A DNA stretch of 64,000 nucleotides from Stenotrophomonas sp. 24(2023) (GTDB lineage: Bacteria; Pseudomonadota; Gammaproteobacteria; Xanthomonadales; Xanthomonadaceae), in the NCBI RefSeq assembly GCF_030913365.1, contig NZ_CP133160.1, forward strand, positions 868,001 to 932,000. Direction: 5' to 3'. Below are positions 1-64,000 of the stretch, piece by piece. Numbering within the stretch: the stretch's first letter is position 1; each line of letters starts with the position of its first letter. The translations under genes were made by a program, and so were the position numbers. The notes below the pieces were generated by a model. The model was not told the DNA's origin, searched no databases, and was given only the letters and a program-made list of their open reading frames with translations.

Positions 1-618
1 CGAGAATTCCGAGCCCGGCGCGTGCGGCGCCACCCAGCGCCCCAGTGCGATGAACAGCAGCGGCAGGCCGACCAGCATCGCCAGCAGCGCCCCGCTCGAC
101 AGCGCCATGTGCAGCGGGTCACCCGCCTGCAGCACCACGAACAGGGCCGCCAGCGCCAGCAGTTCACCGGCGATGGCCTTGCTGGTCACCCAGAAGCGCT
201 CATCCTCGCTCAGGCCCAGCCGCGACAGCGAATCCATGATGAACCCGGTGGACGGCGTGAGCAGTGCCAGCGCCAGCAGCCCCGCCGCCTGCCACTGCAG
301 CCCAGCGTAATGCCAGGCCAGCCAGCCCACGCCGAACAGGGTGGCGGTACGGATGACCAGGTGCGCCAGCAGCGGCCACAGCCCGCGACGCAGGGCTGCC
401 AGGTCCACTTCCAGGCCGGCGAACAGGAACAGCGAGGAAATGCCGAGCGTGGCCAGCAGCCCGATCACCGCATCGTGCGCGCGCTCGCCCAGCCACAGCA
501 TGGCGATGATGCCGAAGGCCAGGCAGGTCAGCGGCGCCGGCAGGCTGAAACGCTGCAGCGCACGCGGGATGACCAGCAGCGCGAAGATCAGCGCCAGATA
601 GACCAGTTCATGGCTCAT
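1..618 (-). CDS. Cation/proton antiporter, CPA2-like (partial, N-terminal 206 residues)
   Basis: This is a reverse-strand reading frame that starts with ATG at 618 and runs off the left edge, so the C-terminus is missing. The visible 206 residues are almost entirely hydrophobic, with about six membrane segments separated by short charged loops. The stretch from LFLFAGLEVDL through LLTPSTGFIMDSLSRLGLS resembles the first half of sodium- or potassium/proton exchangers of the CPA2 (Kef/NapA-like) group. Such proteins exchange monovalent cations for protons across the inner membrane. The ion specificity cannot be read from this part, nor whether a C-terminal NAD-binding domain follows. It is divergent from the osmolyte operon that starts at 763. 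Confidence 0.75.
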   Translation of the reverse strand, partial: MSHELVYLALIFALLVIPRALQRFSLPAPLTCLAFGIIAMLWLGERAHDAVIGLLATLGISSLFLFAGLEVDLAALRRGLWPLLAHLVIRTATLFGVGWLAWHYAGLQWQAAGLLALALLTPSTGFIMDSLSRLGLSEDERFWVTSKAIAGELLALAALFVVLQAGDPLHMALSSGALLAMLVGLPLLFIALGRWVAPHAPGSEFS

Positions 619-721
619 CGGGAACTTCCATGTGGGGGACGCGCGCAGGATGCGCGCGTGCGCTGCTGCCAGCAAGCGCGCGCACCGGTAAACGAGGCAA
701 TCACGACGATGTGTTAGGGTG

Positions 722-737
722 GGACACGTGTTTGTCC
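722..737. promoter_or_regulatory. Inverted repeat in the ycaD-ggpPS promoter region
   Basis: GGACA-N6-TGTCC, containing the perfect palindrome ACACGTGT at 724-731, lies 25 bp upstream of the ycaD-like start. It sits in the 144-bp gap (619-762) that must hold the promoters of both divergent units. It could be an operator for the osmolyte operon. No convincing -35/-10 pair was identified, so this is only a candidate. Confidence 0.3.
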
Positions 738-762
738 AACCTTCCCCACGAAGGTCGCACGC

Positions 763-2019
763 ATGTGGCGGCTGACTGCATTGCTGCTTGGCGTTGCCCT
801 GCTGCTGACCGGCAGCGGGCTGCTGGGTACGCTGCTGGCCGTGCGCGGCGGGCAGGAAGGCTTCAGTGCCGGCACGCTGGGCTGGATCATGTCCGGCTAC
901 TTCGCCGGCTATTTCATCGGCACCTTCACCGCCCCCCCGCTGATCCGCCGCATCGGCCACAGCCGTGCATTTGCCTTCCATGCCGCCCTGGCCACCATGG
1001 CCGTGCTGCTGCACCCGCTGTGGATCGATCCGCTCGGCTGGGTGCTGCTGCGCGTGCTGACCGGCATCGCGCTGGTGGGCCTGTACACGGTGATCGAGAG
1101 CTGGCTCAACGCCGAACCGGATGCTGGTCGGCGCAGCCGCGTGTTCTCGCTGTACATGATGGTCAACCTGTCGGCGCTGGCGCTGGGCCAGGTGGTGCTG
1201 CTGGCCGGTGATGCCGGTGCGGCCACGATGTTCACCCTGACCGCGCTGCTGGTCTGTGCAGCGATGTTGCCGGTCACCGCGACCCGCCTGCAGCAGCCGG
1301 AGGTGCCGCGCGTACCGCGGCTGACGCTGGGACGGTTGTATGCGCTGGCACCGGTTGCCACCCTGGCCGCCGGCCTGTCCGGGCTGGCAATGGGCGCGTT
1401 CTGGGGCCTGCTGCCGGTCTACGCCGAACAGATCGGCCTGCGCGATGCGGGCGTGCCGCTGTTCATGCTGACCGCCATCGCCGGCGGTGCGCTGCTGCAA
1501 TGGCCGCTGGGCCGCATCAGCGATGGCCATGACCGGCGGCTGGGCCTGCTCGTGCTGAGCGTGCTGGCTGCCGCCGTCGCCGCACTGGCTGCGGTGCCAC
1601 CGTTGACGCAGCAACTGCACGTGATGTTCCTGCTGGTGTTCTGCTACGGCGGGCTGGTGTTCGCGCTGTACCCGTTCGCCGTGGCGCACATGCTCGATTA
1701 CCTGCCCACCCGGGACCTGCTGTCCGGCTGCAGCAGCCTGCTGCTGGTGCATGGCGTCGGTGCGGCCATCGGCCCGGCCGTGGCCGGCGCGCTGATGCAG
1801 CGCTTCGGTGCGCCGGCGCTGCCGCTGTACTTCACCACGGTGCTGTTGATGCTCGCCGTGTTCACCGCCCTGCGCCTGCTGCGCCACACCCGTCTGCGCA
1901 CGCACCCGGCCACGTTCCGGCCGATGCTGCGCACCACGCCGGCCGCGCTGGAACTGATTCCCGACCCGGCCACCGAACCGGGCGACACCCCCATTCCCAC
2001 CCCGAAGGATGTGCATTGA
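763..2019 (+). CDS. ycaD: YcaD-like major facilitator superfamily transporter
   Basis: A 418-residue membrane protein with about 12 hydrophobic segments. Its order of motifs matches the E. coli YcaD family: SGYFAGYFIGT near segment 2, LLRVLTGIALVGLYTVIESWLN in the first half, and an internal VYAEQIGLRD loop. The substrate of this MFS family is not established. The ATG at 763 has a GAAGG ribosome site upstream. The stop codon overlaps the next gene's TTG start (TTGA at 2016-2019), so the two genes are translationally coupled. In S. rhizophila I recall a ycaD gene beside ggpPS, which fits this arrangement. A role in moving glucosylglycerol or a related solute is an inference from the coupling. 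The last 60 or so residues are a Pro/Thr-rich cytoplasmic tail. Confidence 0.85.
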   Translation: MWRLTALLLGVALLLTGSGLLGTLLAVRGGQEGFSAGTLGWIMSGYFAGYFIGTFTAPPLIRRIGHSRAFAFHAALATMAVLLHPLWIDPLGWVLLRVLTGIALVGLYTVIESWLNAEPDAGRRSRVFSLYMMVNLSALALGQVVLLAGDAGAATMFTLTALLVCAAMLPVTATRLQQPEVPRVPRLTLGRLYALAPVATLAAGLSGLAMGAFWGLLPVYAEQIGLRDAGVPLFMLTAIAGGALLQWPLGRISDGHDRRLGLLVLSVLAAAVAALAAVPPLTQQLHVMFLLVFCYGGLVFALYPFAVAHMLDYLPTRDLLSGCSSLLLVHGVGAAIGPAVAGALMQRFGAPALPLYFTTVLLMLAVFTALRLLRHTRLRTHPATFRPMLRTTPAALELIPDPATEPGDTPIPTPKDVH

Positions 2020-4343
2020 CTGTCCAGTCCCCTCCCCTGATCCCGAACCCCGTTCTTTCCGATGCAACCGCTGCCACCCCGCAGCTGGTCCTGGCCACCG
2101 ACCTGGATGGCACCTTCCTCGCCGGTACCGCGCCACAGCGCCATCGCCTGTACCGGCTGATCGACCAGCATCCCGGCATCTGTCTGGTCTTCATCACCGG
2201 CCGCGGCCTGGAAGCGGTCATGCCGCTGCTGGCCGACCCGGCCATTCCCCGCCCGGACTACATCGTCTGCGACGTCGGCGCCACCGTGGTCGATGGCCGC
2301 ACCCTGCAGCCGCTGCAACCCCTGCAGTCGATGATCGATGCCCACTGGCCCGGCGAGCAGGTGGTGGCCGAGGCGATGCGTGGCTTCACCGCGCTGCAGC
2401 GCCAGGACGTGCCGCAGGAGCGCCGCTGTTCCTATTTCTGCGACCCGGCCACGCTGGCGCCGCTGCGTGAGGGCATCGAGCGCACCGCGCGCGCGCTGGG
2501 CTGCGATGTGCTGTATTCGGCCGACCGCTACCTGGACATCCTGCCGCCGGATACCGACAAGGGCCGCACGCTGGCGGCACTGGCACGCCTGCTGGACCTG
2601 CCGCGCGAACGCATCCTGGTGGCCGGTGACACCCTCAACGACCTGTCGATGTACGTGGCCGGCTTCCGTGGTGTCTGCGTGGGCGATTCCGAGCCGGCGC
2701 TGGTGGAGGCCACGCGCCGCCTGGCACGTACCTGGCACGCCAGCGCCCCCGGTTGCGGCGGCATCCTGCAGGCGATCGCGCACTTCGGCCTGCTGGCGGC
2801 CGACGATCCCCTGCTGCTGCAGGTGCCTGCGACACCGGCCGAAGGCGCCGACCTGGTGATGGTCTATCACCGCCTGCCCTTCGATGAAGCCATCGAGGAT
2901 GGCCGGCTGGTGCAACGCCCGCCGCGCTCACCGAACGGCATCATTCCCTCGCTGCTGAGCTTCTTTGAAAGCGGGCAGCGCGGCAGCTGGGTGGCCTGGG
3001 GCATCGACGATCCCAAACACCGGCCGTTCCAGCGCCACGTGGAGGTCGATCGCGAACGCTACCCCACCCTGCGCGCCACCCGCGTACCGCTCAGCCGGCA
3101 GGACGTGGACATCTTCTACAAGCGTTTTTCCAAGGAAGCGTTCTGGCCGATGCTGCACGTGTTCTGGGAACGTGCGCGCTTCCGCGAGGACGACTGGCAG
3201 GTGTTCCTGAAGGTCAACCGCCGCTTCGCCGAGGCCGTGGCCGAGGAAGCCGCACACGGTGCCACCGTGTGGATCCACGACTACAACCTGTGGATGGTGC
3301 CGGCCGCACTGCGCGAACTGCGCCCGGACCTGAAGATCGCCTTCTTCCACCACACCTACTTCCCCTCGGCCGATGTGTTCAACGTGGTGCCATGGCGGCG
3401 CGAGATCATCGGCAGCCTGCTGTGCTGCGATTACATCGGCTTCCACATTCCCCGCCAGGTGGAAAACTTCGTGGACGTGGTGCGCGGGGCGATGCCCGCC
3501 GAGCGGCTGGCCTGGGAAAGCTGCGCGCCGCGCTTCCTGACCTATGGCTGCGCGGTGGGCCTGGACACCATGACCACCCGCCTGCGCATCGGCGAGCGCG
3601 ACGTGGCACTGGGCGCGCACCCGGTCGGCACCGATCTGCGCCGCATCCGCAGCACGCTGGCGCGCAGCGATGTGCGCAACGACCTGTTCAAGCTGCGCCG
3701 CGAGATCGGCACGCGGCGGCTGGTGCTGTCGGTGGAACGGCTGGACTACACCAAGGGCACGCTGGCCAAGCTGGAAGCGTTCGAGCGCGTGCTGGAGACG
3801 CACCCGGCGCACTGCGGCAAGGTCACCCTGCTGATGGTGTGCGTGCCGGCCGCGCGCGAGATGACCGTCTACCGCACCCTGCAGACGCAGATCGAACAGG
3901 CGGTGGGGCGCATCAACGGGCGCTTCTCGCGGCTGGACTGGACACCGGTGCGCTTCTTCGCCCAGGCGCTGCCGTTCGAACAGGTGGTGGCCCACTACGC
4001 CGCCGCGCAGGTGATGTGGATCACCCCGCTGCGTGATGGCCTGAACCTGGTGGCCAAGGAGTTCGTGGCCACCCAGGGCATCGAGGGCACGCCCGGCGTG
4101 CTGGTGCTGAGTGAGTTCGCCGGCGCGGCCGCCGAACTGAAGGGGGCGGTGCTGACCAACCCGCATGATCCGGCCGATCTGGCCGCTGGTCTGCTGCAGG
4201 CCCTGTCGATGCCGGAAGAAGAAGCCAGCGCGCGCCTGCGCCAGCTGCAGGGCATCGTGGAGTATTACGACGTGGACCGCTGGGGGCGGGATTTCCTCGC
4301 CGCGGTGGAGGAGGCCACCGCGCAGGATGCGGGAGGCCGGTAG
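2016..4343 (+). CDS. ggpPS: Bifunctional glucosylglycerol-phosphate synthase/phosphatase
   Basis: A 775-residue fusion with a HAD-type phosphatase domain (about 20-270) in front of a GT20 glycosyltransferase domain (about 285-760). The phosphatase has DLDGT at 29-33 (nucleophile Asp29, acid Asp31) and a late GDTLND motif. The transferase has HDYNLWMVP, RLDYTKG and DGLNLVAKEF, the sugar-nucleotide and phosphate contacts of the OtsA/GgpS superfamily. VGRINGRFSRLDWTPVRFF and TKGTLAKLEAFERVLE look like GgpS rather than OtsA, and a separate otsBA locus lies at 28730-32667. The expected reaction is ADP-glucose plus glycerol-3-phosphate to glucosylglycerol-phosphate, then dephosphorylation to the compatible solute glucosylglycerol. 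The start is TTG at 2016, inside the ycaD stop, with AAGGA six bases upstream; no in-frame ATG lies nearby. A trehalose-phosphate enzyme is the alternative. Confidence 0.88.
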   Translation: MTVQSPPLIPNPVLSDATAATPQLVLATDLDGTFLAGTAPQRHRLYRLIDQHPGICLVFITGRGLEAVMPLLADPAIPRPDYIVCDVGATVVDGRTLQPLQPLQSMIDAHWPGEQVVAEAMRGFTALQRQDVPQERRCSYFCDPATLAPLREGIERTARALGCDVLYSADRYLDILPPDTDKGRTLAALARLLDLPRERILVAGDTLNDLSMYVAGFRGVCVGDSEPALVEATRRLARTWHASAPGCGGILQAIAHFGLLAADDPLLLQVPATPAEGADLVMVYHRLPFDEAIEDGRLVQRPPRSPNGIIPSLLSFFESGQRGSWVAWGIDDPKHRPFQRHVEVDRERYPTLRATRVPLSRQDVDIFYKRFSKEAFWPMLHVFWERARFREDDWQVFLKVNRRFAEAVAEEAAHGATVWIHDYNLWMVPAALRELRPDLKIAFFHHTYFPSADVFNVVPWRREIIGSLLCCDYIGFHIPRQVENFVDVVRGAMPAERLAWESCAPRFLTYGCAVGLDTMTTRLRIGERDVALGAHPVGTDLRRIRSTLARSDVRNDLFKLRREIGTRRLVLSVERLDYTKGTLAKLEAFERVLETHPAHCGKVTLLMVCVPAAREMTVYRTLQTQIEQAVGRINGRFSRLDWTPVRFFAQALPFEQVVAHYAAAQVMWITPLRDGLNLVAKEFVATQGIEGTPGVLVLSEFAGAAAELKGAVLTNPHDPADLAAGLLQALSMPEEEASARLRQLQGIVEYYDVDRWGRDFLAAVEEATAQDAGGR

Positions 4344-4355
4344 CGCGCGGACGGC

Positions 4356-4374
4356 ATCCACGCATGGCGTGGAT
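4356..4374 (-). repeat. SMAG-like palindrome, TCCACGC subfamily
   Basis: ATCCACGC-ATG-GCGTGGAT is a perfect 8-bp stem with a 3-base loop. Read on the minus strand, the loop is CAT, as in the copies at 25377, 39034 and 60905. The head is GGAG rather than GTAG, so this copy looks degenerate. It lies just after ggpPS. Confidence 0.65.
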
Positions 4375-4410
4375 CTCCAGGATTGGCCGCATTGGCAGGA
4401 ATCAGGCGAA

Positions 4411-4430
4411 TGGCCCCGTGGGCGGGGCCA
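4411..4430. terminator. Hairpin between convergent ggpPS and blaL2
   Basis: TGGCCCCG-TGGG-CGGGGCCA gives an 8-bp perfect stem with a 4-base loop between the convergent gene ends. No T-run follows on either strand, so it would be a weak intrinsic terminator or an mRNA-end hairpin. Confidence 0.4.
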
Positions 4431-4447
4431 AGGGATGCCGGTAGCTG

Positions 4448-5368
4448 TCAGCCGATCAGGGCGTCGGCCAGGACGCCGACCCGTGCGATCACCGCATCGC
4501 GCTGGGCGTCGTCCACCTTCGCGCCCTGCAGGTAGGCCGTGATGACCCACGGGGTGCCACCGGCACGCGGCCACAGCACGGCGATGTCATTGCGGGTGTC
4601 CTCGCCATTGCTGCCGGTCTTGTCGCCCACCCGCCAGCGCTTGCCCAGCCCGGCACGCAGGCAGGTGTCGCCGGTCTGGTTGTCGATCAGCCAGTCGGCG
4701 TACTGCAGGCGCGCGGCCTTGGACAGGCCATCGCCAAGCGCGAACCGTGCCAGGCTGGCGGCCATCGCCGCCGGGCTGGTGGTGTCGCGCGGATCGCCTG
4801 CAGCGAACTGGTTCATTTCAGGCTCGTAGCGATCGTTGCGGGTCACGCTGTCACCCTGCGCGCGCAGGAACGCCGTCAGTGCCGACGGGCCGCCACTGAG
4901 CCGCAGCAGCAGGTTGGCGGCGGTGTTGTCGCTGGTGATCATCGTGCCCTGGCACAGGTCGCGCACGCTCAGGTCCTTGCCGACATGACGGCGCGCCACC
5001 GGTGCCCATGACAGCAGGTCCTTGTCGGTGATCGGCAGGCGCGTATCCAGCGACAGGCGCCCGGCATCGGCCAGGCTGAGCACATGGGCGACCAGCATCG
5101 ACTTGAAGGTGCTGCACATCGGGAAGCGCTCGTCCTGCCGATGCCCGGCGATGCGGCGGCCGCTGCCGGTATCCAGCACGCTCACGCCCAGCCGGCCGCC
5201 GCTGGCCTTTTCCAGCGCAGCGAAATCGGCGGCCTGGCCGATCGCCGCGCGCACGGCCGCATCGGTGGCCGTGGCGGCCGGAGTGGCGGCACGGGCAAGC
5301 AGCGGCGCGGCCAGGGCCGAGGCCAGCGTGGCACCACTGAACTGCAGGAATCGACGACGGGCAAGCAT
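4448..5368 (-). CDS. blaL2: Class A beta-lactamase, L2 type
   Basis: A 306-residue serine beta-lactamase with all class A motifs: STFK at 86-89 (acylated serine), SDN at 146-148, EPEMN at 182-186 (the general-base glutamate) and KTG at 250-252. The N-terminus RRRFLQFSG, followed by a hydrophobic stretch ending ARA, is a twin-arginine-type export signal, so the enzyme acts in the periplasm. Sequence style and context match the inducible L2 cephalosporinase of Stenotrophomonas. The ATG at 5368 was chosen because AGGAGG lies seven bases upstream and the Tat motif starts at once; a longer frame from 5440 adds only junk-like residues. It is divergent from ampR, with 193 bp between the starts, and is presumably AmpR-activated. 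Confidence 0.95.
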   Translation of the reverse strand: MLARRRFLQFSGATLASALAAPLLARAATPAATATDAAVRAAIGQAADFAALEKASGGRLGVSVLDTGSGRRIAGHRQDERFPMCSTFKSMLVAHVLSLADAGRLSLDTRLPITDKDLLSWAPVARRHVGKDLSVRDLCQGTMITSDNTAANLLLRLSGGPSALTAFLRAQGDSVTRNDRYEPEMNQFAAGDPRDTTSPAAMAASLARFALGDGLSKAARLQYADWLIDNQTGDTCLRAGLGKRWRVGDKTGSNGEDTRNDIAVLWPRAGGTPWVITAYLQGAKVDDAQRDAVIARVGVLADALIG

Positions 5369-5460
5369 GGGAATCCTCCTGGAAGGGCCACTGCGCGGCC
5401 CGGGCTGGCACTGATTATTGGAAGCCCGGCGGGCCTTCACCAGCGCGAATATTCAAGGCC

Positions 5461-5483
5461 AGCCATGAATCATTCTCATGGCT
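5461..5483. promoter_or_regulatory. Candidate AmpR operator between blaL2 and ampR
   Basis: AGCCATGA-N7-TCATGGCT is a perfect 8-bp inverted repeat. Its inner bases form T-N11-A (T5466 to A5478), the core pattern of LysR-type regulator sites. It lies 93 bp upstream of the blaL2 start and 79 bp upstream of the ampR start, where a divergent LysR operator is expected. It is the most symmetric element in this intergenic region. Confidence 0.6.
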
Positions 5484-5561
5484 TGCATGGAATCCACGGC
5501 GGATTTACCCCTGGGCATGGCCCCGGTTAGCATCGGCCATCACTCCTGCTCACCCCTGGCC

Positions 5562-6428
5562 ATGCTCCGCCCTGCCCTGCCCCTGAACGCGCTGCGTGCC
5601 TTCGAAGCCGCCGCCCGCCACCAGAACTTCACCCGTGCCGCCCTTGAGCTGTGCGTGAGCCAGGCCGCGCTGAGCCACCAGATCCGTGGCCTGGAGGACC
5701 GGCTGGGGGTGCGCCTGTTCCATCGCCTGCCACGCGGCGTGGCGCTGACCGATGAAGGGGCGGCGCTGTACCCGGTGCTGCATGAATCGTTCGACCGCAT
5801 CGCCGCCAGCGTGGCGCGCTATACCGGCGGCGGCGTGCGCGAAGTGCTGACCGTCGGCGTGGTCGGCACCTTCGCCACTGGCTGGCTGCTGCCGCGCCTG
5901 CCGGCGTTCGAGGCGGCGCACCCGGATATCGAACTGCGCATGCAGACGCACAACAACCGCATCGATCTGGCCGGCGAAGGCCTGGACCTGGCGATCCGTT
6001 TCGGTGAGGGCGATTGGCAGGGCCAGGTGTGCACGCCGGTGCTGGATGCACCGTTCACACCGCTGTGCGCACCGGCACTGGCGCGCCGGCTGCGCGCGCC
6101 GCGCGACCTGGGCGCGGTACCGCTGCTGCGCTCGTACCGCAGCGATGAATGGCCGCGCTGGCTGCAGGCGGCGGGCAGCGATGACATCGAGGCACGCGGT
6201 CCGGTGTTCGACTCTTCGCTGACCCTGGCTGCAGCGGCGGCCGGCGGCAGCGGCGTGGCCCTGCTGCCGCTGTGCATGTTCGAGCAGGAACTGGCAGAGG
6301 GCCGGCTGCTGCAGCCCTTCGCCGTCACCCTGGACCTGGGCCGCTACTGGCTCACGCGACTGCGCTCGCGCGCCGAAGGCGAACCGGCCAGGCGCTTCCG
6401 CGCGTGGCTGCAGGCCCAGGGCGGGTAA
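5562..6428 (+). CDS. ampR: LysR-family regulator of the beta-lactamase
   Basis: A 288-residue LysR-type regulator. The N-terminal helix-turn-helix (about residues 18-40, FTRAALELCVSQAALSHQIR) and the opening LPLNALRAFEAAARHQNF are typical of AmpR. The C-terminal effector domain follows. In Stenotrophomonas and enterobacteria, AmpR senses cell-wall muropeptides and switches the divergent beta-lactamase gene. The ATG at 5562 was preferred over the in-frame ATG at 5478, because family members begin at the equivalent MLRP residues and the earlier start would run through the candidate operator. Gene pairing with blaL2 makes the assignment firm, although the inducer response is inferred. Confidence 0.92.
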   Translation: MLRPALPLNALRAFEAAARHQNFTRAALELCVSQAALSHQIRGLEDRLGVRLFHRLPRGVALTDEGAALYPVLHESFDRIAASVARYTGGGVREVLTVGVVGTFATGWLLPRLPAFEAAHPDIELRMQTHNNRIDLAGEGLDLAIRFGEGDWQGQVCTPVLDAPFTPLCAPALARRLRAPRDLGAVPLLRSYRSDEWPRWLQAAGSDDIEARGPVFDSSLTLAAAAAGGSGVALLPLCMFEQELAEGRLLQPFAVTLDLGRYWLTRLRSRAEGEPARRFRAWLQAQGG

Positions 6429-6431
6429 CGC

Positions 6432-6450
6432 CGCCGGGCATGGCCCGGCG
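6432..6450. repeat. GCCGGGC-type palindrome between ampR and yheS
   Basis: CGCCGGGC-ATG-GCCCGGCG is a perfect 8-bp stem with a 3-base loop between convergent genes. It has the same stem family and loop as the copies at 23589 and 32701. It may act as a transcript-end hairpin and is SMAG-like in form, but lacks a GTAG head. Confidence 0.5.
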
Positions 6451-6462
6451 CTGCTGCGGGCA

Positions 6463-8328
6463 TCAGGATTCCATCAGCTCCATCCACGCCGCTTCGGCCT
6501 TTTCCAGCTGCGCCGCGGTGGTTTCGCGGTCGCGGCCCAGCACGGCCATGCGGGTGGCATCGGCGTAGTTGGCCGGTTCGGCCAGCTGGCGGTCCAGGTC
6601 GGCCACCTTCGCTTCCAGTTCGGCCACCTTGGCTTCGGCGGCTGCCAGCTTGTGCGGGTTCACCGGCTTCTTCTGCACGACCTGCGCGACCGGCGCGGTC
6701 TTGACCTGCACCGGCTCGACCGCCTGCTCCATGCGCGCCTTGGTGCCCTGCGCCTGCGGGCGCGTGCGCAGCCAGGCCGCATACGCATCGAGGTCGCCGT
6801 CGAACGGCTCGACCACGCCATCGGCCACGCGCCAGAAGGTATCGCAGACCAGGCCGATCAGGTGGCGGTCATGCGAGACCATCACGATGGCGCCATCGAA
6901 ATCGCTCAGCGCTTCGGCCAGCGCTTCACGCATTTCCAGGTCCAGGTGGTTGGTCGGTTCGTCCAGCAGCAGCACGTTGGGCTGCTGCCAGGCGATCAGC
7001 GCCAGCGCCAGGCGCGCACGCTCGCCACCGGAGAAGCCATCGACCGGTTCGAAAGCGCGGTCGCCCGGGAAATTCCACTTGCCGAGGAAATCGCGGAACG
7101 ACTGGTTGGTCGCGTCCTTGTCGATCTCGCGGAAGTGATCCATCGGCGACTGGCCTTCGTGCAGCGACTCCACCGTGTGCTGGGCGAAGTAGCCGATGCG
7201 CAGGTCCGGGTGGGCCATGCGCTCACCGGCGATCGGCTTCAGTTCGCCGACCAGGGTCTTGACCAGGGTGGTCTTGCCGGCGCCGTTGGGGCCCAGCAGG
7301 CCGATGCGCTGGCCCGCCTCCAGGCCGAAGCCCACGTTGTGCAGGATGACCGAATCGCTGCCATAACCGGCCTCGACGTGGTTCAGGCGGATCAGCGAGA
7401 ACGGCAGCTTGGCCGGCGGTGACAGCTCGATGCGGAACTCGCGCTCGGCGCGCACCGCTTCGGTGCCGGCCAGCTTTTCCAGGCGCTTCATGCGGCTCTG
7501 CGCCTGCGCGGCCTTGGAGGCCTTGGCCTTGAAGCGGTCGATGAAGCTCTGCAGGTGGGCGCGCTCGGCCTGCTCCTTGTCATGGGCGATCTGCTGCTGG
7601 CGCAGCTGCTCGGCGCGCTGGCGCTCGAAATCGGTATAGCCGCCGGTGTACAGCTTGGCCCCGCCACCGTGCAGGTGCAGGGTGTGGGTGGCCACGTTGT
7701 CCAGGAACTCGCGGTCATGCGAGATCAGCAGCAGCGTGCCCGGGTACTTCAGCAGCCACTGTTCCAGCCAGTACACCGCGTCCAGGTCGAGGTGGTTGGT
7801 CGGTTCGTCCAGCAGCAGCAGGTCGCTGGGCATCATCAGCGCGCGCGCCAGGTTCAGGCGCACGCGCCAGCCGCCGGAGAACGAGGACACCGCGCGCGCA
7901 TGGGTCTCGGCCGGGAAGCCCAGGCCGTGCAGCAGCTTGCCGGCACGGGCCTCGGCGTCGTAGGCGCCCATCTCGGCCATCCGGGTGTGCGCGTTGGCCA
8001 CGGCCTCCCAGTCTTCCCGGGCAGTGGCGGCGGCTTCTTCGGCCAGCACGGCGGCCACCTCGGTATCACCGCCCAGCACGAAGCTCAGGGCCGGGTCCGG
8101 CAGCGAGGGGGTTTCCTGCGCGACGCTGGCGATGCGCACCTTGCCGGGCAGGTCCACATCGCCCTTGTCGGCCTCCAGTTCGCCCTTCACCGCAGCGAAC
8201 AGGCTGGACTTGCCCGCCCCGTTGCGGCCGACCACACCCACCCGGTAGCCGGCATGCAGGGTCAGGTCGACGTTGGACAACAGCAGCCGCTCGCCGCGGC
8301 GCAAGGCGAAATTACGAAGCGAAATCAT
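6463..8328 (-). CDS. yheS: ABC-F ATPase, YheS-like
   Basis: A 621-residue protein with two ABC ATPase domains in tandem and no membrane segments. Walker A motifs are GRNGAGKSS and GPNGAGKTT. Signature motifs are SSFSGGWRVRL and DGFSGGERARL, each followed by LLLDEPTNHLDL. Between the domains is the charged ABC-F linker (SFIDRFKAKASKAAQAQSRMKRLEKL). A coiled-coil C-terminal tail rich in Glu, Ala and Lys ends the protein. Layout and length match E. coli YheS (about 637). ABC-F proteins act on the ribosome rather than in transport; the exact role of YheS is unsettled. The ATG at 8328 gives the family's usual opening (MISLRNFALRRGERLLL). The frame extends upstream to 8373 without support. Confidence 0.9.
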   Translation of the reverse strand: MISLRNFALRRGERLLLSNVDLTLHAGYRVGVVGRNGAGKSSLFAAVKGELEADKGDVDLPGKVRIASVAQETPSLPDPALSFVLGGDTEVAAVLAEEAAATAREDWEAVANAHTRMAEMGAYDAEARAGKLLHGLGFPAETHARAVSSFSGGWRVRLNLARALMMPSDLLLLDEPTNHLDLDAVYWLEQWLLKYPGTLLLISHDREFLDNVATHTLHLHGGGAKLYTGGYTDFERQRAEQLRQQQIAHDKEQAERAHLQSFIDRFKAKASKAAQAQSRMKRLEKLAGTEAVRAEREFRIELSPPAKLPFSLIRLNHVEAGYGSDSVILHNVGFGLEAGQRIGLLGPNGAGKTTLVKTLVGELKPIAGERMAHPDLRIGYFAQHTVESLHEGQSPMDHFREIDKDATNQSFRDFLGKWNFPGDRAFEPVDGFSGGERARLALALIAWQQPNVLLLDEPTNHLDLEMREALAEALSDFDGAIVMVSHDRHLIGLVCDTFWRVADGVVEPFDGDLDAYAAWLRTRPQAQGTKARMEQAVEPVQVKTAPVAQVVQKKPVNPHKLAAAEAKVAELEAKVADLDRQLAEPANYADATRMAVLGRDRETTAAQLEKAEAAWMELMES

Positions 8329-8547
8329 GGGGGAAGGTGTCCATATAACCGGATGGAATGTGCTGGTGAGCACTGTTCCTGCGACGCAATTCTAGCGTTA
8401 ACGAATACTTGACGCGCCCCGGGACACGCGGTGGTGGCCGCTCTCTCTCTCCCACGTCCAGCACCGCGTCCTCCCGGGTCCCCACGCCGCCGCTGCCGGC
8501 CAGCGCTAAATGGTTGCTGCTGCAACGTTTTTTGCTGTTACCGGCAT

Positions 8548-8575
8548 TTGACAGCCACCTGAAATTCCCGTTAAT
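8548..8575 (+). promoter_or_regulatory. Candidate promoter for the TonB-dependent receptor gene
   Basis: A perfect -35 TTGACA (8548-8553), a 16-bp spacer and a GTTAAT -10 (8570-8575, 4 of 6 matches) lie about 90 bp before the ATG at 8667. This is inside the 338-bp gap 8329-8666. Upstream of it, TTGC-TGCT-GCAA (8517-8528) is a short inverted repeat that could be an operator. Nothing else was recognised in the gap. Confidence 0.4.
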
Positions 8576-8666
8576 TCCTGAATTGCGCACCGCAACAACC
8601 GCCGTCCGCCCAACCGTCGTGATGTCGATTCCGGTGCCCGCCCTCTCCAACCGGAGCCGCACCCCG

Positions 8667-11051
8667 ATGACCCGCAAGACCAGCCTGATCGCCGCCGCCG
8701 TCGCTGTCGCACTCGGTGGTTCCCCCTGGATCGCCAGCGCCCAGTCCACGCCCACGGCCAACACCCTGGACACGGTGATCGTCACCGGTACCCGCGTGGC
8801 CGACCGCACCGTGGCCCAGTCGCAGTCCCCCATCGACATCATCACCCCGGAAGTGCTGCAGTCCACCGGCACCTCCGAACTGGCCACCGCGCTGTCGCGC
8901 GCGCTGCCCTCGCTGAACTTCCCGCGCCCGGCCCTGACCGACGGCACCAGCGGCGTGCGCCCGGCCCAGCTGCGCGGCCTCTCCCCCGACCAGGTGCTGG
9001 TGCTGGTCAACGGCAAGCGCCGCCACACCTCGGCACTGATCAACGTCAACGGCAGCATCGGCCGCGGCTCCTCGGCGGTGGACATCAACGCCATTCCGAT
9101 CGCCGCGATCGAACGGGTGGAAGTGCTGCGTGACGGTGCCTCGGCCCAGTACGGCTCCGATGCGATCGCCGGCGTGGTCAACATCGTGCTCAAGGGCAGC
9201 GGTGCCGGCGGCAGCCTGGCGGTCGATTACGGCCAGTACACCGAAGGCGACGGCAAGAAGTACCAGCTGTCCGGCGATACCGGCGTCAGTTTCGCCGGTG
9301 GCCGCGGCAGCGTGCACCTGGCCGGGCAGATCAGCCAGCAGGATGAGAGCAACCGCGCCGGCCCCTACCAGGGCACCACCCCCAACACCGGCAATTTCCC
9401 CAGCATCGGCCAGACCACCTTCGTGGTCGGCGACCCCAAGGTGGACGCCACCGCCGCCTCGGCCAATGCCAGCTTCAACTTCACCGACCACGTCACCGGC
9501 TACGCCACCGCGCTGCTGAGCAACCGCGACATCACCTCGTTCGCGTTCTACCGCTCGCGCACCCACAGCGGCCAGGGCGCGCTGCTGGCGCAGACCTACC
9601 CGGACGGCTTCGTGCCGGAAATCAACCAGTACTCCAAGGACCGTTCGCTGGTGCTGGGCGTGAAGGGTGACACCGGCAGCGGCTGGACCTGGGACATCAG
9701 CGCCAACCACGGCGAGAACACCCTGGACTTCCACACCCGCAACAGCATCAACTACAGCCTGGGCACCGCCAGCCCGCGTTCGTTCTATGACGGCACGCTC
9801 AAGTACACCCAGGACATCCTCAACGCCGATTTCACCAAGGCGCTGGACTGGGGCCTGGCCTACCCGGTCACGCTGTCCTTCGGTGGCGAGTACCGCAAGG
9901 AGAAGTGGGAACAGCTGCCGGGTGAACTCAATTCCTATACCGGCAGCGCTGCGCAGGGCTTCGGTGGCTTCACCCCCACCAACGAAGTGCATGCCGATCG
10001 CCACAACTACGCCGTCTACGCTGGCCTGGAAGCCGACCTGACCGATAAGTTCTCCGCCGGCATCACCGGCCGCTACGAGGACTACTCGGACTTCGGCGAC
10101 AAGTTCTCCGGCAAGCTGTCGGCGCGCTATGCGTTCACCGACAAGGTCGCCCTGCGCGCCACCGCCTCCAGTGGCTTCCGCGCGCCCTCGCTGGCCCAGC
10201 AGGGCTACCAGGCGGTGACCAGCACGATCATCAACGGCGTGTTCTTCGACCGGGGCACCTTCCCGACCACCAGTGCCGCCGCCCAGGCCCTGGGAGCGTC
10301 CAAGCTGAAGGCCGAAACGGCCACCAGCTACAGCCTGGGCCTGGTGCTGCAGCCGGTGGACCGCCTGTACGTGACCGTCGATGCCTACCAGATCGACATC
10401 GACGACCGCATCGCGCTGTCTTCCAACATCACCACCACGCCGGCCGCGGCCACCCTGCTGACCGGGCTGGGCCTGCCGCAGGTCACCGCGTTCTCCTACT
10501 TCACCAACGGCCTGGACACGCGCACCCGTGGCGTGGACGTGGTGTCCAGCTACACCGTGCCGTTCGCGGCCAGCAGCCTGGAGCTGACCGCGGCCTACAG
10601 CTACAACGACACCGAAGTGAAGAAGTTCGCGGCATCGCCGGCAGTGTTCGGCCCGCTGGGCATCACCCAGCCGCTGATCGGCCGCGACGAGATCGGCCGC
10701 ATCGAGGACAGCTTCCCGCGCGACAAGGCCATCCTCAGCGGTACCTGGCGCTCGGATCACTGGGAACTGGGCCTGGCCGCCACCCGCTACGGCAGCTTCA
10801 CCGTGCGCAACTCGGCCACGCCGCTGCGTGACCAGACCTACGGCGACAAGTGGGTGCTGGATGCCTCGGCGAGCTACAAGCCGAGCAGCAACTGGACCCT
10901 GACCGTGGGTGCGGACAACCTGCTGGACGAATACCCCGACCGCACCACCGACCTGCAGAACTCCACCTGGGGCATGTTGCCCTACAGCAACTACTCGCCG
11001 TTCGGCTTCAACGGCGCGTACGTGTACGGCCGCATCAGGTACACCTGGTAA
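8667..11051 (+). CDS. TonB-dependent outer-membrane receptor
   Basis: A 794-residue outer-membrane receptor. A signal peptide (about 1-25, cut after ASA) is followed directly by a TonB-box-like LDTVIVTGTR. Next come the plug domain, with LRGLSPDQVLVLVNGKRRH and VEVLRDGASAQYGSDAIAGVVNIVLK, and a 22-strand beta-barrel ending in the aromatic RIRYTW typical of outer-membrane proteins. No N-terminal signalling (STN) domain is present. Such receptors import ligands too large for porins using TonB energy; the substrate is unknown. The start at 8667 was chosen because it opens the signal peptide and has GGAG upstream; the frame runs back to 8409 with no signal-like sequence. It is a clear paralogue of the receptor at 26150. 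Confidence 0.9.
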   Translation: MTRKTSLIAAAVAVALGGSPWIASAQSTPTANTLDTVIVTGTRVADRTVAQSQSPIDIITPEVLQSTGTSELATALSRALPSLNFPRPALTDGTSGVRPAQLRGLSPDQVLVLVNGKRRHTSALINVNGSIGRGSSAVDINAIPIAAIERVEVLRDGASAQYGSDAIAGVVNIVLKGSGAGGSLAVDYGQYTEGDGKKYQLSGDTGVSFAGGRGSVHLAGQISQQDESNRAGPYQGTTPNTGNFPSIGQTTFVVGDPKVDATAASANASFNFTDHVTGYATALLSNRDITSFAFYRSRTHSGQGALLAQTYPDGFVPEINQYSKDRSLVLGVKGDTGSGWTWDISANHGENTLDFHTRNSINYSLGTASPRSFYDGTLKYTQDILNADFTKALDWGLAYPVTLSFGGEYRKEKWEQLPGELNSYTGSAAQGFGGFTPTNEVHADRHNYAVYAGLEADLTDKFSAGITGRYEDYSDFGDKFSGKLSARYAFTDKVALRATASSGFRAPSLAQQGYQAVTSTIINGVFFDRGTFPTTSAAAQALGASKLKAETATSYSLGLVLQPVDRLYVTVDAYQIDIDDRIALSSNITTTPAAATLLTGLGLPQVTAFSYFTNGLDTRTRGVDVVSSYTVPFAASSLELTAAYSYNDTEVKKFAASPAVFGPLGITQPLIGRDEIGRIEDSFPRDKAILSGTWRSDHWELGLAATRYGSFTVRNSATPLRDQTYGDKWVLDASASYKPSSNWTLTVGADNLLDEYPDRTTDLQNSTWGMLPYSNYSPFGFNGAYVYGRIRYTW

Positions 11052-11153
11052 GGCGTGCCGGCCGCTGGCCGGCCCCCCGCCGCGTCTGGAGGCGCGCCCT
11101 TCCTGTTGAAGGGTCGCGCCGAAGGCGGGGGAGAGCAGACATGCGTGAGCAGA

Positions 11154-11188
11154 CCCGCAGGCCCCGGCAGCAGGCCTGCGGGTTTGCT
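11154..11188 (+). terminator. Hairpin after the TonB-dependent receptor gene
   Basis: CCCGCAGGCC (11154-11163) pairs with GGCCTGCGGG (11173-11182) in a 10-bp perfect stem with a 9-base loop, followed by TTTGCT. It is a plausible intrinsic terminator, with a short T-run, between the receptor gene and ybaL. Confidence 0.6.
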
Positions 11189-11244
11189 GTATCTGGCGCC
11201 ATCGGTGAAAATCGGGCCATCCCCCGATTTTCCTGCGAGTGCCG

Positions 11245-12942
11245 ATGCACCATGACACCGACCTGATCAACATCGTGGCCGTTGGCCTGGGGCTCGCCTT
11301 CATCCTGGGCGCGCTGGCCAACAAGCTGCGCTTGTCTCCTCTGGTCGGGTACCTGGTGGCTGGCATCTGCGTCGGCCCGTTCACCCCCGGCTTCGTAGCC
11401 GACCAGGCGCTGGCCAACCAGCTGGCCGAACTGGGCGTGATGCTGCTGATGTTCGGCGTCGGCCTGCATTTCTCGCTGAAGGACCTGATGGCGGTCAAGG
11501 CCATCGCCATCCCCGGTGCCATCGGCCAGATCGCCGTGGCGACCCTGCTCGGCTGGGGCGTGGCCTGGCTGATGGGCTGGCCGGCCATCCATGGCGTGGT
11601 GTTCGGCTTCTCCCTGGCCACGGCCAGTACCGTGGTGCTGCTGCGGGCGATGGAAGAACGCCGCCTGCTGGAGACCATGCGCGGCAAGATCGCGGTGGGC
11701 TGGCTGATCGTGGAGGACCTGGCCTGCGTGCTGGCCCTGGTGATGATGCCGGTCATGGCCGGCGTGTTCGGCCCCGATGCCGGCAAGGAAGCACACACGC
11801 TGGGCAGCGTGCTGGCCAGCATCGGCTGGACCTTCGTGCAGCTGGGCCTGTTCGTGGCGGTGATGCTGGTGGTCGGCCGCCGGGTCATTCCCTGGATCCT
11901 CGAACGCATCGCCGGCACCGGTTCGCGCGAGCTGTTCACCCTGTCCGTGCTGGCCATCGCACTGGGCGTGGCGTTCGGCTCGGCCATGCTGTTCGGCGTG
12001 TCCTTCGCGCTGGGCGCATTCTTCGCCGGCATGCTGCTCAACGAATCGGAACTCAGCCACAAGGCCGCGCATGATTCGCTGCCGCTGCGCGATGCGTTCG
12101 CGGTGCTGTTCTTCGTCTCGGTGGGCATGCTGTTCGACCCGAACATCCTCATCCAGCACCCCTGGCAGGTGCTGGCCACGGTGCTGATCATCATGTTCGG
12201 CAAGTCGGCCGCCGCGTTCTTCATCGTGCGCGCCTTCGGCCACCCCACCAGCACCGCGCTGACCATCTCGGCCAGCCTGGCGCAGATCGGTGAATTCGCC
12301 TTCATCATCGCCGGCCTCGGCGTGGCGCTGCAGATCCTGCCCAAGGAAGGCCAGTCGCTGGTGCTGGCCGGTGCGCTGGTATCGATCATGCTCAACCCGG
12401 TGGTGTTCGGCCTGCTCGACCGCTGGCAGGCCAAGCAGGAGCACCTGCCGCAGCCGCCGGAGCCCGAAGAGGCCACCGGCCCCTCGCGCGACCTGCACGA
12501 CCACGCCATCGTGATCGGCTACGGCCGCGTCGGCAGCGAACTGGCGCAGGTGCTGCGCGACCGTGGCGTGCCCGTGCTGGTGATCGATGACAACAAGGAA
12601 CACGTCGAGCAGGCGCACGCCAAGGGCCTGGCCGCGATCCGTGGCAGCGCGGCGGCCGATCGCGTGCTGGCCGAGGCGCACCCGGAACGCGCCAAGATCG
12701 CCGTGCTGGCCATCCCGCAGCCGCTGGAAGCCGGCGAAGCGCTGGCCAAGCTGCGCGCCATCAACCCCACCCTGACCCTGCTGGCCCGCGCGCACAGCGA
12801 CGCCGAGGTGAAGCACCTGCTTGAGCACGGTGCCGACGGTACGGTGATGGCCGAGCGCGAACTGGCCTACTCGCTGGCGGAAATGGTGATGGCCACCCCG
12901 CCCTACCGTGGCCTGGGCCAGCACAGCATTCCGGTGGTCTGA
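11245..12942 (+). CDS. ybaL: YbaL/Kef-type K+/H+ antiporter
   Basis: A 565-residue protein. The first 390 residues carry 12-13 membrane segments of the CPA2 exchanger fold, including LGVMLLMFGVGLHFSLKDL. From about 420 there is a cytoplasmic RCK (TrkA-N) domain with a nucleotide-binding Rossmann motif (IVIGYGRVGSEL) and the acidic VIDDNKEHVE. The opening HHDTDLINIV...LAFILGALANKLRLSPLVGYL closely follows E. coli YbaL. It should move monovalent cations, probably potassium, against protons in response to nucleotide binding. The ATG at 11245 was chosen over the GTG at 11239 because YbaL proteins start MHH. The gene stands alone between two hairpins. Confidence 0.9.
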   Translation: MHHDTDLINIVAVGLGLAFILGALANKLRLSPLVGYLVAGICVGPFTPGFVADQALANQLAELGVMLLMFGVGLHFSLKDLMAVKAIAIPGAIGQIAVATLLGWGVAWLMGWPAIHGVVFGFSLATASTVVLLRAMEERRLLETMRGKIAVGWLIVEDLACVLALVMMPVMAGVFGPDAGKEAHTLGSVLASIGWTFVQLGLFVAVMLVVGRRVIPWILERIAGTGSRELFTLSVLAIALGVAFGSAMLFGVSFALGAFFAGMLLNESELSHKAAHDSLPLRDAFAVLFFVSVGMLFDPNILIQHPWQVLATVLIIMFGKSAAAFFIVRAFGHPTSTALTISASLAQIGEFAFIIAGLGVALQILPKEGQSLVLAGALVSIMLNPVVFGLLDRWQAKQEHLPQPPEPEEATGPSRDLHDHAIVIGYGRVGSELAQVLRDRGVPVLVIDDNKEHVEQAHAKGLAAIRGSAAADRVLAEAHPERAKIAVLAIPQPLEAGEALAKLRAINPTLTLLARAHSDAEVKHLLEHGADGTVMAERELAYSLAEMVMATPPYRGLGQHSIPVV

Positions 12943-12968
12943 GGCGGCACCACCGCCACGAAAAAAGT

Positions 12969-13006
12969 GATCCCCGGCCGACCCGCATCGGCCGGGGATC
13001 TGTTTT
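12969..13006. terminator. Strong intrinsic terminator after ybaL
   Basis: GATCCCCGGCCGA (12969-12981) pairs with TCGGCCGGGGATC (12988-13000), 13 bp with a 6-base loop. TGTTTT follows, and a six-A run precedes it, so it can work in both directions between convergent ybaL and the AraC-type gene. The remaining 90 bp up to 13095 shows nothing recognisable. Confidence 0.85.
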
Positions 13007-13095
13007 CGCCACTGCCTTGGAGAGGCACGTCCACCGTACTCCAATCGCGCGGCCGTGGTGATCGCCAGAGGCGATGAGCAAACAGCCGCGCGCTA

Positions 13096-13983
13096 TCAGC
13101 CGGCCAGCGGCAGGCAGACGTCCGCGCGCAGCTGATCCCCGGGCACCTGCTCGGGGTCGTCGTGGAAGTGGAAGTACAGAGGGGCTTCCGCCAACGTGTA
13201 GCCGCTGCCGGGCCACCAGTCGCGCAGCAATGCGTCGCCCAGCGCCTGCAGCCGTTCATAAGGCCCGACGTGGTGCGCCACGGCGTGCCGGCCGGCCCCC
13301 AGCACCTGCCGCCGGAGGGGGACCGGCAGTGCCGGCAACGGCACGGCGAACCCCATGCCGCAGTCGAAGCGGTGACGGTGCCCCGGGACATCACGGTGGT
13401 CATCGACAGCGATGCCCACGAGGTGCCGCAGCGCCTCGTCCATGCCCCCTGCCTGTGCCCAGGCGAACAGCCGGCCAAACCCGGCGTCCAGATCGGCGAA
13501 TGCGCCCCGGGTCCGCAGCAGCACGACATCGAATGGCTCCAGCGTGCGCACCTGCACCTGCAGCGGCGTCGCTTCCGTGCCCGGCACGTCGGCCGGCGGC
13601 CGGGCCAATGCCTGCTGCCACTGTTCACGCAGCCCCACGTCGTCGCGCAACTGCCGGGGTGTCGCCTGCACCCGCTGCCGGCAACGCCGCGCCAGCGCCT
13701 GCGCGCTGCCATAGCCCGCGGCCAGGGCGGCCTCGGTGACACTGGCCGAGGGCTGCTGCAGGACCTGCAGGGCACTGAGCAGGCGCAGGCGGTCCAGTGT
13801 CTGGCCCGGGCTTTCGCCGGTCAGTGCGCGGTACAGGCGCTGGAAATGAAATGGCGACTGATGGGCGATGCCGGCCAGGGTGGTCACGTCCGGCAGGGGC
13901 TGCTGCGCGCGCAGGCACGCCTGCAGGTGCTCGATGACCCGCTCGATACCCTGCGCCTGGCGCAGGCGGGCAAGCTGCTTCAT
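13096..13983 (-). CDS. AraC-family regulator with GyrI-like effector domain
   Basis: A 295-residue protein. Residues about 10-110 form an AraC/XylS double helix-turn-helix (FHFQRLYRALTGESPGQTLDRLRLLSALQVL, then VTEAALAAGYGSAQALARRCRQ). The C-terminal half, from about 140, matches the GyrI-like/Bacterial transcription activator effector-binding fold (VRTLEPFDVVLLRTRGAFADL, HHVGPYERLQALGDALL, YFHFHDD). This is the DNA-binding-first arrangement of Rob and similar regulators, which bind small hydrophobic or cationic molecules. The ATG at 13983 has AAGGAG eight to nine bases upstream; the upstream extension to 14109 is unsupported. The target genes are unknown. It lies 82 bp downstream of metY on the same strand. 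Confidence 0.85.
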   Translation of the reverse strand: MKQLARLRQAQGIERVIEHLQACLRAQQPLPDVTTLAGIAHQSPFHFQRLYRALTGESPGQTLDRLRLLSALQVLQQPSASVTEAALAAGYGSAQALARRCRQRVQATPRQLRDDVGLREQWQQALARPPADVPGTEATPLQVQVRTLEPFDVVLLRTRGAFADLDAGFGRLFAWAQAGGMDEALRHLVGIAVDDHRDVPGHRHRFDCGMGFAVPLPALPVPLRRQVLGAGRHAVAHHVGPYERLQALGDALLRDWWPGSGYTLAEAPLYFHFHDDPEQVPGDQLRADVCLPLAG

Positions 13984-14065
13984 GGCCGTCTCCTTCCTGT
14001 GGACGGCCATGATGGTGCCGCACCGGCCAGCGCGCTGCGTGACCGATCCTGCGCGATGGCCGCCC

Positions 14066-15352
14066 TCAGGCCCGCGCCAGGGCCTGGCCCAGGTCGGCCA
14101 GCAGGTCATCGATGTGCTCGATGCCGATCGACAGGCGCACGGTATCTTCGCTGACGCCGGCCTGCAGCAGTTCCGCCGGGCTCAGCTGCCGGTGCGTGGT
14201 GGAGGCCGGGTGGGTCGCCAGCGATTTGGCATCGCCCAGGTTCACCAGCCGGGTGAACAGCTGCAGGGCATCCAGGAAACGGGCACCTGCTTCGCGCCCG
14301 CCAGGCAGGCCGAAGGTCAGCACGCCCGAGCCCTGGCCGCCCAGGTAGCGCTGCGCCAACCCGTGCTGGTCGTCGCCCGGCAGGCCGGCATAGCGCACCC
14401 AGGCGACCTTGCTGTGCGCGGCCAGGAACTCGGCCACGGCCCGTGCATTGGCGTTGATGCGGTCCATGCGCAGGGCCAGGGTTTCAATGCCCTGCAGGAT
14501 CAGGAAGGCATTGAACGGCGACAGCGCAGCGCCGGTGTTGCGCAGCGGCACCACCCGCGCGCGGCCGATGTAGGCTGCCGGGCCCAGGGCTTCGGTATAG
14601 ACCACCCCGTGGTAACTGGGATCGGGTTGGTTCAGGCGCGGGAACCGTGCCGCCTGCGCCCGCCAGTCGAAACGGCCGGCATCGACGATGGCCCCGCCCA
14701 GGCTGGTGCCATGGCCGCCCAGGTACTTGGTCAGCGAATGCACCACGATGTCCGCACCGTGTTCGATCGGCCGCAGCAGGTAGGGCGTGGCCACGGTGTT
14801 GTCGACGATCAGCGGCACACCCGCCGCATGCGCGACATCGGCCAGCGCGGCGATATCGGTGATGTTGCCGCGCGGGTTGCCGATCGATTCGACGAACACC
14901 GCCTTGGTGCGGCCATCGATCAGCGTGGCGAACGCGGCCGGGTCGGCCGGATCGGCGAAGCGCGCCTGGATGCCGTACTGCGGCAGCGTATGCGCCAGCA
15001 GGTTCCAGGTGCCGCCGTACAGGGCACTGGAGGCGACGATGTTGTCGCCGGCCTCGGCGATGGTCTGCAGGGCATAGGTGATGGCCGCCTGGCCGGAGGC
15101 CAGCGCCAGCGCGCCGATCCCGCCCTCCAGCGCCGCCACGCGCTGTTCCAGCACATCGGTGGTGGGGTTCATGATGCGCGTGTAGATGTTGCCCTGTACC
15201 TTCAGGTCGAACAGGTCCGCACCGTGCTGGGTGTCATCGAAGGCATAGGCCACGGTCTGGTAGATCGGCACCGCCACCGCACGCGTGGTGGGGTCGGGGC
15301 GGTAGCCACCGTGTACGGCCAGGGTTTCCAGATGCCACTGCGGACCACTCAT
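14066..15352 (-). CDS. metY: O-acetylhomoserine sulfhydrylase-type PLP enzyme
   Basis: A 428-residue cytoplasmic enzyme of the Cys/Met metabolism PLP family. Visible hallmarks are the opening [57 protein letters not shown], the PLP-lysine motif [13 protein letters not shown], and the C-terminal [13 protein letters not shown]...[14 protein letters not shown]. Length and motifs fit MetY (O-acetylhomoserine aminocarboxypropyltransferase), which makes homocysteine from O-acetylhomoserine and sulfide. Cystathionine gamma-synthases are usually shorter (about 390). The ATG at 15352 has GGAG nine bases upstream. A GTG at 15361 is a weaker alternative. I see no SAM riboswitch upstream; the 183 bp to the divergent regulator at 15536 holds no recognised element. 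Confidence 0.88.
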
Positions 15353-15535
15353 CGACGCCACTCCATGGGTTGGAAAGCACCCACCATAGGGCAGCCCGGC
15401 GGTCCAGCCAGAGAGCGGTTGGTGATCTGCTCACGCCGTCTGGTTATCAGGTTGGCGCCCATTCAGGCAGCAGGCAGGAGCGGTTGCTAGGCTGCGCCGC
15501 CAGGGCGCACTGCCCATTGGCATGGAGGCCATCGC

Positions 15536-16267
15536 ATGCACACTCCCCCTTGGTTGTCCCCTGCCCGGCCGGCGGCCACACCGCAGGTGCTGCTGGTGGA
15601 GGACGACCGGCGCCTGGCCGAACTCATCGGCGATTACCTGCGCGAACATGGCTTTGCCGTGCAGCACGTGGCACGCGGCGACCTGGCCGGCGATGCCTGC
15701 CGGCAACATGCGCCGCAGCTGGTGGTGCTGGACCTGATGCTGCCCGGGCTGGGCGGCATCGATGTCTGCCGCCAGATCCGGGGCTTTTCCCAGGTACCCA
15801 TCCTGATGCTCACCGCCTGCGAGGATGACGTGGACCAGGTGCTGGGCCTGGAATCGGGCGCGGACGACTACGTACTCAAGCCCGTGGAGCCCCGCCTGCT
15901 GCTGGCACGGCTGCGCGCGCTGCTGCGCCGCCAGTCGGTGGCCAGTGGTCACGACGGCGGGCGGCTGGAACATGGCCAGCTGCTGATCGATCGCCACCAG
16001 CGCGAGGTGCAGCTGCAGGGCCAGCGGGTGGAGGTAGGCACCACCGAATTCGAGATCCTGTGGCTGCTGGCCAGCCAGCCCGGCCAGGTGCTCTCGCGCG
16101 ACCAGATCCTGCACGCCGTGCGCGGCATCGGCTTCGACGGCCAGGACCGCAGCGTGGATGTGAGCATCGGCAAGCTGCGCCGCAAGCTGGGCGACGATGC
16201 GCGCGAGCCGCGCCGCATCAAGACCATCTGGGGCCGCGGCTACCAGTTCAACCCGGTGGCTTGGTAG
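15536..16267 (+). CDS. rstA: OmpR-family response regulator, RstA-like
   Basis: A 243-residue response regulator. The receiver domain (about 17-130) has the acidic pair VEDD, the phosphorylated Asp66 in VVLDLMLPG, and the K of LKPVEP. The C-terminal winged-helix domain (about 145-240) has the OmpR-type TTEFEILWLLASQPGQVLSRDQIL and ending RIKTIWGRGYQFN. GGAGG lies seven bases before the ATG. The partner kinase starts three bases after the stop. Its closest familiar relative is RstA of enterobacteria, which acts in acid and envelope stress. The tandem TTACA boxes downstream at 17575-17601 are in the position and spacing expected for this protein's target. Confidence 0.87.
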   Translation: MHTPPWLSPARPAATPQVLLVEDDRRLAELIGDYLREHGFAVQHVARGDLAGDACRQHAPQLVVLDLMLPGLGGIDVCRQIRGFSQVPILMLTACEDDVDQVLGLESGADDYVLKPVEPRLLLARLRALLRRQSVASGHDGGRLEHGQLLIDRHQREVQLQGQRVEVGTTEFEILWLLASQPGQVLSRDQILHAVRGIGFDGQDRSVDVSIGKLRRKLGDDAREPRRIKTIWGRGYQFNPVAW

Positions 16268-16270
16268 GCC

Positions 16271-17560
16271 ATGCTGCGCCTGTTCCTGCGGTTGTGGCTG
16301 ATTACCGGCACCTGCTTCGTGGTTTCGGTCCTGAGCCTGAATGTCATCCTGGACCATGTCTATGCGCCGGTGCTGGACAGCGTGTTCGCCGAGCAGGTGC
16401 GCGGACAGGTCTACGCCGTGCGCAGCGGCCTGTCCGGGCGCAGTGCCGAGGCGCAGCGCGCGCTGCTGCAGCAGTGGCAGCCGCATTACGGCATTGCGCT
16501 GGCCCTGCTGGATGGGCCGCCGGCACTGGATGCCGCCGAGCAGGCATCGCTGCAGAAGCACCGCTTCGTGGTGCGCGATAATTTCGAGCATGTCCTGCTG
16601 CCCATCGACGATGCGCAGGGACGCTGGGCAAGCCTGCGCCTGCCCGGCGAGGTCTCGCTGGCCCTGCACATGACCCTGCTGGCCTATGCCGGCATCTTGC
16701 TGCTGGTAGGGGCCTGCATTTTCCTGTGGGTACGCCTGCTGTGGCGTGACCTGGAAATCCTGCGTGGCCATGCCGACCGTATCGGCGCCGGCGAACTGCA
16801 CGCGCGTGCACAGGTATCGCCGCGCTCGCAGATCCGGGTCATCGTCGAGCATTCCAACCGCATGGCCGCACGCGTGGCCGAACTGGTGCAACGCCAGCGC
16901 GACCTGACCCATGCGCTTTCCCACGAACTGCGCACCCCCATCGCGCGCCTGTCCTTCGGTCTGGACCTGATGCAGGAAAGCGACGACCCGCAGCGACGCG
17001 CGCATCTGGCCGAAGGCCTGCGCGGTGATCTGGATGAGCTGAACCGGCTGGTCAGCGAACTGCTGGCCTATGAGCGTCTGGAGCAACCCGGCCAGGAGCC
17101 CCCGATGCAGCCCTTCGATGCGCCGCAGTGGCTGCACGAGAGCCTGGCCGATGCCCAGCGTGATGCCGAGCGCACGGGCAAGCAGCTGCGCGCCGCGCCA
17201 ACCGCGCCCACCACTCTGGTCGGCAACCCACGCCTGCTGCAGCTGGCCCTGAACAACCTGGTCGGCAACGCGCTGCGCCATGCGCGCCATCGCGTGGACG
17301 TGGCGCTGTATCTGGATGGCGGACAGGCCTGCCTGCGCGTGGACGATGATGGCCCGGGCATTCCCGAGGCCGACCGTGACACGGTGCTGCGCCCGTTCAC
17401 CCGGCTGGATGAAAGCCGCAGCCGCGATACCGGCGGCTTCGGCCTGGGCCTGGCCATCGTCCACCGCATCGCGCTGCGCCACGGCGGCGGCCTGCAGGTC
17501 GCGGCCAGCCCATACGGCGGCGCGCGGCTGGAACTGCGCTGGCCTCCGACTGGCGGCTGA
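16271..17560 (+). CDS. rstB: Sensor histidine kinase, RstB-like
   Basis: A 429-residue membrane kinase. An N-terminal membrane helix (about 5-27) and a second at about 135-158 enclose a periplasmic sensor region of about 110 residues. A HAMP linker follows, then the dimerisation and phosphoacceptor helix with ALSHELRTPIARL, and an ATP-binding domain with the N box (NNLVGNALRHA), G1 box (VDDDGPGIP) and G2 box (GGFGLGLAIV). Periplasmic length and layout fit RstB-type kinases. The gene is essentially fused in transcription to rstA, with a 3-bp gap. The sensed signal is unknown. Confidence 0.87.
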   Translation: MLRLFLRLWLITGTCFVVSVLSLNVILDHVYAPVLDSVFAEQVRGQVYAVRSGLSGRSAEAQRALLQQWQPHYGIALALLDGPPALDAAEQASLQKHRFVVRDNFEHVLLPIDDAQGRWASLRLPGEVSLALHMTLLAYAGILLLVGACIFLWVRLLWRDLEILRGHADRIGAGELHARAQVSPRSQIRVIVEHSNRMAARVAELVQRQRDLTHALSHELRTPIARLSFGLDLMQESDDPQRRAHLAEGLRGDLDELNRLVSELLAYERLEQPGQEPPMQPFDAPQWLHESLADAQRDAERTGKQLRAAPTAPTTLVGNPRLLQLALNNLVGNALRHARHRVDVALYLDGGQACLRVDDDGPGIPEADRDTVLRPFTRLDESRSRDTGGFGLGLAIVHRIALRHGGGLQVAASPYGGARLELRWPPTGG

Positions 17561-17574
17561 ACGCCCCACCGGCG

Positions 17575-17601
17575 GTTACAGAATTTTACAGGCGGGTTAC
17601 A
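17575..17601 (+). promoter_or_regulatory. Tandem TTACA boxes upstream of mipA (candidate RstA sites)
   Basis: Three TTACA pentamers lie in direct orientation at 17576-17580, 17586-17590 and 17597-17601, spaced by 10 and 11 bp, about one helical turn. The first pair reads TACA-N5-TTACA, the same half-site spacing as the enterobacterial RstA box (TACATNTNGTTACA). The boxes start 15 bp after the rstB stop and end 92 bp before the mipA ATG. Confidence 0.65.
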
Positions 17602-17693
17602 CCTGCGGTGGGAACCGCGTGCGCCATCCGGGCAGGCTTGCCAGCCAGCAGCCGACCGGATGTCGCGCCGCACTTCCCTCGCAGAGAGTCGCC

Positions 17694-18506
17694 ATGAGCC
17701 CTACCCGTCGCCCCGCCCTTCCCTTCCTGCTGCTTTCGAGCCTGCTGGCCCTGCCACTGACCGGCACGGCGGCCGACACCGGCGCCAGCGACCGTTGGAC
17801 CAAGCAGCTGTCGGTCGGCGGGGGTGTCGCGCCGCGCTACAGCGGCAGCAAGGACTACCAGGCCGTACCGATGCTGTCGTTCGAGGCGACATCTCCCGGG
17901 GGCTGGTTTCTCGGTACCGGCGGGGTCGGCTGGAGCACGACGGTCGCCGGCCGCGCCAGCCTGCGTGGCTATGTGTCGGCCAGCAACAGCCGCCGCGACA
18001 AGGACGCCTTCCTGGAAGGTTCCGACCATCTGCGGGGCATGGGACGTATCCGCAGCCGTGCCATGGTCGGTGTGGCCGGTAGCTATGTGGTTGGCACGGC
18101 TGTGCTGACGGCAGGGCTGCAGTACACCCCGCGCGACAGCGATCGTGGCGACAACGGCCTGGCCACCGGCCACGCCGTACTGGGCGTGGACGTGCCGCTG
18201 TTCGCACTGGCCGGCGGCAAGCTCAGCGCCACCGGCTCGGCCGAGTACGGCAACAAGGGCTACATGCAGACCTGGTATGGCGTCACGGCTGCGCAGTCGG
18301 CCAGCTCGGGCTTCCGTGCGTTCACCCCCAAAGCCGGCTTCCACAGTGCCGGCCTGGGCCTGACCTGGCGCCGCGAACTGGGCGCACGCAGCGACTGGTT
18401 CATCAGCGTGGAAGGGGCCCGCCTGCTGGGCGATGCCGCCGACAGCCCGATCGTGCAGAAGGCCAACCAGTTCACCGCGATCAGCGGCTACAACCGGCGC
18501 TTCTGA
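17694..18506 (+). CDS. MipA/OmpV-family outer-membrane protein
   Basis: A 270-residue exported beta-barrel protein. A signal peptide (about 1-26, ending GTAA) is followed by the family opening WTKQLSVGGGVAPRYSGSKDYQAVPMLSFEA, alternating strands with many Gly and aromatic residues, and a C-terminal phenylalanine after GYNRRF. E. coli MipA links murein enzymes to the outer membrane; other MipA/OmpV members are porin-like antigens. The 133-bp gap from rstB holds three TTACA boxes, so control by the neighbouring RstA/RstB pair is likely. Enterobacterial mipA lies next to a different two-component system but shows the same gene association. The ATG was chosen because it opens the signal peptide. 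Confidence 0.85.
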   Translation: MSPTRRPALPFLLLSSLLALPLTGTAADTGASDRWTKQLSVGGGVAPRYSGSKDYQAVPMLSFEATSPGGWFLGTGGVGWSTTVAGRASLRGYVSASNSRRDKDAFLEGSDHLRGMGRIRSRAMVGVAGSYVVGTAVLTAGLQYTPRDSDRGDNGLATGHAVLGVDVPLFALAGGKLSATGSAEYGNKGYMQTWYGVTAAQSASSGFRAFTPKAGFHSAGLGLTWRRELGARSDWFISVEGARLLGDAADSPIVQKANQFTAISGYNRRF

Positions 18507-18515
18507 GCCGTGGCC

Positions 18516-18549
18516 GCAGCAGGGCCGGGCATCACCCGGCCCCTGCTGC
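18516..18549. terminator. Long hairpin between convergent mipA and clpB
   Basis: GCAGCAGGG-CCGGG (18516-18529) pairs with CCCGGCCCCTGCTGC (18535-18549), 14 pairs with one bulged base and a 5-base loop. It fills the 44-bp gap between the two stops, so it likely ends both transcripts, though no T-run follows. Confidence 0.6.
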
Positions 18550-18550
18550 A

Positions 18551-21136
18551 TCAGGCACGCTGGAACCCCAACTGGCCACCGGCGGCATCCACCGCGATGG
18601 TGTCGCCCGTGCTGAAAGTACCGGCCAGGATCTTCTGCGCCAGCGGATTCTCCAGCTGCGCCTGGATGGCGCGCTTCAGCGGCCGCGCGCCATAGACCGG
18701 ATCGAAGCCGACGTTGCCCAGCAGGTCGAAGGCCGCATCGGACACCTGCAGTTTCAGGCCGCGCTCGGCAAGGCGCTTTTCCAGGCCACGCATCTGGATG
18801 CGTGCGATCTGCTTGATCTGCGGTTTGTCCAGCGGATGGAACACCACGATGTCGTCCAGCCGGTTGATGAATTCCGGGCGGAAGTGCGCCTGCACCACGC
18901 CCATCACCGCCGCCTTCATCTGCAGGTAGGCCTCCGGACTGTCATCGCTGCCCATGTCCTGGATCTGGTGCGAGCCCAGGTTGGAGGTCATCACGATGAC
19001 GGTATTGCGGAAGTCCACCGTGCGGCCCTGGCCGTCGGTCAGGCGGCCATCGTCGAGCACCTGCAGCAGGATGTTGAACACATCGGTGTGCGCCTTCTCC
19101 ACTTCGTCCAGCAGGATCAGCGAGTACGGGCGGCGGCGCACCGCCTCGGTCAGGTAACCGCCTTCCTCGTAGCCCACGTAGCCCGGGGGCGCACCGATCA
19201 GGCGGGCCACGCTGTGCTTTTCCATGAACTCGCTCATGTCGATGCGGATCATGGCGTCGGCACTGTCGAACAGGAACTCGGCCAGCGACTTGCACAACTC
19301 GGTCTTGCCCACGCCGGTCGGGCCCAGGAACAGGAACGAGCCGCTGGGGCGGTTCGGGTCGGACAACCCGGCGCGCGAACGCCGCACCGCATCGGATACG
19401 ACCTTGATCGCCTCTTCCTGGCCGACCACGCGCTCATGCAGCACCTGCTCCATGCGCAGCAGCTTGTCACGCTCACCTTCCAGCATGCGGTTGACCGGAA
19501 TACCGGTCCAGCGCGAGACCACCTCGGCGATCTCCTCGTCGGTCACCCGGTCCTGCACCAGCTTGAAATCGTTGTTTTCCGCTTCCTGCGCGGCCAGCAA
19601 CTGCTTTTCCAGCTGCGGCAGCTGGCCGTACTGGATTTCGCTCATCCGCGCGAAATCCTGGCGGCGCTGCGCCGATTCCAGCTCCAGGCGGGCCTGCTCG
19701 ATCTGTTCCTTGATCTTCGTGGCCCCCTGCAGCGCAGCCTTTTCCGATTTCCAGATCTCGTTGAGGTCGGAAAATTCGCGCTCCAGCCCGTCGATATCGC
19801 CTTCCAGGTCGGCCAGGCGCTGCCGCGAAGCCTCGTCCTTCTCCTTCTTCAGCATCTCGCGCTGGATCTTCAGCTGGATCACGCGGCGTTCCAGGCGGTC
19901 CAGTTCTTCCGGCTTGGAGTCGATTTCCATGCGCAGGCGCGAGGCCGCCTCGTCCATCAGGTCGATGGCCTTGTCCGGCAGCTGGCGGTCGGTGATGTAG
20001 CGGTTGGACAGCGTGGCGGCGGCAACGATGGCCGGATCGGTGATCTCCACGCCATGGTGCACCGCGTACTTTTCCTTCAGGCCACGCAGGATCGCGATGG
20101 TGTCCTCCACCGTCGGCTCGCCCACGATCACCTTCTGGAAACGACGCTCCAGCGCAGCATCCTTCTCGATGTACTTGCGGTACTCATCCAGCGTGGTGGC
20201 GCCCACGCAGTGCAGCTCGCCGCGTGCCAGCGCCGGCTTGAGCATGTTGCCGGCATCCATCGCGCCGTCGGCCTTGCCGGCACCGACCATGGTATGCAGC
20301 TCATCGATGAACAGGATGATCTGGCCTTCGCTCTTGGCCAGGTCGTTGAGCACGCCCTTCAGGCGCTCCTCGAACTCGCCACGGAACTTGGCCCCGGCGA
20401 TCAGCGCGCCCATGTCCAGCGACAGCACGCGCTTGCCGCGCAGGCCTTCGGGCACTTCGTCGTTGACGATGCGCTGGGCCAGGCCTTCGACAATCGCGGT
20501 CTTGCCCACGCCCGGTTCGCCGATCAGCACCGGGTTGTTCTTGGTGCGCCGCTGCAGCACCTGGATGGTGCGGCGGATCTCCTCATCGCGGCCGATCACC
20601 GGGTCGAGCTTGCCGCTCTCGGCGCGCGCGGTCAGGTCGATGGTGTACTTCTCCAGCGCCTGCCGCTGTTCTTCGGCGTTTTCCGACTGCACGCTCTCGC
20701 CGCCGCGCAGCTTGTCGATGGCGGCCTGCAGGCGGGTCTTGTCAGCGCCGGCGGCGCGCAGCGCCATGCCCAGCGTGCCGCTGTCTTCCAGCGCGGCCAG
20801 CACGAACCACTCGCTGGCGATGAAGGCATCGCCGTTCTGCTGGGCCAGCTTGTCGGTGTGGTTGAGCAGGCGCCCGAGGTCATTGCCCATCGACACGCTG
20901 CCGGCCTGGCCGGACACCTTCGGCAGTGCATCCAGCGCCTCGGTCAGGCGCTCGCGCAGCACCGGCACGTTCACGCCGGCCTGGGCCAGCAACGGGCGCG
21001 TGCTGCCGCCCTGCTGGTCCAGCAGCGCGCTGAACAGGTGAGCCGGTTCGATGATGCTGTGGTCGCGGCCCACGGCCAGCGACTGCGCGTCAGCCAGCGC
21101 CTGCTGGAAACGCGAGGTGAGCTTGTCCATCCGCAT
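18551..21136 (-). CDS. clpB: ATP-dependent disaggregase ClpB
   Basis: An 861-residue Hsp100 chaperone. An N-terminal double Clp-N domain (about 1-145) precedes AAA+ domain 1 with Walker A GEPGVGKT and Walker [15 protein letters not shown]. The long coiled-coil middle domain (about 400-530, rich in Glu, Lys and Leu) distinguishes ClpB from ClpA. AAA+ domain 2 has GPTGVGKT and [11 protein letters not shown], followed by a C-terminal oligomerisation region. E. coli ClpB is 857 residues and starts MRLDRLTNKFQ, so the ATG at 21136 is right. It works with DnaK to rescue aggregated proteins. A heat-shock sigma factor promoter lies 52-79 bp upstream. Confidence 0.98.
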
Positions 21137-21187
21137 TGCGAATCCTCATCGGTCATCAAGGGCCGGCCCGCGCCGGCGATGCAGGAA

Positions 21188-21215
21188 AGATGCGGATGCC
21201 CCACCCCGTTTCAAG
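21188..21215 (-). promoter_or_regulatory. Sigma-32 (RpoH) heat-shock promoter of clpB
   Basis: On the minus strand, CTTGAAA (21215-21209), a 13-bp spacer and CCGCATCT (21195-21188) match the RpoH consensus CTTGAAA-N(11-16)-CCCCATNT with one mismatch. The -10 lies 52 bp upstream of the clpB ATG. Confidence 0.8.
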
Positions 21216-21227
21216 GGTGGCTGCGAC

Positions 21228-21257
21228 TGGCCCCCGGCGTCCTTCAGCCGGGGGCCA
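21228..21257. repeat. Perfect inverted repeat upstream of the clpB promoter
   Basis: TGGCCCCCGGC-N8-GCCGGGGGCCA, 11-bp arms. It lies between the DUF3014 gene's stop and the clpB promoter. It may end the upstream transcript (no T-run) or bind a regulator. Confidence 0.45.
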
Positions 21258-21322
21258 GCATGCAACGGGCGGTGTGGGCGGCGCGTTGATCCCGCGCAAG
21301 CCCCCCAAGCCGGGCGGCAGGG

Positions 21323-22135
21323 TCAGCCGCGTGTCACCACGGCGCGCAGGGCCCGCAACTGCTGCTTCACCGCCCGCTCCTGCTGCAGGTCCAGGCGCAG
21401 CAGGGCCTTCTGCCCCACCGAACGGGACTGCAGCGCCGGATCGGCGAAGCGGTAGCGGCCACGCTCGTCGCGTTCCACCGCCAGCGGCCGCGCCGGTTCC
21501 GGCGTGGCCAGCAGGTGGTCGATCACCTGCACCAGCCGGTCGTTGAAGTACGCGTCAGGGCGGCCAAGGCTGGCATAGGCCTTCTGCACCAACGGGTAGA
21601 AGCGCAGATAGGCCGTGCCCAGCGCGTCGGCGTCGGCGGCCGTGAAAGCCTTCACATAGGGGGCGTAGCGCGCGGCATTGGCCGGCGCCAGCTGCGGGGT
21701 ACCGTCCGCGCCCGCGTCCACCTGCAGTTCGCCTGGCAGGGGCCGCAGCGCCAGCGCGGTGGGCGGCACGCTCGGCTTGTCCAGGTTGTCGATGTGGGTG
21801 ACCAGCCGCTGGATCAGGAATTCACGCATCACCGGGGCCAGCACGCCCTCGCCCGGGAACAGCGACGCCAGCGCATTCCAGGCCGTCGCATCACTGTCGG
21901 CCAGCGCTGGCAGGGCCGGGTCGGCGGCCGCCTCGGTATCCAGCGGGTGCTGGATGGCGGCGGCGGGTGAAGGCGGTGCTGCGGCCGGCGGCCCGGCGGT
22001 GGCCGGCAACGGGGCTTCCACCGTGGCCGGTGCCGCACCACCTGGGGCGAACTGATCGCGGAACAACCACGCCCCTGCGCCGCCGATCACCACCACGCCC
22101 ACGATCCAGGGCCATACTGCTTTTCCACTCTGCAT
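21323..22135 (-). CDS. DUF3014-like membrane-anchored protein
   Basis: A 270-residue protein. One N-terminal membrane helix (VWPWIVGVVVIGGAGAWLF, about 8-26) is followed by a Pro/Ala-rich linker (about 30-75) and a globular domain, presumably periplasmic. Motifs such as REFLIQRLVTHIDNLDKPSVPP, RYAPYVKAFTAADADALGTAYLRFYPLVQKAY and FNDRLVQVIDHLL match the DUF3014 family, whose function is unknown. The ATG at 22135 has GAGG nine bases upstream and opens directly before the helix. It lies upstream of clpB on the same strand but is separated from it by clpB's own promoter and a hairpin. Confidence 0.75.
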   Translation of the reverse strand: MQSGKAVWPWIVGVVVIGGAGAWLFRDQFAPGGAAPATVEAPLPATAGPPAAAPPSPAAAIQHPLDTEAAADPALPALADSDATAWNALASLFPGEGVLAPVMREFLIQRLVTHIDNLDKPSVPPTALALRPLPGELQVDAGADGTPQLAPANAARYAPYVKAFTAADADALGTAYLRFYPLVQKAYASLGRPDAYFNDRLVQVIDHLLATPEPARPLAVERDERGRYRFADPALQSRSVGQKALLRLDLQQERAVKQQLRALRAVVTRG

Positions 22136-22285
22136 GACGCAGTACCTCGTCTTTCTGCTGCATGAACCTGTGTGACCGGCCCACGGCAGGACGGTTCCCC
22201 GCCCATTCGGGCGGCGTTCGGGTTGTGCGTTGACAGCGTGTGGCGGGCGCGGCCCAATGTTGTTTCCCTGCAATGGAATGCCTGC

Positions 22286-22786
22286 ATGCTGCTGCGCCCC
22301 GAGCCAGTGCCCTTCCGCATCAGCACTGTCGACCTGAGCCTGCTCTACCGCGAACAGGACCTCAGCGCGCAGGTGCATGTGGAAGCCCAGTCACTGGCCG
22401 ACTACGAGGCACGCACCGGCCTGCACTACCGTGCGCTGCAGGTGTGGTTCGAGGGCGTGCACGAGGCACGCTGCCGGGGCGGCAGTTTCCATGAGATGCA
22501 CCATGGCGATATCCAGCTGGAACAGGCGCCTGCCGATGAGATCCAGCACTGGCGTGATACCGGTCACTGCCCGTTTTCCGGCCTGTACCGGGCGCTCGAA
22601 CACCCGGGCCTGGCGGCCCTTCGCGCCCACTATGATCCGCACGGCCTGCGCGACCTGCAGCTGTTCATCCTGACCGGCAACGACAGCTATCTGGAAATCC
22701 TGGCCACGGGCTACCGCTATGCGCTGGCCGACACGCTCAACCGCCAGGACACCCTCACCATCGGCCCCGCCGCGCCGGCCGGTTGA
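22286..22786 (+). CDS. Conserved hypothetical protein, 166 residues
   Basis: A soluble, acidic protein of 166 residues with no signal peptide or membrane segment. I do not recognise a family. Visible features are a histidine-rich EMHHGDIQL and a C-terminal LFILTGNDSYLEILATGYRYALAD. Codon use, with G or C in almost all third positions, is like that of its neighbours, so it is very likely a real gene. The ATG at 22286 is the first one giving a compact protein with GGA upstream; the frame can extend back to 22172. It is divergent from the DUF3014 gene and 91 bp before the GST gene. Confidence 0.6.
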   Translation: MLLRPEPVPFRISTVDLSLLYREQDLSAQVHVEAQSLADYEARTGLHYRALQVWFEGVHEARCRGGSFHEMHHGDIQLEQAPADEIQHWRDTGHCPFSGLYRALEHPGLAALRAHYDPHGLRDLQLFILTGNDSYLEILATGYRYALADTLNRQDTLTIGPAAPAG

Positions 22787-22877
22787 TCGCCTGCCGGCCG
22801 CGCGCCGTGGCCACACGCTCACGCGTGCTTTGCACGCCACGCGCGAGGCTGTGGGCCTGCCTTCCCGGAGAATCCCC

Positions 22878-23588
22878 ATGCAGTACGCGCTGTACTACTG
22901 GACCGGCATCCAGGGCCGCGGTGAGTTCGTGCGTCTGGCACTGGAAGATGCCGCTGCCGATTACATCGACATGGCCCGCGTGCATGGCGATGCGGTGATG
23001 GATGCCTTCCTGGCCGGTGATGGCGAAGGCTGCGCGCCGTTTGCCCCGCCCTTCCTCAAGGCCGGGCGGCAGGTCGTTGCGCAGGTCGCGGCGATCCTCG
23101 ATTTCCTCGGGCCCACGCTGGACCTGGTGCCACAGGCCGCGTCACGGCGGGTGCAGGCACTGCAGCTGCAACTGACCATCGCCGACCTGGTGGCCGAGGT
23201 GCATGACACCCACCATCCCATCGCCGCCTCGCAGTACTACGAAGACCAGAAGCGCGAAGCGAAGGCGCGGGCCACTGAAACCCGGGGCCAGCGCCTGCCG
23301 AAGTTCCTGGGCTATTTCGAACAGGTGCTCGCCGCCAACGGCGGCCGCCATCCGCTGCGCACGCATTCCTACGTGGACCTGTCGCTGTTCCAGCTGCTCA
23401 GCGGCCTGGACTACATGTTCCCGCTGCGCATGCAGGCCCTGTGGCCTTCCCTGCCGTTGCTGGCCGCGCTGAAGGCGCGCGTGGCGCAGCGGCCGAACAT
23501 CGCGGCCTACCTGGCCTCCGAACGCCGGCTGCCGTTCAGCACCCAGGGCATCTTCCGCCATTACCCCGAGCTGGATGGCACGGCATGA
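22878..23588 (+). CDS. Glutathione S-transferase family protein
   Basis: A 236-residue cytoplasmic protein. The N-terminal thioredoxin-like domain starts QYALYYWTGIQGRGEFVRLALEDA, the pi/sigma-like GST pattern with a tyrosine near position 7 that usually activates glutathione. The SRR motif region and an all-helical C-terminal domain follow (YFEQVLAANGG, YVDLSLFQLLSGLDYMFP, then LKARVAQRPNIAAYLASERR). It probably conjugates or reduces electrophiles with glutathione; the substrate is unknown. GGAG lies eight bases before the ATG at 22878. It is probably co-transcribed with the hypothetical gene upstream. Confidence 0.85.
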   Translation: MQYALYYWTGIQGRGEFVRLALEDAAADYIDMARVHGDAVMDAFLAGDGEGCAPFAPPFLKAGRQVVAQVAAILDFLGPTLDLVPQAASRRVQALQLQLTIADLVAEVHDTHHPIAASQYYEDQKREAKARATETRGQRLPKFLGYFEQVLAANGGRHPLRTHSYVDLSLFQLLSGLDYMFPLRMQALWPSLPLLAALKARVAQRPNIAAYLASERRLPFSTQGIFRHYPELDGTA

Positions 23589-23607
23589 GGCCGGGCATGG
23601 CCCGGCC
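23589..23607. repeat. GCCGGGC-type palindrome after the GST gene
   Basis: GGCCGGGC-ATG-GCCCGGCC is an 8-bp perfect stem with a 3-base loop, immediately after the stop and between convergent genes. Same stem core and loop as the copies at 6432 and 32701. Confidence 0.5.
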
Positions 23608-23655
23608 TGATGGGGATGAACAACGGTAACGCCGGGCCGCGCCCAGCATCACCGG

Positions 23656-25269
23656 TCAATGCCCGGCGCGCTCTGCCAGCGGCTTCACCGGCTGCTTCTG
23701 CAGCGACAGCAGGCCCAGCAGCACGGCCAGCGCCACATAGGCGCCGGTGAACTGCCAGCTGATCACCCGGGCCAGGCCCTGCAGGTCCCACGGCAGGTAG
23801 ATGCCACCGCGCGGGTCCACCGAGTGGATCAGCCCGAACAGGGTCAGCACGGCCGCCACCAGCAGGAAGCCGCAGGCGCGGCGCAGGCGGCCGTCGATCA
23901 TCGCCGCCACGGTGGCGATCCACAGCATCGCGGTGATGATGAAACCATTGCCCAGTGCGAAGATCACCGCCAGTTCCGGCAGGCCGTGGCCGTCGACCTG
24001 GGTCAGCAGCGCGGCCATCTGCTCGGCCGGAATCCAGCCCGGCGCCTTGATCGCCAGCAGGTAGGCCGCCGACGGCAGGAAGCCCAGCACCATCGCACCG
24101 GCATGCTGGCGCGGGGTGGCCTGGAAGGCCTGGGTGGTGATGTCGATGGAGACGTACACGATGATCGGTGCCAGCACCGCCAGCGGCAGCCACTGCACCA
24201 GCCCGGAGATGATGCCGAGCATGCCGCCGATGCCGACGAACAGGCCGGTCAGCAGCGTGTAGCCGCTGCGGGCCCCCATGTGCTTGTACGCCGGCTGGCC
24301 GATGTACGGCGTGGTCTGCGCCACGCCGCCGCAGACACCGGCCACCAGCGTGGCCACCGCCTCGACCAGCAGGATGTCACGGGTGCGGTAGTCATCGCCG
24401 GCCGCACGCGCGCTCTCGGACACGTTGATGCCACCGACCACCATCAGCAGGCCGAACGGCAGCAGCAGCGGCAGGTAGGTCATGGCCGTGGGCAGGCCCT
24501 CGATGAAGCCCAGCGTGGGCAGCGGCAGCACCACCTGCGGCGGCACCCAGGCCGGAATCGCAAAGCCCGGCACGCCCAGCCCGGCCAGTCCCAGCCCGTA
24601 ATACAGCACCGTACCGAACACGAAGGCCAGCAACACGCCCGGGCCACGCACCGGCAGCTTGCCCTTGGCGATCAGCACGTACAGCAGCAGCCCCAGGGTG
24701 GTGAAGCCCACCAGCGGCGAACGCAGGGTTTCCAGCAGCGGCAGCAGGCCCATCAGCACCAGCGCGATGCCGGCGATGGACCCCAGCAGCGCCGCACGCG
24801 GCAGCGCGCGGGTCACCGCTTCGCCGAAGAAGGACAGCACGAACTTCAGCACGCCCATGATGACCAGCGAGGCCATGCCCAGCTGCCAGGTGGCGATGGC
24901 CGCCGCATGCGGGTCCAGGCCCTGCTGCTTGAAGGCAACGAAGGCCGGGCCCAGCACCAGCAGGGCCATGCCGATGCTGGTCGGTGCATCCAGGCCCAGC
25001 GGCATGGCGGTGACATCATCGCGGCCGGTGCGCGCAGCCAGGCGGCGGGCCATCAGGGTGTACAGCAGGTTGCCGACCAGCACGCCGAAGGCGGTGCCCG
25101 GGAACATGCGGCCGAACACCACCTCGGCCGGGAACTGGAAGATGCCGACCAGGGCCATGGCGATGAAGCCGAGGATGGAGAGGTTGTCGACGACCAGGCC
25201 GAAGAAGCCATTGAAGTCGCCGGCGACGAACCAGCGCCGCGGCGTGGCGGCAGGGGCGGGAGCGGGCAT
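23656..25269 (-). CDS. NCS2-like purine/xanthine-type permease
   Basis: A 537-residue inner-membrane protein with about 12-14 membrane helices. It opens WFVAGDFNGFFGLVVDNLSILGFIAMAL. VTAMPLGLDAPTSIGMALLVLGPAF, INVSESARAAGDDYRTRDILLVEA and GGVAQTTPYIGQPAYKHMGARSGYTLLTG match the nucleobase-cation symporter-2 (AzgA/UraA/SulP) fold, where such polar motifs line the substrate site. NCS2 members move purines, pyrimidines or related anions with protons. This protein is longer than usual (430-450), with extra helices at the C-terminus, so the substrate is uncertain. The ATG at 25269 was chosen because upstream codons encode a low-complexity stretch. Confidence 0.75.
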   Translation of the reverse strand: MPAPAPAATPRRWFVAGDFNGFFGLVVDNLSILGFIAMALVGIFQFPAEVVFGRMFPGTAFGVLVGNLLYTLMARRLAARTGRDDVTAMPLGLDAPTSIGMALLVLGPAFVAFKQQGLDPHAAAIATWQLGMASLVIMGVLKFVLSFFGEAVTRALPRAALLGSIAGIALVLMGLLPLLETLRSPLVGFTTLGLLLYVLIAKGKLPVRGPGVLLAFVFGTVLYYGLGLAGLGVPGFAIPAWVPPQVVLPLPTLGFIEGLPTAMTYLPLLLPFGLLMVVGGINVSESARAAGDDYRTRDILLVEAVATLVAGVCGGVAQTTPYIGQPAYKHMGARSGYTLLTGLFVGIGGMLGIISGLVQWLPLAVLAPIIVYVSIDITTQAFQATPRQHAGAMVLGFLPSAAYLLAIKAPGWIPAEQMAALLTQVDGHGLPELAVIFALGNGFIITAMLWIATVAAMIDGRLRRACGFLLVAAVLTLFGLIHSVDPRGGIYLPWDLQGLARVISWQFTGAYVALAVLLGLLSLQKQPVKPLAERAGH

Positions 25270-25375
25270 GGAAGGGGCTGCGGTGGGGGGTGGGGACGGC
25301 CGATGGTAGGGCCAGCGCGGGCCGGATTCCATGGCTCTGTTTGGGTTTCTGTGTACCGGGATGCGGCCGGAGCCG

Positions 25376-25399
25376 CATCCACGCATGGCGTGGTTCTAC
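25376..25399 (-). repeat. SMAG-like element with GTAG head, TCCACGC subfamily
   Basis: On the minus strand, GTAGAACCACGC-CAT-GCGTGGATGC: a GTAG head followed by a 7-bp stem (CCACGC core) and a CAT loop. It sits in the 168-bp gap between the permease gene start and the lipoprotein gene. The 15-base core CCACGCCATGCGTGG is identical to that of the copies at 4356, 39034 and 60905. Confidence 0.75.
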
Positions 25400-25437
25400 C
25401 GCGCTACGCCGGCCGCAGGCTCATGCGGCCACGCTGC

Positions 25438-25914
25438 TCAGAAGGAGACGTCCACCGCCTGCCGCGACCACAGCACCGACTGGTGGTGGGTCTTCTGCTT
25501 CCACGCCAGGCGGATGGCCTCGATGTCGGCACGACGCTGCGGGGTGTCTTCATGCAGCACCACCAGCACCTTGGTACGCAGCCGGTTGGGCGCGGCATCG
25601 CCGCGGAACAGCCACTGGCCGTAGGCATCGAACACGGTCAGGCCATCGGGGAAGCGCGGCGTGACTTCCTTGTCCAGGAACTCGCGCCACTGCGCATCGC
25701 TGATGGTGTCCGCCTGCGGGCGGTTGCCGGCGCCCTGCTCTTCGCCCACGCCGAAGTACAGCTCACTGCGCACCCAGCCGCTGGCCTTGGCCGGGCGCGC
25801 GGCATCACCGGCCATGCTCGGCGCGGTGGCATAGGCACTGGGCGTGGTGGAGGACAGGCTGGCACAGCCGCTGGTGGCCAGCAGCACGGCAAACACGAGG
25901 CCAAGGCGTTTCAT
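25438..25914 (-). CDS. Putative lipoprotein with DUF3574-like domain
   Basis: A 158-residue exported protein. The N-terminus MKRLGLVFAVLLATSGC is a lipoprotein signal with the lipid-modified Cys at 17, followed by a Ser/Thr/Ala linker. The globular part has WVRSELYFGVGEEQGAGN, WREFLDKEVTPRFPDGLTVFDAYGQW and TKVLVVLHEDTPQRRADIEAIR, resembling the DUF3574 family of unknown function. No obvious sorting signal (no Asp at +2) argues for the outer membrane. The ATG at 25914 was chosen because it opens the lipoprotein signal. It is divergent from the receptor gene at 26150. Confidence 0.7.
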   Translation of the reverse strand: MKRLGLVFAVLLATSGCASLSSTTPSAYATAPSMAGDAARPAKASGWVRSELYFGVGEEQGAGNRPQADTISDAQWREFLDKEVTPRFPDGLTVFDAYGQWLFRGDAAPNRLRTKVLVVLHEDTPQRRADIEAIRLAWKQKTHHQSVLWSRQAVDVSF

Positions 25915-26073
25915 GGGGGCACAACTCCAGGGGAAGGGGCTGGAAAACACGACGGGGCACGGAGCGTACACCCGCGTTTCGGTTGCCGTTGCAACCAGTT
26001 CGACTCATGCCGCAGGGGCATGAGCTGATGCGATCAGGGACAGGGGTTGCGCCCACATCGATCATCACGCGAA

Positions 26074-26079
26074 TATAAT
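26074..26079 (+). promoter_or_regulatory. TATAAT -10 element upstream of the second TonB-dependent receptor
   Basis: A perfect TATAAT in an AT-rich patch (26071-26083) that stands out in this GC-rich DNA, 70 bp before the ATG at 26150. No good -35 is seen at 16-18 bp, which suggests an activator-dependent promoter. The gap 25915-26149 shows no other recognised element. Confidence 0.45.
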
Positions 26080-26149
26080 ATATCTCTTCATCCGAATGGA
26101 TGTAAGTGTAACTATCTCCCCCTTCCACGTCGTTGTTGCTGAGGTCTGC

Positions 26150-28594
26150 ATGTCCCCCCGCCTGTCCGCGTCGCCCCTGGGCCTCGCCATCGCCCTTGCG
26201 TTGTCCCCTTCCCTCGCCCTGGCCCAGGACGCCGCCAAGCAGGACGCCACCAACCTCGACACCGTGATCGTCACCGGCACGCGCGCCTCCAACCGCACCG
26301 TGCTCGAATCGACTTCGCCGGTGGACGTCCTCACCGCTGAAGACATCCGCAAGGCCGGCGTGGTCAACGGCGAGCTGGGCAGTGCGCTGCAGGCGCTGCT
26401 GCCGTCGTTCAACTTCCCGCGCCAGTCCAACTCCGGCGGTGCCGACCACGTGCGCGCCGCGCAGCTGCGCGGGCTGTCCCCGGACCAGGTGCTGGTGCTG
26501 GTCAACGGCAAGCGCCGCCACCACAGCGCGCTGGTGAACACCGACAGCAAGATCGGCAAGGGCACCACACCGGTGGATTTCAATTCCATTCCGGTCAGCG
26601 CGATCAAGCGCATCGAAGTGCTGCGCGACGGTGCCGGCGCGCTGTACGGCTCCGATGCGGTGGCCGGGGTGATCAACGTCATCCTCGATGACGGCGGCGA
26701 CGGTGGCGTGGTCGAGGCCAGCTACGGTGCCAACCACACCGATCTCAAGCCGATCGGCCGCACCCTCACCGATGGCCAGACCGGCAACATCACCGCCAAA
26801 TTCGGCAAGACGCTGGGCGAGAACGGCGGCTTCATCCGCGCCGGCGTGGAGTACAAGCACCACGACGGCACCAACCGCGCCGGCTTCGACCAGATTCCGC
26901 CATGGGACCAGAGCCCGGCCAACCTTGCCCTGCAGGGCAAGCGCAACTACGTGCTCGGCGACAGCGCCACGCGTGATACCAACCTGTGGTTCAACGGCCA
27001 GCTGCCGTTCGGCCAGAGCTCGACCTTCTACGCCTTCGGTACGTACAACAAGCGCAATTCCGAGGGTGCCAACTACTTCCGCTACCCCGACAGCGACGCC
27101 AACTGGACCCAGGTCTACCCCAACGGCTACCGCCCGGTCTCGCTGGGTGACAACCGCGATCTGCAACTGGTGGCCGGTGCCCGTGGCCAGTGGTCGGACT
27201 GGACCTACGACGCCAGCGTCGACCATGGCCAGAACGATTTCACCTACGGCCTGCGTGATTCGCTCAATGCCTCGCTCGGCCCGACCAGCCCGACCCGCTT
27301 CAAGACGGCCGACTACACCTATGCGCAGACCGTGGGCAACCTGGACGTGACCCGCGCGTTCGAACAGGCCCCCGGCATCACCCATACCCTGGGCCTGGGC
27401 GGTGAAGTCCGCCATGAGCGCTACCAGACGCGTCCGGGCGACCCGTCCAGCTATGCCGCCGGCCCGTTCACCGACCGCCCGACCGGCTCGCAGGCCGGTG
27501 GCGGCCTGACCCCGCAGGATGCCGCGCGCCTGTCGCGTGATGTCGCCAGCGTCTACGCCAGCCTGTCCAGCCAGTTCGGCGACCACTTCTCCACCGACCT
27601 GGCAGCGCGCTATGAACACTCCGATGACTTCGGCGGCGAACTGACCGGCAAGCTCGGCCTGCGCTACGAATTCACCCCGGCCTTCGCCCTGCGCGGCGCC
27701 CTCTCCAACAACTTCCGCGCCCCGTCGCTGGCGCAGATCGGCTATGAATCCACCTCCACCGGCTACAACGCCGGTGGCCAGCTGGTGCAGGGCCGCCTGC
27801 TGTCGGTCAACAATCCGATCGCCCGCGGCCTGGGCGCGACCGACCTGAAGCCGGAGAAGTCGCTCAACACCTCGCTGGGCTTCACCAGCCGCGTCGGCGA
27901 ACACTTCGACCTGTCGCTGGACGTGTTCCAGATCGACATCGACGACCGCATCGCGCTGTCGGAAAGCATCACCGGCGATGCCCTGACCACCTTCGTGCAG
28001 CAGAATTACGGCGTCAACGGCCTGCAGAGCGCCAGCTTCTTCGTCAACGCCGCCGACACCCGCACCCGCGGTGCCGAACTGGTGAGCAACTGGCGGCAGT
28101 CGCTGGCCGGTGGCCAGCTGCTGCTGACCGGCACCTGGGCCTATGCCAAGACCACGCTGAAGAACACCCTGGCCACCCCGGCCGCACTGCGCGGGCTGAA
28201 CGCCGACTACGTGCTGTTCGGCATCGAGGAAACCAACACGCTGACCGATGCCACCCCGCGCACCCGTGCATCGGTGTCGGGCACCTGGAGCAACGACCAC
28301 TGGACCCTGACCAGCCGGGTCAACCGCTATGGCAGCGCCACCCGCGTGTTCAACTTCGGCGATGGCTACATCCCGCGCCAGACCTATTCGGCCAAGTACC
28401 AGCTCGATGCCGAAGTGGAGTACCGCGTCAACGCCAACTGGAGCGTGGCCGTGGGCGGGCAGAACCTGGGCGACACCTATTCGGATCGTTCCAACTCGGA
28501 CATCTACTACTTCGGCAACCTGCCGTACGACGTGCTTTCGCCGATCGGCAGCAATGGCGCGTACTACTACGGCCGCGTGCGCTACACGTTCTGA
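26150..28594 (+). CDS. TonB-dependent outer-membrane receptor (paralogue of 8667-11051)
   Basis: An 814-residue receptor with a signal peptide (about 1-25, cut after ALA) and a TonB-box-like LDTVIVTGTR. The plug domain has AAQLRGLSPDQVLVLVNGKRRH and IEVLRDGAGALYGSDAVAGVINVIL, and a 22-strand beta-barrel ends RVRYTF. No STN domain. It shares its plug wording and several barrel motifs (FQIDIDDRIALS, DTRTRGAELVS) with the receptor at 8667, so the two arose by duplication, but their extracellular loops differ. The ligand is unknown; the trehalose genes 135 bp downstream are on the same strand but an inverted repeat intervenes. GAGG lies five bases before the ATG. Confidence 0.9.
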   Translation: MSPRLSASPLGLAIALALSPSLALAQDAAKQDATNLDTVIVTGTRASNRTVLESTSPVDVLTAEDIRKAGVVNGELGSALQALLPSFNFPRQSNSGGADHVRAAQLRGLSPDQVLVLVNGKRRHHSALVNTDSKIGKGTTPVDFNSIPVSAIKRIEVLRDGAGALYGSDAVAGVINVILDDGGDGGVVEASYGANHTDLKPIGRTLTDGQTGNITAKFGKTLGENGGFIRAGVEYKHHDGTNRAGFDQIPPWDQSPANLALQGKRNYVLGDSATRDTNLWFNGQLPFGQSSTFYAFGTYNKRNSEGANYFRYPDSDANWTQVYPNGYRPVSLGDNRDLQLVAGARGQWSDWTYDASVDHGQNDFTYGLRDSLNASLGPTSPTRFKTADYTYAQTVGNLDVTRAFEQAPGITHTLGLGGEVRHERYQTRPGDPSSYAAGPFTDRPTGSQAGGGLTPQDAARLSRDVASVYASLSSQFGDHFSTDLAARYEHSDDFGGELTGKLGLRYEFTPAFALRGALSNNFRAPSLAQIGYESTSTGYNAGGQLVQGRLLSVNNPIARGLGATDLKPEKSLNTSLGFTSRVGEHFDLSLDVFQIDIDDRIALSESITGDALTTFVQQNYGVNGLQSASFFVNAADTRTRGAELVSNWRQSLAGGQLLLTGTWAYAKTTLKNTLATPAALRGLNADYVLFGIEETNTLTDATPRTRASVSGTWSNDHWTLTSRVNRYGSATRVFNFGDGYIPRQTYSAKYQLDAEVEYRVNANWSVAVGGQNLGDTYSDRSNSDIYYFGNLPYDVLSPIGSNGAYYYGRVRYTF

Positions 28595-28635
28595 TCGCAT
28601 CGGCGGCCTGTGCCCCGGCACGGGCCGTCCTGCAT

Positions 28636-28663
28636 CCCGCCGGACCGGACCGGTACCGGCGGG
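28636..28663. repeat. Inverted repeat after the TonB-dependent receptor gene
   Basis: CCCGCCGG-N12-CCGGCGGG, perfect 8-bp arms, with a smaller GGACCGG/CCGGTACC structure in the loop. It is in the 135-bp gap before otsB. It could be a transcript-end hairpin without a T-run. Confidence 0.4.
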
Positions 28664-28729
28664 TCGCTGGCGGGGTCACCGGGCGCGCCTCGACCCCGCC
28701 TACACGCGCGCGCTGGCATCGTGCGTGGC

Positions 28730-29488
28730 ATGGCTGATGATCTCCCCCTGCGTCCGCCGCCACCGCTGCTGGACGATGCCTGTGCATTGTTCCTGGATGT
28801 CGATGGCACCCTGATCGAATTCTCCCAGCGCCCGGACACCGTGCAGTTGCTGCCGGACGTGCGCGAAGCGGTCGGCCGCATCAGCGACCGCCTGGAAGGT
28901 GCGGTGGCACTGGTCAGCGGCCGCCCGCTGGCGCAGATCGATGCCCTGTTCGCGCCCCTGCGGCTGCCCTCCGCCGGCCTGCACGGCCACGAACTGCGTG
29001 GCCAGGACGGCCAGGTCATCCGTGATGCGCACGATGACCACACCGGCGACTGGCTGCACGCGCTGCACCAGCAGGCCATGCGCTTCGCGCACGGGCATCC
29101 CGGCGTGCTGGTGGAAGACAAGGGGCCCAGCCTGGCCCTGCACTGGCGGGGCGCCCCGCACGCCGGCAACGATGTGCGGGCCTTTGCCGAACGCCATATC
29201 CGCGGCCACAGCGGGTACCGCCTGCAGCCGGGCGACCATGTGGTCGAGTTCGTACCAGTGGGCAGCGACAAGGGCCGCGCCGTGCGCAGGATGATGCAGT
29301 ACCTGCCCTTCCGCGGCCGGTTGCCGGTGTTCATCGGCGATGACCTGACCGATGAATTCGGCTTCGATGCGGCCAATGGCCTGCATGGCTGGAGTGTACT
29401 GGTGGGTGAACGCGAACCCAGCGCGGCCGTGTTTTCCCTGCCGGACATACGCAGCGTGCACGCCTGGCTGCGTGAGAATGCCTACTGA
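28730..29488 (+). CDS. otsB: Trehalose-6-phosphate phosphatase
   Basis: A 252-residue HAD-family phosphatase with LFLDVDGTL at 21-29 (nucleophile Asp23, acid Asp25), LVSGRPLAQIDALF, and the late motif FIGDDLTDEFGF that binds magnesium. It converts trehalose-6-phosphate to trehalose. First gene of the otsB-GH15-otsA unit, 27 bp before the next. The ATG at 28730 was chosen; a GTG nine bases earlier is possible. It lacks the glycosyltransferase domain that ggpPS carries, so the trehalose pathway uses separate enzymes here. Confidence 0.92.
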   Translation: MADDLPLRPPPPLLDDACALFLDVDGTLIEFSQRPDTVQLLPDVREAVGRISDRLEGAVALVSGRPLAQIDALFAPLRLPSAGLHGHELRGQDGQVIRDAHDDHTGDWLHALHQQAMRFAHGHPGVLVEDKGPSLALHWRGAPHAGNDVRAFAERHIRGHSGYRLQPGDHVVEFVPVGSDKGRAVRRMMQYLPFRGRLPVFIGDDLTDEFGFDAANGLHGWSVLVGEREPSAAVFSLPDIRSVHAWLRENAY

Positions 29489-29515
29489 CGTGCCGCCCCC
29501 ACGGCCGCAACCGAG

Positions 29516-31309
29516 ATGTCCAGCGTGATGACCCAACCCGATCTTGATCTGGGCGTGGTCGGCAACGGCAGCTTCGGCGCCCTGCTCGACAAGCGCGCCC
29601 GCGTCGTCTGGAGCTGCCTGCCCACCTTCGACGGCGACCCCACCTTCTGCGCCCTGCTGGGGCCCAACCAGCAGGAGGGCGGCGATTTTTCCATCGAACT
29701 GGAAGACTTCGCCGGCAGCGAGCAGGCCTACCTGACCAACACCGCCATCCTGCGCACCGTGCTGCGCGACCGCCATGGCGGCGTGCTGGAAATCCTCGAC
29801 TTCGCGCCCCGCTGGCGGCAGAACGACCGCTTCTACCGGCCGGTCAGCCTGGTCCGCCAGGTGCGCCCGCTCGCCGGCAGCCCGCGCATCATCGTGCGCG
29901 CGCGCCCACTGGCCGACTGGGGCGCGCGCGTGCCCGACTCCACCTGGGGCAGCAACCACGTGCGCTGGATCCTGCCCGACCACGTGCTGCGGCTGACCAC
30001 CGACGTCCCCGTGCGCTTCGTCCGCGACGGGCTGCCGTTCGTGCTCAACCATCCCATCCACCTGATCCTGGGCGTGGATGAATCACTGACCCGGTCGATA
30101 AGCGGCTATGTCCAGGAAGCGTTCCAGCGCACGCGTGACTACTGGCGCGAATGGGTGCGCTACCTGTCCATTCCACTGGAGTGGCAGGACGCGGTGATCC
30201 GCAGCGCGATCACCCTGAAGCTGTGCCAGTACGAAGACAGCGGCGCGATCATCGCCGCGATGACCACCTCCATCCCGGAAGCACCCGGCAGCAGCCGCAA
30301 CTGGGATTACCGCTACTGCTGGCTGCGCGATGCCGCCTTCGTGGTGCGCGCGCTGAACCGCCTGGGCGCCACCCGCACCATGGAGCAGTTCCTGGGCTAC
30401 ATCTTCAACATCGCCACCACCGACGGCACGCTGCAGCCGTTGTACGGCATTGGCTTCGAGGCCCGCCTGGACGAGGACGAGGTCCCCAGCCTGTCCGGCT
30501 ACCGCGGCATGGGCCCGGTACGCCGTGGCAACCTGGCCTGGGTCCAGCGCCAGCACGATGTCTATGGCAGCGTGGTGCTGGCCTCCACCCAGCTGTTCTT
30601 CGACCGCCGCCTGCAGGACCCGGGCGATGCGCATGCCTTCGCGCGGCTGGAACCGCTGGGCGAGCAGGCCTTTGCCCTGCACGACGTGCCCGATGCCGGC
30701 CTGTGGGAATTCCGTGGCCGTACCGAGGTGCACACCTATACCAGCGCGATGTGCTGGGCCGCCTGCGATCGCCTGTGCAAGATCGCCATCCGCCTCAAGC
30801 GCGACGACCGCGCACAGTACTGGCGCGAGCGTGCGGACACCATCCACGCCCGCATCATGGACAAGGCGTGGAATGAAGATCTCGGCCACTTCACCGATGC
30901 CTTCGACGGGCACCGCCTGGATGCATCCCTGCTGCTGCTGGCGGACATCGGCTTCATCGCTGCCACCGATGCGCGCTTCATCGCCACCGTGGAGGCCATC
31001 GGGCGCGACCTCAAGCATGGCAACGCGCTGTACCGCTATGTCGCCCCGGATGATTTCGGCGCACCGGAAACCAGCTTCACCATCTGCACGTTCTGGTACA
31101 TCGATGCGCTGGCGGCGATCGGCCGGCTGGACGAAGCACGGGCGATGTTCGAGACCCTGCTGGAACAGCGCAACCACCTGGGCCTGCTGTCGGAAGACCT
31201 GGCCTTCGACACCGGCGAGGCCTGGGGCAATTTCCCGCAGACCTATTCCCATGTGGGCCTGATCACGGCAGCCATGCGCCTGTCGCGCTCCTGGCAGGAT
31301 GCCTCGTGA
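29516..31309 (+). CDS. Glycoside hydrolase family 15 protein of the trehalose operon
   Basis: A 597-residue cytoplasmic protein. An N-terminal beta-sandwich domain (about 1-230, LGVVGNGSFGALLDKRARVVWSCLPTFDGDPTF) precedes an (alpha/alpha)6 barrel with SRNWDYRYCWLRDAAFVVRAL, EVHTYTSAMCWAACDRL and LLSEDLAFDTGEAWGNFPQTYSHVGLI. This is the glucoamylase-like GH15 fold; some bacterial members are trehalases. No signal peptide, so it acts on an internal substrate such as trehalose or short glucans. Its place between otsB and otsA, with its stop overlapping the otsA start (GTGA), implies a role in trehalose turnover. The exact substrate is not shown by the sequence. Confidence 0.88.
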   Translation: MSSVMTQPDLDLGVVGNGSFGALLDKRARVVWSCLPTFDGDPTFCALLGPNQQEGGDFSIELEDFAGSEQAYLTNTAILRTVLRDRHGGVLEILDFAPRWRQNDRFYRPVSLVRQVRPLAGSPRIIVRARPLADWGARVPDSTWGSNHVRWILPDHVLRLTTDVPVRFVRDGLPFVLNHPIHLILGVDESLTRSISGYVQEAFQRTRDYWREWVRYLSIPLEWQDAVIRSAITLKLCQYEDSGAIIAAMTTSIPEAPGSSRNWDYRYCWLRDAAFVVRALNRLGATRTMEQFLGYIFNIATTDGTLQPLYGIGFEARLDEDEVPSLSGYRGMGPVRRGNLAWVQRQHDVYGSVVLASTQLFFDRRLQDPGDAHAFARLEPLGEQAFALHDVPDAGLWEFRGRTEVHTYTSAMCWAACDRLCKIAIRLKRDDRAQYWRERADTIHARIMDKAWNEDLGHFTDAFDGHRLDASLLLLADIGFIAATDARFIATVEAIGRDLKHGNALYRYVAPDDFGAPETSFTICTFWYIDALAAIGRLDEARAMFETLLEQRNHLGLLSEDLAFDTGEAWGNFPQTYSHVGLITAAMRLSRSWQDAS

Positions 31310-32667
31310 GCCGCCTGGTGGTGGTGTCCAACCGCGTCGCCGTGCCCGGGGAGAACCGCGCCGGTGGCCTGGCCGTTGGCCTGCTGGCGGCACTGCGCGA
31401 GCGCGGCGGGCTATGGTTCGGCTGGAGCGGCAGGAGCACGCGCGAAAGCGGCGCACTGCATGAGCAGCGCGACGGCGACATCCGCTTCGTGACCATGGAC
31501 CTGTCCAAGCGTGATGTCGATGGTTACTACAACGGCTTCGCCAACCGCACGCTGTGGCCGTTGCTGCACTTCCGGCTGGACCTGGTGGACTACGATCGCG
31601 GCACCCGCGAGATCTACCACCAGGTCAATGCGCTGTTCGCCGACAGGCTCGCCCCGCTGCTGCGCGACGACGATATCGTCTGGATCCACGACTACCACCT
31701 GATCCCGCTGGCGGCGATGCTGCGCGAGCGCGGCATCGGTTGCCGCATCGGTTTCTTCCTGCACATCCCGATGCCCTCGGCCGACCTGCTGCAGGCGATG
31801 CCCGACCACCTGCGGCTGTTCTCGGCGCTGTATGCCTACGACCTGGTCGGCTTCCAGACCCAGCGCGATGCCGATCGCTTCCAGACCTACGTCCGCCTGT
31901 TCGGCGGTGGCACGGTGCTGGGCGATGGCACGCTGCAGGCGCCGGGCGGACGCCGCTTCCGTGCGGCCGCGTTCCCGATCGGCATCGACACCGCGCTGAT
32001 CGCCCAGCAGGCCGCCACCGCCGTCGGCAAGAGTGCGGTGAAGGACCTGCGTGCCAGCCTGCGCAACCGGCAGCTGGCCATCGGCGTGGACCGCCTGGAC
32101 TACTCCAAGGGGCTGCCGGAACGCTTCCAGGGCTTCGAGCGTTATCTCGAACGCCATCCCGACCAGCGCGGCACGCTCACCTACCTGCAGATCGCCCCGG
32201 TCTCACGTGGCGATGTCACCGAATACCGGCAGCTGCGCAGCCAGCTCGAACAGACCGCCGGCCACATCAACGGCGGCCATGCCGCACCGGACTGGACGCC
32301 GCTGCGCTACGTCAACCAGAACTTCACCCATGCCACCCTGACCGGCTTCTACCGTGCCGCCGCCGTGGGGCTGGTGACGCCGCTGCGCGATGGCATGAAC
32401 CTGGTGGCCAAGGAATACGTCGCCTCGCAGGACCCGGACAATCCTGGCGTGCTGGTGCTGTCCCTGCTGGCCGGTGCCGCCGACGAACTCAAGCAGGCGC
32501 TGCTGGTGAACCCCTACGATCTGGACGGCATGGCCGATGCCATCGCCACTGCGGCGACGATGTCGCTGCGCCGGCGCCAGGAACGCTGGCACGCGATGAT
32601 GGAGCACCTGCGCACCTACGACATCAACCATTGGCGGCGCAGCTACCTGGCGGCATTGGAAGCATGA
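31306..32667 (+). CDS. otsA: Trehalose-6-phosphate synthase
   Basis: A 453-residue GT20 glycosyltransferase. It has the N-terminal NRVAVP...RAGGLAVGL loop that binds UDP-glucose and glucose-6-phosphate, [35 protein letters not shown] (the conserved Arg and Lys) and [12 protein letters not shown]. These match OtsA closely, in contrast to the GgpS-style wording of the fusion protein at 2016. It makes trehalose-6-phosphate from a nucleotide-glucose and glucose-6-phosphate, feeding OtsB. The start is GTG at 31306, overlapping the GH15 stop by 4 bp, so translation is coupled. The operon ends here, followed by a GCCGGGC hairpin. Confidence 0.95.
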
Positions 32668-32700
32668 AGCCCGTTGCCCACACGAACGCGCGCCGCTAGC

Positions 32701-32717
32701 GCCGGGCCATGCCCGGC
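32701..32717. repeat. GCCGGGC-CAT-GCCCGGC palindrome after otsA
   Basis: A perfect 7-bp stem with a CAT loop between convergent otsA and the DCC gene. It is preceded by CTAGC, one base from the GTAGC head usual in SMAG elements of this stem type. It may serve as the transcript-end hairpin. Confidence 0.5.
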
Positions 32718-32722
32718 GGGGA

Positions 32723-33142
32723 TCAATCCAGGAACCGCGCTACCTCGTCGGGAGCTGGCAGATAGCAGGCGTCATGCCGCCCGAACCAGCGGTAGCGGTT
32801 GCGCGCCAGCGCGCGGTAAGCCACATCACGCCAGTGGCGCGGCAGCCACCGCAGCACCCCGGCCAGTCGCCAGGCGCCGCCCAGCCCCACCAGCACGCGC
32901 ACGATGGCATCGGTATCGGTCCAGGCGCCCTCCCCGTCCACCAGCAGGAACGACAACGGGTCCTTCGGGTCCAGCCCGTGGGTAAGCAACAGCGCGCTGC
33001 CCTGTGTGCCCTGCATGGCGGCAAAACGGTAGCGCCTGCGGCGATCGAAGCGCAGCAGGAAACGGACCCAGCGGCTGCAGAGCGCGCACACGCCGTCGAA
33101 GACGATGGTCGCCTCGGCCGCGGGAGCGTGCGCGCCGGGCAT
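32723..33142 (-). CDS. DCC-family thiol-disulfide oxidoreductase-like protein
   Basis: A 139-residue protein of the DUF393/DCC family, with the family motif FDGVCALC (Cys19 and Cys22) after a first beta-strand, RYRFAAMQG, and the ending YRWFGRHDACYLPAPDEVARFL. The CXXC pair in a thioredoxin-like fold suggests a redox role; no substrate is known. The ATG at 33142 overlaps the pgeF stop (ATGA), so this gene is translationally coupled to pgeF. A start at 33154 is possible but would overlap more. Last gene of the rluD-pgeF-DCC unit. Confidence 0.82.
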   Translation of the reverse strand: MPGAHAPAAEATIVFDGVCALCSRWVRFLLRFDRRRRYRFAAMQGTQGSALLLTHGLDPKDPLSFLLVDGEGAWTDTDAIVRVLVGLGGAWRLAGVLRWLPRHWRDVAYRALARNRYRWFGRHDACYLPAPDEVARFLD

Positions 33143-33912
33143 CAGCCCATCCACACCAGCGTGGCCATGCGCCCGGTGCGCCGGTCACGGCGGTGCGAGA
33201 ACAGGTCCGCATCGGCCATCGTCGACAGCGTGCCGCCGTGGATGTCGCTGGCGGCCAGGCCCGCGGCCTGCAGGCGCATCCGCGCCAGTGCGTACAGGTC
33301 CACTTTCCAGTGCCCGGGCCGGGTCGCCACGAACGCATGGCCGGCACTGGCGTCATGGCCGACGAAGGCGTGGAAGACATCCTCGCCGATCTCGTAATCC
33401 GCCGGGCCCGCTGCCGGCCCCAGCCAGGCACGCAGCTGGCCTGGAGCGGTCTGCATCGCCGCCACCGTGGCTTCCAGCATGCCATCGGCCAAGCCGCGCC
33501 AACCGGCGTGGGCCGCACCGATCTCGCTGCCATCGGCCGCCGCGAACACCACCGGCAGGCAATCAGCGGTCAGGATCGCCAGCACCACGCCCGGGGTCGC
33601 GGTCACCGCCGCATCGGCCACCGGCTCGGCCGCGCCCGCCAGGGGGGCGGTATCGAAACGCAGCACGGTGGTGCCATGGACCTGGCGCAGCCAATGCGGC
33701 GCCGAGGGCAGCGCCAGGCCCTGCGCCAGCAACGCCCGGTTCTGCTCTACCCGCGCCGGATCATCGCCATCGGCCGCGTGCCGGTTGCCCAGGTTGAACT
33801 GGTCGAACGGGGCGTGCGACACCCCGGTGCCATGACGCCGGGTGGTCAGCGCATGCACCCCCGGCGGCGCCGGCCAGTCGGCCTGCAGCAACGGCAGCGG
33901 CGCGGTGCTCAC
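33142..33912 (-). CDS. pgeF: PgeF/YfiH-family protein (laccase-domain)
   Basis: A 256-residue protein of the multicopper polyphenol oxidoreductase (YfiH/PgeF) family. Metal-binding residues are visible in [19 protein letters not shown] and [14 protein letters not shown], the family's H, C, H triad. In E. coli, PgeF corrects misincorporated amino acids in peptidoglycan precursors; other homologues act as purine nucleosidases. The GTG start at 33912 overlaps the rluD stop (GTGA). rluD-pgeF adjacency is conserved in many gamma-proteobacteria and supports the call. Confidence 0.9.
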
Positions 33913-34898
33913 CAGCGGTCCCGCTCGCGTTCGGCGAACGCTTCGCTGTCCTCGCGCAGCACCTTCATCAGGTGCAGCATGTCCGCCGGCACCGGGGCGG
34001 TGTTGCGCACCGGCTCGCCGGTGACCGGGTGGCTGAATTCCAGCGTTTCGGCGTGCAGCGCCTGGCGCTTGAAGCCACGCAGCGCGGCCACCAGTTCATC
34101 GCTGGCCCCCTTGGGCAGCTTCAGCGCACCGCCGTACAGCGGGTCACCGACGATCGGGTGGCGGATATGCGCCATGTGCACGCGGATCTGGTGCGTGCGG
34201 CCGGTTTCCAGGCGGCACTCCAGCGCCGTGTGTGCGCGGAAACGCTCACGCAGGCGGTAGTGGGTGACCGCGTCCTTGCCATCCTCGCGCACGCCCATCT
34301 TCAGGCGGTCACGCGGGTGGCGGTCGATCGGCGCGTCCACCGTGCCGCCGGCCACCAGCGGGCCCATCACCACGGCCAGGTACTGGCGGTGCACGTCGCG
34401 CGCGGCCAGCTGCTCGACCAGCGCGGTCTGCGCTTCCAGCGTGCGGGCCACCACCATCACGCCGCTGGTGTCCTTGTCCAGGCGGTGCACGATGCCCGCA
34501 CGCGGCAGCACCGCCACGGACGGGTCGCGGTACAACAGCGCGTTGACCAGCGTGCCACTGCTGTTGCCGGCCCCCGGGTGCACCACCAGGCCGACCGGCT
34601 TGTTGATGACCAGCAGGTGCTCATCCTCGAACAGCACGTCCAGCGGGATGTCCTCCGGCTCGGCGTGGGTCTGGGTGTCGAGCACCGCCTGCAGGGTGAC
34701 CTGCTCGCCGCCGCGGACCGGATCGCGGGGGCGCACGGCGGCCCCGTCCAGCAGTACATCGCCGGATTTGATCCACTCGGTCAGGCGCGAACGGGAGAAT
34801 TCGGGGAACAGTTCGGCCACCACCGCGTCGAAACGGCGGCCGGCGGAGGTGTCGGGAATGGTGGCCTGGCGGGCCATTTCGGGGGCTTGTTCAGACAT
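33909..34898 (-). CDS. rluD: 23S rRNA pseudouridine synthase RluD
   Basis: A 329-residue enzyme with an N-terminal S4 RNA-binding domain (about 18-75, [32 protein letters not shown]). The catalytic domain has [19 protein letters not shown], whose Asp attacks the uridine, followed by [30 protein letters not shown]. RluD makes pseudouridines 1911, 1915 and 1917 of 23S rRNA, helix 69. Divergent from bamD, a pairing conserved across gamma-proteobacteria. First gene of the rluD-pgeF-DCC unit. Confidence 0.95.
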
Positions 34899-35011
34899 AT
34901 CGGGGGTGTGGAACGAAAATTTAGGGGGTCCGGCCGTCGGTTTCAGTCGCTGGACAGGCCACTAGGCTATCATCGACCCTTCGTATTCCAGCCGCGTCCC
35001 GCCTCGACCTC

Positions 35012-35896
35012 ATGATCCGACGCTCCGCCCTGCTCTCTGCGCCCGTCCGCCTCACCGCCCTGCTGCTGGTGTTGGTCATCGCCGCTACCGGCTGCCACCG
35101 TGGTGCCAAGGCCGACCGCCCCGACGAAGGAGTCCCGGCGGAGCAGCTGTACGAAAAGAGCCACAAGCTCATGCAGGGCGGCAACTGGAGCGGTGCCGAA
35201 GCCAGCTTCCGCCGCCTGATCGCCCAGTACCCGTACGGCCCGTACACCGAGCAGGCGATGATCGAAACCGCCTACGCCCAGTACAAGGCCGGCAAGCACG
35301 ATGACGCGGTGTCCAGCATCGACCGCTTCATCCGCACCTACCCGACCCACCGCAACATCGCCTACATGTACTACCTGCGCGGCCTGTCCAACGGCAACCG
35401 CAATACGGTGTTCCTGCGCCGCGTATGGTCCCTGGACTCGAGCCGCCGCGACCTGTCGACCCCGCACCAGGCGTATTCGGACTTCAACATCGTGGTGGAC
35501 CGCTACCCGAACAGCCGCTACGCCGCCGATGCCCGCCAGCGCATGATCGAGCTGCGTGACGTGTTCGCCCAGTACGAGCTGGACAACGCCCTGTACTACC
35601 TGCGCCGCGACGCCTGGGTGTCTGCTGCCGGCCGCGCCAACTACCTGCTGGAAACCTACCCGCAGAGCGCGTTCCAGTACGATGCCGTGGCCGTGCTGGC
35701 CGAGGCCTACACCCACCTGGGCAACAAGACCCTGGCGGCCGACGCGCGCCGCGTGCTGGAACTGAACAAGCCCGACCACCCGTGGCTGGCCGGCAACTGG
35801 CCGAAGTACCCCTGGGCCATCCGCAAGCTCAACCCGTTCGCCGGCGAGAAATCGGCCAGCACCGGGGAACGCAACGCCCGCCTGGAACGCAAGTAA
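35012..35896 (+). CDS. bamD: Outer-membrane assembly lipoprotein BamD
   Basis: A 294-residue lipoprotein. The signal ends VIAATGC with the lipid-modified Cys28. TPR-like repeats follow: AEQLYEKSHKLMQGGNWSGAEASFRRLIAQYPYGPYTEQAM, AYAQYKAGKHDDAVSSIDRFIRTYP and others to about 250. BamD is the essential lipoprotein partner of BamA in inserting beta-barrel proteins. A C-terminal tail with KLNPFAGEK ends it. The 113-bp gap from rluD (34899-35011) includes CTATCAT at 34967-34973, a possible -10 for bamD. A strong terminator follows. Confidence 0.95.
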   Translation: MIRRSALLSAPVRLTALLLVLVIAATGCHRGAKADRPDEGVPAEQLYEKSHKLMQGGNWSGAEASFRRLIAQYPYGPYTEQAMIETAYAQYKAGKHDDAVSSIDRFIRTYPTHRNIAYMYYLRGLSNGNRNTVFLRRVWSLDSSRRDLSTPHQAYSDFNIVVDRYPNSRYAADARQRMIELRDVFAQYELDNALYYLRRDAWVSAAGRANYLLETYPQSAFQYDAVAVLAEAYTHLGNKTLAADARRVLELNKPDHPWLAGNWPKYPWAIRKLNPFAGEKSASTGERNARLERK

Positions 35897-35898
35897 GC

Positions 35899-35926
35899 AA
35901 AGGCCCCGCAAGGGGCCTTTCTTTTT
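35899..35926 (+). terminator. Intrinsic terminator of bamD
   Basis: AAAGGCCCC-GCAA-GGGGCCTTT (35899-35920), a 9-bp stem with a GNRA-like loop, followed by CTTTTT. Two bases after the stop codon. The next 150 bp to the lipase-like gene shows no clear promoter. Confidence 0.92.
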
Positions 35927-36076
35927 CCCTGGGGCCGCGCGCCCGGCAGCGCCCCTCACGCCGGCTAGGAAGGGTTGGAAACAGCGCCCACTGCGACCGC
36001 CATCGCAACGTGGCGATCCCCCGGGCCCACAGACTGCAGCGCAACGGCCCTCCCGGCCCGCTGGAGTCTCCATCCC

Positions 36077-37276
36077 ATGTCCCGTCCCTGCCGCCGCCTC
36101 CGCTCCCCCGCCGGCCTGCTGGCCACGCTCCTGCTCGCGCTGTCCGCATCTCCGGCCGCCACCGCCGCACAGGCAGGCGACCTGGTCAGCGCCACGCCCT
36201 ATCACGCCAGCTGGGTGCCCTCCCGGGCCGCCCAGGCCTACCGGCTGGTCTATCGCACCGCGGACCCCCACGGCAATCTCGCCCAGGCCACGGGCCTGCT
36301 GTACCTGCCGGCCGGTCCCGCCCCGGCCGGCGGCTGGCCGGTGGTCTCCTGGGCGCATGGCACCCAAGGCATCGCCGACCACTGCGCACCCTCGGTCTCC
36401 GGCCCCTACCAGCCCGAGCGTGATGGCCGTTTCCTGGACCAGTTCCTGGCGGACGGCTACGCCGTGGCGGCCGCCGACTACCAGGGCCTGGGCAGCCCGG
36501 GCGCGCACGTCTATCTGCATGTGCGTACCGCCGCACGCAACACCCTCGACCTGGTGACCGCCAGCCACCAGCTGCTGCCAGCGGGGCAGCTGTCGCCGCG
36601 CTGGGTATCGGTCGGCCACTCACAAGGGGCCGCCGCCGCCCTGGTCGCCGGGCACCTGGCAGCCCGCCAGCAGGACACGGGCCTGGATTACCGGGGCAGT
36701 TTCACCACCGGCACGCCGACCGCCGTCGAACTGACCGTGCTGGCCATGACGCCCGGCAACCGGGCCGCCAATCCCGGCGCACTCAACGCCTACCACGCCT
36801 ATCTGCTCGATGGCCTGCTGCAGATGGCACCGCGGATCGACGCCGTGCTGAGCCCGGCCGGGCGGGCCCGGGTGGCCCAGGCGCGCCAGCTGTGCCTGGG
36901 CCCGTTGGCCACGGCGCTGGACGGTGCCAGCACCGGCGAGATGTTCACCGCGCCGCTGGCGCAGGTCGCGGGCATCGGGGCCCTGCTGCATGACTATCTC
37001 GGCGTGCCACGCCAGGGCTTCGGCCAGCCGCTGATGCTGGGCCATGGCCAGCACGACCGGGATGTGCCCTACCTCACCACCCTGCTGTATGCCACCGGGC
37101 TGGCCGTACGTGGTGAACCGGTCGCCTTCCGGCGCTACCCGGTGGATCACCGCGGCACCCTGGATGCGGCCACCGCCGATGGCCTGGCCTTCGTGCGCGC
37201 ACGGCTGGGCGCTGGCCACTTCGATGGGCCCGCCGAGACCATCCGGCTGGAGCCGCTGCTCCAGGACGTGCCCTAG
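36077..37276 (+). CDS. Secreted lipase-like alpha/beta hydrolase
   Basis: A 399-residue exported protein with a signal peptide (about 1-32, ending ATAA). The alpha/beta-hydrolase fold has the nucleophile elbow SVGHSQGAAAALVAG, an oxyanion stretch VVSWAHGTQGIADHCAP, LGHGQHDRDVPYLTT (candidate acid Asp) and RRYPVDHRGTL (candidate His). Gene style fits the secretory lipase (LIP, PF03583-like) family. It would hydrolyse esters in the periplasm or medium; the substrate is unknown. The ATG at 36077 opens the signal peptide; an in-frame ATG at 35975 precedes a run that does not look coding. Confidence 0.78.
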   Translation: MSRPCRRLRSPAGLLATLLLALSASPAATAAQAGDLVSATPYHASWVPSRAAQAYRLVYRTADPHGNLAQATGLLYLPAGPAPAGGWPVVSWAHGTQGIADHCAPSVSGPYQPERDGRFLDQFLADGYAVAAADYQGLGSPGAHVYLHVRTAARNTLDLVTASHQLLPAGQLSPRWVSVGHSQGAAAALVAGHLAARQQDTGLDYRGSFTTGTPTAVELTVLAMTPGNRAANPGALNAYHAYLLDGLLQMAPRIDAVLSPAGRARVAQARQLCLGPLATALDGASTGEMFTAPLAQVAGIGALLHDYLGVPRQGFGQPLMLGHGQHDRDVPYLTTLLYATGLAVRGEPVAFRRYPVDHRGTLDAATADGLAFVRARLGAGHFDGPAETIRLEPLLQDVP

Positions 37277-37298
37277 GCACGGCCGGATGCCCGCACTG

Positions 37299-37319
37299 CC
37301 GCCGGGCACTGCCCGGCGG
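37299..37319. terminator. Palindromic hairpin between convergent lipase gene and nadE
   Basis: CCGCCGGGC-ACT-GCCCGGCGG, a perfect 9-bp stem with a 3-base loop, fills the gap between the two stops. No T-run, so it is a weak terminator or an mRNA-end hairpin; the stem core is that of the GCCGGGC palindromes elsewhere. Confidence 0.5.
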
Positions 37320-37326
37320 ACGGGGT

Positions 37327-38961
37327 TCAGGCCGTGTAGCCGTTGCTGATCGGGTAACGGCGCTCGCGGCCGAAGGCGCGGCGCGAGACCTTCGGGCCCG
37401 GCGCAGCCTGGTGGCGCTTCCATTCGCTGATGCGCACCAGGCGCAGCACGCGGTCGACCACGGCCGCATCGTAACCGGCGGCGACAATCTCCCCGCGCGA
37501 CTGCTCCTGGTCGATGTAGCGGTACAGGATGCCGTCCAGCACGTCGTAGGCCGGCAGCGAATCCTGGTCCAGCTGGTTCTCGCGCAGTTCCGCCGACGGC
37601 GGGCGGCTGATCACCGCCGGCGGGATCACCGGGGCGCCGCCCACGGTGTTGCGCCATTTGGCCAGGCCGAACACCTCGGTCTTGTACAGGTCCTTCAGCG
37701 GCGCGTAGCCACCGCACATGTCGCCATAGATCGTCGCGTAGCCGACCGCGTACTCGCTCTTGTTGCCGGTGGTCAGCAGCAGGCCGCCGAACTTGTTGGC
37801 CAGCGCCATCAGGATCACGCCACGGCTGCGCGACTGCAGGTTCTCTTCGGTGAGGTCCGGCGTGGTGCCTTCGAACATCGGCGCCAGCGCCTCCATCAGG
37901 CCCTTGAACGCCGGCTCGATGGACAGCCCTTCCAGCGTCACGCCCAGCGCCTGGCACTGTTCCACCGCCAGGTCGTTGGACAGCCCGGCGGTATAGCGCG
38001 ACGGCAGGCGCACGGCGGTGACGTTGTCCGCGCCCAGTGCATCGACCGCCATCGCCAGCACCAGCGCCGAGTCGATGCCGCCGGACAGGCCCAGCCATAC
38101 CTTCTTGAAGCCGTTCTTGCGGCAGTAATCCTGGATGCCCCGGGTCACTGCTCGCCAGGCCAGCGCATCCATGCTTTCGTCACCATCGTCCATCCACACG
38201 TGCGGCATGAAGCGGCGGTGCGCGCCGTCATATTCCACCACCAGCCACTGGTCGACGAAGGCCGCCGCGGCCGGGTGCACGGTGCCGTCACCGTCGGCCA
38301 CCACCGAGGCGCCATCGAACACCAGCGCGTCCTGGCCACCGACCACGTTGAGGTAGGCGATGGCCGCGCCGCTCTCGCGGGTGCGTGCGGCCAGCACGGC
38401 ATCGCGCTGGGCATGCTTGCCGCGCTCGTAGGGCGAGGCGTTGGGCACCACCACCAGCTGCGCGCCGGCACGCACGGTGTCGGCCAGCGGCTCGGCAAAC
38501 CACAGGTCCTCGCAGATCAGCAGGCCCACTGGAATGCCATTGACCTCGAACACGCAGCTGCCGCCGTCCGGGTCGACATCGAAGTAGCGGCGTTCATCGA
38601 ACACCGCATAGTTGGGCAGCTCGCGCTTGCGGTAGGTCTTTTCGACGATGCCATCGCGCAGCACGCTGGCCGCGTTGTAGACCACCGCGCCGGCCGATTC
38701 CGGCCAGCCGACCACCGCGGTGATGCCCGTGCAGGCCGCGGCGATGTGTTCCAGTGCCTGGGCGCAGTCCTGCAGGAAGCCCGGGCGCAGCAGCAGGTCT
38801 TCCGGCGGGTAGCCGCTGACGGCCAGCTCCGGGAACATCACCAGCTCGGCCCCGAACTCGTCGCGCGCTTGGCCGATCAACCCGATGATGCGCTCGGTGT
38901 TGCCGGCCACATCGCCGACCGGAAAATCAAACTGCGCCATCGCGATGCGGATCGAAGCCAT
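37327..38961 (-). CDS. nadE: Glutamine-dependent NAD+ synthetase
   Basis: A 544-residue two-domain enzyme. The N-terminal nitrilase-like amidotransferase (about 1-250) has the Glu-Lys-Cys triad in MFPELAVSGYPPEDLL, YRKRELPNY and LLICEDLWF. The C-terminal NAD synthetase domain (about 270-544) has the ATP-pyrophosphatase loop LSGGIDSALV, then TGNKSEYAVGYATIYGD and the ending GRERRYPISNGY. It amidates nicotinic-acid adenine dinucleotide to NAD+ with ammonia from glutamine. The ATG at 38961 opens ASIRIAMAQFDF as in homologues; upstream codons to 39039 are not conserved-looking. Confidence 0.95.
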   Translation of the reverse strand: MASIRIAMAQFDFPVGDVAGNTERIIGLIGQARDEFGAELVMFPELAVSGYPPEDLLLRPGFLQDCAQALEHIAAACTGITAVVGWPESAGAVVYNAASVLRDGIVEKTYRKRELPNYAVFDERRYFDVDPDGGSCVFEVNGIPVGLLICEDLWFAEPLADTVRAGAQLVVVPNASPYERGKHAQRDAVLAARTRESGAAIAYLNVVGGQDALVFDGASVVADGDGTVHPAAAAFVDQWLVVEYDGAHRRFMPHVWMDDGDESMDALAWRAVTRGIQDYCRKNGFKKVWLGLSGGIDSALVLAMAVDALGADNVTAVRLPSRYTAGLSNDLAVEQCQALGVTLEGLSIEPAFKGLMEALAPMFEGTTPDLTEENLQSRSRGVILMALANKFGGLLLTTGNKSEYAVGYATIYGDMCGGYAPLKDLYKTEVFGLAKWRNTVGGAPVIPPAVISRPPSAELRENQLDQDSLPAYDVLDGILYRYIDQEQSRGEIVAAGYDAAVVDRVLRLVRISEWKRHQAAPGPKVSRRAFGRERRYPISNGYTA

Positions 38962-39029
38962 GGGGTCCAGCCTGTGGTTGCAATGCGCCATTGTAACGCC
39001 GCGCCGTGCGCCCGCCGGGATGCCCCCGG

Positions 39030-39053
39030 GTAGATCCACGCCATGCGTGGATG
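39030..39053 (+). repeat. SMAG-like element with GTAG head, TCCACGC subfamily
   Basis: GTAG followed by ATCCACGC-CAT-GCGTGGAT, a perfect 8-bp stem with a CAT loop, 68 bp before the nadE start and downstream of sucD. The cleanest copy in the window, with an intact GTAG head. Confidence 0.85.
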
Positions 39054-39086
39054 AGCCCGACCGGGTTACCTGGCGCCAGACGCAGA

Positions 39087-39108
39087 AAGGCCGCCCGGAG
39101 GCGGCCTT
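39087..39108 (-). terminator. Intrinsic terminator of sucCD
   Basis: AAGGCCGCC-CGGA-GGCGGCCTT, a 9-bp stem with a 4-base loop. On the minus strand it is followed by TCTGCG, after a CCTTTC arm, 65 bp downstream of the sucD stop. The weak T-run leaves the efficiency uncertain. Confidence 0.65.
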
Positions 39109-39172
39109 CCTGTTTCATGCACGCCGGCAGAAGCGCCGTCGACGGGCAGTCGACTCCCCCTGCCGAGCGGTC

Positions 39173-40048
39173 TTACTTGACCAGCTTGGCGATGGCAGCG
39201 CCCAGGTCGCCCGGCGAGCGGACGGTGACGACACCGGCAGCTTCCATGGCGGCGAACTTGCCTTCGGCCGTGCCCTTGCCGCCCGAGGCGATCGCACCGG
39301 CGTGGCCCATGCGCTTGCCGGCCGGAGCCGACGCACCGGCGATGAAGCCGACGACCGGCTTCTTCACGTGGTTCTTGATGTACTCGGCACCGGCTTCTTC
39401 AGCGTCGCCGCCGATTTCGCCGACCATGATGATGCCTTCGGTCTGCGGGTCTTCGTTGAACAGCTTCAGGCAGTCGACGAAGTTCAGGCCGTTGATCGGG
39501 TCACCGCCGATGCCGATGCAGGTGGACTGGCCCAGGCCGACTTCGGTGGTCTGCTTGACCGCTTCATAGGTCAGGGTGCCCGAACGCGACACGATGCCGA
39601 TCTTGCCCGGCTTGTGGATGTGGCCCGGCATGATGCCGATCTTGCACTCGCCCGGGGTGATGACGCCCGGGCAGTTCGGCCCGATCAGCACGGTGCCCGG
39701 GTAGGCGCTCTTCAGCACGTTGTCCACGCGCAGCATGTCCAGCACCGGGATGCCTTCGGTGATGCAGACGATGACCTTGATGCCGGCAGCTGCGGCTTCC
39801 AGGATCGCGTCAGCCGCGAACGGCGGCGGGACGTAGATGACCGATGCATCGGCGCCGGTGCTCTGCACGGCGTCGGCGACGGTGTTGAACACCGGCAGGT
39901 CGATGTGGGTGGTGCCGCCCTTGCCCGGGGTGACGCCGCCGACGACCTGGGTGCCGTACTCGATCATCTGGGTGGCGTGGAAGGTACCCTGCTGGCCGGT
40001 GAAGCCCTGCACGATCACCTTGGTGTTCTTGTTGATCAAAACAGACAT
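39173..40048 (-). CDS. sucD: Succinyl-CoA synthetase alpha subunit
   Basis: A 291-residue subunit that binds CoA in its N-terminal Rossmann domain ([28 protein letters not shown]) and carries the phosphorylated histidine in [18 protein letters not shown] and [10 protein letters not shown] are family hallmarks. With SucC it makes succinate and ATP (or GTP) from succinyl-CoA in the TCA cycle. Usual length is about 290. It follows sucC by 21 bp and ends before a terminator hairpin. Confidence 0.97.
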
Positions 40049-40069
40049 GTGAATTCCTTGGTGTCGGGA

Positions 40070-41239
40070 TCAGGCGGCGTTCTTGACCGCTTCAACGACC
40101 TTCTTGGCGCCGTCGTTGATGTTGTCAGCCGGGATGATGGCCATGCCGCTGTCACGCAGCAGCTGCTTGCCTTCTTCCACGTTGGTGCCTTCCAGGCGCA
40201 CCACGACCGGAACCTTGACGCCCACTTCCTTCACCGCGGCGATGATGCCTTCGGCAATCATGTCGCAGCGGACGATGCCGCCGAAGATGTTGACGAAGAT
40301 GCCTTCGACCTTGTCCGAGGACAGGATCAGCTTGAAGGCTTCGATGACGCGCTGCTTGTTGGCACCGCCGCCCACGTCCAGGAAGTTCGCCGGCTCGCCG
40401 CCGTTGAGCTTGATGACGTCCATGGTGGCCATGGCCAGGCCGGCGCCGTTCACCATGCAGCCGATGTTGCCGTCCATGGTGACGTAGTTGATGTCCAGCT
40501 CCGAAGCGGTCACTTCGGTTTCATCTTCCTGCGACTTGTCGCGCATGGCGACCAGTGCCTTGTGGCGGAAGTTGGCGTTGTCATCGCTGTTGAACTTGCC
40601 GTCCAGCGCGTACAGGTTGCCGTCGTCCAGGATGGCCAGCGGGTTGATCTCAACCAGGGCCAGGTCCTTTTCGTTGAAGATGCGGTACAGGTTCACCATG
40701 ATGTTGGCGAACTGGCCGGCCTGCTTGGCGGTCAGGCCCATCTTGAAGCCGATGTCACGGCCGTGGTAACCCTGCACGCCCTCGACGAAGTCCACGTTCA
40801 GCGTGTGGATCTTGTCCGGGGTTTCGGCGGCGACCTGCTCGATCTCCATGCCGCCTTCGGACGAAGCGATGAAGCTGATGGTGCGGGTGCCACGATCCAC
40901 CAGGACCGACAGGTACAGCTCCTTGACGATCTCGCCGGCGGTGGTCACCAGCACCAGGTTGATCGGCAGCTCGACGCCGGCGGTCTGGTAGGTGGCCATC
41001 TTGGTGCCGAGCATCTTGGCCGCAGCGGCCTTCACGTCATCGACGGTCTTGCAGAACTTGACGCCGCCTGCCTTGCCGCGGCCGCCAGCGTGGATCTGCG
41101 CCTTGACCATCCAGGGGCCCTGGCCCAGCGACTGGGCGACGGCAACCGCCTCGTCCGGGGTCGCTGCGACCTTGCCGGCCGGGACCGGGATGCCGTATTC
41201 GGCAAGCAGTTGTTTTGCCTGGTATTCGTGGAAATTCAT
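40070..41239 (-). CDS. sucC: Succinyl-CoA synthetase beta subunit
   Basis: A 389-residue ATP-grasp protein ([25 protein letters not shown], then [29 protein letters not shown] and a C-terminal [13 protein letters not shown] that contacts CoA and SucD). It binds the nucleotide and forms the heterodimer with SucD. First gene of sucCD. The 340-bp gap to the divergent pilS is long; no clear sucC promoter was recognised there. Confidence 0.97.
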
Positions 41240-41486
41240 GCGTCACCGTGGGAATAGGAACGACCGCACGCAATTCCTCGGGGGCCCCGGGCAGGGACAC
41301 CGGCACGGACCGCGGCGGGCCCACTATTGTGGCTGAGCCGGCGCCGGGGCGCAAAGAAGTCAGTTCCGCGACACCTCGCCCCCCGGGATTCCGGCGGAAT
41401 TTCAGTCAGTTGCGCCCTGCCCCGCCCGGCACCGCCGTGGCCGCTGGTGCCCCGGCGGTACCGAATGCGCGACCTGCGCCCCGGTC

Positions 41487-41510
41487 AGGCCCCGTCCCGG
41501 GGCCTATACT
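41487..41510 (+). promoter_or_regulatory. Candidate pilS promoter with overlapping palindrome
   Basis: AGGCCCC-GTCCC-GGGGCCT (41487-41505) is a perfect 7-bp inverted repeat that runs into a TATACT -10-like hexamer (41505-41510), 70 bp before the pilS GTG. A -35 is weak (CGGTCA at 41482-41487). The rest of the 41240-41579 gap is GC-rich and shows no other recognised element. Confidence 0.4.
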
Positions 41511-41579
41511 TGCCCGGCTGCGGTTTACCGCGCGTCCGCACAGAACCAGATTCCAGGCAGCCTGAAGGGGAGTTCCGGC

Positions 41580-43193
41580 GTGTCACCCAGTGCTTCACTC
41601 ATCGACCGCATCGAGTCGATCCCGCGGCGCGAGCTGTATTTCTTCGCGCTCTACCGCGTCCTGATGGCCTCGGTGATCGCCGCACTGCTGTTCAGCCCCC
41701 TGTCCTCGATGGTCGGCGCCCCCGACCACCCCCACCTGGCCTCGTGGGTCAGCGGCGCCTACCTGGTGCTGTCGCTGCTGCTGTTGACCGTGGGCCGCAG
41801 CGAACAGTGGCTGCGGCCGATCGTGGTCTGCGGCGTGGCCGTGGACATCGTCGCCGCCTCGATGCTCGCCCATGCACTGCCCGGTGCCAGCGCCGGCATT
41901 TCGATGTCGCTGCTGTTCAACATCGCGGCCGCCGCCACCCTGCTGCCGCTGACCCTCAGCGTCAGCCTGGCCATGGCGGCCAGCGTGGCCACGGCCATTG
42001 AATATGCCTGGAAGGTCACCGAGGGCGGTGATCCCACGCGCACCCTGGCCGAACTGGCCATGTTCACCACCAGCTACCTGGCCGTGGCCTTCATCAGCCA
42101 CCAGGTCGGCAACCGTGCGCGGCGCAACCAGCAGCTGGCCAACCAGCGCGGCGACGAAGTGGCCAACCTGTTCCAGATCAACGAGCTGATCATCCGCCGC
42201 ATGCGCACCGGCGTGCTGGTGGTCGATGCCGACAACCGCATCACCCTGGCCAACGAGGCCGGTGCCAACCTGCTGGGCGACAACGACGATGCCGCCGCCA
42301 GTGGCCGCCTGGACCTGGCGGCCATCGCGCCCGAACTGGCCCGCCGCCTGCAGCGCTGGCGCAACGGCTGGGTGCAGGACGAGCTGCCCCTGCAGCTGGC
42401 CCCGGACCAGCCGGAAGTGCAGCCGCGCTTTGCCCGCCTGCTGGCCGGCAGCGACCTGGTGCTGGTGTTCCTGGACGACTCCAGCGTGGTCTCGCGCCGG
42501 GCCGAATCCCTCACGCTCTCGGCGATGGGGCGCTTTTCGGCCAGCCTGGCCCACGAGATCCGCAACCCGCTGGCGGCGATCAACTACGCCGTGCAGCTGC
42601 TGGAAGAAGGTACCGGCTTCAACGAAAGCGACCGCCGGCTGCTGCAGATCATCCGCCAGCAGTGCCAGCGCACCAACGGCATCGTCGAAAGCGTGCTCGG
42701 CCTGGCCCGGCGCGAGCGCGCCACCCCCGAGAACGTGGACCTGGTCGCGTTCGTGCGCCGCTTCGTGGTCGAGTACAAGCAGACACTCACGCTGGAAACC
42801 GACAGCCTGGAGCCGATCATCAGCGAGACCACGGTGGCCGCGCAGGTCGATCCGCGCCACCTGCACCAGGTACTGACCGTACTGGTGCACAACGCGCTCA
42901 AGTACGGCCGTGTCGGCGACCAGCCCGCGCGCATCCGCCTGCGCGTGGCACGCCACGAACGCAGTGCGGTGGTGGACGTGATGGACCGCGGCCCGGGCAT
43001 TCCCGAAACCGTCGCCGCACAGCTGTTCCGCCCCTTCTTCACCACCTCCGAGCACGGCACCGGCCTGGGCCTGTACATCGCCCGCGAGCTGTGCCGCGCC
43101 AACCAGTCACGTCTGGACTACATTCCGGTTCCCGCCGGCGGCTCCTGTTTCCGCCTGGTGCTGCCCGGCCCGCATACCCTGATGCCACCGTGA
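41580..43193 (+). CDS. pilS: Type IV pilus sensor histidine kinase PilS
   Basis: A 537-residue kinase. Six N-terminal membrane helices (about 25-190) are followed by a PAS-like region (about 205-300), then the phosphoacceptor motif SASLAHEIRNPLAAINYAVQLLEEG and an ATPase domain with VHNALKYGR, VMDRGPGIP and GTGLGLYIARELC. The multi-helix sensor followed by an NtrB-like core is the PilS layout. It phosphorylates PilR, which turns on pilA in pseudomonads and xanthomonads. The start is GTG at 41580 with GGGGAG upstream. It is 61 bp before pilR. Confidence 0.93.
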   Translation: MSPSASLIDRIESIPRRELYFFALYRVLMASVIAALLFSPLSSMVGAPDHPHLASWVSGAYLVLSLLLLTVGRSEQWLRPIVVCGVAVDIVAASMLAHALPGASAGISMSLLFNIAAAATLLPLTLSVSLAMAASVATAIEYAWKVTEGGDPTRTLAELAMFTTSYLAVAFISHQVGNRARRNQQLANQRGDEVANLFQINELIIRRMRTGVLVVDADNRITLANEAGANLLGDNDDAAASGRLDLAAIAPELARRLQRWRNGWVQDELPLQLAPDQPEVQPRFARLLAGSDLVLVFLDDSSVVSRRAESLTLSAMGRFSASLAHEIRNPLAAINYAVQLLEEGTGFNESDRRLLQIIRQQCQRTNGIVESVLGLARRERATPENVDLVAFVRRFVVEYKQTLTLETDSLEPIISETTVAAQVDPRHLHQVLTVLVHNALKYGRVGDQPARIRLRVARHERSAVVDVMDRGPGIPETVAAQLFRPFFTTSEHGTGLGLYIARELCRANQSRLDYIPVPAGGSCFRLVLPGPHTLMPP

Positions 43194-43254
43194 CCGCGAT
43201 GCCACCGCGTCAAACATTTGTCGCTTTGTACTCCCTCGGCTATCTTTCATCCCC

Positions 43255-44628
43255 ATGAACGACACCCGCAGCGCACTGATCGTCGACGACGAGCGCGACA
43301 TCCGCGAACTGCTGGTGCTGACCCTGGGCCGCATGGGCCTGCGCATCAGCACCGCCGCCAATCTCGCCGAAGCCCGCGAGCTGCTGGCCAGCAACCCGTA
43401 CGACCTGTGCATCACCGACATGCGCCTGCCCGATGGCAACGGCATCGAACTGGTCAGTGAGATCGCCCAGCACTTCCCGCATACCCCCGTGGCGATGATC
43501 ACCGCCTTCGGCAGCATGGATCTGGCGGTGGAAGCCCTGAAGGCCGGCGCCTTCGATTTCGTCAGCAAGCCGGTGGACATCGCCGTGCTGCGCGGTCTGG
43601 TCAAGCACGCGCTGGAACTCAACAATGCCGAACGCCGCGTGGCGGCGCCGACCAGCGATGAAGGTGGCCGCCTGCTGGGTGATTCGGCGGCGATGGCACA
43701 GCTGCGCGGCACCATCGCCAAGGTGGCCCGAAGCCAGGCCCCGGTCTACATCCTGGGCGAATCGGGCGTGGGCAAGGAACTGGTGGCACGCACCATCCAC
43801 AGCCAGAGCGCGCGCGCGGCCGGCCCGTTCATTCCCGTCAACTGCGGGGCCATCCCCGGCGAGCTGATGGAAAGCGAGTTCTTCGGCCACCGCAAGGGCA
43901 GCTTCAGTGGCGCCCACGCCGACAAGCCCGGCCTGTTCCAGGCCGCCAACGGCGGCACCCTGTTCCTGGATGAAGTGGCCGAACTGCCCCTGCAGATGCA
44001 GGTGAAGCTGCTGCGTGCCATCCAGGAAAAATCGGTACGGTCGGTCGGTGCCGCGCAGGAAGAACCGGTGGACGTGCGCATCCTGTCGGCCACCCATCGT
44101 GACCTGGCCGAGCTGGTCGAGGATGGCCGCTTCCGCCACGACCTGTACTACCGCATCAACGTCATCGAACTGAAGGTGCCGCCGCTGCGCGAGCGTCGCC
44201 AGGACCTGCCGGCCCTGGCCGCCGCGATCCTGGCACGGCTGGCGCGCAGCCATGGCCGTCCCACCCCGCTGCTGGCCCCTTCCGCGCTGGACGCGCTGGC
44301 CCAGTACGGCTTCCCCGGCAACGTGCGTGAACTGGAGAACATTCTCGAGCGCGCCCTGGCCCTGGCCGAGGAAGACTGCATCGGCATCGACGACCTGCGG
44401 CTGCCACAGCACGCACCGCGCGCACCGGGCGCTGCGGCACCGCCGGAAGCCGTGGCCGACCTGCCTGCCAGCGGCGCGGCCCTGCCGTCGTACATCGAGC
44501 AGATGGAACGCACCGCGATCCAGCGCGCGCTGGAGGAAAACCGCTGGAACAAGACCCGCACCGCCGCGCAGCTGGGCATCACCTTCCGGGCGCTGCGCTA
44601 CAAGCTGAAGAAGCTGGGCATGGAATGA
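43255..44628 (+). CDS. pilR: Sigma-54 activator PilR
   Basis: A 457-residue NtrC-family regulator. The receiver domain has DDERD and phosphorylated Asp55 in LCITDMRLPDG. The AAA+ domain has Walker A GESGVGKE, LFLDEVAELPLQMQVKLLRAIQ and RHDLYYRINVIELKVPPLRER. The C-terminal Fis-type helix-turn-helix (ERTAIQRALEENRWNKTRTAAQLGITFRALRYKLKKLG) binds DNA. Oddly, the sigma-54 contact loop reads GSFSGA instead of GAFTGA, a conservative Thr-to-Ser change. It should activate the sigma-54 promoter of pilA at 47650. Confidence 0.94.
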   Translation: MNDTRSALIVDDERDIRELLVLTLGRMGLRISTAANLAEARELLASNPYDLCITDMRLPDGNGIELVSEIAQHFPHTPVAMITAFGSMDLAVEALKAGAFDFVSKPVDIAVLRGLVKHALELNNAERRVAAPTSDEGGRLLGDSAAMAQLRGTIAKVARSQAPVYILGESGVGKELVARTIHSQSARAAGPFIPVNCGAIPGELMESEFFGHRKGSFSGAHADKPGLFQAANGGTLFLDEVAELPLQMQVKLLRAIQEKSVRSVGAAQEEPVDVRILSATHRDLAELVEDGRFRHDLYYRINVIELKVPPLRERRQDLPALAAAILARLARSHGRPTPLLAPSALDALAQYGFPGNVRELENILERALALAEEDCIGIDDLRLPQHAPRAPGAAAPPEAVADLPASGAALPSYIEQMERTAIQRALEENRWNKTRTAAQLGITFRALRYKLKKLGME

Positions 44629-44635
44629 AGGCGGC

Positions 44636-44655
44636 GCGGGCGCCTGTGCGCCCGC
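44636..44655. terminator. Hairpin between convergent pilR and pilB
   Basis: GCGGGCGC-CTGT-GCGCCCGC, an 8-bp perfect stem in the 49-bp gap between the two stops. No T-run. Confidence 0.5.
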
Positions 44656-44677
44656 ATCCGTCGCGCGGCGCCCCCGG

Positions 44678-46402
44678 TCAATCCTTGGTGACGCGGTTGA
44701 TCTCGGCCAGGCTGGTGACGCCGGCAGCGACCTTCACCAGCGCCGACTGGCGCAGGTCGTTCACGCCGATGGCCTGCGCCGCCTCGGCAATCTGCAGGGC
44801 ATTGCCACCGGCCAGGATGATGGTGGCGATCTCATCGGTCATCGGCATCACCTGGTAGATGCCCGTGCGCCCCTTGTAGCCGCCGGTGCATTCATCGCAT
44901 CCCACCGCCTCGTACAGCTGGATGCCCGCATCGATCTGTGCCTGGGTGAAGCCTTCGGCCAGCAGCGCATGCCCGGGCAGTTCCGCACGCTGCTTGCACT
45001 GCGTGCACAGCCGGCGCGCCAGGCGCTGGGCGATCACCAGCGTGACCGAACTGGTGATGTTGTACGGAGCGATGCCCATGTTCATCAGGCGCGCGATGGT
45101 CTGCGGCGCATCGTTGGTATGCAGCGTGGACAGCACCATGTGGCCGGTCTGCGCGGCCTTGATGGCGATCTCGGCCGTTTCCAGGTCGCGGATTTCACCC
45201 ACCATGATGATGTCCGGGTCCTGGCGCAGGAACGAGCGCAGCGCGGCGGCGAAGGTCATGCCGCGCTTGTTGTTCTGCTGCACCTGGTTGACGCCGGGCA
45301 GGCGGATTTCCACCGGGTCCTCGGCGGTGGAGATGTTGCGGGTCTCATCGTTGAGGATGCCCAGCGCGGTGTACAGCGACACCGTCTTGCCCGAACCGGT
45401 CGGGCCGGTGACCAGCACCATGCCGTAGGGCTTGTGGATCGCTTCCAGGAACAGCGTCTGCTGGTCCGGTTCATAGCCCAGCTTGTCGATGCCCAGCTTG
45501 GCCGCGCTGCCATCGAGGATACGCAGCACTACCTTTTCGCCGAACAGGGTCGGCAGCGTGCTCACGCGGAAGTCGATCTGCTTGGTCTTGGACAGGTTGA
45601 GCTTGATGCGCCCGTCCTGCGGCACGCGCTTTTCGGCGATGTCCAGCTGCGCCATCACCTTCAGTCGCGCGGCGATGCGCTGGTTCAGCTTCACCGGCGC
45701 GCGTGCGACCATCTTCAGCAGGCCATCGATGCGCAGGCGCACCCGGTAGTCGTCTTCATAGGGCTCGAAGTGGATGTCCGATGCCCCCTTGCGGATGGCA
45801 TCGACCAGCACCTTGTTGACGAACTTCACCACGGGCGTGTCATCCCCCTTGGCGTCGATGCCCGTGTCGGAACTGCCCTCCTCGTCGCCGCCGCTGACGT
45901 CGAGATTGGCCATGCCATCGTCATCGCCCCCCAGCGCATCGCCCATGGTGTCGTGGCTGGCATGCCACTGTTCCAGCGTGCGGCGGATCTGGTCTTCGTC
46001 CACCAGGATCGGCTCCACCACCAGATTGGTGTGGAACTTGATCTCGTCCAGCGCGTGGGTGGGGTTGCTGGTCCCCACGAACAGCTTGCCGCCACGCTTG
46101 AACAGCGGCAGCACGTTGTGCTTGCGCAGCAGTTCCTCGCTGACCAGGCTCATCGCGTTCTGGCTGGCATCGAAGGTGGACACATCGAACAGCGGCATGC
46201 CGAATTCGACCGAGCCGGCCGCGGCCAGCTGCGAGGCACTGACCAGCTTGTTCTGGGCAAACCACTGCGGCAGCGGCTGCCGCGCGGCAGTGGCCTTGGC
46301 CATCGCATCACGGGCGGTGGCTTCATCCAGCGCACCGTCCTGCACAAGGCGGCGGGCGATGCCGGTGATACCGACGAGGTTGGCGGTGGTGACGGCGTTC
46401 AT
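44678..46402 (-). CDS. pilB: Type IV pilus assembly ATPase PilB
   Basis: A 574-residue GspE-family ATPase. An N-terminal GspE-N domain (about 1-150) is followed by an acidic linker (GDALGGDDDGMANLDVSGGDEEG, about 155-185). The ATPase domain has DIHFEPYEDDYRVRLRIDG, Walker A GPTGSGKT, IMVGEIRDLETAEIA and a zinc-binding cluster (CTQCK, then CDECTGGYKGRTGIY). It powers pilus extension from the cytoplasmic face of the inner membrane, working on PilC. No retraction ATPase (PilT) is in the window. It is 217 bp downstream of the second pilin gene on the same strand; that gap (46403-46619) shows no clear promoter. Confidence 0.96.
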   Translation of the reverse strand: MNAVTTANLVGITGIARRLVQDGALDEATARDAMAKATAARQPLPQWFAQNKLVSASQLAAAGSVEFGMPLFDVSTFDASQNAMSLVSEELLRKHNVLPLFKRGGKLFVGTSNPTHALDEIKFHTNLVVEPILVDEDQIRRTLEQWHASHDTMGDALGGDDDGMANLDVSGGDEEGSSDTGIDAKGDDTPVVKFVNKVLVDAIRKGASDIHFEPYEDDYRVRLRIDGLLKMVARAPVKLNQRIAARLKVMAQLDIAEKRVPQDGRIKLNLSKTKQIDFRVSTLPTLFGEKVVLRILDGSAAKLGIDKLGYEPDQQTLFLEAIHKPYGMVLVTGPTGSGKTVSLYTALGILNDETRNISTAEDPVEIRLPGVNQVQQNNKRGMTFAAALRSFLRQDPDIIMVGEIRDLETAEIAIKAAQTGHMVLSTLHTNDAPQTIARLMNMGIAPYNITSSVTLVIAQRLARRLCTQCKQRAELPGHALLAEGFTQAQIDAGIQLYEAVGCDECTGGYKGRTGIYQVMPMTDEIATIILAGGNALQIAEAAQAIGVNDLRQSALVKVAAGVTSLAEINRVTKD

Positions 46403-46619
46403 GTGGATCCTTGTTCACGAGCAGGCAGCGCCGGAGCCGCTCCGCGGTCTCCCGGCACAGGGGCAGCCGGACCTGCCGCAGGCCCTGGCCCGCAGCGGAT
46501 GCTGTTCCTTCAGCCGACCTGCCATTGCCCGGCCTTCAGCCCGGCAGCACGATCCTGACTCCCCCGGCCATGATAGCCCCGTCAACGGGCCGCCAACATC
46601 CCTTGGCAGCCCGGGGCGG

Positions 46620-47030
46620 TCAGCAGCCGGTCGGGCGGTAACGCGCGTCGAACGGCGTGCCGTCGCAGAACCAGGTGCCTTCGGTCGTACGACGCAGGAC
46701 CAGCTCCTTGCCAGCGACCGCCGGCCCCCCGATGAGGGTGCAGCTGATACTGGCAGCACCGGTGGCGGCCAGTTCGGCCGAAACCGCCGAGCAGCGTGCG
46801 GACGGCGCCAGGCCGATATAGGCCGCGTTTACAAGCGCGCTGTTCCGGCTGTCCTGCACCACCGACTCGATCGTTGTCTTGCCGGGCCGCATTTCAGCCA
46901 ATGCGGCACTCAGCTGCGCCTTGGCCACATATGTCTGGTACATCGGCAGCGCGACGGCTGCAAGGATCGCGATGATGGCTACAACGATCATCAGCTCGAT
47001 GAGACTGAACCCCTTCTGCCTGTACACCAT
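46620..47030 (-). CDS. Type IVa pilin, second copy
   Basis: A 136-residue prepilin with a 7-residue leader ending QKG, cleaved by PilD before the methylated Phe (FSLIELMIVVAIIAILAAVALP), with the conserved Glu5. The C-terminal globular domain ends with a disulfide-type pair (FCDGTPFDARYRPTGC). It is clearly a duplicate of the pilin at 47136, sharing the AALAE-PGKT segment, but diverges after residue 50. The ATG at 47030 has GGGGGAAGA upstream. It lies downstream of the pilA terminator hairpin and has no visible promoter of its own, so it may depend on read-through. Confidence 0.9.
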   Translation of the reverse strand: MVYRQKGFSLIELMIVVAIIAILAAVALPMYQTYVAKAQLSAALAEMRPGKTTIESVVQDSRNSALVNAAYIGLAPSARCSAVSAELAATGAASISCTLIGGPAVAGKELVLRRTTEGTWFCDGTPFDARYRPTGC

Positions 47031-47084
47031 TCTTCCCCCCTGAATACGAACGTGCACAATCGTCCCCACGATCGCAGATAAGAA

Positions 47085-47110
47085 AGAAGCCTCGCATTTG
47101 CGAGGCTTCT
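47085..47110 (-). terminator. Hairpin between the two pilin genes
   Basis: AGAAGCCTCGCA-TT-TGCGAGGCTTCT, a 12-bp perfect stem. On the minus strand it is followed by TTCTTATC, a T-rich tail. It would end or attenuate the pilA transcript before the second pilin gene. Confidence 0.8.
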
Positions 47111-47135
47111 GGATGGATCCGTACCCCGGCGTGGA

Positions 47136-47555
47136 TTAACCCGCCTTGGTGCAGCCAACCGGATAGTACTTGTCGTCGGTCACCGAGGTGTTGCAGGTCC
47201 AGGTACCGTCGGCCGCACGCTTCCAGGTGATGTTGCCAGCCGCCTTCGGGCTGCCCTTGATGGTGGTGCAGGCGATCGAACCTTCAGCGCCAGCGGTGAT
47301 GGTGAAGCTGGTGCAACGGGTGGTCGGCGCGGTCGGCAGACCCAGCTTGGTCGCGGTGAAATCGTCCGCCGCCTTGCCTTCGTTCACGAAGATCTCGAAC
47401 TGGGTCTTGCCGGGGGTGATTTCAGCCAGCGCAGCGGTGACCTGCGACTTGGCCACGTAGTCCTGGTACATCGGCAGCGCGATGGCGGCCAGGATGGCGA
47501 TGATCGCAACGACGATCATCAGTTCGATCAGGGTAAAGCCCTTCTGGTTCTTCAT
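47136..47555 (-). CDS. pilA: Major type IVa pilin PilA
   Basis: A 139-residue prepilin with a 6-residue leader (MKNQKG) and the canonical hydrophobic helix FTLIELMIVVAIIAILAAIALP with Glu5. The globular domain has CTSFTITAGAEGSIACTTIKG and a C-terminal disulfide loop (WTCNTSVTDDKYYPVGC). It forms the pilus fibre for twitching and attachment after PilD processing. GGGGA lies eight bases before the ATG at 47555; an ATG nine bases earlier is possible. A sigma-54 promoter lies about 95 bp upstream, which marks it as the PilR-controlled major pilin. Confidence 0.95.
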   Translation of the reverse strand: MKNQKGFTLIELMIVVAIIAILAAIALPMYQDYVAKSQVTAALAEITPGKTQFEIFVNEGKAADDFTATKLGLPTAPTTRCTSFTITAGAEGSIACTTIKGSPKAAGNITWKRAADGTWTCNTSVTDDKYYPVGCTKAG

Positions 47556-47649
47556 GTGATACATCCCCAAGTAAGTAGTGGTTGAGTCAGGGCGGAGCCT
47601 GGCCGGCATGCGCCGGTGAGCGGGCCGCCCGCCCTGCGGGTGGATCAAC

Positions 47650-47664
47650 GCAGGTATCGTGCCA
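47650..47664 (-). promoter_or_regulatory. Sigma-54 promoter of pilA
   Basis: On the minus strand, TGGCACG-N4-CTGC matches the sigma-54 consensus TGGCACG-N4-TTGC in all invariant bases (GG at -24, GC at -12). Transcription would start near 47638, giving a leader of about 80 bases. It fits control by PilS/PilR, encoded nearby. Confidence 0.82.
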
Positions 47665-47706
47665 ATGTGCTGGCAGCTTTCCCCCCGGATTTCCCCGGGC
47701 CAATGA

Positions 47707-47721
47707 TGGCAGTATTTTCGC
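47707..47721 (+). promoter_or_regulatory. Possible sigma-54 promoter towards pilC
   Basis: TGGCAGT-N4-TCGC has the GG and GC doublets at sigma-54 spacing, on the plus strand, 187 bp before the pilC ATG. Less exact than the pilA promoter. A second loose match, TGGCAGGATCCGGGC, occurs near 47804. Confidence 0.3.
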
Positions 47722-47907
47722 GGATGGGAAGCCCCCGCCCCGTAAAGTGCGATGGGCACGGCAATGTGACGCAGCACGTCAGCTTCCGCCCACTGCTGGC
47801 AGGATCCGGGCGCTCGGTCACGCCCGGCGACTCCCCGAGCCGGGCCGAACCGGCTACCATCGCTTCCCATGATGCCCGCCTGGGGATGGCGGGCCTGGGG
47901 AGCCAAC

Positions 47908-49167
47908 ATGTCTGTCAGTCGCAGTGCGATCAAGAAGGAGCCCGTGGCGCGCAGCACCACGGAGCTGCAGCCGTTTGTCTGGGAGGGGACCGACAAGCGG
48001 GGCGTGAAGATGAAGGGCGAGCAGGTGGCCAAGAATGCCAACCTGCTCCGGGCCGAGCTGCGCCGCCAGGGCATCAACCCCGGTGTGGTCAAGCCCAAGT
48101 CCAAGCCACTGTTCGGGGCATCTGGCAGCAAGGTCACCCCAAAGGACATTGCCTTCTTCAGCCGGCAGATGGCCACGATGATGAAATCAGGCGTGCCCAT
48201 CGTCGGCGCGCTGGACATCATCGCCAGCGGGCACAAGAACCCGCGCATGAAGAAGATGGTGGAAAGCATCAAGACCGATATCGAGGGCGGCTCATCGCTG
48301 TACGAGGCGGTCAGCAAGCACCCGGTGCAGTTCGACGAGCTCTACCGCAACCTGGTGCGGGCCGGCGAAGGTGCCGGCGTGCTGGAAACGGTGCTGGACA
48401 CCGTGGCCACCTACAAGGAAAACATCGAAGCACTGAAGGGCAAGATCAAGAAGGCCCTGTTCTACCCGGCCATGGTGCTGGCCGTGGCGCTGATCGTCAG
48501 CGGCATCCTGCTGGTCTGGGTGGTGCCGCAGTTCGAAGACGTGTTCAAGGGCTTCGGCGCGGACCTGCCCGCCTTCACCCAGATGATCGTCAACCTGTCC
48601 CGCTTCATGGTGTCGTGGTGGTGGCTGATCCTGCTGGCCATCGTCGGCAGCATTGTCGGCTTCATCGCCGCCTACAAGCGCTCCCCAAGGATGCAGCATG
48701 GCATGGACCGGCTGGTGCTGAAGCTGCCGGTGATGGGCCAGATCATGCACAACAGCTCCATCGCCCGCTTCGCCCGCACCACGGCGGTGACCTTCAAGGC
48801 CGGCGTGCCGCTGGTGGAAGCGCTGGGCATCGTCGCCGGCGCCACCGGCAACAAGGTCTACGAGGAAGGCGTGCTGCGCATGCGCGATGACGTGTCGGTG
48901 GGCTACCCGGTCAACATGGCCATGAAGCAGCTCAACCTGTTCCCGCACATGGTGATCCAGATGACCGGCATCGGCGAAGAGGCCGGCGCCCTGGACGCCA
49001 TGCTGTTCAAGGTGGCGGAGTACTATGAGCAGGAAGTCAACAATGCCGTGGATGCCCTGAGCAGCCTGCTGGAACCGGTCATCATGGTGATCATTGGTAC
49101 CATCGTCGGCAGCATGGTCATCGGCATGTACCTGCCCATCTTCAAACTTGCCGCCGTTGTCGGATAA
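47908..49167 (+). CDS. pilC: Type IV pilus inner-membrane platform protein PilC
   Basis: A 419-residue GspF-family protein. Two cytoplasmic helical domains (about 70-185 and 275-390) each precede membrane helices, with three in total. The signature KPKDIAFFSRQMATMMKSGVPIVGAL style wording (seen as VTPKDIAFFSRQ) and VIQMTGIGEEAGALDAML are typical. It anchors the pilus motor in the inner membrane and couples PilB to pilin assembly. The ATG at 47908 has GGGGAG seven bases upstream. Divergent from pilA; the 352-bp gap (47556-47907) holds one clear and one possible sigma-54 promoter. Confidence 0.95.
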   Translation: MSVSRSAIKKEPVARSTTELQPFVWEGTDKRGVKMKGEQVAKNANLLRAELRRQGINPGVVKPKSKPLFGASGSKVTPKDIAFFSRQMATMMKSGVPIVGALDIIASGHKNPRMKKMVESIKTDIEGGSSLYEAVSKHPVQFDELYRNLVRAGEGAGVLETVLDTVATYKENIEALKGKIKKALFYPAMVLAVALIVSGILLVWVVPQFEDVFKGFGADLPAFTQMIVNLSRFMVSWWWLILLAIVGSIVGFIAAYKRSPRMQHGMDRLVLKLPVMGQIMHNSSIARFARTTAVTFKAGVPLVEALGIVAGATGNKVYEEGVLRMRDDVSVGYPVNMAMKQLNLFPHMVIQMTGIGEEAGALDAMLFKVAEYYEQEVNNAVDALSSLLEPVIMVIIGTIVGSMVIGMYLPIFKLAAVVG

Positions 49168-49174
49168 TCACTGA

Positions 49175-50038
49175 ATGGCTTTTCTCGACCAGCATCCCGG
49201 CCTCGGCTACCCGGCCGCGGCCGCCCTCGGACTGCTGCTGGGCAGCTTCCTGAACGTCGTCATCCTGCGCCTGCCCAAGCGGCTGGAATGGCAGTGGAAG
49301 CGTGACGCCCGCGAAATCCTGGAACTGCCGGACATCTACGAGCCGCCACCGCCGGGCATCGTGGTGGAACCCTCGCACTGCCCGCACTGCAAGCACAAGC
49401 TGTCCTGGTACGAAAACATCCCGCTGTTCAGCTGGATCATCCAGGGTGGCAAATGCCGGCACTGCAAGGCCCCGATCTCCGTGCAGTACCCGCTGGTGGA
49501 GGCGCTGACCTCGCTGCTGGTACTGGCCTGTGTCTGGCAGTGGGGCTTTGGCTGGCAGGGCTTCGGCGCCATCGTGCTGACCTGCTTCCTGGTGGCGTTG
49601 TCCGGTATCGACCTGCGCACCCAGCTGCTGCCGGACCAGCTCACCCTGCCCTTGATGTGGCTGGGCCTGATCGGCAGCATCGACAACCTGTACATGCCCG
49701 CCAAGCCGGCCCTGGTCGGTGCCGCGGCAGGCTACCTGCTGCTGTGGTCGGTGTGGTGGCTGTTCAAGCAGCTGACCGGCAAGGAAGGCATGGGCCATGG
49801 CGACTTCAAGCTGCTGGCGGCCCTGGGCGCGTGGTGCGGGCTGAAGGGCATCCTGCCGATCGTCCTGCTGTCGTCGGTGGTCGGCGCCATCGTCGGCTCG
49901 CTGTGGCTCTACAGCCGCGGCCGTGACCGTGCCACGCCGATCCCCTTCGGCCCCTACCTGGCCATCGCCGGCTGGCTGGTCTTCATGTGGGGCGAACCGC
50001 TGATCAACGCCTACCTGCATTCGGTGGGCATGCGCTGA
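49175..50038 (+). CDS. pilD: Prepilin leader peptidase/N-methyltransferase PilD
   Basis: A 287-residue membrane protease. The cytoplasmic loop has two zinc-type CXXC pairs (CPHCKHKLSWYENIPLFSW and CRHC). The catalytic aspartates are in GIDLRTQLLPD and GHGDFKLLAALGAW. About eight membrane helices. It cuts the leader from PilA-type prepilins and methylates the new N-terminal Phe. It starts 8 bp after the pilC stop. Confidence 0.96.
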   Translation: MAFLDQHPGLGYPAAAALGLLLGSFLNVVILRLPKRLEWQWKRDAREILELPDIYEPPPPGIVVEPSHCPHCKHKLSWYENIPLFSWIIQGGKCRHCKAPISVQYPLVEALTSLLVLACVWQWGFGWQGFGAIVLTCFLVALSGIDLRTQLLPDQLTLPLMWLGLIGSIDNLYMPAKPALVGAAAGYLLLWSVWWLFKQLTGKEGMGHGDFKLLAALGAWCGLKGILPIVLLSSVVGAIVGSLWLYSRGRDRATPIPFGPYLAIAGWLVFMWGEPLINAYLHSVGMR

Positions 50039-50048
50039 GGCCACGCTC

Positions 50049-50660
50049 ATGAGCCGCTTCGTGGTGGGCCTGACCGGCGGCATCGCCGCCGGCAAGAGCG
50101 AGGTGACCCGGCGCTTCGAGGCGCTGGGCGTGGTCGTGGCTGACGCCGACCTGGCCGCGCGCGCGGTGGTGGCGGCCGGCAGCCCGGCCCTGGCCCGGAT
50201 TGCCGAGCGCTTCGGCGCCGGCATGCTGCTGGCGGACGGCCAGCTGGACCGGGCCCGTCTGCGCGCCCATGTCTTCGCCGACCCCGCCGAACGCGCCGCG
50301 CTGGAAGCCATCACCCACCCTGCCATCCGCGAGCAGATGCAGCAGCAGTGCATGCAGGCCTCCAGCCCGTATGCGATTGCCGCCATTCCGCTGCTAACTG
50401 AGGTGGGTGGGCGCCAGGCCTACCCGTGGCTGGACCGCATCCTGGTGGTGGACGCGCCCGAAGCCGTGCAGCACGCCCGGCTGATGCAGCGCGACGGCAT
50501 CGACGCTGCGCTGGCCGAGCGGATGATCGCCGCCCAGGCCCGTCGGGCACAGCGGCTGGCGCTCGCCGATGATGTGGTGGTCAATGATGGCCACCCGGAT
50601 GATCTGCAGGCGCAGGTGGAAACACTGCACCGCCGCTACCAGGCGCTGGCTGCCGCCTGA
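50049..50660 (+). CDS. coaE: Dephospho-CoA kinase
   Basis: A 203-residue P-loop kinase with VGLTGGIAAGKSEVTRRFEALG (Walker A) at the start, then VVADADLAARAVV and ITHPAIREQM in the CoA-binding lid. It phosphorylates dephospho-CoA to CoA, the last step of CoA synthesis. It starts 11 bp after pilD; the pilD-coaE pair is conserved in gamma-proteobacteria. Confidence 0.95.
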   Translation: MSRFVVGLTGGIAAGKSEVTRRFEALGVVVADADLAARAVVAAGSPALARIAERFGAGMLLADGQLDRARLRAHVFADPAERAALEAITHPAIREQMQQQCMQASSPYAIAAIPLLTEVGGRQAYPWLDRILVVDAPEAVQHARLMQRDGIDAALAERMIAAQARRAQRLALADDVVVNDGHPDDLQAQVETLHRRYQALAAA

Positions 50661-50679
50661 GCGCTGCCTGCCAGGTACG

Positions 50680-50702
50680 CCCCCCGCAGTACTGCAGGGG
50701 GC
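50680..50702. terminator. Palindromic hairpin between coaE and the response regulator gene
   Basis: CCCCC-C-GCAGTACTGC-A-GGGGG: a perfect 10-bp palindrome (50686-50695) flanked by a C-run and a G-run, with one mismatched pair. It lies between convergent genes and has no T-run. Confidence 0.5.
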
Positions 50703-50717
50703 GGCCGTTGCGCTGGG

Positions 50718-51395
50718 TCAGACTTCCGGGGTCGCGATGCGGTAGCCGATGCCGTGGCGGGTCTGGATCAGCGGCACCTCGAACGGCTTGTCGACCACCG
50801 CGCGCAGGCCATGGATATGCACCCGCAGCGAATCCGAGTCCGGCAGCTCCTCGCCCCACACGCGGGTTTCCAGTTCCTGCCGGGTCACCACGGCCGGTGC
50901 GGCTTCCATCAGGGCCTGCAGGATCTTCAGCGCGGTCGGGTTGAGCTGCAGCAGCTTGCCCTGGCGTCGGACTTCCAGCGTATCCAGGTTGTATTCCAGA
51001 TCACCGGTTTCCAGCACTCGCGTCTGCACGCCCTTGCCACGCCGCGAAAGCGCGTTCAAGCGCACTTCCACTTCCTGCAGCGCGAACGGCTTGATGAGGT
51101 AGTCATCGGCACCGGAATCGAACCCGGCCAGCTTGTTGTCCAGCGAATCGCGCGCGGTCAGCATCAGCACCGGGGTCTGCTTGCGCGCTTCATTGCGCAG
51201 TTTGCGGCAGACCTCGATGCCATCCATGCCCGGCAGATTCAGGTCCAGGACAATCGCGTCGAACTCGTGCACGACGGCCAGGTGCAGGCCGGTAACGCCG
51301 TCAGCCGCGAAATCCACGGTGTGGCCCCGGTCCTCCAGGTAGTCACCCAGGTTTGCCGCAATGTCGCTGTTGTCTTCGATTACCAGGATTCTCAC
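50718..51395 (-). CDS. OmpR/PhoP-type response regulator
   Basis: A 225-residue response regulator. The receiver domain has RILVIEDNSDIAANLGDYLEDRGH, Asp51 in IVLDLNLPGMDG, and KPFALQEVEVRL. The winged-helix domain ends HIHGLRAVVDKPFEVPLIQTRHGIGYRI, the PhoP/QseB style. The start is GTG at 51395 with GAGG five bases upstream, inside the end of the preceding gene; no ATG is available near. No kinase gene is adjacent. The kinase starting at 63230 in this window could be a partner, but that is only a guess. It follows the 51404-51880 gene by 8 bp. Confidence 0.88.
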   Translation of the reverse strand: MRILVIEDNSDIAANLGDYLEDRGHTVDFAADGVTGLHLAVVHEFDAIVLDLNLPGMDGIEVCRKLRNEARKQTPVLMLTARDSLDNKLAGFDSGADDYLIKPFALQEVEVRLNALSRRGKGVQTRVLETGDLEYNLDTLEVRRQGKLLQLNPTALKILQALMEAAPAVVTRQELETRVWGEELPDSDSLRVHIHGLRAVVDKPFEVPLIQTRHGIGYRIATPEV

Positions 51396-51403
51396 TGTCA
51401 CCT

Positions 51404-51880
51404 CTAATTGCCGAATTTTCCGACGCGCTGGGCCTGGCCCATGTCGCGCTGCGCCTTGTCCTTCTGCCGCGCCCGCTCGGCGACCGTCATGCACTGCGTC
51501 GTCGCCATGTGCGAGCCCAGCGCCTTTTCACGTCGGCATATTAGACGACTATCTTCACGTGCTTGTGTCAAAACCATGTTCACGACCTGCTGGTCATTGA
51601 ACAGTTCGGTTCGTGCCGATTCAGGCATGGCATCACGGTTCGGAAAACGCTCGGCCGTGCCGCGAAGGCGCGACAGGGCTTCACGGACACGCCCACGGCC
51701 ATCCTGGCTCAGTTCCGAATAGGTTTCGCCATCGTTGAGCGCGATCTCGATGCGCTCGATCTGCTGCAGCAGCGGCATGCCCGGCTGGAACACATCCGCA
51801 CCGCTCTTGGAACTCGCGCTAGCGAGCGAGGACAGTGCCAGCCCGGAGACCAGAACAGCCAGCAACAAAGGTTGTTTCAT
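51404..51880 (-). CDS. Small exported protein upstream of a response regulator
   Basis: A 158-residue protein with a signal peptide (MKQPLLLAVLVSGLALSSLASA, cut about 22) and a mature part rich in charged residues and predicted helices (LLQQIERIEIALNDGETYSELSQDGRGRVREALSRLRGTAE, then VVNMVLTQAREDSRLICRREKALGSHMATTQCMT). Two cysteines could pair. I do not recognise a family. Its stop overlaps the ribosome site of the response regulator gene, so the two form one unit. A link to sensing envelope stress is possible but not shown. The ATG at 51880 was chosen because it opens the signal peptide. Confidence 0.75.
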   Translation of the reverse strand: MKQPLLLAVLVSGLALSSLASASSKSGADVFQPGMPLLQQIERIEIALNDGETYSELSQDGRGRVREALSRLRGTAERFPNRDAMPESARTELFNDQQVVNMVLTQAREDSRLICRREKALGSHMATTQCMTVAERARQKDKAQRDMGQAQRVGKFGN

Positions 51881-52000
51881 GACAAACGAATCCGTGTTTG
51901 ATATGTGAAGGCCGACTGTATGCGGTGTCTTGCCCACCAGCAAGTGCTGGACGGCAGACGCCGCAAGGGCATGCGCCGGGCGCGGCGAAAGCAAAGAAAA

Positions 52001-52029
52001 AGGCCCGGGCGGCAATGCCACCCGGGCCT
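52001..52029 (-). terminator. Intrinsic terminator of rimK
   Basis: AGGCCCGGG (52001-52009) pairs with CCCGGGCCT (52021-52029), with an inner GGC/GCC pair and a small loop. On the minus strand it is followed by TTTTTCTTTGC. It lies 120 bp after the rimK stop; the rest of the 51881-52148 gap shows no recognised element. Confidence 0.85.
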
Positions 52030-52148
52030 GAAGTCATATCCCGATTACCGTTCCTGCTGAGAGGCAGAGCTGCGGTCCGGTGAAGGCTACGGCACACCCG
52101 ATTAAAGCCGTGTTAAACCCGGCCTCAATTGCCCATGAGAATCATATA

Positions 52149-53036
52149 TCACTGATTTTTAAGAGATTTTATTTTCTCCACATGCGCAATGATGCGCCCG
52201 GCGATATCCACCCCGCAGGCGGTTTCCACCCCTTCCAGCCCTGGCGTGGAATTGACCTCCAGCACCAGCGGGCCGCGTGCGGAGCGGATCAGGTCCACCC
52301 CACACACGCCCAGGCCCAGCGCCTTGGCCGAACGCACCGCCATCTGCTGCTCGGCCCGGCTGGCCTTGGCGGCAGTCGCCGTGCCACCGGCATGCAGGTT
52401 GGACCGGAAATCGCCTTCCTGGGCCTGGCGTTGCATCGAAGCCACCACCTGGTCGCCCACCACCAGGCAGCGCAGGTCCGCGCCTTTGGCTTCCCCGATG
52501 AACTCCTGCATCAGGAAGTTGGCATAGAGGCCACGCAGGGCCTCGACGATGCCGCGCGAGGCGCTGGCTTTCTCGGTGAGGATGACACCCCGCCCCTGGG
52601 TGCCCTCGTTGAGCTTCACCACATGCGGTGGCGGGCCCAGCATGGACAGCAGGTCCACCGTATCGTCCGGGTTGTCACCGAAGACCGTCACCGGCATGTC
52701 GATGCCACGGGCGGCCAGGATCTGGTGCGCACGCAGCTTGTCGCGCGAGCGCAGGATGGCATCGGACGGATTGGGGGTACGCGCGCCCATCAGTTCGAAC
52801 TGGCGCAGCACCGCGGTGCCGTAGCGGGTGATCGACGCCCCGATGCGGGGAATCACCGCATCCACGCCGGTCATCGGACGCCCCTTGTAGTGCATCGAAA
52901 AACCATCGGCGGCAATGCGCATGTAGCAGCGCAGCGGGTCGAGGATGCGCACCGTGTGGCCGCGGGCGCGCGCGGCTTCGACCAGCCGGCGGGTGGAATA
53001 CAGCTTGGTGTTGCGGGACAGGATGGCGAGCTTCAT
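52149..53036 (-). CDS. rimK: Ribosomal protein S6-glutamate ligase RimK
   Basis: A 295-residue ATP-grasp ligase. The N-terminal domain ([31 protein letters not shown]) is followed by an ATP-grasp core with [39 protein letters not shown] and metal-binding [12 protein letters not shown]. RimK adds glutamate residues to the C-terminus of ribosomal protein S6 and can make poly-alpha-glutamate. Length matches E. coli RimK (300). The ATG at 53036 opens the conserved MKLAILSR; earlier codons to 53207 are not coding-like. Confidence 0.95.
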
Positions 53037-53142
53037 CGCGGCGGGCCGATAGGAGGCAGGCAGCATAGCGCGCAGGCATTGCGATGGGATGATGGGCTCC
53101 CGGCAGGGCCCGCCCTGGCTGCAGGGCAGGCCCCTCCCCTGG

Positions 53143-53340
53143 TCAGGGAATGGTGCAACCCGCATTGCGCAGGCAACGCGCGAATGCCGGGTAGCAGACC
53201 GCTTCACTGTTGCCCGCCGCCTGGCAGGCTTCGTAGTTGGTATAGCACGGCGTGCAGCGCGACTGCGCCGATGCCCCCGTCATGCCGACGGCCAATGCAA
53301 CCGCCACCATTGCAACAGCAAGCCTGAGTCCATGTTTCAT
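53143..53340 (-). CDS. Small Cys-rich exported protein, 65 residues
   Basis: A short gene with a signal peptide ([25 protein letters not shown], about 1-25) and a 40-residue mature peptide with six cysteines in the pattern C-X2-C-X6-C-X9-C-X6-C-X5-C. The paired X6 loops suggest a small disulfide-locked helical hairpin. GGAG lies six bases before the ATG at 53340. I do not recognise a family; roles such as a periplasmic metal or toxin-like peptide are possible but unsupported. It lies 107 bp upstream of rimK on the same strand and after the tRNA terminator. Confidence 0.7.
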
Positions 53341-53434
53341 GCCTGTCTCCGTTGTCAGCCCTTCATGGGCAGGACCGACGCTAACCGCAGGCCCACGCGG
53401 GTGCACGTTGCGCTGCAGCGCCGGGGTACAGGCG

Positions 53435-53456
53435 AAAAAAAACCGCCTCGCGGCGG
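53435..53456 (-). terminator. Intrinsic terminator of the tRNA-Gly gene
   Basis: On the minus strand, CCGCC-GCGA-GGCGG is followed by eight T residues. It lies 28 bp after the tRNA 3' end, so the tRNA is a single-gene unit. A second hairpin, CACTGCC-TTTCCA-GGCAGTG, lies between. Confidence 0.92.
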
Positions 53457-53484
53457 CCATCCAGCGCACTGCCTGGAAAGGCAG

Positions 53485-53558
53485 TGGAGCGGGCGATGGG
53501 AATCGAACCCACGTCAGTAGCTTGGGAAGCTACAGCTCTACCATTGAGCTACGCCCGC
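53485..53558 (-). tRNA. tRNA-Gly (anticodon CCC)
   Basis: A 74-base cloverleaf including an encoded CCA end. The acceptor arm is GCGGGCG/CGCCCGC with discriminator T. The D arm is GCTC-AATGGTA-GAGC. The anticodon stem GTAGC/GCTAC encloses the loop TTCCCAA, giving anticodon CCC, which reads GGG. The T loop is TTCGATT. All arms pair. Confidence 0.96.
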
Positions 53559-53571
53559 GTTGCAGGGTGAG

Positions 53572-53601
53572 AGTCTATGCGGGCAGGCCGGTGCAACGCA
53601 A
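53572..53601 (-). promoter_or_regulatory. Candidate tRNA-Gly promoter
   Basis: On the minus strand, a TTGCGT -35 (53601-53596), an 18-bp spacer and TAGACT -10 (53577-53572), 14 bp before the tRNA 5' end. Both hexamers are imperfect, but the position is right for a tRNA gene. Confidence 0.45.
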
Positions 53602-53676
53602 TGGTGGCCTGCGCACCATGCCGGTAACCGGCGCGCTTTCCCGGGGGGAAAGCACGCCGGCCCGGCCGGTTGCCGC

Positions 53677-55503
53677 TTAGAAGCTGCCGCTGAAGCTGGC
53701 GAACAGCGTGGCATCGCGCGCACGCTTCTGCAGCGTGGTCGCGCTCAGGCCGATGTTGCTCTGCAGGCCGAACAGTTCCGTACGCGCGCCGAGGATGGCA
53801 GTGGCGTAGTTCTTGTCGAAGTTCAGGCCCGGCACGTGGTAGGTGCCGGCCACCGGAACGCTCTGCAGCCAGGCGCTGGCCTGCTTGGTGTCCTCGAACT
53901 CGTGGTCATAGGTCACCTGCACGTACGGCTTGACCTGGCCCCCGTCGAAGCGGGCCTGCCAGCCGATGCGGCCCACGGTCGAATCGGCGTTCTGCTTGTT
54001 GTAGCCCAGTGCCGTCGCGCCCGGGTTGCTTTCGGTGTAGCCGTCCAGCTTCACCTGCTGCCAGATCACCGCGGCGATCGGGCCGTGGCGGAAGCCGCCT
54101 TCGGCGCCAAACTCGTAACCGGCGTTCAGCGCGGCGGTGAGGTTGCTGCCATCCGGCGAACCGGTGTGCTCGCGGGTGACCGGGCCCAGCTGGACCTTGC
54201 GGGTCACATCGTAGGACAGCCAGGTGTAGCTGACCTGGGCGTTGACCCAGGCGCGCTCGCCGTACCAGCCGCCGAACAGGCCCAGGCTGGTGTCGTTCTG
54301 GGTGAAATCACCCTTGCTGTTGCCGAAGTCGGCGTCCATGCGGCCGAAGCCGGCGAAGGCACCGACCACCATGCCGTTGCGGGCCCAATCGACACCGAAC
54401 AGGCCCGCCGGGGCCAGGCCGTCGTACAGGTCGGCGTGGTCATAGCGCTGCATGTCGCCACGCAGGCTGCCCCACCAGGACAGGCCGTCGGCCGGGCGGC
54501 CGGCGATGTGCAGGTTCACCTGGTCGGCACGCGAACGGCCCACGGTCTGCGCCGAATGGGTCAGCACCTGCTGCAGGCGCGGGGCTTCCAGCACCGAGAT
54601 GGCGTACTGGCCCAGCATTTCATGCGCGGCGATGGTCGGGTGCACGCCGTCGGCGAACAGGTAGGTCTTGTACGCGTCCGGGGTGACATAGCTGGCCGGG
54701 CTGCAGGTCAGCGACGAGGAATCGGTACAGGCGCGGCCGGTGACGTTGGTGAAGCCGTACGGCGCCGGGTTGGCGATGATCTCGCGCAGCAGGCCGAAGG
54801 TATCCAGCGGAATGAATTCCAGGCCGGCCTGCTTCAGGCCACCGTACAGGGCGTTGTTGTAGGCGGTGGACAGCGCGGTGCCCTGCGCCGAGGCGGCAGC
54901 GCCCAGGCCGAGGAACTGCGGGGTGTTGCCGATGTCCGGCAGGTTCGGCACCAGCACGTACTGCGCACCGGCCTGCTTCAGGCTGGCCACGATGCCGATC
55001 TGGTCGGTCACGGCGGCGCCGACGATGGCCTGCGCCTGGGCCGGCGCGGAAGCAGCGGCGAACAGGTCATTGGCGCCACCCCACACGGTGTACAGGGCGT
55101 TGCCGTCGGCCTTGCCGCCATTGGCGGCCAGGTAGCGCGCGGTCTGGGTCTTCAGCGAGGGAATCGGCACGTTGCCGAGCGCCGGGTTGAGCAGATCGGT
55201 GCCCACGCGGGCGCCGCCGGCGGCGTAGTTGTCACCGTTCTGGCCCAGGCCGTTCGGGCTGGCGTTGGTGCCGTAGTACTGGGCCAGCCACTGCGACCAT
55301 TCCAGGCCCGGGTTGGTGGTGAACTGGCCGATGACCGGGCGCGCCGAGGCCGGCAGCACCGGGCGGTAGTAGCCGCTGTCGGTCAGGCTGTCACCGATGA
55401 ACACGGTACGGGTGAATGCGGATTCGCCTGCCATGGCCGGAAGGGCGGCCAGCGCCAGTGCCGCTGCCATCACGGTGCGGACCGGGCGTTTGCTGAGCTG
55501 CAT
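53677..55503 (-). CDS. estA: Autotransporter GDSL esterase, EstA-like
   Basis: A 608-residue surface esterase. A signal peptide (about 1-25, cut after AMA) is followed by a GDSL-family passenger with GDSLTDSGYY (nucleophile Ser39), GGARVG, WGGANDLF and the Asp-His pair in DGVHPT at about 295. An autotransporter beta-barrel (about 330-608) ends in the signature Phe of SFSGSF. Layout and length match Pseudomonas EstA and Stenotrophomonas homologues, which display the enzyme on the outer membrane and affect motility and rhamnolipid-type surfactants. The ATG at 55503 has AGGAG eight bases upstream. Confidence 0.94.
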   Translation of the reverse strand: MQLSKRPVRTVMAAALALAALPAMAGESAFTRTVFIGDSLTDSGYYRPVLPASARPVIGQFTTNPGLEWSQWLAQYYGTNASPNGLGQNGDNYAAGGARVGTDLLNPALGNVPIPSLKTQTARYLAANGGKADGNALYTVWGGANDLFAAASAPAQAQAIVGAAVTDQIGIVASLKQAGAQYVLVPNLPDIGNTPQFLGLGAAASAQGTALSTAYNNALYGGLKQAGLEFIPLDTFGLLREIIANPAPYGFTNVTGRACTDSSSLTCSPASYVTPDAYKTYLFADGVHPTIAAHEMLGQYAISVLEAPRLQQVLTHSAQTVGRSRADQVNLHIAGRPADGLSWWGSLRGDMQRYDHADLYDGLAPAGLFGVDWARNGMVVGAFAGFGRMDADFGNSKGDFTQNDTSLGLFGGWYGERAWVNAQVSYTWLSYDVTRKVQLGPVTREHTGSPDGSNLTAALNAGYEFGAEGGFRHGPIAAVIWQQVKLDGYTESNPGATALGYNKQNADSTVGRIGWQARFDGGQVKPYVQVTYDHEFEDTKQASAWLQSVPVAGTYHVPGLNFDKNYATAILGARTELFGLQSNIGLSATTLQKRARDATLFASFSGSF

Positions 55504-55721
55504 GTGGAAAACTCCTGTGGGGTAAAGGATTGCATCGGAAACCGGCGGACGTACGCCAGCGCACGGTGAATGGTTTCACTCCTGCGCGCTTTGCTCACGC
55601 TGCGCCGCCGCATGACATTGTCGCCCGGCTGGCAGCGGCCGGGTGTGCCCCACTGGCCAGGTTGCAGGAAATCCGAAGCAGGCCCGCCTCCGGCCCCGGC
55701 CCGCGGGGGTGGCAGGGGGGA

Positions 55722-56882
55722 CTACCGGGCAGGTGCGACCCGCAGCACCGCCCGCCCGTCCACCACATCCAGCGCGAGCCCGACCGGCTGCCATTCGACA
55801 GCCAGGTAGACCCTGCCGGTCACCGGCCGCCTCTGCTCCCACTCCAGAGCGAACGCCGGCTCCATCACCCGCAGCTGCAGCAGGCCATCATCGCTGACCG
55901 ACACCACCTTGACCCCGTAGTACCGGTGGTCGGCCCCCGTCTGCCCGTTGCTGCAGGTGTCGGCCAGCGCCCACCAGGCCTGCCGGTGATGCGCCAGCCA
56001 GAGCCCCTGACACGATCGGAACGCCGCATCCATCTGCAGCCCGCCAACCACCACGCAGGCCGCCGTGGGGCTTTCGACCACCGCCTCCAGATCGCTGACG
56101 TAGTGCCCGCTGTCCTGCCCTTGCAGGCAGAGCCGGCGTGGCGGGCAGAGGGCATACCTCTCCGGTTCGCGGAGCGGGCGCAGGTCATCGGGCAGCAGCA
56201 ACGGCGCCGACAGCTCCCGGCCGTCGGCCAACCGGTGCCGCAGCAGGGGCAACAGCGGCTGCTGCCCCCATCGGTGGGTCGGCGGCAACCACAGGCCGCG
56301 GAATGCAACAAAGCGCAGGCAGGCGACCGGGGGCGACGGCAGCACGGCGGCAATGGCGCGCCCTTCGTCCAGCTGCCGGCGGACGCAACGCCAGAGTGCG
56401 CCGCTATCAGGGTCGTCCCAGAGCGACAGCTGGTGCAGGCGCTCATCGTAGAGCGCCACCGCATGGCTGCCCTGCCCGCGGTATACGTGGGCCAGCCGCC
56501 GCGAGCCATCGGGAAGATCGTGCCAGCCTCCGTCGACATCCTCGATCAGCGCGCCATCGCGCAGGACGTAGACCGCCAGCACCGGACCGCCCATGCCGAT
56601 TTCGCACTGCTGGACCACCTGATCCCCCGCCTCCCCGCGCAGCTGGAACCGGGGCGCGGGATGCGAGCGCAGCGCCTGCCCACCGGGCACCGGCTGGTGC
56701 GCGCGCATGGCTGCGGCGGCGATCAGGCCGTGACGCTGCAGCAGCGCTTGCGCCAGGATCGCGGCCAGCAATCCGGCGAGCACGCCCCATGGGGTGGGCC
56801 AGGCCACCCCGATCAGCACCCAGCACAGCAGGGGCAGCCAAGGGATGAGCCGGCTGGCGGCGATTCGATCGGGGAGGTCCAT
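55722..56882 (-). CDS. Unrecognised membrane protein, 386 residues
   Basis: Two close N-terminal membrane helices (LIPWLPLLCWVLIGVAW at about 12-28 and WGVLAGLLAAILAQALL at about 32-49) precede a large soluble domain of about 320 residues with many tryptophans and short beta-strand-like segments (VLAVYVLRDGALIEDVDGGWHDLPDGS, RYYGVKVVSVSDDGLLQLRV, RVYLAVEWQPVGLALDV). I recognise no family. Codon use is like that of neighbours. The ATG at 56882 was chosen; one at 56885 is equal. It is divergent from thiS, 83 bp away, and 218 bp upstream of estA (55504-55721 holds nothing recognised except the estA ribosome site). Confidence 0.6.
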   Translation of the reverse strand: MDLPDRIAASRLIPWLPLLCWVLIGVAWPTPWGVLAGLLAAILAQALLQRHGLIAAAAMRAHQPVPGGQALRSHPAPRFQLRGEAGDQVVQQCEIGMGGPVLAVYVLRDGALIEDVDGGWHDLPDGSRRLAHVYRGQGSHAVALYDERLHQLSLWDDPDSGALWRCVRRQLDEGRAIAAVLPSPPVACLRFVAFRGLWLPPTHRWGQQPLLPLLRHRLADGRELSAPLLLPDDLRPLREPERYALCPPRRLCLQGQDSGHYVSDLEAVVESPTAACVVVGGLQMDAAFRSCQGLWLAHHRQAWWALADTCSNGQTGADHRYYGVKVVSVSDDGLLQLRVMEPAFALEWEQRRPVTGRVYLAVEWQPVGLALDVVDGRAVLRVAPAR

Positions 56883-56965
56883 CACGCCCGGTGCTGGGGA
56901 AACGGCACGAGCATACCGCCCTGCCCGGCGTTCCCCCAGCCCGCCGGCTGGGGGACAATGCCGGC

Positions 56966-57166
56966 ATGAACATCCAGCTCAATGGCGAACCCCGCACCCT
57001 GCCCGCCTCGGCAACCCTCCACGATCTGCTGCTGGCCGAACAGCTGCTTGAACGCCGCGTGGCGGTGGAGGTCAATGGCGAGATCGTCACCCGCAGCCGC
57101 CACAGCGATCATGTGCTGGCCGAGGGCGACGTGGTGGAAATCGTGCACGCGCTGGGCGGCGGCTGA
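56966..57166 (+). CDS. thiS: Sulfur carrier protein ThiS
   Basis: A 66-residue ubiquitin-like protein ([22 protein letters not shown], then [13 protein letters not shown]) with the C-terminal Gly-Gly tail (HALGGG) that is adenylated and converted to thiocarboxylate for thiazole synthesis. Too small for many gene finders. The ATG at 56966 opens the family's typical first strand. thiG follows after 74 bp. Confidence 0.93.
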
Positions 57167-57240
57167 GCCCGGCCACGCCCCCTGCCCGGCCACGCCCGGA
57201 TGACGACCCCATCTTCAGGCGGATAGGCGATAATCGCGTC

Positions 57241-58035
57241 ATGAACGCACCTGCCTCTCCCGATTCGCTGGTCATCGCCGGCAAGACCTATTCCTCGCGC
57301 CTGCTCACCGGCACCGGCAAGTTCAAGGACCTGGAAGAAACCCGCCTGGCCACCGAGGCCGCTGGCGCCCAGATCGTGACCGTGGCCATCCGCCGCACCA
57401 ACATCGGCCAGAACCCGGGCGAACCGAACCTGCTGGACGTGCTGCCGCCGGACCGCTACGCGATCCTGCCCAACACCGCCGGCTGCTACACCGCCGAGGA
57501 CGCCGTGCGCACCTGCCGGCTGGCGCGCGAACTGCTGGACGGCCACAACCTGACCAAGCTGGAAGTGCTGGGCGACCAGAAGACCCTGTACCCGGACGTG
57601 ATGCAGACCCTGAAGGCGGCCGAGCAGCTGGTCAAGGACGGTTTCGAGGTGATGGTCTACACCTCCGACGACCCGATCCTGGCCAAGCGCCTGGAAGAGA
57701 TCGGCTGCGCCGCGGTGATGCCGCTGGCCGCGCCGATCGGTTCGGGCCTGGGCATCCAGAACAAGTACAACCTGATCGAGATCATCGAGAACGCGAAGGT
57801 GCCGATCATCGTCGATGCCGGCGTGGGCACGGCCTCCGACGCGGCCATCGCGATGGAGCTGGGCTGTGACGGCGTGCTGATGAATACCGCCATTGCCGGT
57901 GCCCGCCATCCGGTGCTGATGGCCAGTGCCATGCGCAAGGCCGTGGAGGCCGGGCGCGAAGCGTTCCTGGCCGGGCGCATTCCGCGCAAGCGCTACGCCA
58001 GCGCCTCTTCCCCGGTGGAAGGACTGGTGGGCTGA
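57241..58035 (+). CDS. thiG: Thiazole synthase ThiG
   Basis: A 264-residue TIM-barrel enzyme. [43 protein letters not shown] opens it, followed by [16 protein letters not shown] (the Schiff-base lysine region), [18 protein letters not shown] and [32 protein letters not shown] (phosphate site). It forms the thiazole phosphate of vitamin B1 from deoxyxylulose phosphate, dehydroglycine and ThiS-thiocarboxylate. Only 1 bp separates its stop from trmB. Confidence 0.97.
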
Positions 58036-58036
58036 G

Positions 58037-58771
58037 ATGACCGATCCGTTCTCCAGCGCGGGCTCCAAAGCACCGCCGAAGCCGTTCACGGTCAACGAAG
58101 GCCGCCGTGAGATCCGCAGCTTCGTGCTGCGCCAGGGCCGCTTCACCCCGGCCCAGCAGCGCGCGTTCGATGAACGCTGGCCGCGCTTCGGCCTGGATTA
58201 CAGCGGGCAGCTGCGCGACCTGGATGCCACCTTCGGCCGCACCGCACCGAAGGTGCTGGAAATCGGCTTCGGCAACGGTGCCGCGCTGCGCTTTGCCGCC
58301 CAGCACGACCCGTCGCGCGACTACATCGGCATCGAAGTGCATGCGCCCGGCGTGGGCCGCCTGCTCAACGCGCTGGCCGACGACAACGCCGACCATGTGC
58401 GCCTGTACCACCACGATGCGGTGGAGGTGCTGGAAAAGGAAATCGCCGATGGCGCGCTGGATGAAGTGCGCATCTACTTCCCGGACCCGTGGCACAAGAA
58501 GCGCCATAACAAGCGCCGCCTGGTGCAGCCGGCCTTTGCCGAGCTGATCGTGCGCAAGCTGCGCCCCGGCGGCCGCCTGCACTGCGCCACCGACTGGGAA
58601 AACTACGCCGAGCAGATGTGGGACGTGCTCGATGCCACCGCCGGCCTGGTCAACCGCGCCGGCCCGCGTGGCACCGTGCCGCGCCCGGACTGGCGACCGC
58701 AGACCCATTTCGAGACCCGCGGCCAGAAGCTCGGCCATGGCGTCTGGGACCTGCTGTACGACCGCACCTGA
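58037..58771 (+). CDS. trmB: tRNA (guanine-N7)-methyltransferase TrmB
   Basis: A 244-residue SAM-dependent methyltransferase with the SAM-binding [28 protein letters not shown] and the family's catalytic [17 protein letters not shown]. It methylates guanosine 46 in the tRNA variable loop. The ATG at 58037 follows the thiG stop (TGAGATG). The N-terminal 25 residues are a flexible extension typical of proteobacterial TrmB. Confidence 0.95.
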
Positions 58772-58798
58772 CCGGCCACCGAGGACACCGCGCCCCAC

Positions 58799-60646
58799 AT
58801 GGATACCGCGCTGACGCTGACCAACGACATGAAGCTCGTGCTCGGGCTGGTCGGCTTCACGATGGCGATGTTCCTGTTCGAGCGCATCCGCGCCGACGTG
58901 GTCGCGCTGGTGGTGCTGGTGGTGCTCGGGGTCACCGGCCTGATCGCACCGGAAGAGATCTTCGGTGGCTTCTCCGGTAACGCGGTGATGAGCATCATCG
59001 CCACCACCATCCTCGGTGCGGGCCTGGACCGCACCGGGGCACTGAACCGGCTGGCCGCCTGGCTGCTGCGCCGCGGCCACGGCGTCGAACAGCGGCTGCT
59101 GATGATGACCACGGCCATCGCCGGCCTGAACTCGTCCTTCATGCAGAACCCCTCGGTGATGGCGCTGTACCTGCCGGTGGCCTCGCGGCTGGCCGCGCGC
59201 ACCGGGCTGACCCTGCAGCGCCTGCTGCTGCCCATTGCCGCGGCGATCGTGATGGGTGGTGCGCTGACCATGGTCGGCAACTCGCCGCTGATCCTGCTCA
59301 ACGACCTGCTGGCCTCGGCCAACAACAACCTGCCCTCGGGCCTGGCCACCATCGAGCCGCTGCGCATGTTCGCACCGCTGCCGATCGGCCTGGCGCTGGT
59401 GGTGGCCTCGCTGCTTTACTTCCGCTACTACGGCGACCGCAAGCTGATCGAAGAAGAGACCCTGGTCAACGACGGGGTGACCCCGGCGCGCACCGAAAGC
59501 TACTTCGCCAAGACCTACGGCATCGAGGGCGATGTGTTCGAGCTGGTGGTCAGCGCCGAAAGCCCGCTGGTCGGCATGACCCTGGGCGAAGCGGAGAACC
59601 TGCACGATGCCCCGCTGCTGCTGGCACTGAAGACCGGCAACGACACCCGCCTGGCACCGCCGGCGGAAATGCGCATCTGGGTGGGCAGCGTGCTGGGCGT
59701 GATGGGCGCGCGCGAGGTGGTCAACGATTTCGCGCAGAACCAGTTCCTGCGCATGTCCTCGCGCCTGAAGCACCTGGGCGATCTGTTCAATCCCAGCCGC
59801 GCGGGCATTTCCGAGGCGGTGGTGCCGCCGACCTCCAACGTGATCGGCAAGAGCGCCGCGGACCTGCGCCTGCGCAAGGAGCGCGGCATCAGCCTGCTGG
59901 CGATCAACCGCGACAAGCAGGTCATCCGCGAGGACGTGCGCGATGTGTCCCTGCGGGCCGGTGACATGCTGGTGTTCCACAGCATCTGGACCGATCTGGC
60001 GCAGGCCGCCAAGAGCCGTGACTTCGTGGTGGTGACCGACTACCCCACCGGCGAACAGCGCCCGCACAAGTTCAAGATCGCCATGGCGATCTTCGCCCTG
60101 ACCATCCTGATCGCGCTGACCAGCAAGCTGCCGGTGGCGCTGACCCTGATGACCGGCGTGGCCGGCATGCTGCTGACCGGCGTGCTGCGCATGGACGAGG
60201 CCTACGCCTCGATCAACTGGAAGACGGTGTTCATGATGGCCGGGCTGATTCCGCTCGGCTGGGCGATGGATTCCAGCGGTGCGGCGGCGTGGGTGGCCGG
60301 CCACACCATCGACAAGCTGCCCACCGGCATTCCGATCTGGGTGCTGGAAGTGGCGCTGGCGCTGCTGACCACGGCGTTCTCGCTGGTGATCAGCCATGTC
60401 GGCGCGACCATCGTGATGGTGCCCATCGCGGTGAACCTGGCACTGGCGGCGGGAGGCAACCCGACCGCGTTCGCGTTGATCGTGGCGCTGTCGGCGTCCA
60501 ACAACCTGATGACCGCCTCCAACCCGGTGATCTCGATGATCACCGGCCCGGCCAACTACACCCCGCGCGAGATGTGGCGGGTCGGCGGCCCGTTGTCGCT
60601 GATCTACACCTGCGTGGTGGTGTTGATGATCAACCTGATGTTCTGA
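58799..60646 (+). CDS. SLC13-family transporter with two RCK-C domains
   Basis: A 615-residue protein. Eleven or so membrane helices of the DASS/SLC13 fold are split by a cytoplasmic block (about 215-415) with two TrkA-C (RCK-C) domains (VFELVVSAESPLVGMTLGEAENLHDAPLLLALK and ISLLAINRDKQVIREDVRDVSLRAGDMLVFHSI). Substrate-site motifs NSSFMQNPSVMALYLPV and SASNNLMTASNP match the SNT signature of SLC13 carriers. Members move dicarboxylates, sulfate or citrate with sodium; the RCK-C form is often annotated as a sulfate or Na+/anion carrier. The substrate here is unknown. Confidence 0.85.
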   Translation: MDTALTLTNDMKLVLGLVGFTMAMFLFERIRADVVALVVLVVLGVTGLIAPEEIFGGFSGNAVMSIIATTILGAGLDRTGALNRLAAWLLRRGHGVEQRLLMMTTAIAGLNSSFMQNPSVMALYLPVASRLAARTGLTLQRLLLPIAAAIVMGGALTMVGNSPLILLNDLLASANNNLPSGLATIEPLRMFAPLPIGLALVVASLLYFRYYGDRKLIEEETLVNDGVTPARTESYFAKTYGIEGDVFELVVSAESPLVGMTLGEAENLHDAPLLLALKTGNDTRLAPPAEMRIWVGSVLGVMGAREVVNDFAQNQFLRMSSRLKHLGDLFNPSRAGISEAVVPPTSNVIGKSAADLRLRKERGISLLAINRDKQVIREDVRDVSLRAGDMLVFHSIWTDLAQAAKSRDFVVVTDYPTGEQRPHKFKIAMAIFALTILIALTSKLPVALTLMTGVAGMLLTGVLRMDEAYASINWKTVFMMAGLIPLGWAMDSSGAAAWVAGHTIDKLPTGIPIWVLEVALALLTTAFSLVISHVGATIVMVPIAVNLALAAGGNPTAFALIVALSASNNLMTASNPVISMITGPANYTPREMWRVGGPLSLIYTCVVVLMINLMF

Positions 60647-60662
60647 GGGTTGGGGTTTGTTG

Positions 60663-60827
60663 GCAGGGCTGCGCCCTGCACCCGCAGAAACCGAAGCAAC
60701 GGCAACAGCTGGTTTACTGGGGGATGGCGGGGCGGGTCCGGTTGCGGGGGACGCTGCAAGTACGTCCATGTAAGCTCGGTCGCCGCATCCATGCGGCTCA
60801 CGCCCCCGCAACCGGACCCACCCCGCC
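60663..60827. repeat. Long inverted-repeat element with internal hairpins
   Basis: Arms of 25 bp at 60726-60750 and 60803-60827 are inverted copies matching at 24 positions (the odd pair is G-T in RNA). Inside are two smaller hairpins: GGACG-N9-CGTCC (60749-60767) and GCCGCA-TCCA-TGCGGC (60782-60797). Just upstream is GCAGGGC-TGC-GCCCTGC (60663-60679), followed by a purine-rich CAACGGCAACAGC run. The structure would fold as a long stem with a three-way junction. It fills much of the 296-bp gap between the SLC13 gene and the Rieske gene. It resembles, from memory, intergenic elements repeated in Stenotrophomonas and Xanthomonas genomes. Confidence 0.7.
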
Positions 60828-60875
60828 TTCGACAGATTTCTGCGATCTGCCTGAACGGCGTCGTACACCGCTTTG

Positions 60876-60924
60876 GTAGGTGTCGACCTTGGTCGACACG
60901 GTACATCCACGCCATGCGTGGATG
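60876..60924 (+). repeat. SMAG-like dimer (GTAG-headed)
   Basis: GTAG (60876-60879) precedes GTGTCGACC-TT-GGTCGACAC (60880-60899), a perfect 9-bp palindrome. It is followed by GGTAC and ATCCACGC-CAT-GCGTGGAT (60905-60923), the same stem and loop as the copies at 4356, 25377 and 39034. Two stem types side by side are typical of SMAG dimers. Confidence 0.8.
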
Positions 60925-60942
60925 CTTTCGACTGCTTTGGCC

Positions 60943-61281
60943 TCAGGCCAGGTAGACCTGCCCGTCGCGCACGTCCAGCGGGACCGCGCGCAGGCGGTCG
61001 CCCTTGCACGGGCCGGCGATGCAATCGCCGCTGTCCAGCGCGAACGAGGCGCCATGCGCGGCGCAGACCAGGTGCCCTTCACGGCTCTTGAGGAACTGCC
61101 CCGGGGCCCAGTCCAGGCGCCGGCCAGCATGCGGGCAGATGTTCAGGAACGCACGCACCTGGACGCCGTCGCGGTACAGCACCAGCGATTCGGCGTCGCC
61201 CTCGACCGTGGCTTCGACCTCGGCAAATCCCCCATCGGCAATGGCATCCAGGGCGATCAGGGCAGGCGTGGCGTCAGTCAT
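60943..61281 (-). CDS. Small Rieske [2Fe-2S] protein
   Basis: A 112-residue soluble protein with the Rieske cluster ligands Cys49 and His51 in CPHAGRRL, and Cys73 and His76 in CAAHGASF. This is the ferredoxin-like type found with dioxygenases or nitrite reductase small subunits. No oxygenase gene is adjacent, so it is an orphan electron carrier here. The ATG at 61281 starts MTDATPALI; the longer frame to 61398 is not supported. A GCGCGC-rich end overlaps no repeat. Confidence 0.88.
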   Translation of the reverse strand: MTDATPALIALDAIADGGFAEVEATVEGDAESLVLYRDGVQVRAFLNICPHAGRRLDWAPGQFLKSREGHLVCAAHGASFALDSGDCIAGPCKGDRLRAVPLDVRDGQVYLA

Positions 61282-61351
61282 GGCGAAGGCTCGTACGTAA
61301 ACCGGCATTCTCGCATGCCGGGTCAGGTCACTGGCTGCGACATGAACACAA

Positions 61352-61406
61352 GTCATTGATTCGTAATAAGCCACGGCTATATTTAACGAGTTTTTCACTC
61401 AATGAC
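61352..61406 (+). promoter_or_regulatory. Promoter with flanking inverted repeat upstream of the 61462 gene
   Basis: TTGATT (-35, 61356-61361), a 16-bp spacer and TATATT (-10, 61378-61383) form the best sigma-70 promoter in the window, 78 bp before the ATG at 61462. GTCATTGA (61352-61359) and TCAATGAC (61399-61406) are perfect 8-bp inverted repeats enclosing it, as if for a repressor covering the promoter. Confidence 0.6.
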
Positions 61407-61461
61407 AGTCGGACCGCCCTGATACTGGCCGCTCGCTGATTCCCAGCCTATCGAGCCGTCC

Positions 61462-61746
61462 ATGTTCAACCGCACTTCCGCCTTCAACCAGTTCCGTACC
61501 CTGTTTGCCCCGCGCAAGCCGCGGCACCCGCTGGTGCGCGTGGCCGTGGGCCTGCTGGGCCTGGCGATCCTGGCCGCCATGGTGTTCATCGGTGTGTTCG
61601 TGGGCGCGGCCATGATCCTGGTCGGCCTGGCGTGGAAGCTGCTGGCCTCGCGCAAGCCGGTAACGCCGCGCGCGGCCGCCGATGCCAACGTGGTCGAGGG
61701 CGAATACCGCGTCGTGCGCAAGTCGGCTTTGCCGATGTCGCGCTGA
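61462..61746 (+). CDS. Small membrane protein, 94 residues
   Basis: A short protein with a basic N-terminus (NQFRTLFAPRKPRHPLVR), a long hydrophobic stretch (about 27-58, VAVGLLGLAILAAMVFIGVFVGAAMILVGLAWKLL) that can form one or two membrane helices, and a polar tail (ANVVEGEYRVVRKSALP). No family recognised. It has its own strong promoter with flanking inverted repeats, so it is a real and perhaps regulated gene. Confidence 0.65.
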   Translation: MFNRTSAFNQFRTLFAPRKPRHPLVRVAVGLLGLAILAAMVFIGVFVGAAMILVGLAWKLLASRKPVTPRAAADANVVEGEYRVVRKSALPMSR

Positions 61747-61817
61747 TGGCGCTGGCCCGCTGACGCGGGCGCCATGCCGTTCTAGACTGCGGGGGCCTTC
61801 CTGACTGGAACCCCCGC

Positions 61818-62540
61818 ATGTCCGCTGCCGCTGTTTCCGATGTGATCGCTACGCCCGCCCTTCCGCGCATTCCGGTGGTGGGCGGCGGCACGTTCCCGGT
61901 CCACCGCATCTACTGTGTCGGCCGCAACTTCGCCGACCATGCCCGTGAGATGGGCGCGGCCGTGCCGGCTGCCGATGACCGTGGCCGCCCGATGTTCTTC
62001 AGCAAGCCGGCCGATGCGATCGTGGTCGGCCATGACGATGTGATTCCCTACCCGCCCTCCACCCAGGACCTGCATCACGAGGTCGAACTGGTGGTGGCCA
62101 TCGGCCAGGATGCCCCGGCCGGTGAACTGGCCGTGGCCGATGCCGAGGCACTGGTCTATGGCTACGCCGTCGGCCTGGACCTGACCCGCCGCGACCTGCA
62201 GGCGGCCGCCAAGCAGAAAGGCCACCCCTGGGATGCGGCCAAGGGCTTCGATGCTTCCGCGCCGATCAGCGAGATCGTGCATGCCGGCGAGGTGGGCGAC
62301 CTGTCCGCACTGAACCTGTCGCTGGAGGTCAACGGTGAAGTGCGCCAGCAATCGCTGCTCGACCAGATGATCTGGAACGTGCCGGAAATCCTGCATGAGC
62401 TGTCCAAGCTGTGGCAGCTGCGTGCCGGCGACCTGGTGTTCATGGGCACCCCTGCCGGCGTGGCCGCGCTCAAGCCCGGCGACCGCTTCAGTGCACGCCT
62501 GGAAAACGTCGGCGAACGCCACGGCATCATCGCCGGCTGA
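61818..62540 (+). CDS. Fumarylacetoacetate hydrolase-family protein
   Basis: A 240-residue FAH-domain enzyme: [31 protein letters not shown], the metal-binding [43 protein letters not shown] and the ending [19 protein letters not shown]. Such enzymes hydrolyse acylpyruvates (fumarylpyruvate hydrolase, FAHD1-like) or decarboxylate oxaloacetate. The specific substrate cannot be read from the sequence. It ends 55 bp before mscL. Confidence 0.87.
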
Positions 62541-62595
62541 CATCGGCTGGGTTACCCTGCGCGCTGTCCCCCTGCCCCTGCGGAGAAAAACACGA

Positions 62596-63000
62596 ATGGG
62601 AATGCTCACCGAGTTCAAGGAATTCGCGATGCGCGGCAACGTCATCGACCTGGCGGTCGGTGTGGTCATCGGCGCGGCGTTCGGCAAGATCGTCACCGCA
62701 CTGGTGGAAAAGATCATCATGCCGCCGCTGGGCCTGCTGATCGGCAAGGTGGATTTCTCCCAGCTGGCTTGGACGCTGTCTCCGGCCAGCATCGGGCCCG
62801 ATGGCAAGGAAATACCCGCCGTGGTCATCGGCTACGGTGATTTCCTCAACACGCTGGTGCAGTTCGTCATCGTGGCCTTCGCCATCTTCCTGGTGGTCAA
62901 GGCCATCAACCGCCTGTCGCGCAAGCAGGAAGCCGCACCGGCCGCGCCGGCCGAAGAAGTGCTGCTGCTGCGCGAGATCCGCGACAACCTGAAGAAGTAA
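62596..63000 (+). CDS. mscL: Large-conductance mechanosensitive channel MscL
   Basis: A 134-residue channel with the N-terminal amphipathic helix ([31 protein letters not shown]) running into helix 1, a periplasmic loop (about 55-75), helix 2 ([25 protein letters not shown]) and a C-terminal helical bundle ending [15 protein letters not shown]. It opens as a pentamer to release solutes on sudden hypo-osmotic shock. GGAG precedes the ATG. Its presence fits the osmolyte genes in this window. Confidence 0.96.
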
Positions 63001-63085
63001 CCGCCCTGGCGGTCGCCGCACCCGTCCCTCTACCGGGACGGGCCGGCCGATACACGACGATACCGTCCGATGCGTGGCGGGCAAC

Positions 63086-63118
63086 GGCCCGGCGGCCCCC
63101 ACCTGCCGGGCCTTTCTT
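63086..63118 (+). terminator. Intrinsic terminator of mscL
   Basis: GGCCCGGC (63086-63093) pairs with GCCGGGCC (63105-63112), 8 bp with an 11-base loop, then TTTCTTAA. It ends the mscL transcript. The 110 bp from here to 63229 holds the start of the next gene and nothing else recognised. Confidence 0.75.
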
Positions 63119-63229
63119 AACGCGTGGTGTGCTGTAATCCTGTCCAGGTGGGCATGGGGCCCACGGCCCTGGCCGGCAAGGCAAGCGAACGCCTCTGTGG
63201 CGCGCCAACCATCCAAGACCCGATCACCG

Positions 63230-64000
63230 ATGTCCGAAGCCTCGTCATCCGAGCCCGTGCGCAAGAAGGGGCGTTATCGCCGTCGCCTGCGCAGCCGCAT
63301 CATCGTTTCATTCGTCCTGCTGGGGTTCTGCTTGACGGCCCTGTTCGCTGCGGCCGCCTGGAACCTGCGCGCGCGCGTGGAAAACCAGCTGGTCGAACGC
63401 ACCCTGCAGCGCGAAGTCACCAACCTGGTGTCGCAGGTGGAAAACAACCCCGGCGAAGCGCCTTTCTTCCTGATGTTCGATGCGCGCACCTGGAGCCCGG
63501 CCAACGCCTACAAGGTGGACCCGCTGTACCGCGACCTGAGCGTGGGCATCCATGACATCCGGCAGCAGGCTTCCGATGGCAGCTGGCATGTCTACAAGGT
63601 GGCCATCAGCAAGGGCGTGGACCCCAAGGGCACGCCGTTCACCAGCCTGATCCGCTACGACGTGACCGACAGCGCCGAAGCCGCCGGCAAGCTGCTGCGC
63701 CTGCTGATCGTGGCGGTCATCCTGTTCACCGCACTGAGCCTGGTGCTGGGGTGGTGGTCGGCCTCGCGGGTGATGCGCCCGGTATCGGACCTGGCATCGC
63801 GGCTGCGCGCCTACCGGGGCGGCACCAAATCGCCGGAACTGCTGGCCCACCGCTTCCCCGACGATGAAGTGGGACAGCTGGCTGGTGCGCTGGATGATTA
63901 CTCCACCCGCTTGACCGAAGTCGTGCAGCGCGACCGCGAGTTCAACGCGGATGTCAGCCATGAACTGCGCACGCCGCTGGCGGTCATCCGGGGGGCCACC
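63230..64000 (+). CDS. Sensor histidine kinase (partial, N-terminal 257 residues)
   Basis: The gene starts with ATG at 63230 and runs off the right edge. A basic N-terminus (VRKKGRYRRRLRSR) is followed by helix 1 (about 24-44), a periplasmic domain of about 110 residues (VENQLVERTLQREVTNLVSQVENNPGEAPFFLMFDARTW...), helix 2 (about 158-178, LRLLIVAVILFTALSLVLGWW), a HAMP linker (ASRVMRPVSDLASRLRAY) and the phosphoacceptor motif DVSHELRTPLAVI with His at about 244. Classical membrane kinase of the EnvZ/PhoQ group. Its regulator is not visible; the orphan regulator at 50718 is one possible partner. Confidence 0.9.
   Translation, partial: MSEASSSEPVRKKGRYRRRLRSRIIVSFVLLGFCLTALFAAAAWNLRARVENQLVERTLQREVTNLVSQVENNPGEAPFFLMFDARTWSPANAYKVDPLYRDLSVGIHDIRQQASDGSWHVYKVAISKGVDPKGTPFTSLIRYDVTDSAEAAGKLLRLLIVAVILFTALSLVLGWWSASRVMRPVSDLASRLRAYRGGTKSPELLAHRFPDDEVGQLAGALDDYSTRLTEVVQRDREFNADVSHELRTPLAVIRGAT

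Follow-up and report, generated by a model that had tools for sequence, protein, structure and literature searches.

Organization of the MFS-ggpPS gene pair

The window, a 64,000-nucleotide stretch of the Stenotrophomonas sp. 24(2023) genome (NZ_CP133160.1, positions 868,001 to 932,000), carries near its start an MFS transporter gene whose stop codon overlaps the start of a predicted glucosylglycerol synthesis gene, ggpPS. The features considered here, in window coordinates, are the following:

1..618, minus strand: divergent CPA2-type cation:proton antiporter (TIGR00932), cut by the window edge; a neighbor outside the operon
712..720, plus strand: extended -10-like element TGnTAnnnT that may serve as promoter of the MFS-ggpPS pair, from an alignment of upstream regions
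763..2019, plus strand: MFS transporter gene, putative glucosylglycerol exporter, 418 aa, ATG start (MFS_1, 86 bits; member of the linked clade described below)
2016..2019, plus strand: TTGA stop/start overlap coupling the MFS gene and ggpPS
2016..4343, plus strand: ggpPS, predicted bifunctional glucosylglycerol-phosphate phosphatase/synthase, 775 aa, TTG start (TIGR02398)
2079..2792, plus strand: HAD (S6PP) phosphatase domain, residues 22-259 (Pfam, 220.6 bits)
2853..4310, plus strand: GT20 synthase domain (Glyco_transf_20), residues 280-765 (Pfam, 420.2 bits)
3852..3854, plus strand: Ala613 codon, at the position of the OtsA acceptor arginine (alignment of 36 GgpPS and 6 OtsA)
28610-29488: the genome's own otsB (TIGR00685, 113 bits against a cut-off of 68)
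31306-32667: the genome's own otsA (TIGR02400, 593.6 bits)

The open reading frames match the layout described in a sequence-only reading of this DNA, in which an MFS gene is followed by a 775-residue frame that starts at a TTG inside the MFS stop. This TTG, at 2016-2018, runs into the TGA stop (2017-2019), giving a 4-base overlap. Of 38 Lysobacteraceae-type loci in which an MFS gene lies upstream (rows L001-L039, L044 and L053, excluding L019, L024 and L037, where an intact upstream MFS gene is absent), 35 offer a start codon with this 4-base overlap of the MFS stop; the three loci without it are L020, L034 and L044. Because the arrangement recurs across so many genomes, it does not reflect chance. 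A downstream ATG is a possible alternative start in some of these 38 loci.

The same reading held that the coupling forces equal expression. This is too strong, because an overlap couples translation without fixing a ratio; published salt inductions of the two transcripts in S. rhizophila are 8.3- and 7.7-fold (PMC3653106). The MFS gene and ggpPS probably form one salt-induced transcription unit. Upstream of the pair, a consensus scan found no sigma-70 site; judged by eye, all 16 upstream regions in the alignment contain the TGnTAnnnT element. The antiporter fragment scores 40.2 bits against TIGR00932 (cut-off 238.3), a value for the fragment only, and a homologue of it was found in 7 of the 80 named ggpPS loci.

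The gene pair itself is already in the literature. The GgpPS reported from S. rhizophila DSM 14405 (DX03_04600) is a fused phosphatase-synthase with its domains ordered as in the window (PMC10873239), and ycaD of that strain (DX03_04605) carries the neighboring locus tag (PMC4101175). In four other strains of S. rhizophila, a member of the same genus, ggpPS is ~87% identical to that of the window; to judge by this identity, the window organism appears to be a species other than S. rhizophila. What is added here is the co-occurrence of the two genes within the genus, counts of their linkage, and the placement of the linked MFS proteins in one clade.

The fused protein is predicted to be GgpPS

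Phosphatase and synthase lie in one chain in the order previously described, with S6PP/HAD at the N-terminus and Glyco_transf_20 at the C-terminus; the Pfam span of the synthase is slightly wider than the 285-760 given earlier. The phosphatase domain contains DLDGT at residue 29, FITGR at 59, DTDKGR at 179 and GDTLND at 204, which we take to be the HAD catalytic motifs. Against TIGR02398, the model for glucosylglycerol-phosphate synthase, the protein scores above the curated cut-off (716.5 versus 569 bits), and it falls below the cut-off of the OtsA model TIGR02400 (420.8 versus 564.85 bits). The genome's own OtsA serves as the reverse control, passing TIGR02400 and failing TIGR02398 (272.9 bits). 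In a 48-row tree, built without Synechocystis GgpS, the window protein groups with GgpPS and OtsA stands apart with support of 100/100.

The acceptor site differs in the same direction. At the glucose-6-phosphate arginine of OtsA (Mtr Arg324), 35 of 36 GgpPS have Ala and one has Ser, whereas all six OtsA have Arg; an acceptor-site His is replaced by Asn in 36/36 GgpPS, and the remaining catalytic and diphosphate-contact residues that we compared are kept, except for one Met to Leu change. A glycerol-3-phosphate dehydrogenase gene lies immediately upstream in 3/3 alphaproteobacterial loci inspected, which points to glycerol-3-phosphate as the acceptor. The gpsA-ggpP-ggpS operons of Dinoroseobacter and Falsirhodobacter resemble the window in gene order and families, but their genes are split, this dehydrogenase lies upstream, and the features annotated over 18 kb at these loci include no MFS gene.

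The proposed identity is thus supported on three counts, by the family model, by the tree and by the residues of the acceptor site, and the 775-residue protein is, by these sequence comparisons, almost certainly a GgpPS of the kind known from S. rhizophila. The same three lines led us to reject OtsA; a trehalose-6-phosphate synthase/phosphatase, which membership of GT20 would suit, is highly improbable given the TIGR02400 score, the missing acceptor arginine, and the otsA and otsB already in the genome. In GgpPS, the GT20 domain would join nucleotide-activated glucose to glycerol-3-phosphate, and the HAD domain would then remove the phosphate to yield glucosylglycerol. Synechocystis and other cyanobacteria use the same two-step route, but with separate ggpS and ggpP genes; in the ggpPS-ggp system of Marinobacter adhaerens, GgpPS is reported to be fused, as in the window (PMC10873239).

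Linked MFS proteins fall in one clade

The description of the MFS protein as YcaD-like holds loosely, in that it belongs to the same superfamily as E. coli YcaD and is 29% identical to it, but not at the level of family: the protein scores 141 bits against NF002962, which we take to be the YcaD model, and the cut-off is 361. No solved structure matching it by sequence was found.

Among 73 congeneric genomes, the MFS gene and ggpPS are present in the identical 24 (Fisher p = 8e-20, uncorrected for kinship). Across 80 named loci from Gamma- and Betaproteobacteria, 70 have an MFS gene within 2 kb of ggpPS, always on the same strand, with 66 upstream and 4 downstream. In a quick tree, the linked MFS rows (51/51) fall inside one clade of 58 (SH-aLRT 100), and 28 of 35 unlinked MFS proteins lie outside it (E. 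coli YcaD not counted). The genomes of the seven unlinked proteins inside the clade yielded no fused ggpPS (six searched at 1e-100, G118 searched separately), and no osmolyte genes were recognized by eye beside these seven MFS genes; one of the six, G145, has a split ggpP-ggpS elsewhere in its genome. A close MFS relative is missing from 8 of the 80 genomes with ggpPS (three of the eight, L024, L040 and L051, are MAGs), so the MFS protein is not needed for synthesis.

Thirteen positions separate linked from outside MFS proteins; Asn135 is the sole polar one and none is charged, so that as specificity residues they are uninformative. A C-terminal RT-motif, considered as a marker of the link, is by eye family-wide and common to unlinked members.

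A candidate glucosylglycerol transporter

Translated just before GgpPS, the MFS protein probably moves glucosylglycerol across the inner membrane, and this movement would be outward when glucosylglycerol over-accumulates or salt falls. On the basis of co-occurrence and linkage, glucosylglycerol is its likely cargo, and the chance that transport runs outward is about even. The explanation as a whole, a salt-induced unit in which GgpPS would make glucosylglycerol and the MFS protein would move it, we consider somewhat likely. Because the protein falls short of the YcaD family and seven unlinked proteins sit in the linked clade, we infer its substrate rather than assign it, as we do the direction of transport and the nucleotide-sugar donor.

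That the MFS protein transports or exports the solute, as the sequence-only reading put forward, is plausible, but the idea is already in print: the ycaD partner has been proposed as an exporter (PMC3653106, PMC4101175, PMC4390839, PMC6753628), with exact characterization of the YcaD protein pending, according to PMC6753628. Glucosylglycerol is sold for cosmetics, and a continuously releasing exporter is wanted (PMC6753628). The present data supply a set of homologues for testing and indicate which name to drop.

We regard it as unlikely that the protein is instead an importer, recapturing leaked glucosylglycerol or taking up glucosylglycerol or related glycosides from neighbors. Cyanobacteria retrieve compatible solutes by uptake, and same-clade MFS proteins persist in genomes lacking a fused ggpPS, as expected if an outside solute is used. 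However, the MFS gene is induced along with synthesis, and S. rhizophila is reported to increase its excretion of glucosylglycerol under salt (PMC3653106). The protein might also carry a different cargo, be it a drug, a metabolite or some other glycoside, and owe its place next to ggpPS solely to common control by salt. Of 369 genomes sampled across the class, 78 carry the wider MFS family (1e-40) and 4 carry GgpPS-like proteins (at a stricter 1e-100), a distribution that, like the shared RT-motif, would suit such a role; exact co-occurrence within the genus, the placement of most unlinked members outside the linked clade, and the adjacency of MFS genes to ggpPS both upstream and downstream make it improbable.

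Glucosyl donor, and export versus degradation

ADP-glucose is the textbook donor for glucosylglycerol-phosphate synthesis. It is reported to be needed by Synechocystis GgpS (PMC6004087). Yet this complete genome has no recognizable GlgC, the ADP-glucose pyrophosphorylase (TIGR02091; best score 37.9 versus 424.9 bits), nor was sucrose synthase found in it (20.3 versus 810.4 bits), and its NTP-transferase family matches are all named by model (5/5: RmlA, GalU, MurU, GlmU and mannose-1-phosphate guanylyltransferase). A GlgC match is likewise absent from 44 of 50 other ggpPS genomes searched, although MAGs among them may be incomplete, and divergent GlgC may escape a search that missed its control, B. 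subtilis, which has glgC, at both 1e-60 and 1e-40. These absences put ADP-glucose, the donor earlier proposed, in doubt. The lack of a source for the customary donor poses a new, if minor, puzzle and makes the donor of the fused enzyme a simple biochemical question, relevant to pathway building in ADP-glucose-poor hosts.

At the Mtr Arg361 site, Gln is found in the Stenotrophomonas-Xanthomonas-Pseudoxanthomonas rows, except for Lys in L002, and also in L024 and L052; most others have Arg (L038 lacks coverage there). We dropped this Gln as a marker of a switch from ADP-glucose with glgC loss, because most GlgC-negative ggpPS genomes have Arg and the contact described is to a backbone carbonyl (PMC6879718).

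In five loci, ggpPS is followed by a gene of the glucosylglycerol-phosphorylase type: four of the 10 without an adjacent MFS gene versus one of the 70 with one (Fisher p = 6e-4; the four MFS-less loci are related, and the count omits a weak, 29% opposite-strand match in L059). We treat this export-or-degrade contrast as a lead. Tentatively, and with considerable doubt, we suggest that in heterotrophs without GlgC, GgpPS might draw on a different donor, for which UDP-glucose made by GalU is the simplest candidate, and the MFS protein linked to it might be an efflux valve that replaces a glucosylglycerol-degrading enzyme, such that lineages either export or phosphorolyse the solute. In the Marinobacter loci L063, L072 and L079, unlike the window, a GH13_18 phosphorylase gene follows ggpPS and no MFS gene is adjacent.

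Enzyme identity and acceptor site

Pfam assignments bear out the order described in the sequence-only reading, a phosphatase followed by a synthase in one ORF, and ORF calls in the window confirm that ggpPS starts inside the stop of the MFS gene, the two being joined by a 4-base overlap, TTGA:

763-2019, + strand, MFS gene (Pfam MFS_1)
2016-4343, + strand, ggpPS: HAD/S6PP residues 22-259, GT20 residues 280-765 (Pfam)

The genome is one contig of 4.52 Mb, 99.97% complete, and its genus, judged by relatives, is Stenotrophomonas. Of the 80 named ggpPS loci taken as the best of 523, the closest to the window's come from a record titled S. maltophilia, a MAG (92%), and from S. chelatiphaga (87%), with the genes of four S. 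rhizophila strains at ~87%. Just 3' of ggpPS, 4448-6428 holds a gene for an L2-family class A beta-lactamase (545 bits against a cut-off of 540) with a divergent LysR-type regulator gene beside it.

GgpPS passes the glucosylglycerol-phosphate synthase model TIGR02398 (716.5 bits, cut-off 569) and fails the OtsA model TIGR02400 (420.8 bits, cut-off 564.85). The genome's own OtsA shows the opposite pattern (272.9 and 593.6 bits, respectively); it belongs to a trehalose set ~24-27 kb from ggpPS, a spacing that is often similar in relatives whose ggpPS and otsA share a contig:

28610-32667, trehalose set
31306-32667, otsA (TIGR02400, 593.6 bits)
within 28610-32667, otsB (TIGR00685, 113 bits)
within 28610-32667, glycosidase-like gene, nearest trehalase TreH1, below cut-off (290 vs 820)

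A tree had been proposed to decide whether the synthase domain groups with GgpS or with OtsA. In our 48-row tree, which was built without cyanobacterial GgpS, the window protein falls among fused GgpPS, and six OtsA rows, including those of this genome and E. coli, stand apart at 100/100.

The OtsA structure paper lists Arg18, Tyr90, Asp144, Gln146 and Arg324 among the acceptor contacts (PMC6879718; numbers mapped by us from the alignment, with an offset of one). The alignment retains the first three in GgpPS as Arg286, Tyr368 and Asp422. By contrast, the Arg324 place is Ala613 (Ala in 35/36 GgpPS, Ser in 1/36; Arg in 6/6 OtsA) and the Gln146 place is Asn424 (Asn in 36/36 GgpPS, His in 6/6 OtsA); the remaining compared contact residues are unchanged, save one Met to Leu. 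This pattern would be expected of a switch to an acceptor other than glucose-6-phosphate.

Origin of the fusion

In two other Gammaproteobacteria (G139 and G145), a HAD phosphatase gene (S6PP by Pfam) lies directly 5' of a GgpS-like gene, and in Dinoroseobacter shibae and Falsirhodobacter algicola the genes for glycerol-3-phosphate dehydrogenase, HAD phosphatase and GgpS are consecutive. Because such split pairs exist, ggpPS is most simply explained by the joining of phosphatase and synthase genes that were already paired. A glycerol-3-phosphate dehydrogenase match also lies upstream of the fused ggpPS of Tistrella, and an adjoining dehydrogenase gene supports glycerol-3-phosphate as the acceptor. 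The 48-row tree requires 3 changes in the fused state, 2 of them forced by starred branches, so that fusion may have arisen, or been undone, more than once.

In genome G127, HAD-like stretches 5' of the GgpS-like gene (L150, 3500-4457) are interrupted by stops or frame and scattered over frames; this part may be a broken gene or reflect sequencing errors. Kitasatospora, Embleya and Streptomyces records (plasmid collection) match both domains at 36-40% identity, and in the Kitasatospora protein (L170, 7908-10142), which sits on a very long branch, Glu takes the place of the acceptor arginine.

Glucosyl donor

Reviews give ADP-glucose and glycerol-3-phosphate as the substrates of glucosylglycerol synthesis (PMC6753628, PMC4390839), and Synechocystis GgpS is described as not using UDP-glucose (PMC6004087). 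We recognised no GlgC in this genome (TIGR02091 best 37.9 bits, cut-off 424.9; 7 of 14 control genomes score above it) and found no sucrose synthase; its five NTP-transferase family matches are named by NCBIfam as RmlA, GalU, MurU, GlmU and mannose-1-phosphate guanylyltransferase. Across 121 genomes, this one included, the 26 bearing ggpPS and the 13 bearing GlgC have no genome in common, and 50 genomes from the 80 named loci (best 80 of 523) include 6 with GlgC and 44 without a match (1e-40). This search may miss divergent proteins, as the B. subtilis control was not detected, and MAGs may be incomplete; B. subtilis has a glgC. Subject to that caveat, the usual ADP-glucose source is absent from most fused-GgpPS genomes examined. 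Either GgpPS uses UDP-glucose or another donor, or ADP-glucose is made by an unrecognised enzyme. We met no statement of this gap in the literature consulted; the 2008 enzyme paper may address it.

Linkage to the MFS gene

Full-length ggpPS is present in 24 of the 73 Stenotrophomonas genomes among the 121; the MFS protein, used as query at 1e-30, has matches in exactly those 24 and in none of the others of the genus. Beyond the genus, both ggpPS genomes in the set hold a homologue (64% and 55%), and 11 genomes without ggpPS hold more distant ones (31-51%). Among the named loci (best 80 of 523), 70 have an MFS gene on the same strand at a distance of at most 2 kb, 66 upstream and four downstream (L046, L047, L071 and, at 1.8 kb, L073); L037 is counted despite an MFS match in two pieces, and some loci end at contig ends. 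By record title, linkage extends over Stenotrophomonas, Xanthomonas, Pseudoxanthomonas, Lysobacter, Luteimonas, Arenimonas, Pseudomonas, Azoarcus, Thauera, Methyloversatilis, Solimonas and others. For two of the ten loci without an adjacent MFS gene (L080, L068), a close relative is encoded at another place in the genome; genome searches found none for the other eight. One Stenotrophomonas-like locus (L016, 86%) stands in a record titled Bacillus subtilis SK7B5, which is probably mislabelled or contaminated.

Of 38 Lysobacteraceae-type loci, 35 offer a start codon at the -4 overlap, by which translational coupling of the pair looks conserved in Lysobacteraceae; at other loci the nearest in-frame ATG lies mostly 35-273 bases past the MFS stop. 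A plain sigma-70 scan upstream of the pair found no site. Two further features lie there:

712-720, extended -10-like TGnTAnnnT, also in 16/16 aligned upstream regions (by eye)
divergent from the MFS gene, CPA2-type antiporter gene, with a homologue at 7 of the 80 named loci (best 80 of 523)

A quick tree of 87 rows places all 51 linked MFS rows in a single clade of 58 (SH-aLRT 100), and the linked label needs 6 changes vs 27.9 in shuffles (0/500 as low, helped by near-copies). The remaining seven rows are unlinked proteins, beside whose genes we recognised by eye no osmolyte genes. At 1e-40 the broad MFS family reaches 78 of 369 genomes sampled over the class, and GgpPS-like proteins, at the stricter 1e-100, reach 4. 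The unlinked members without such neighbours and this wide spread speak against specificity of the MFS protein. Its description as YcaD-type fits only loosely: the YcaD family test failed, and E. coli YcaD lies far outside the clade on a long branch.

Hagemann et al. in 2008 reportedly noted frequent linkage between ggpPS genes and a gene for an MFS transporter. In S. rhizophila both genes are induced (8.3x and 7.7x) and glucosylglycerol is excreted (PMC3653106); ycaD has been named as its transporter (PMC4101175, PMC7404187) or proposed as exporter, characterisation pending (PMC4390839, PMC6753628), so the central inference of the sequence-only reading is already published. Fused GgpPS is likewise reported from several heterotrophs (PMC10873239). 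The window locus is typical of such loci; what this analysis adds is a count of the linkage, the single-clade placement of linked MFS proteins, the negative YcaD family test and the apparent lack of GlgC. Contrary to a proposal in PMC7404187, ggpPS does not mark S. rhizophila exclusively, since 24 of 73 genus genomes carry it and S. chelatiphaga, S. nematodicola and S. bentonitica are among the named loci (best 80 of 523); nor, according to PMC9797726, does it separate pathogenic from non-pathogenic strains.

Candidate breakdown genes

A glycoside phosphorylase gene follows ggpPS at L063, L068, L072 and L079, all without an adjacent MFS gene, and at L049, which has both; the L063 copy is a sucrose phosphorylase by NCBIfam (490.5 bits), and the Marinobacter enzyme at the same place, of GH13_18, is called glucosylglycerol phosphorylase (PMC10873239). 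Because the phosphorylase gene occurs mostly at loci without MFS, and that paper reports no gghA homologues for the GgpPS heterotrophs in its Fig. 1, this small sample of related loci suggests that export may replace breakdown. A GHL5 glycoside hydrolase gene adjoins the split ggpP-ggpS locus of G139, and we would guess that it is tied to glucosylglycerol.
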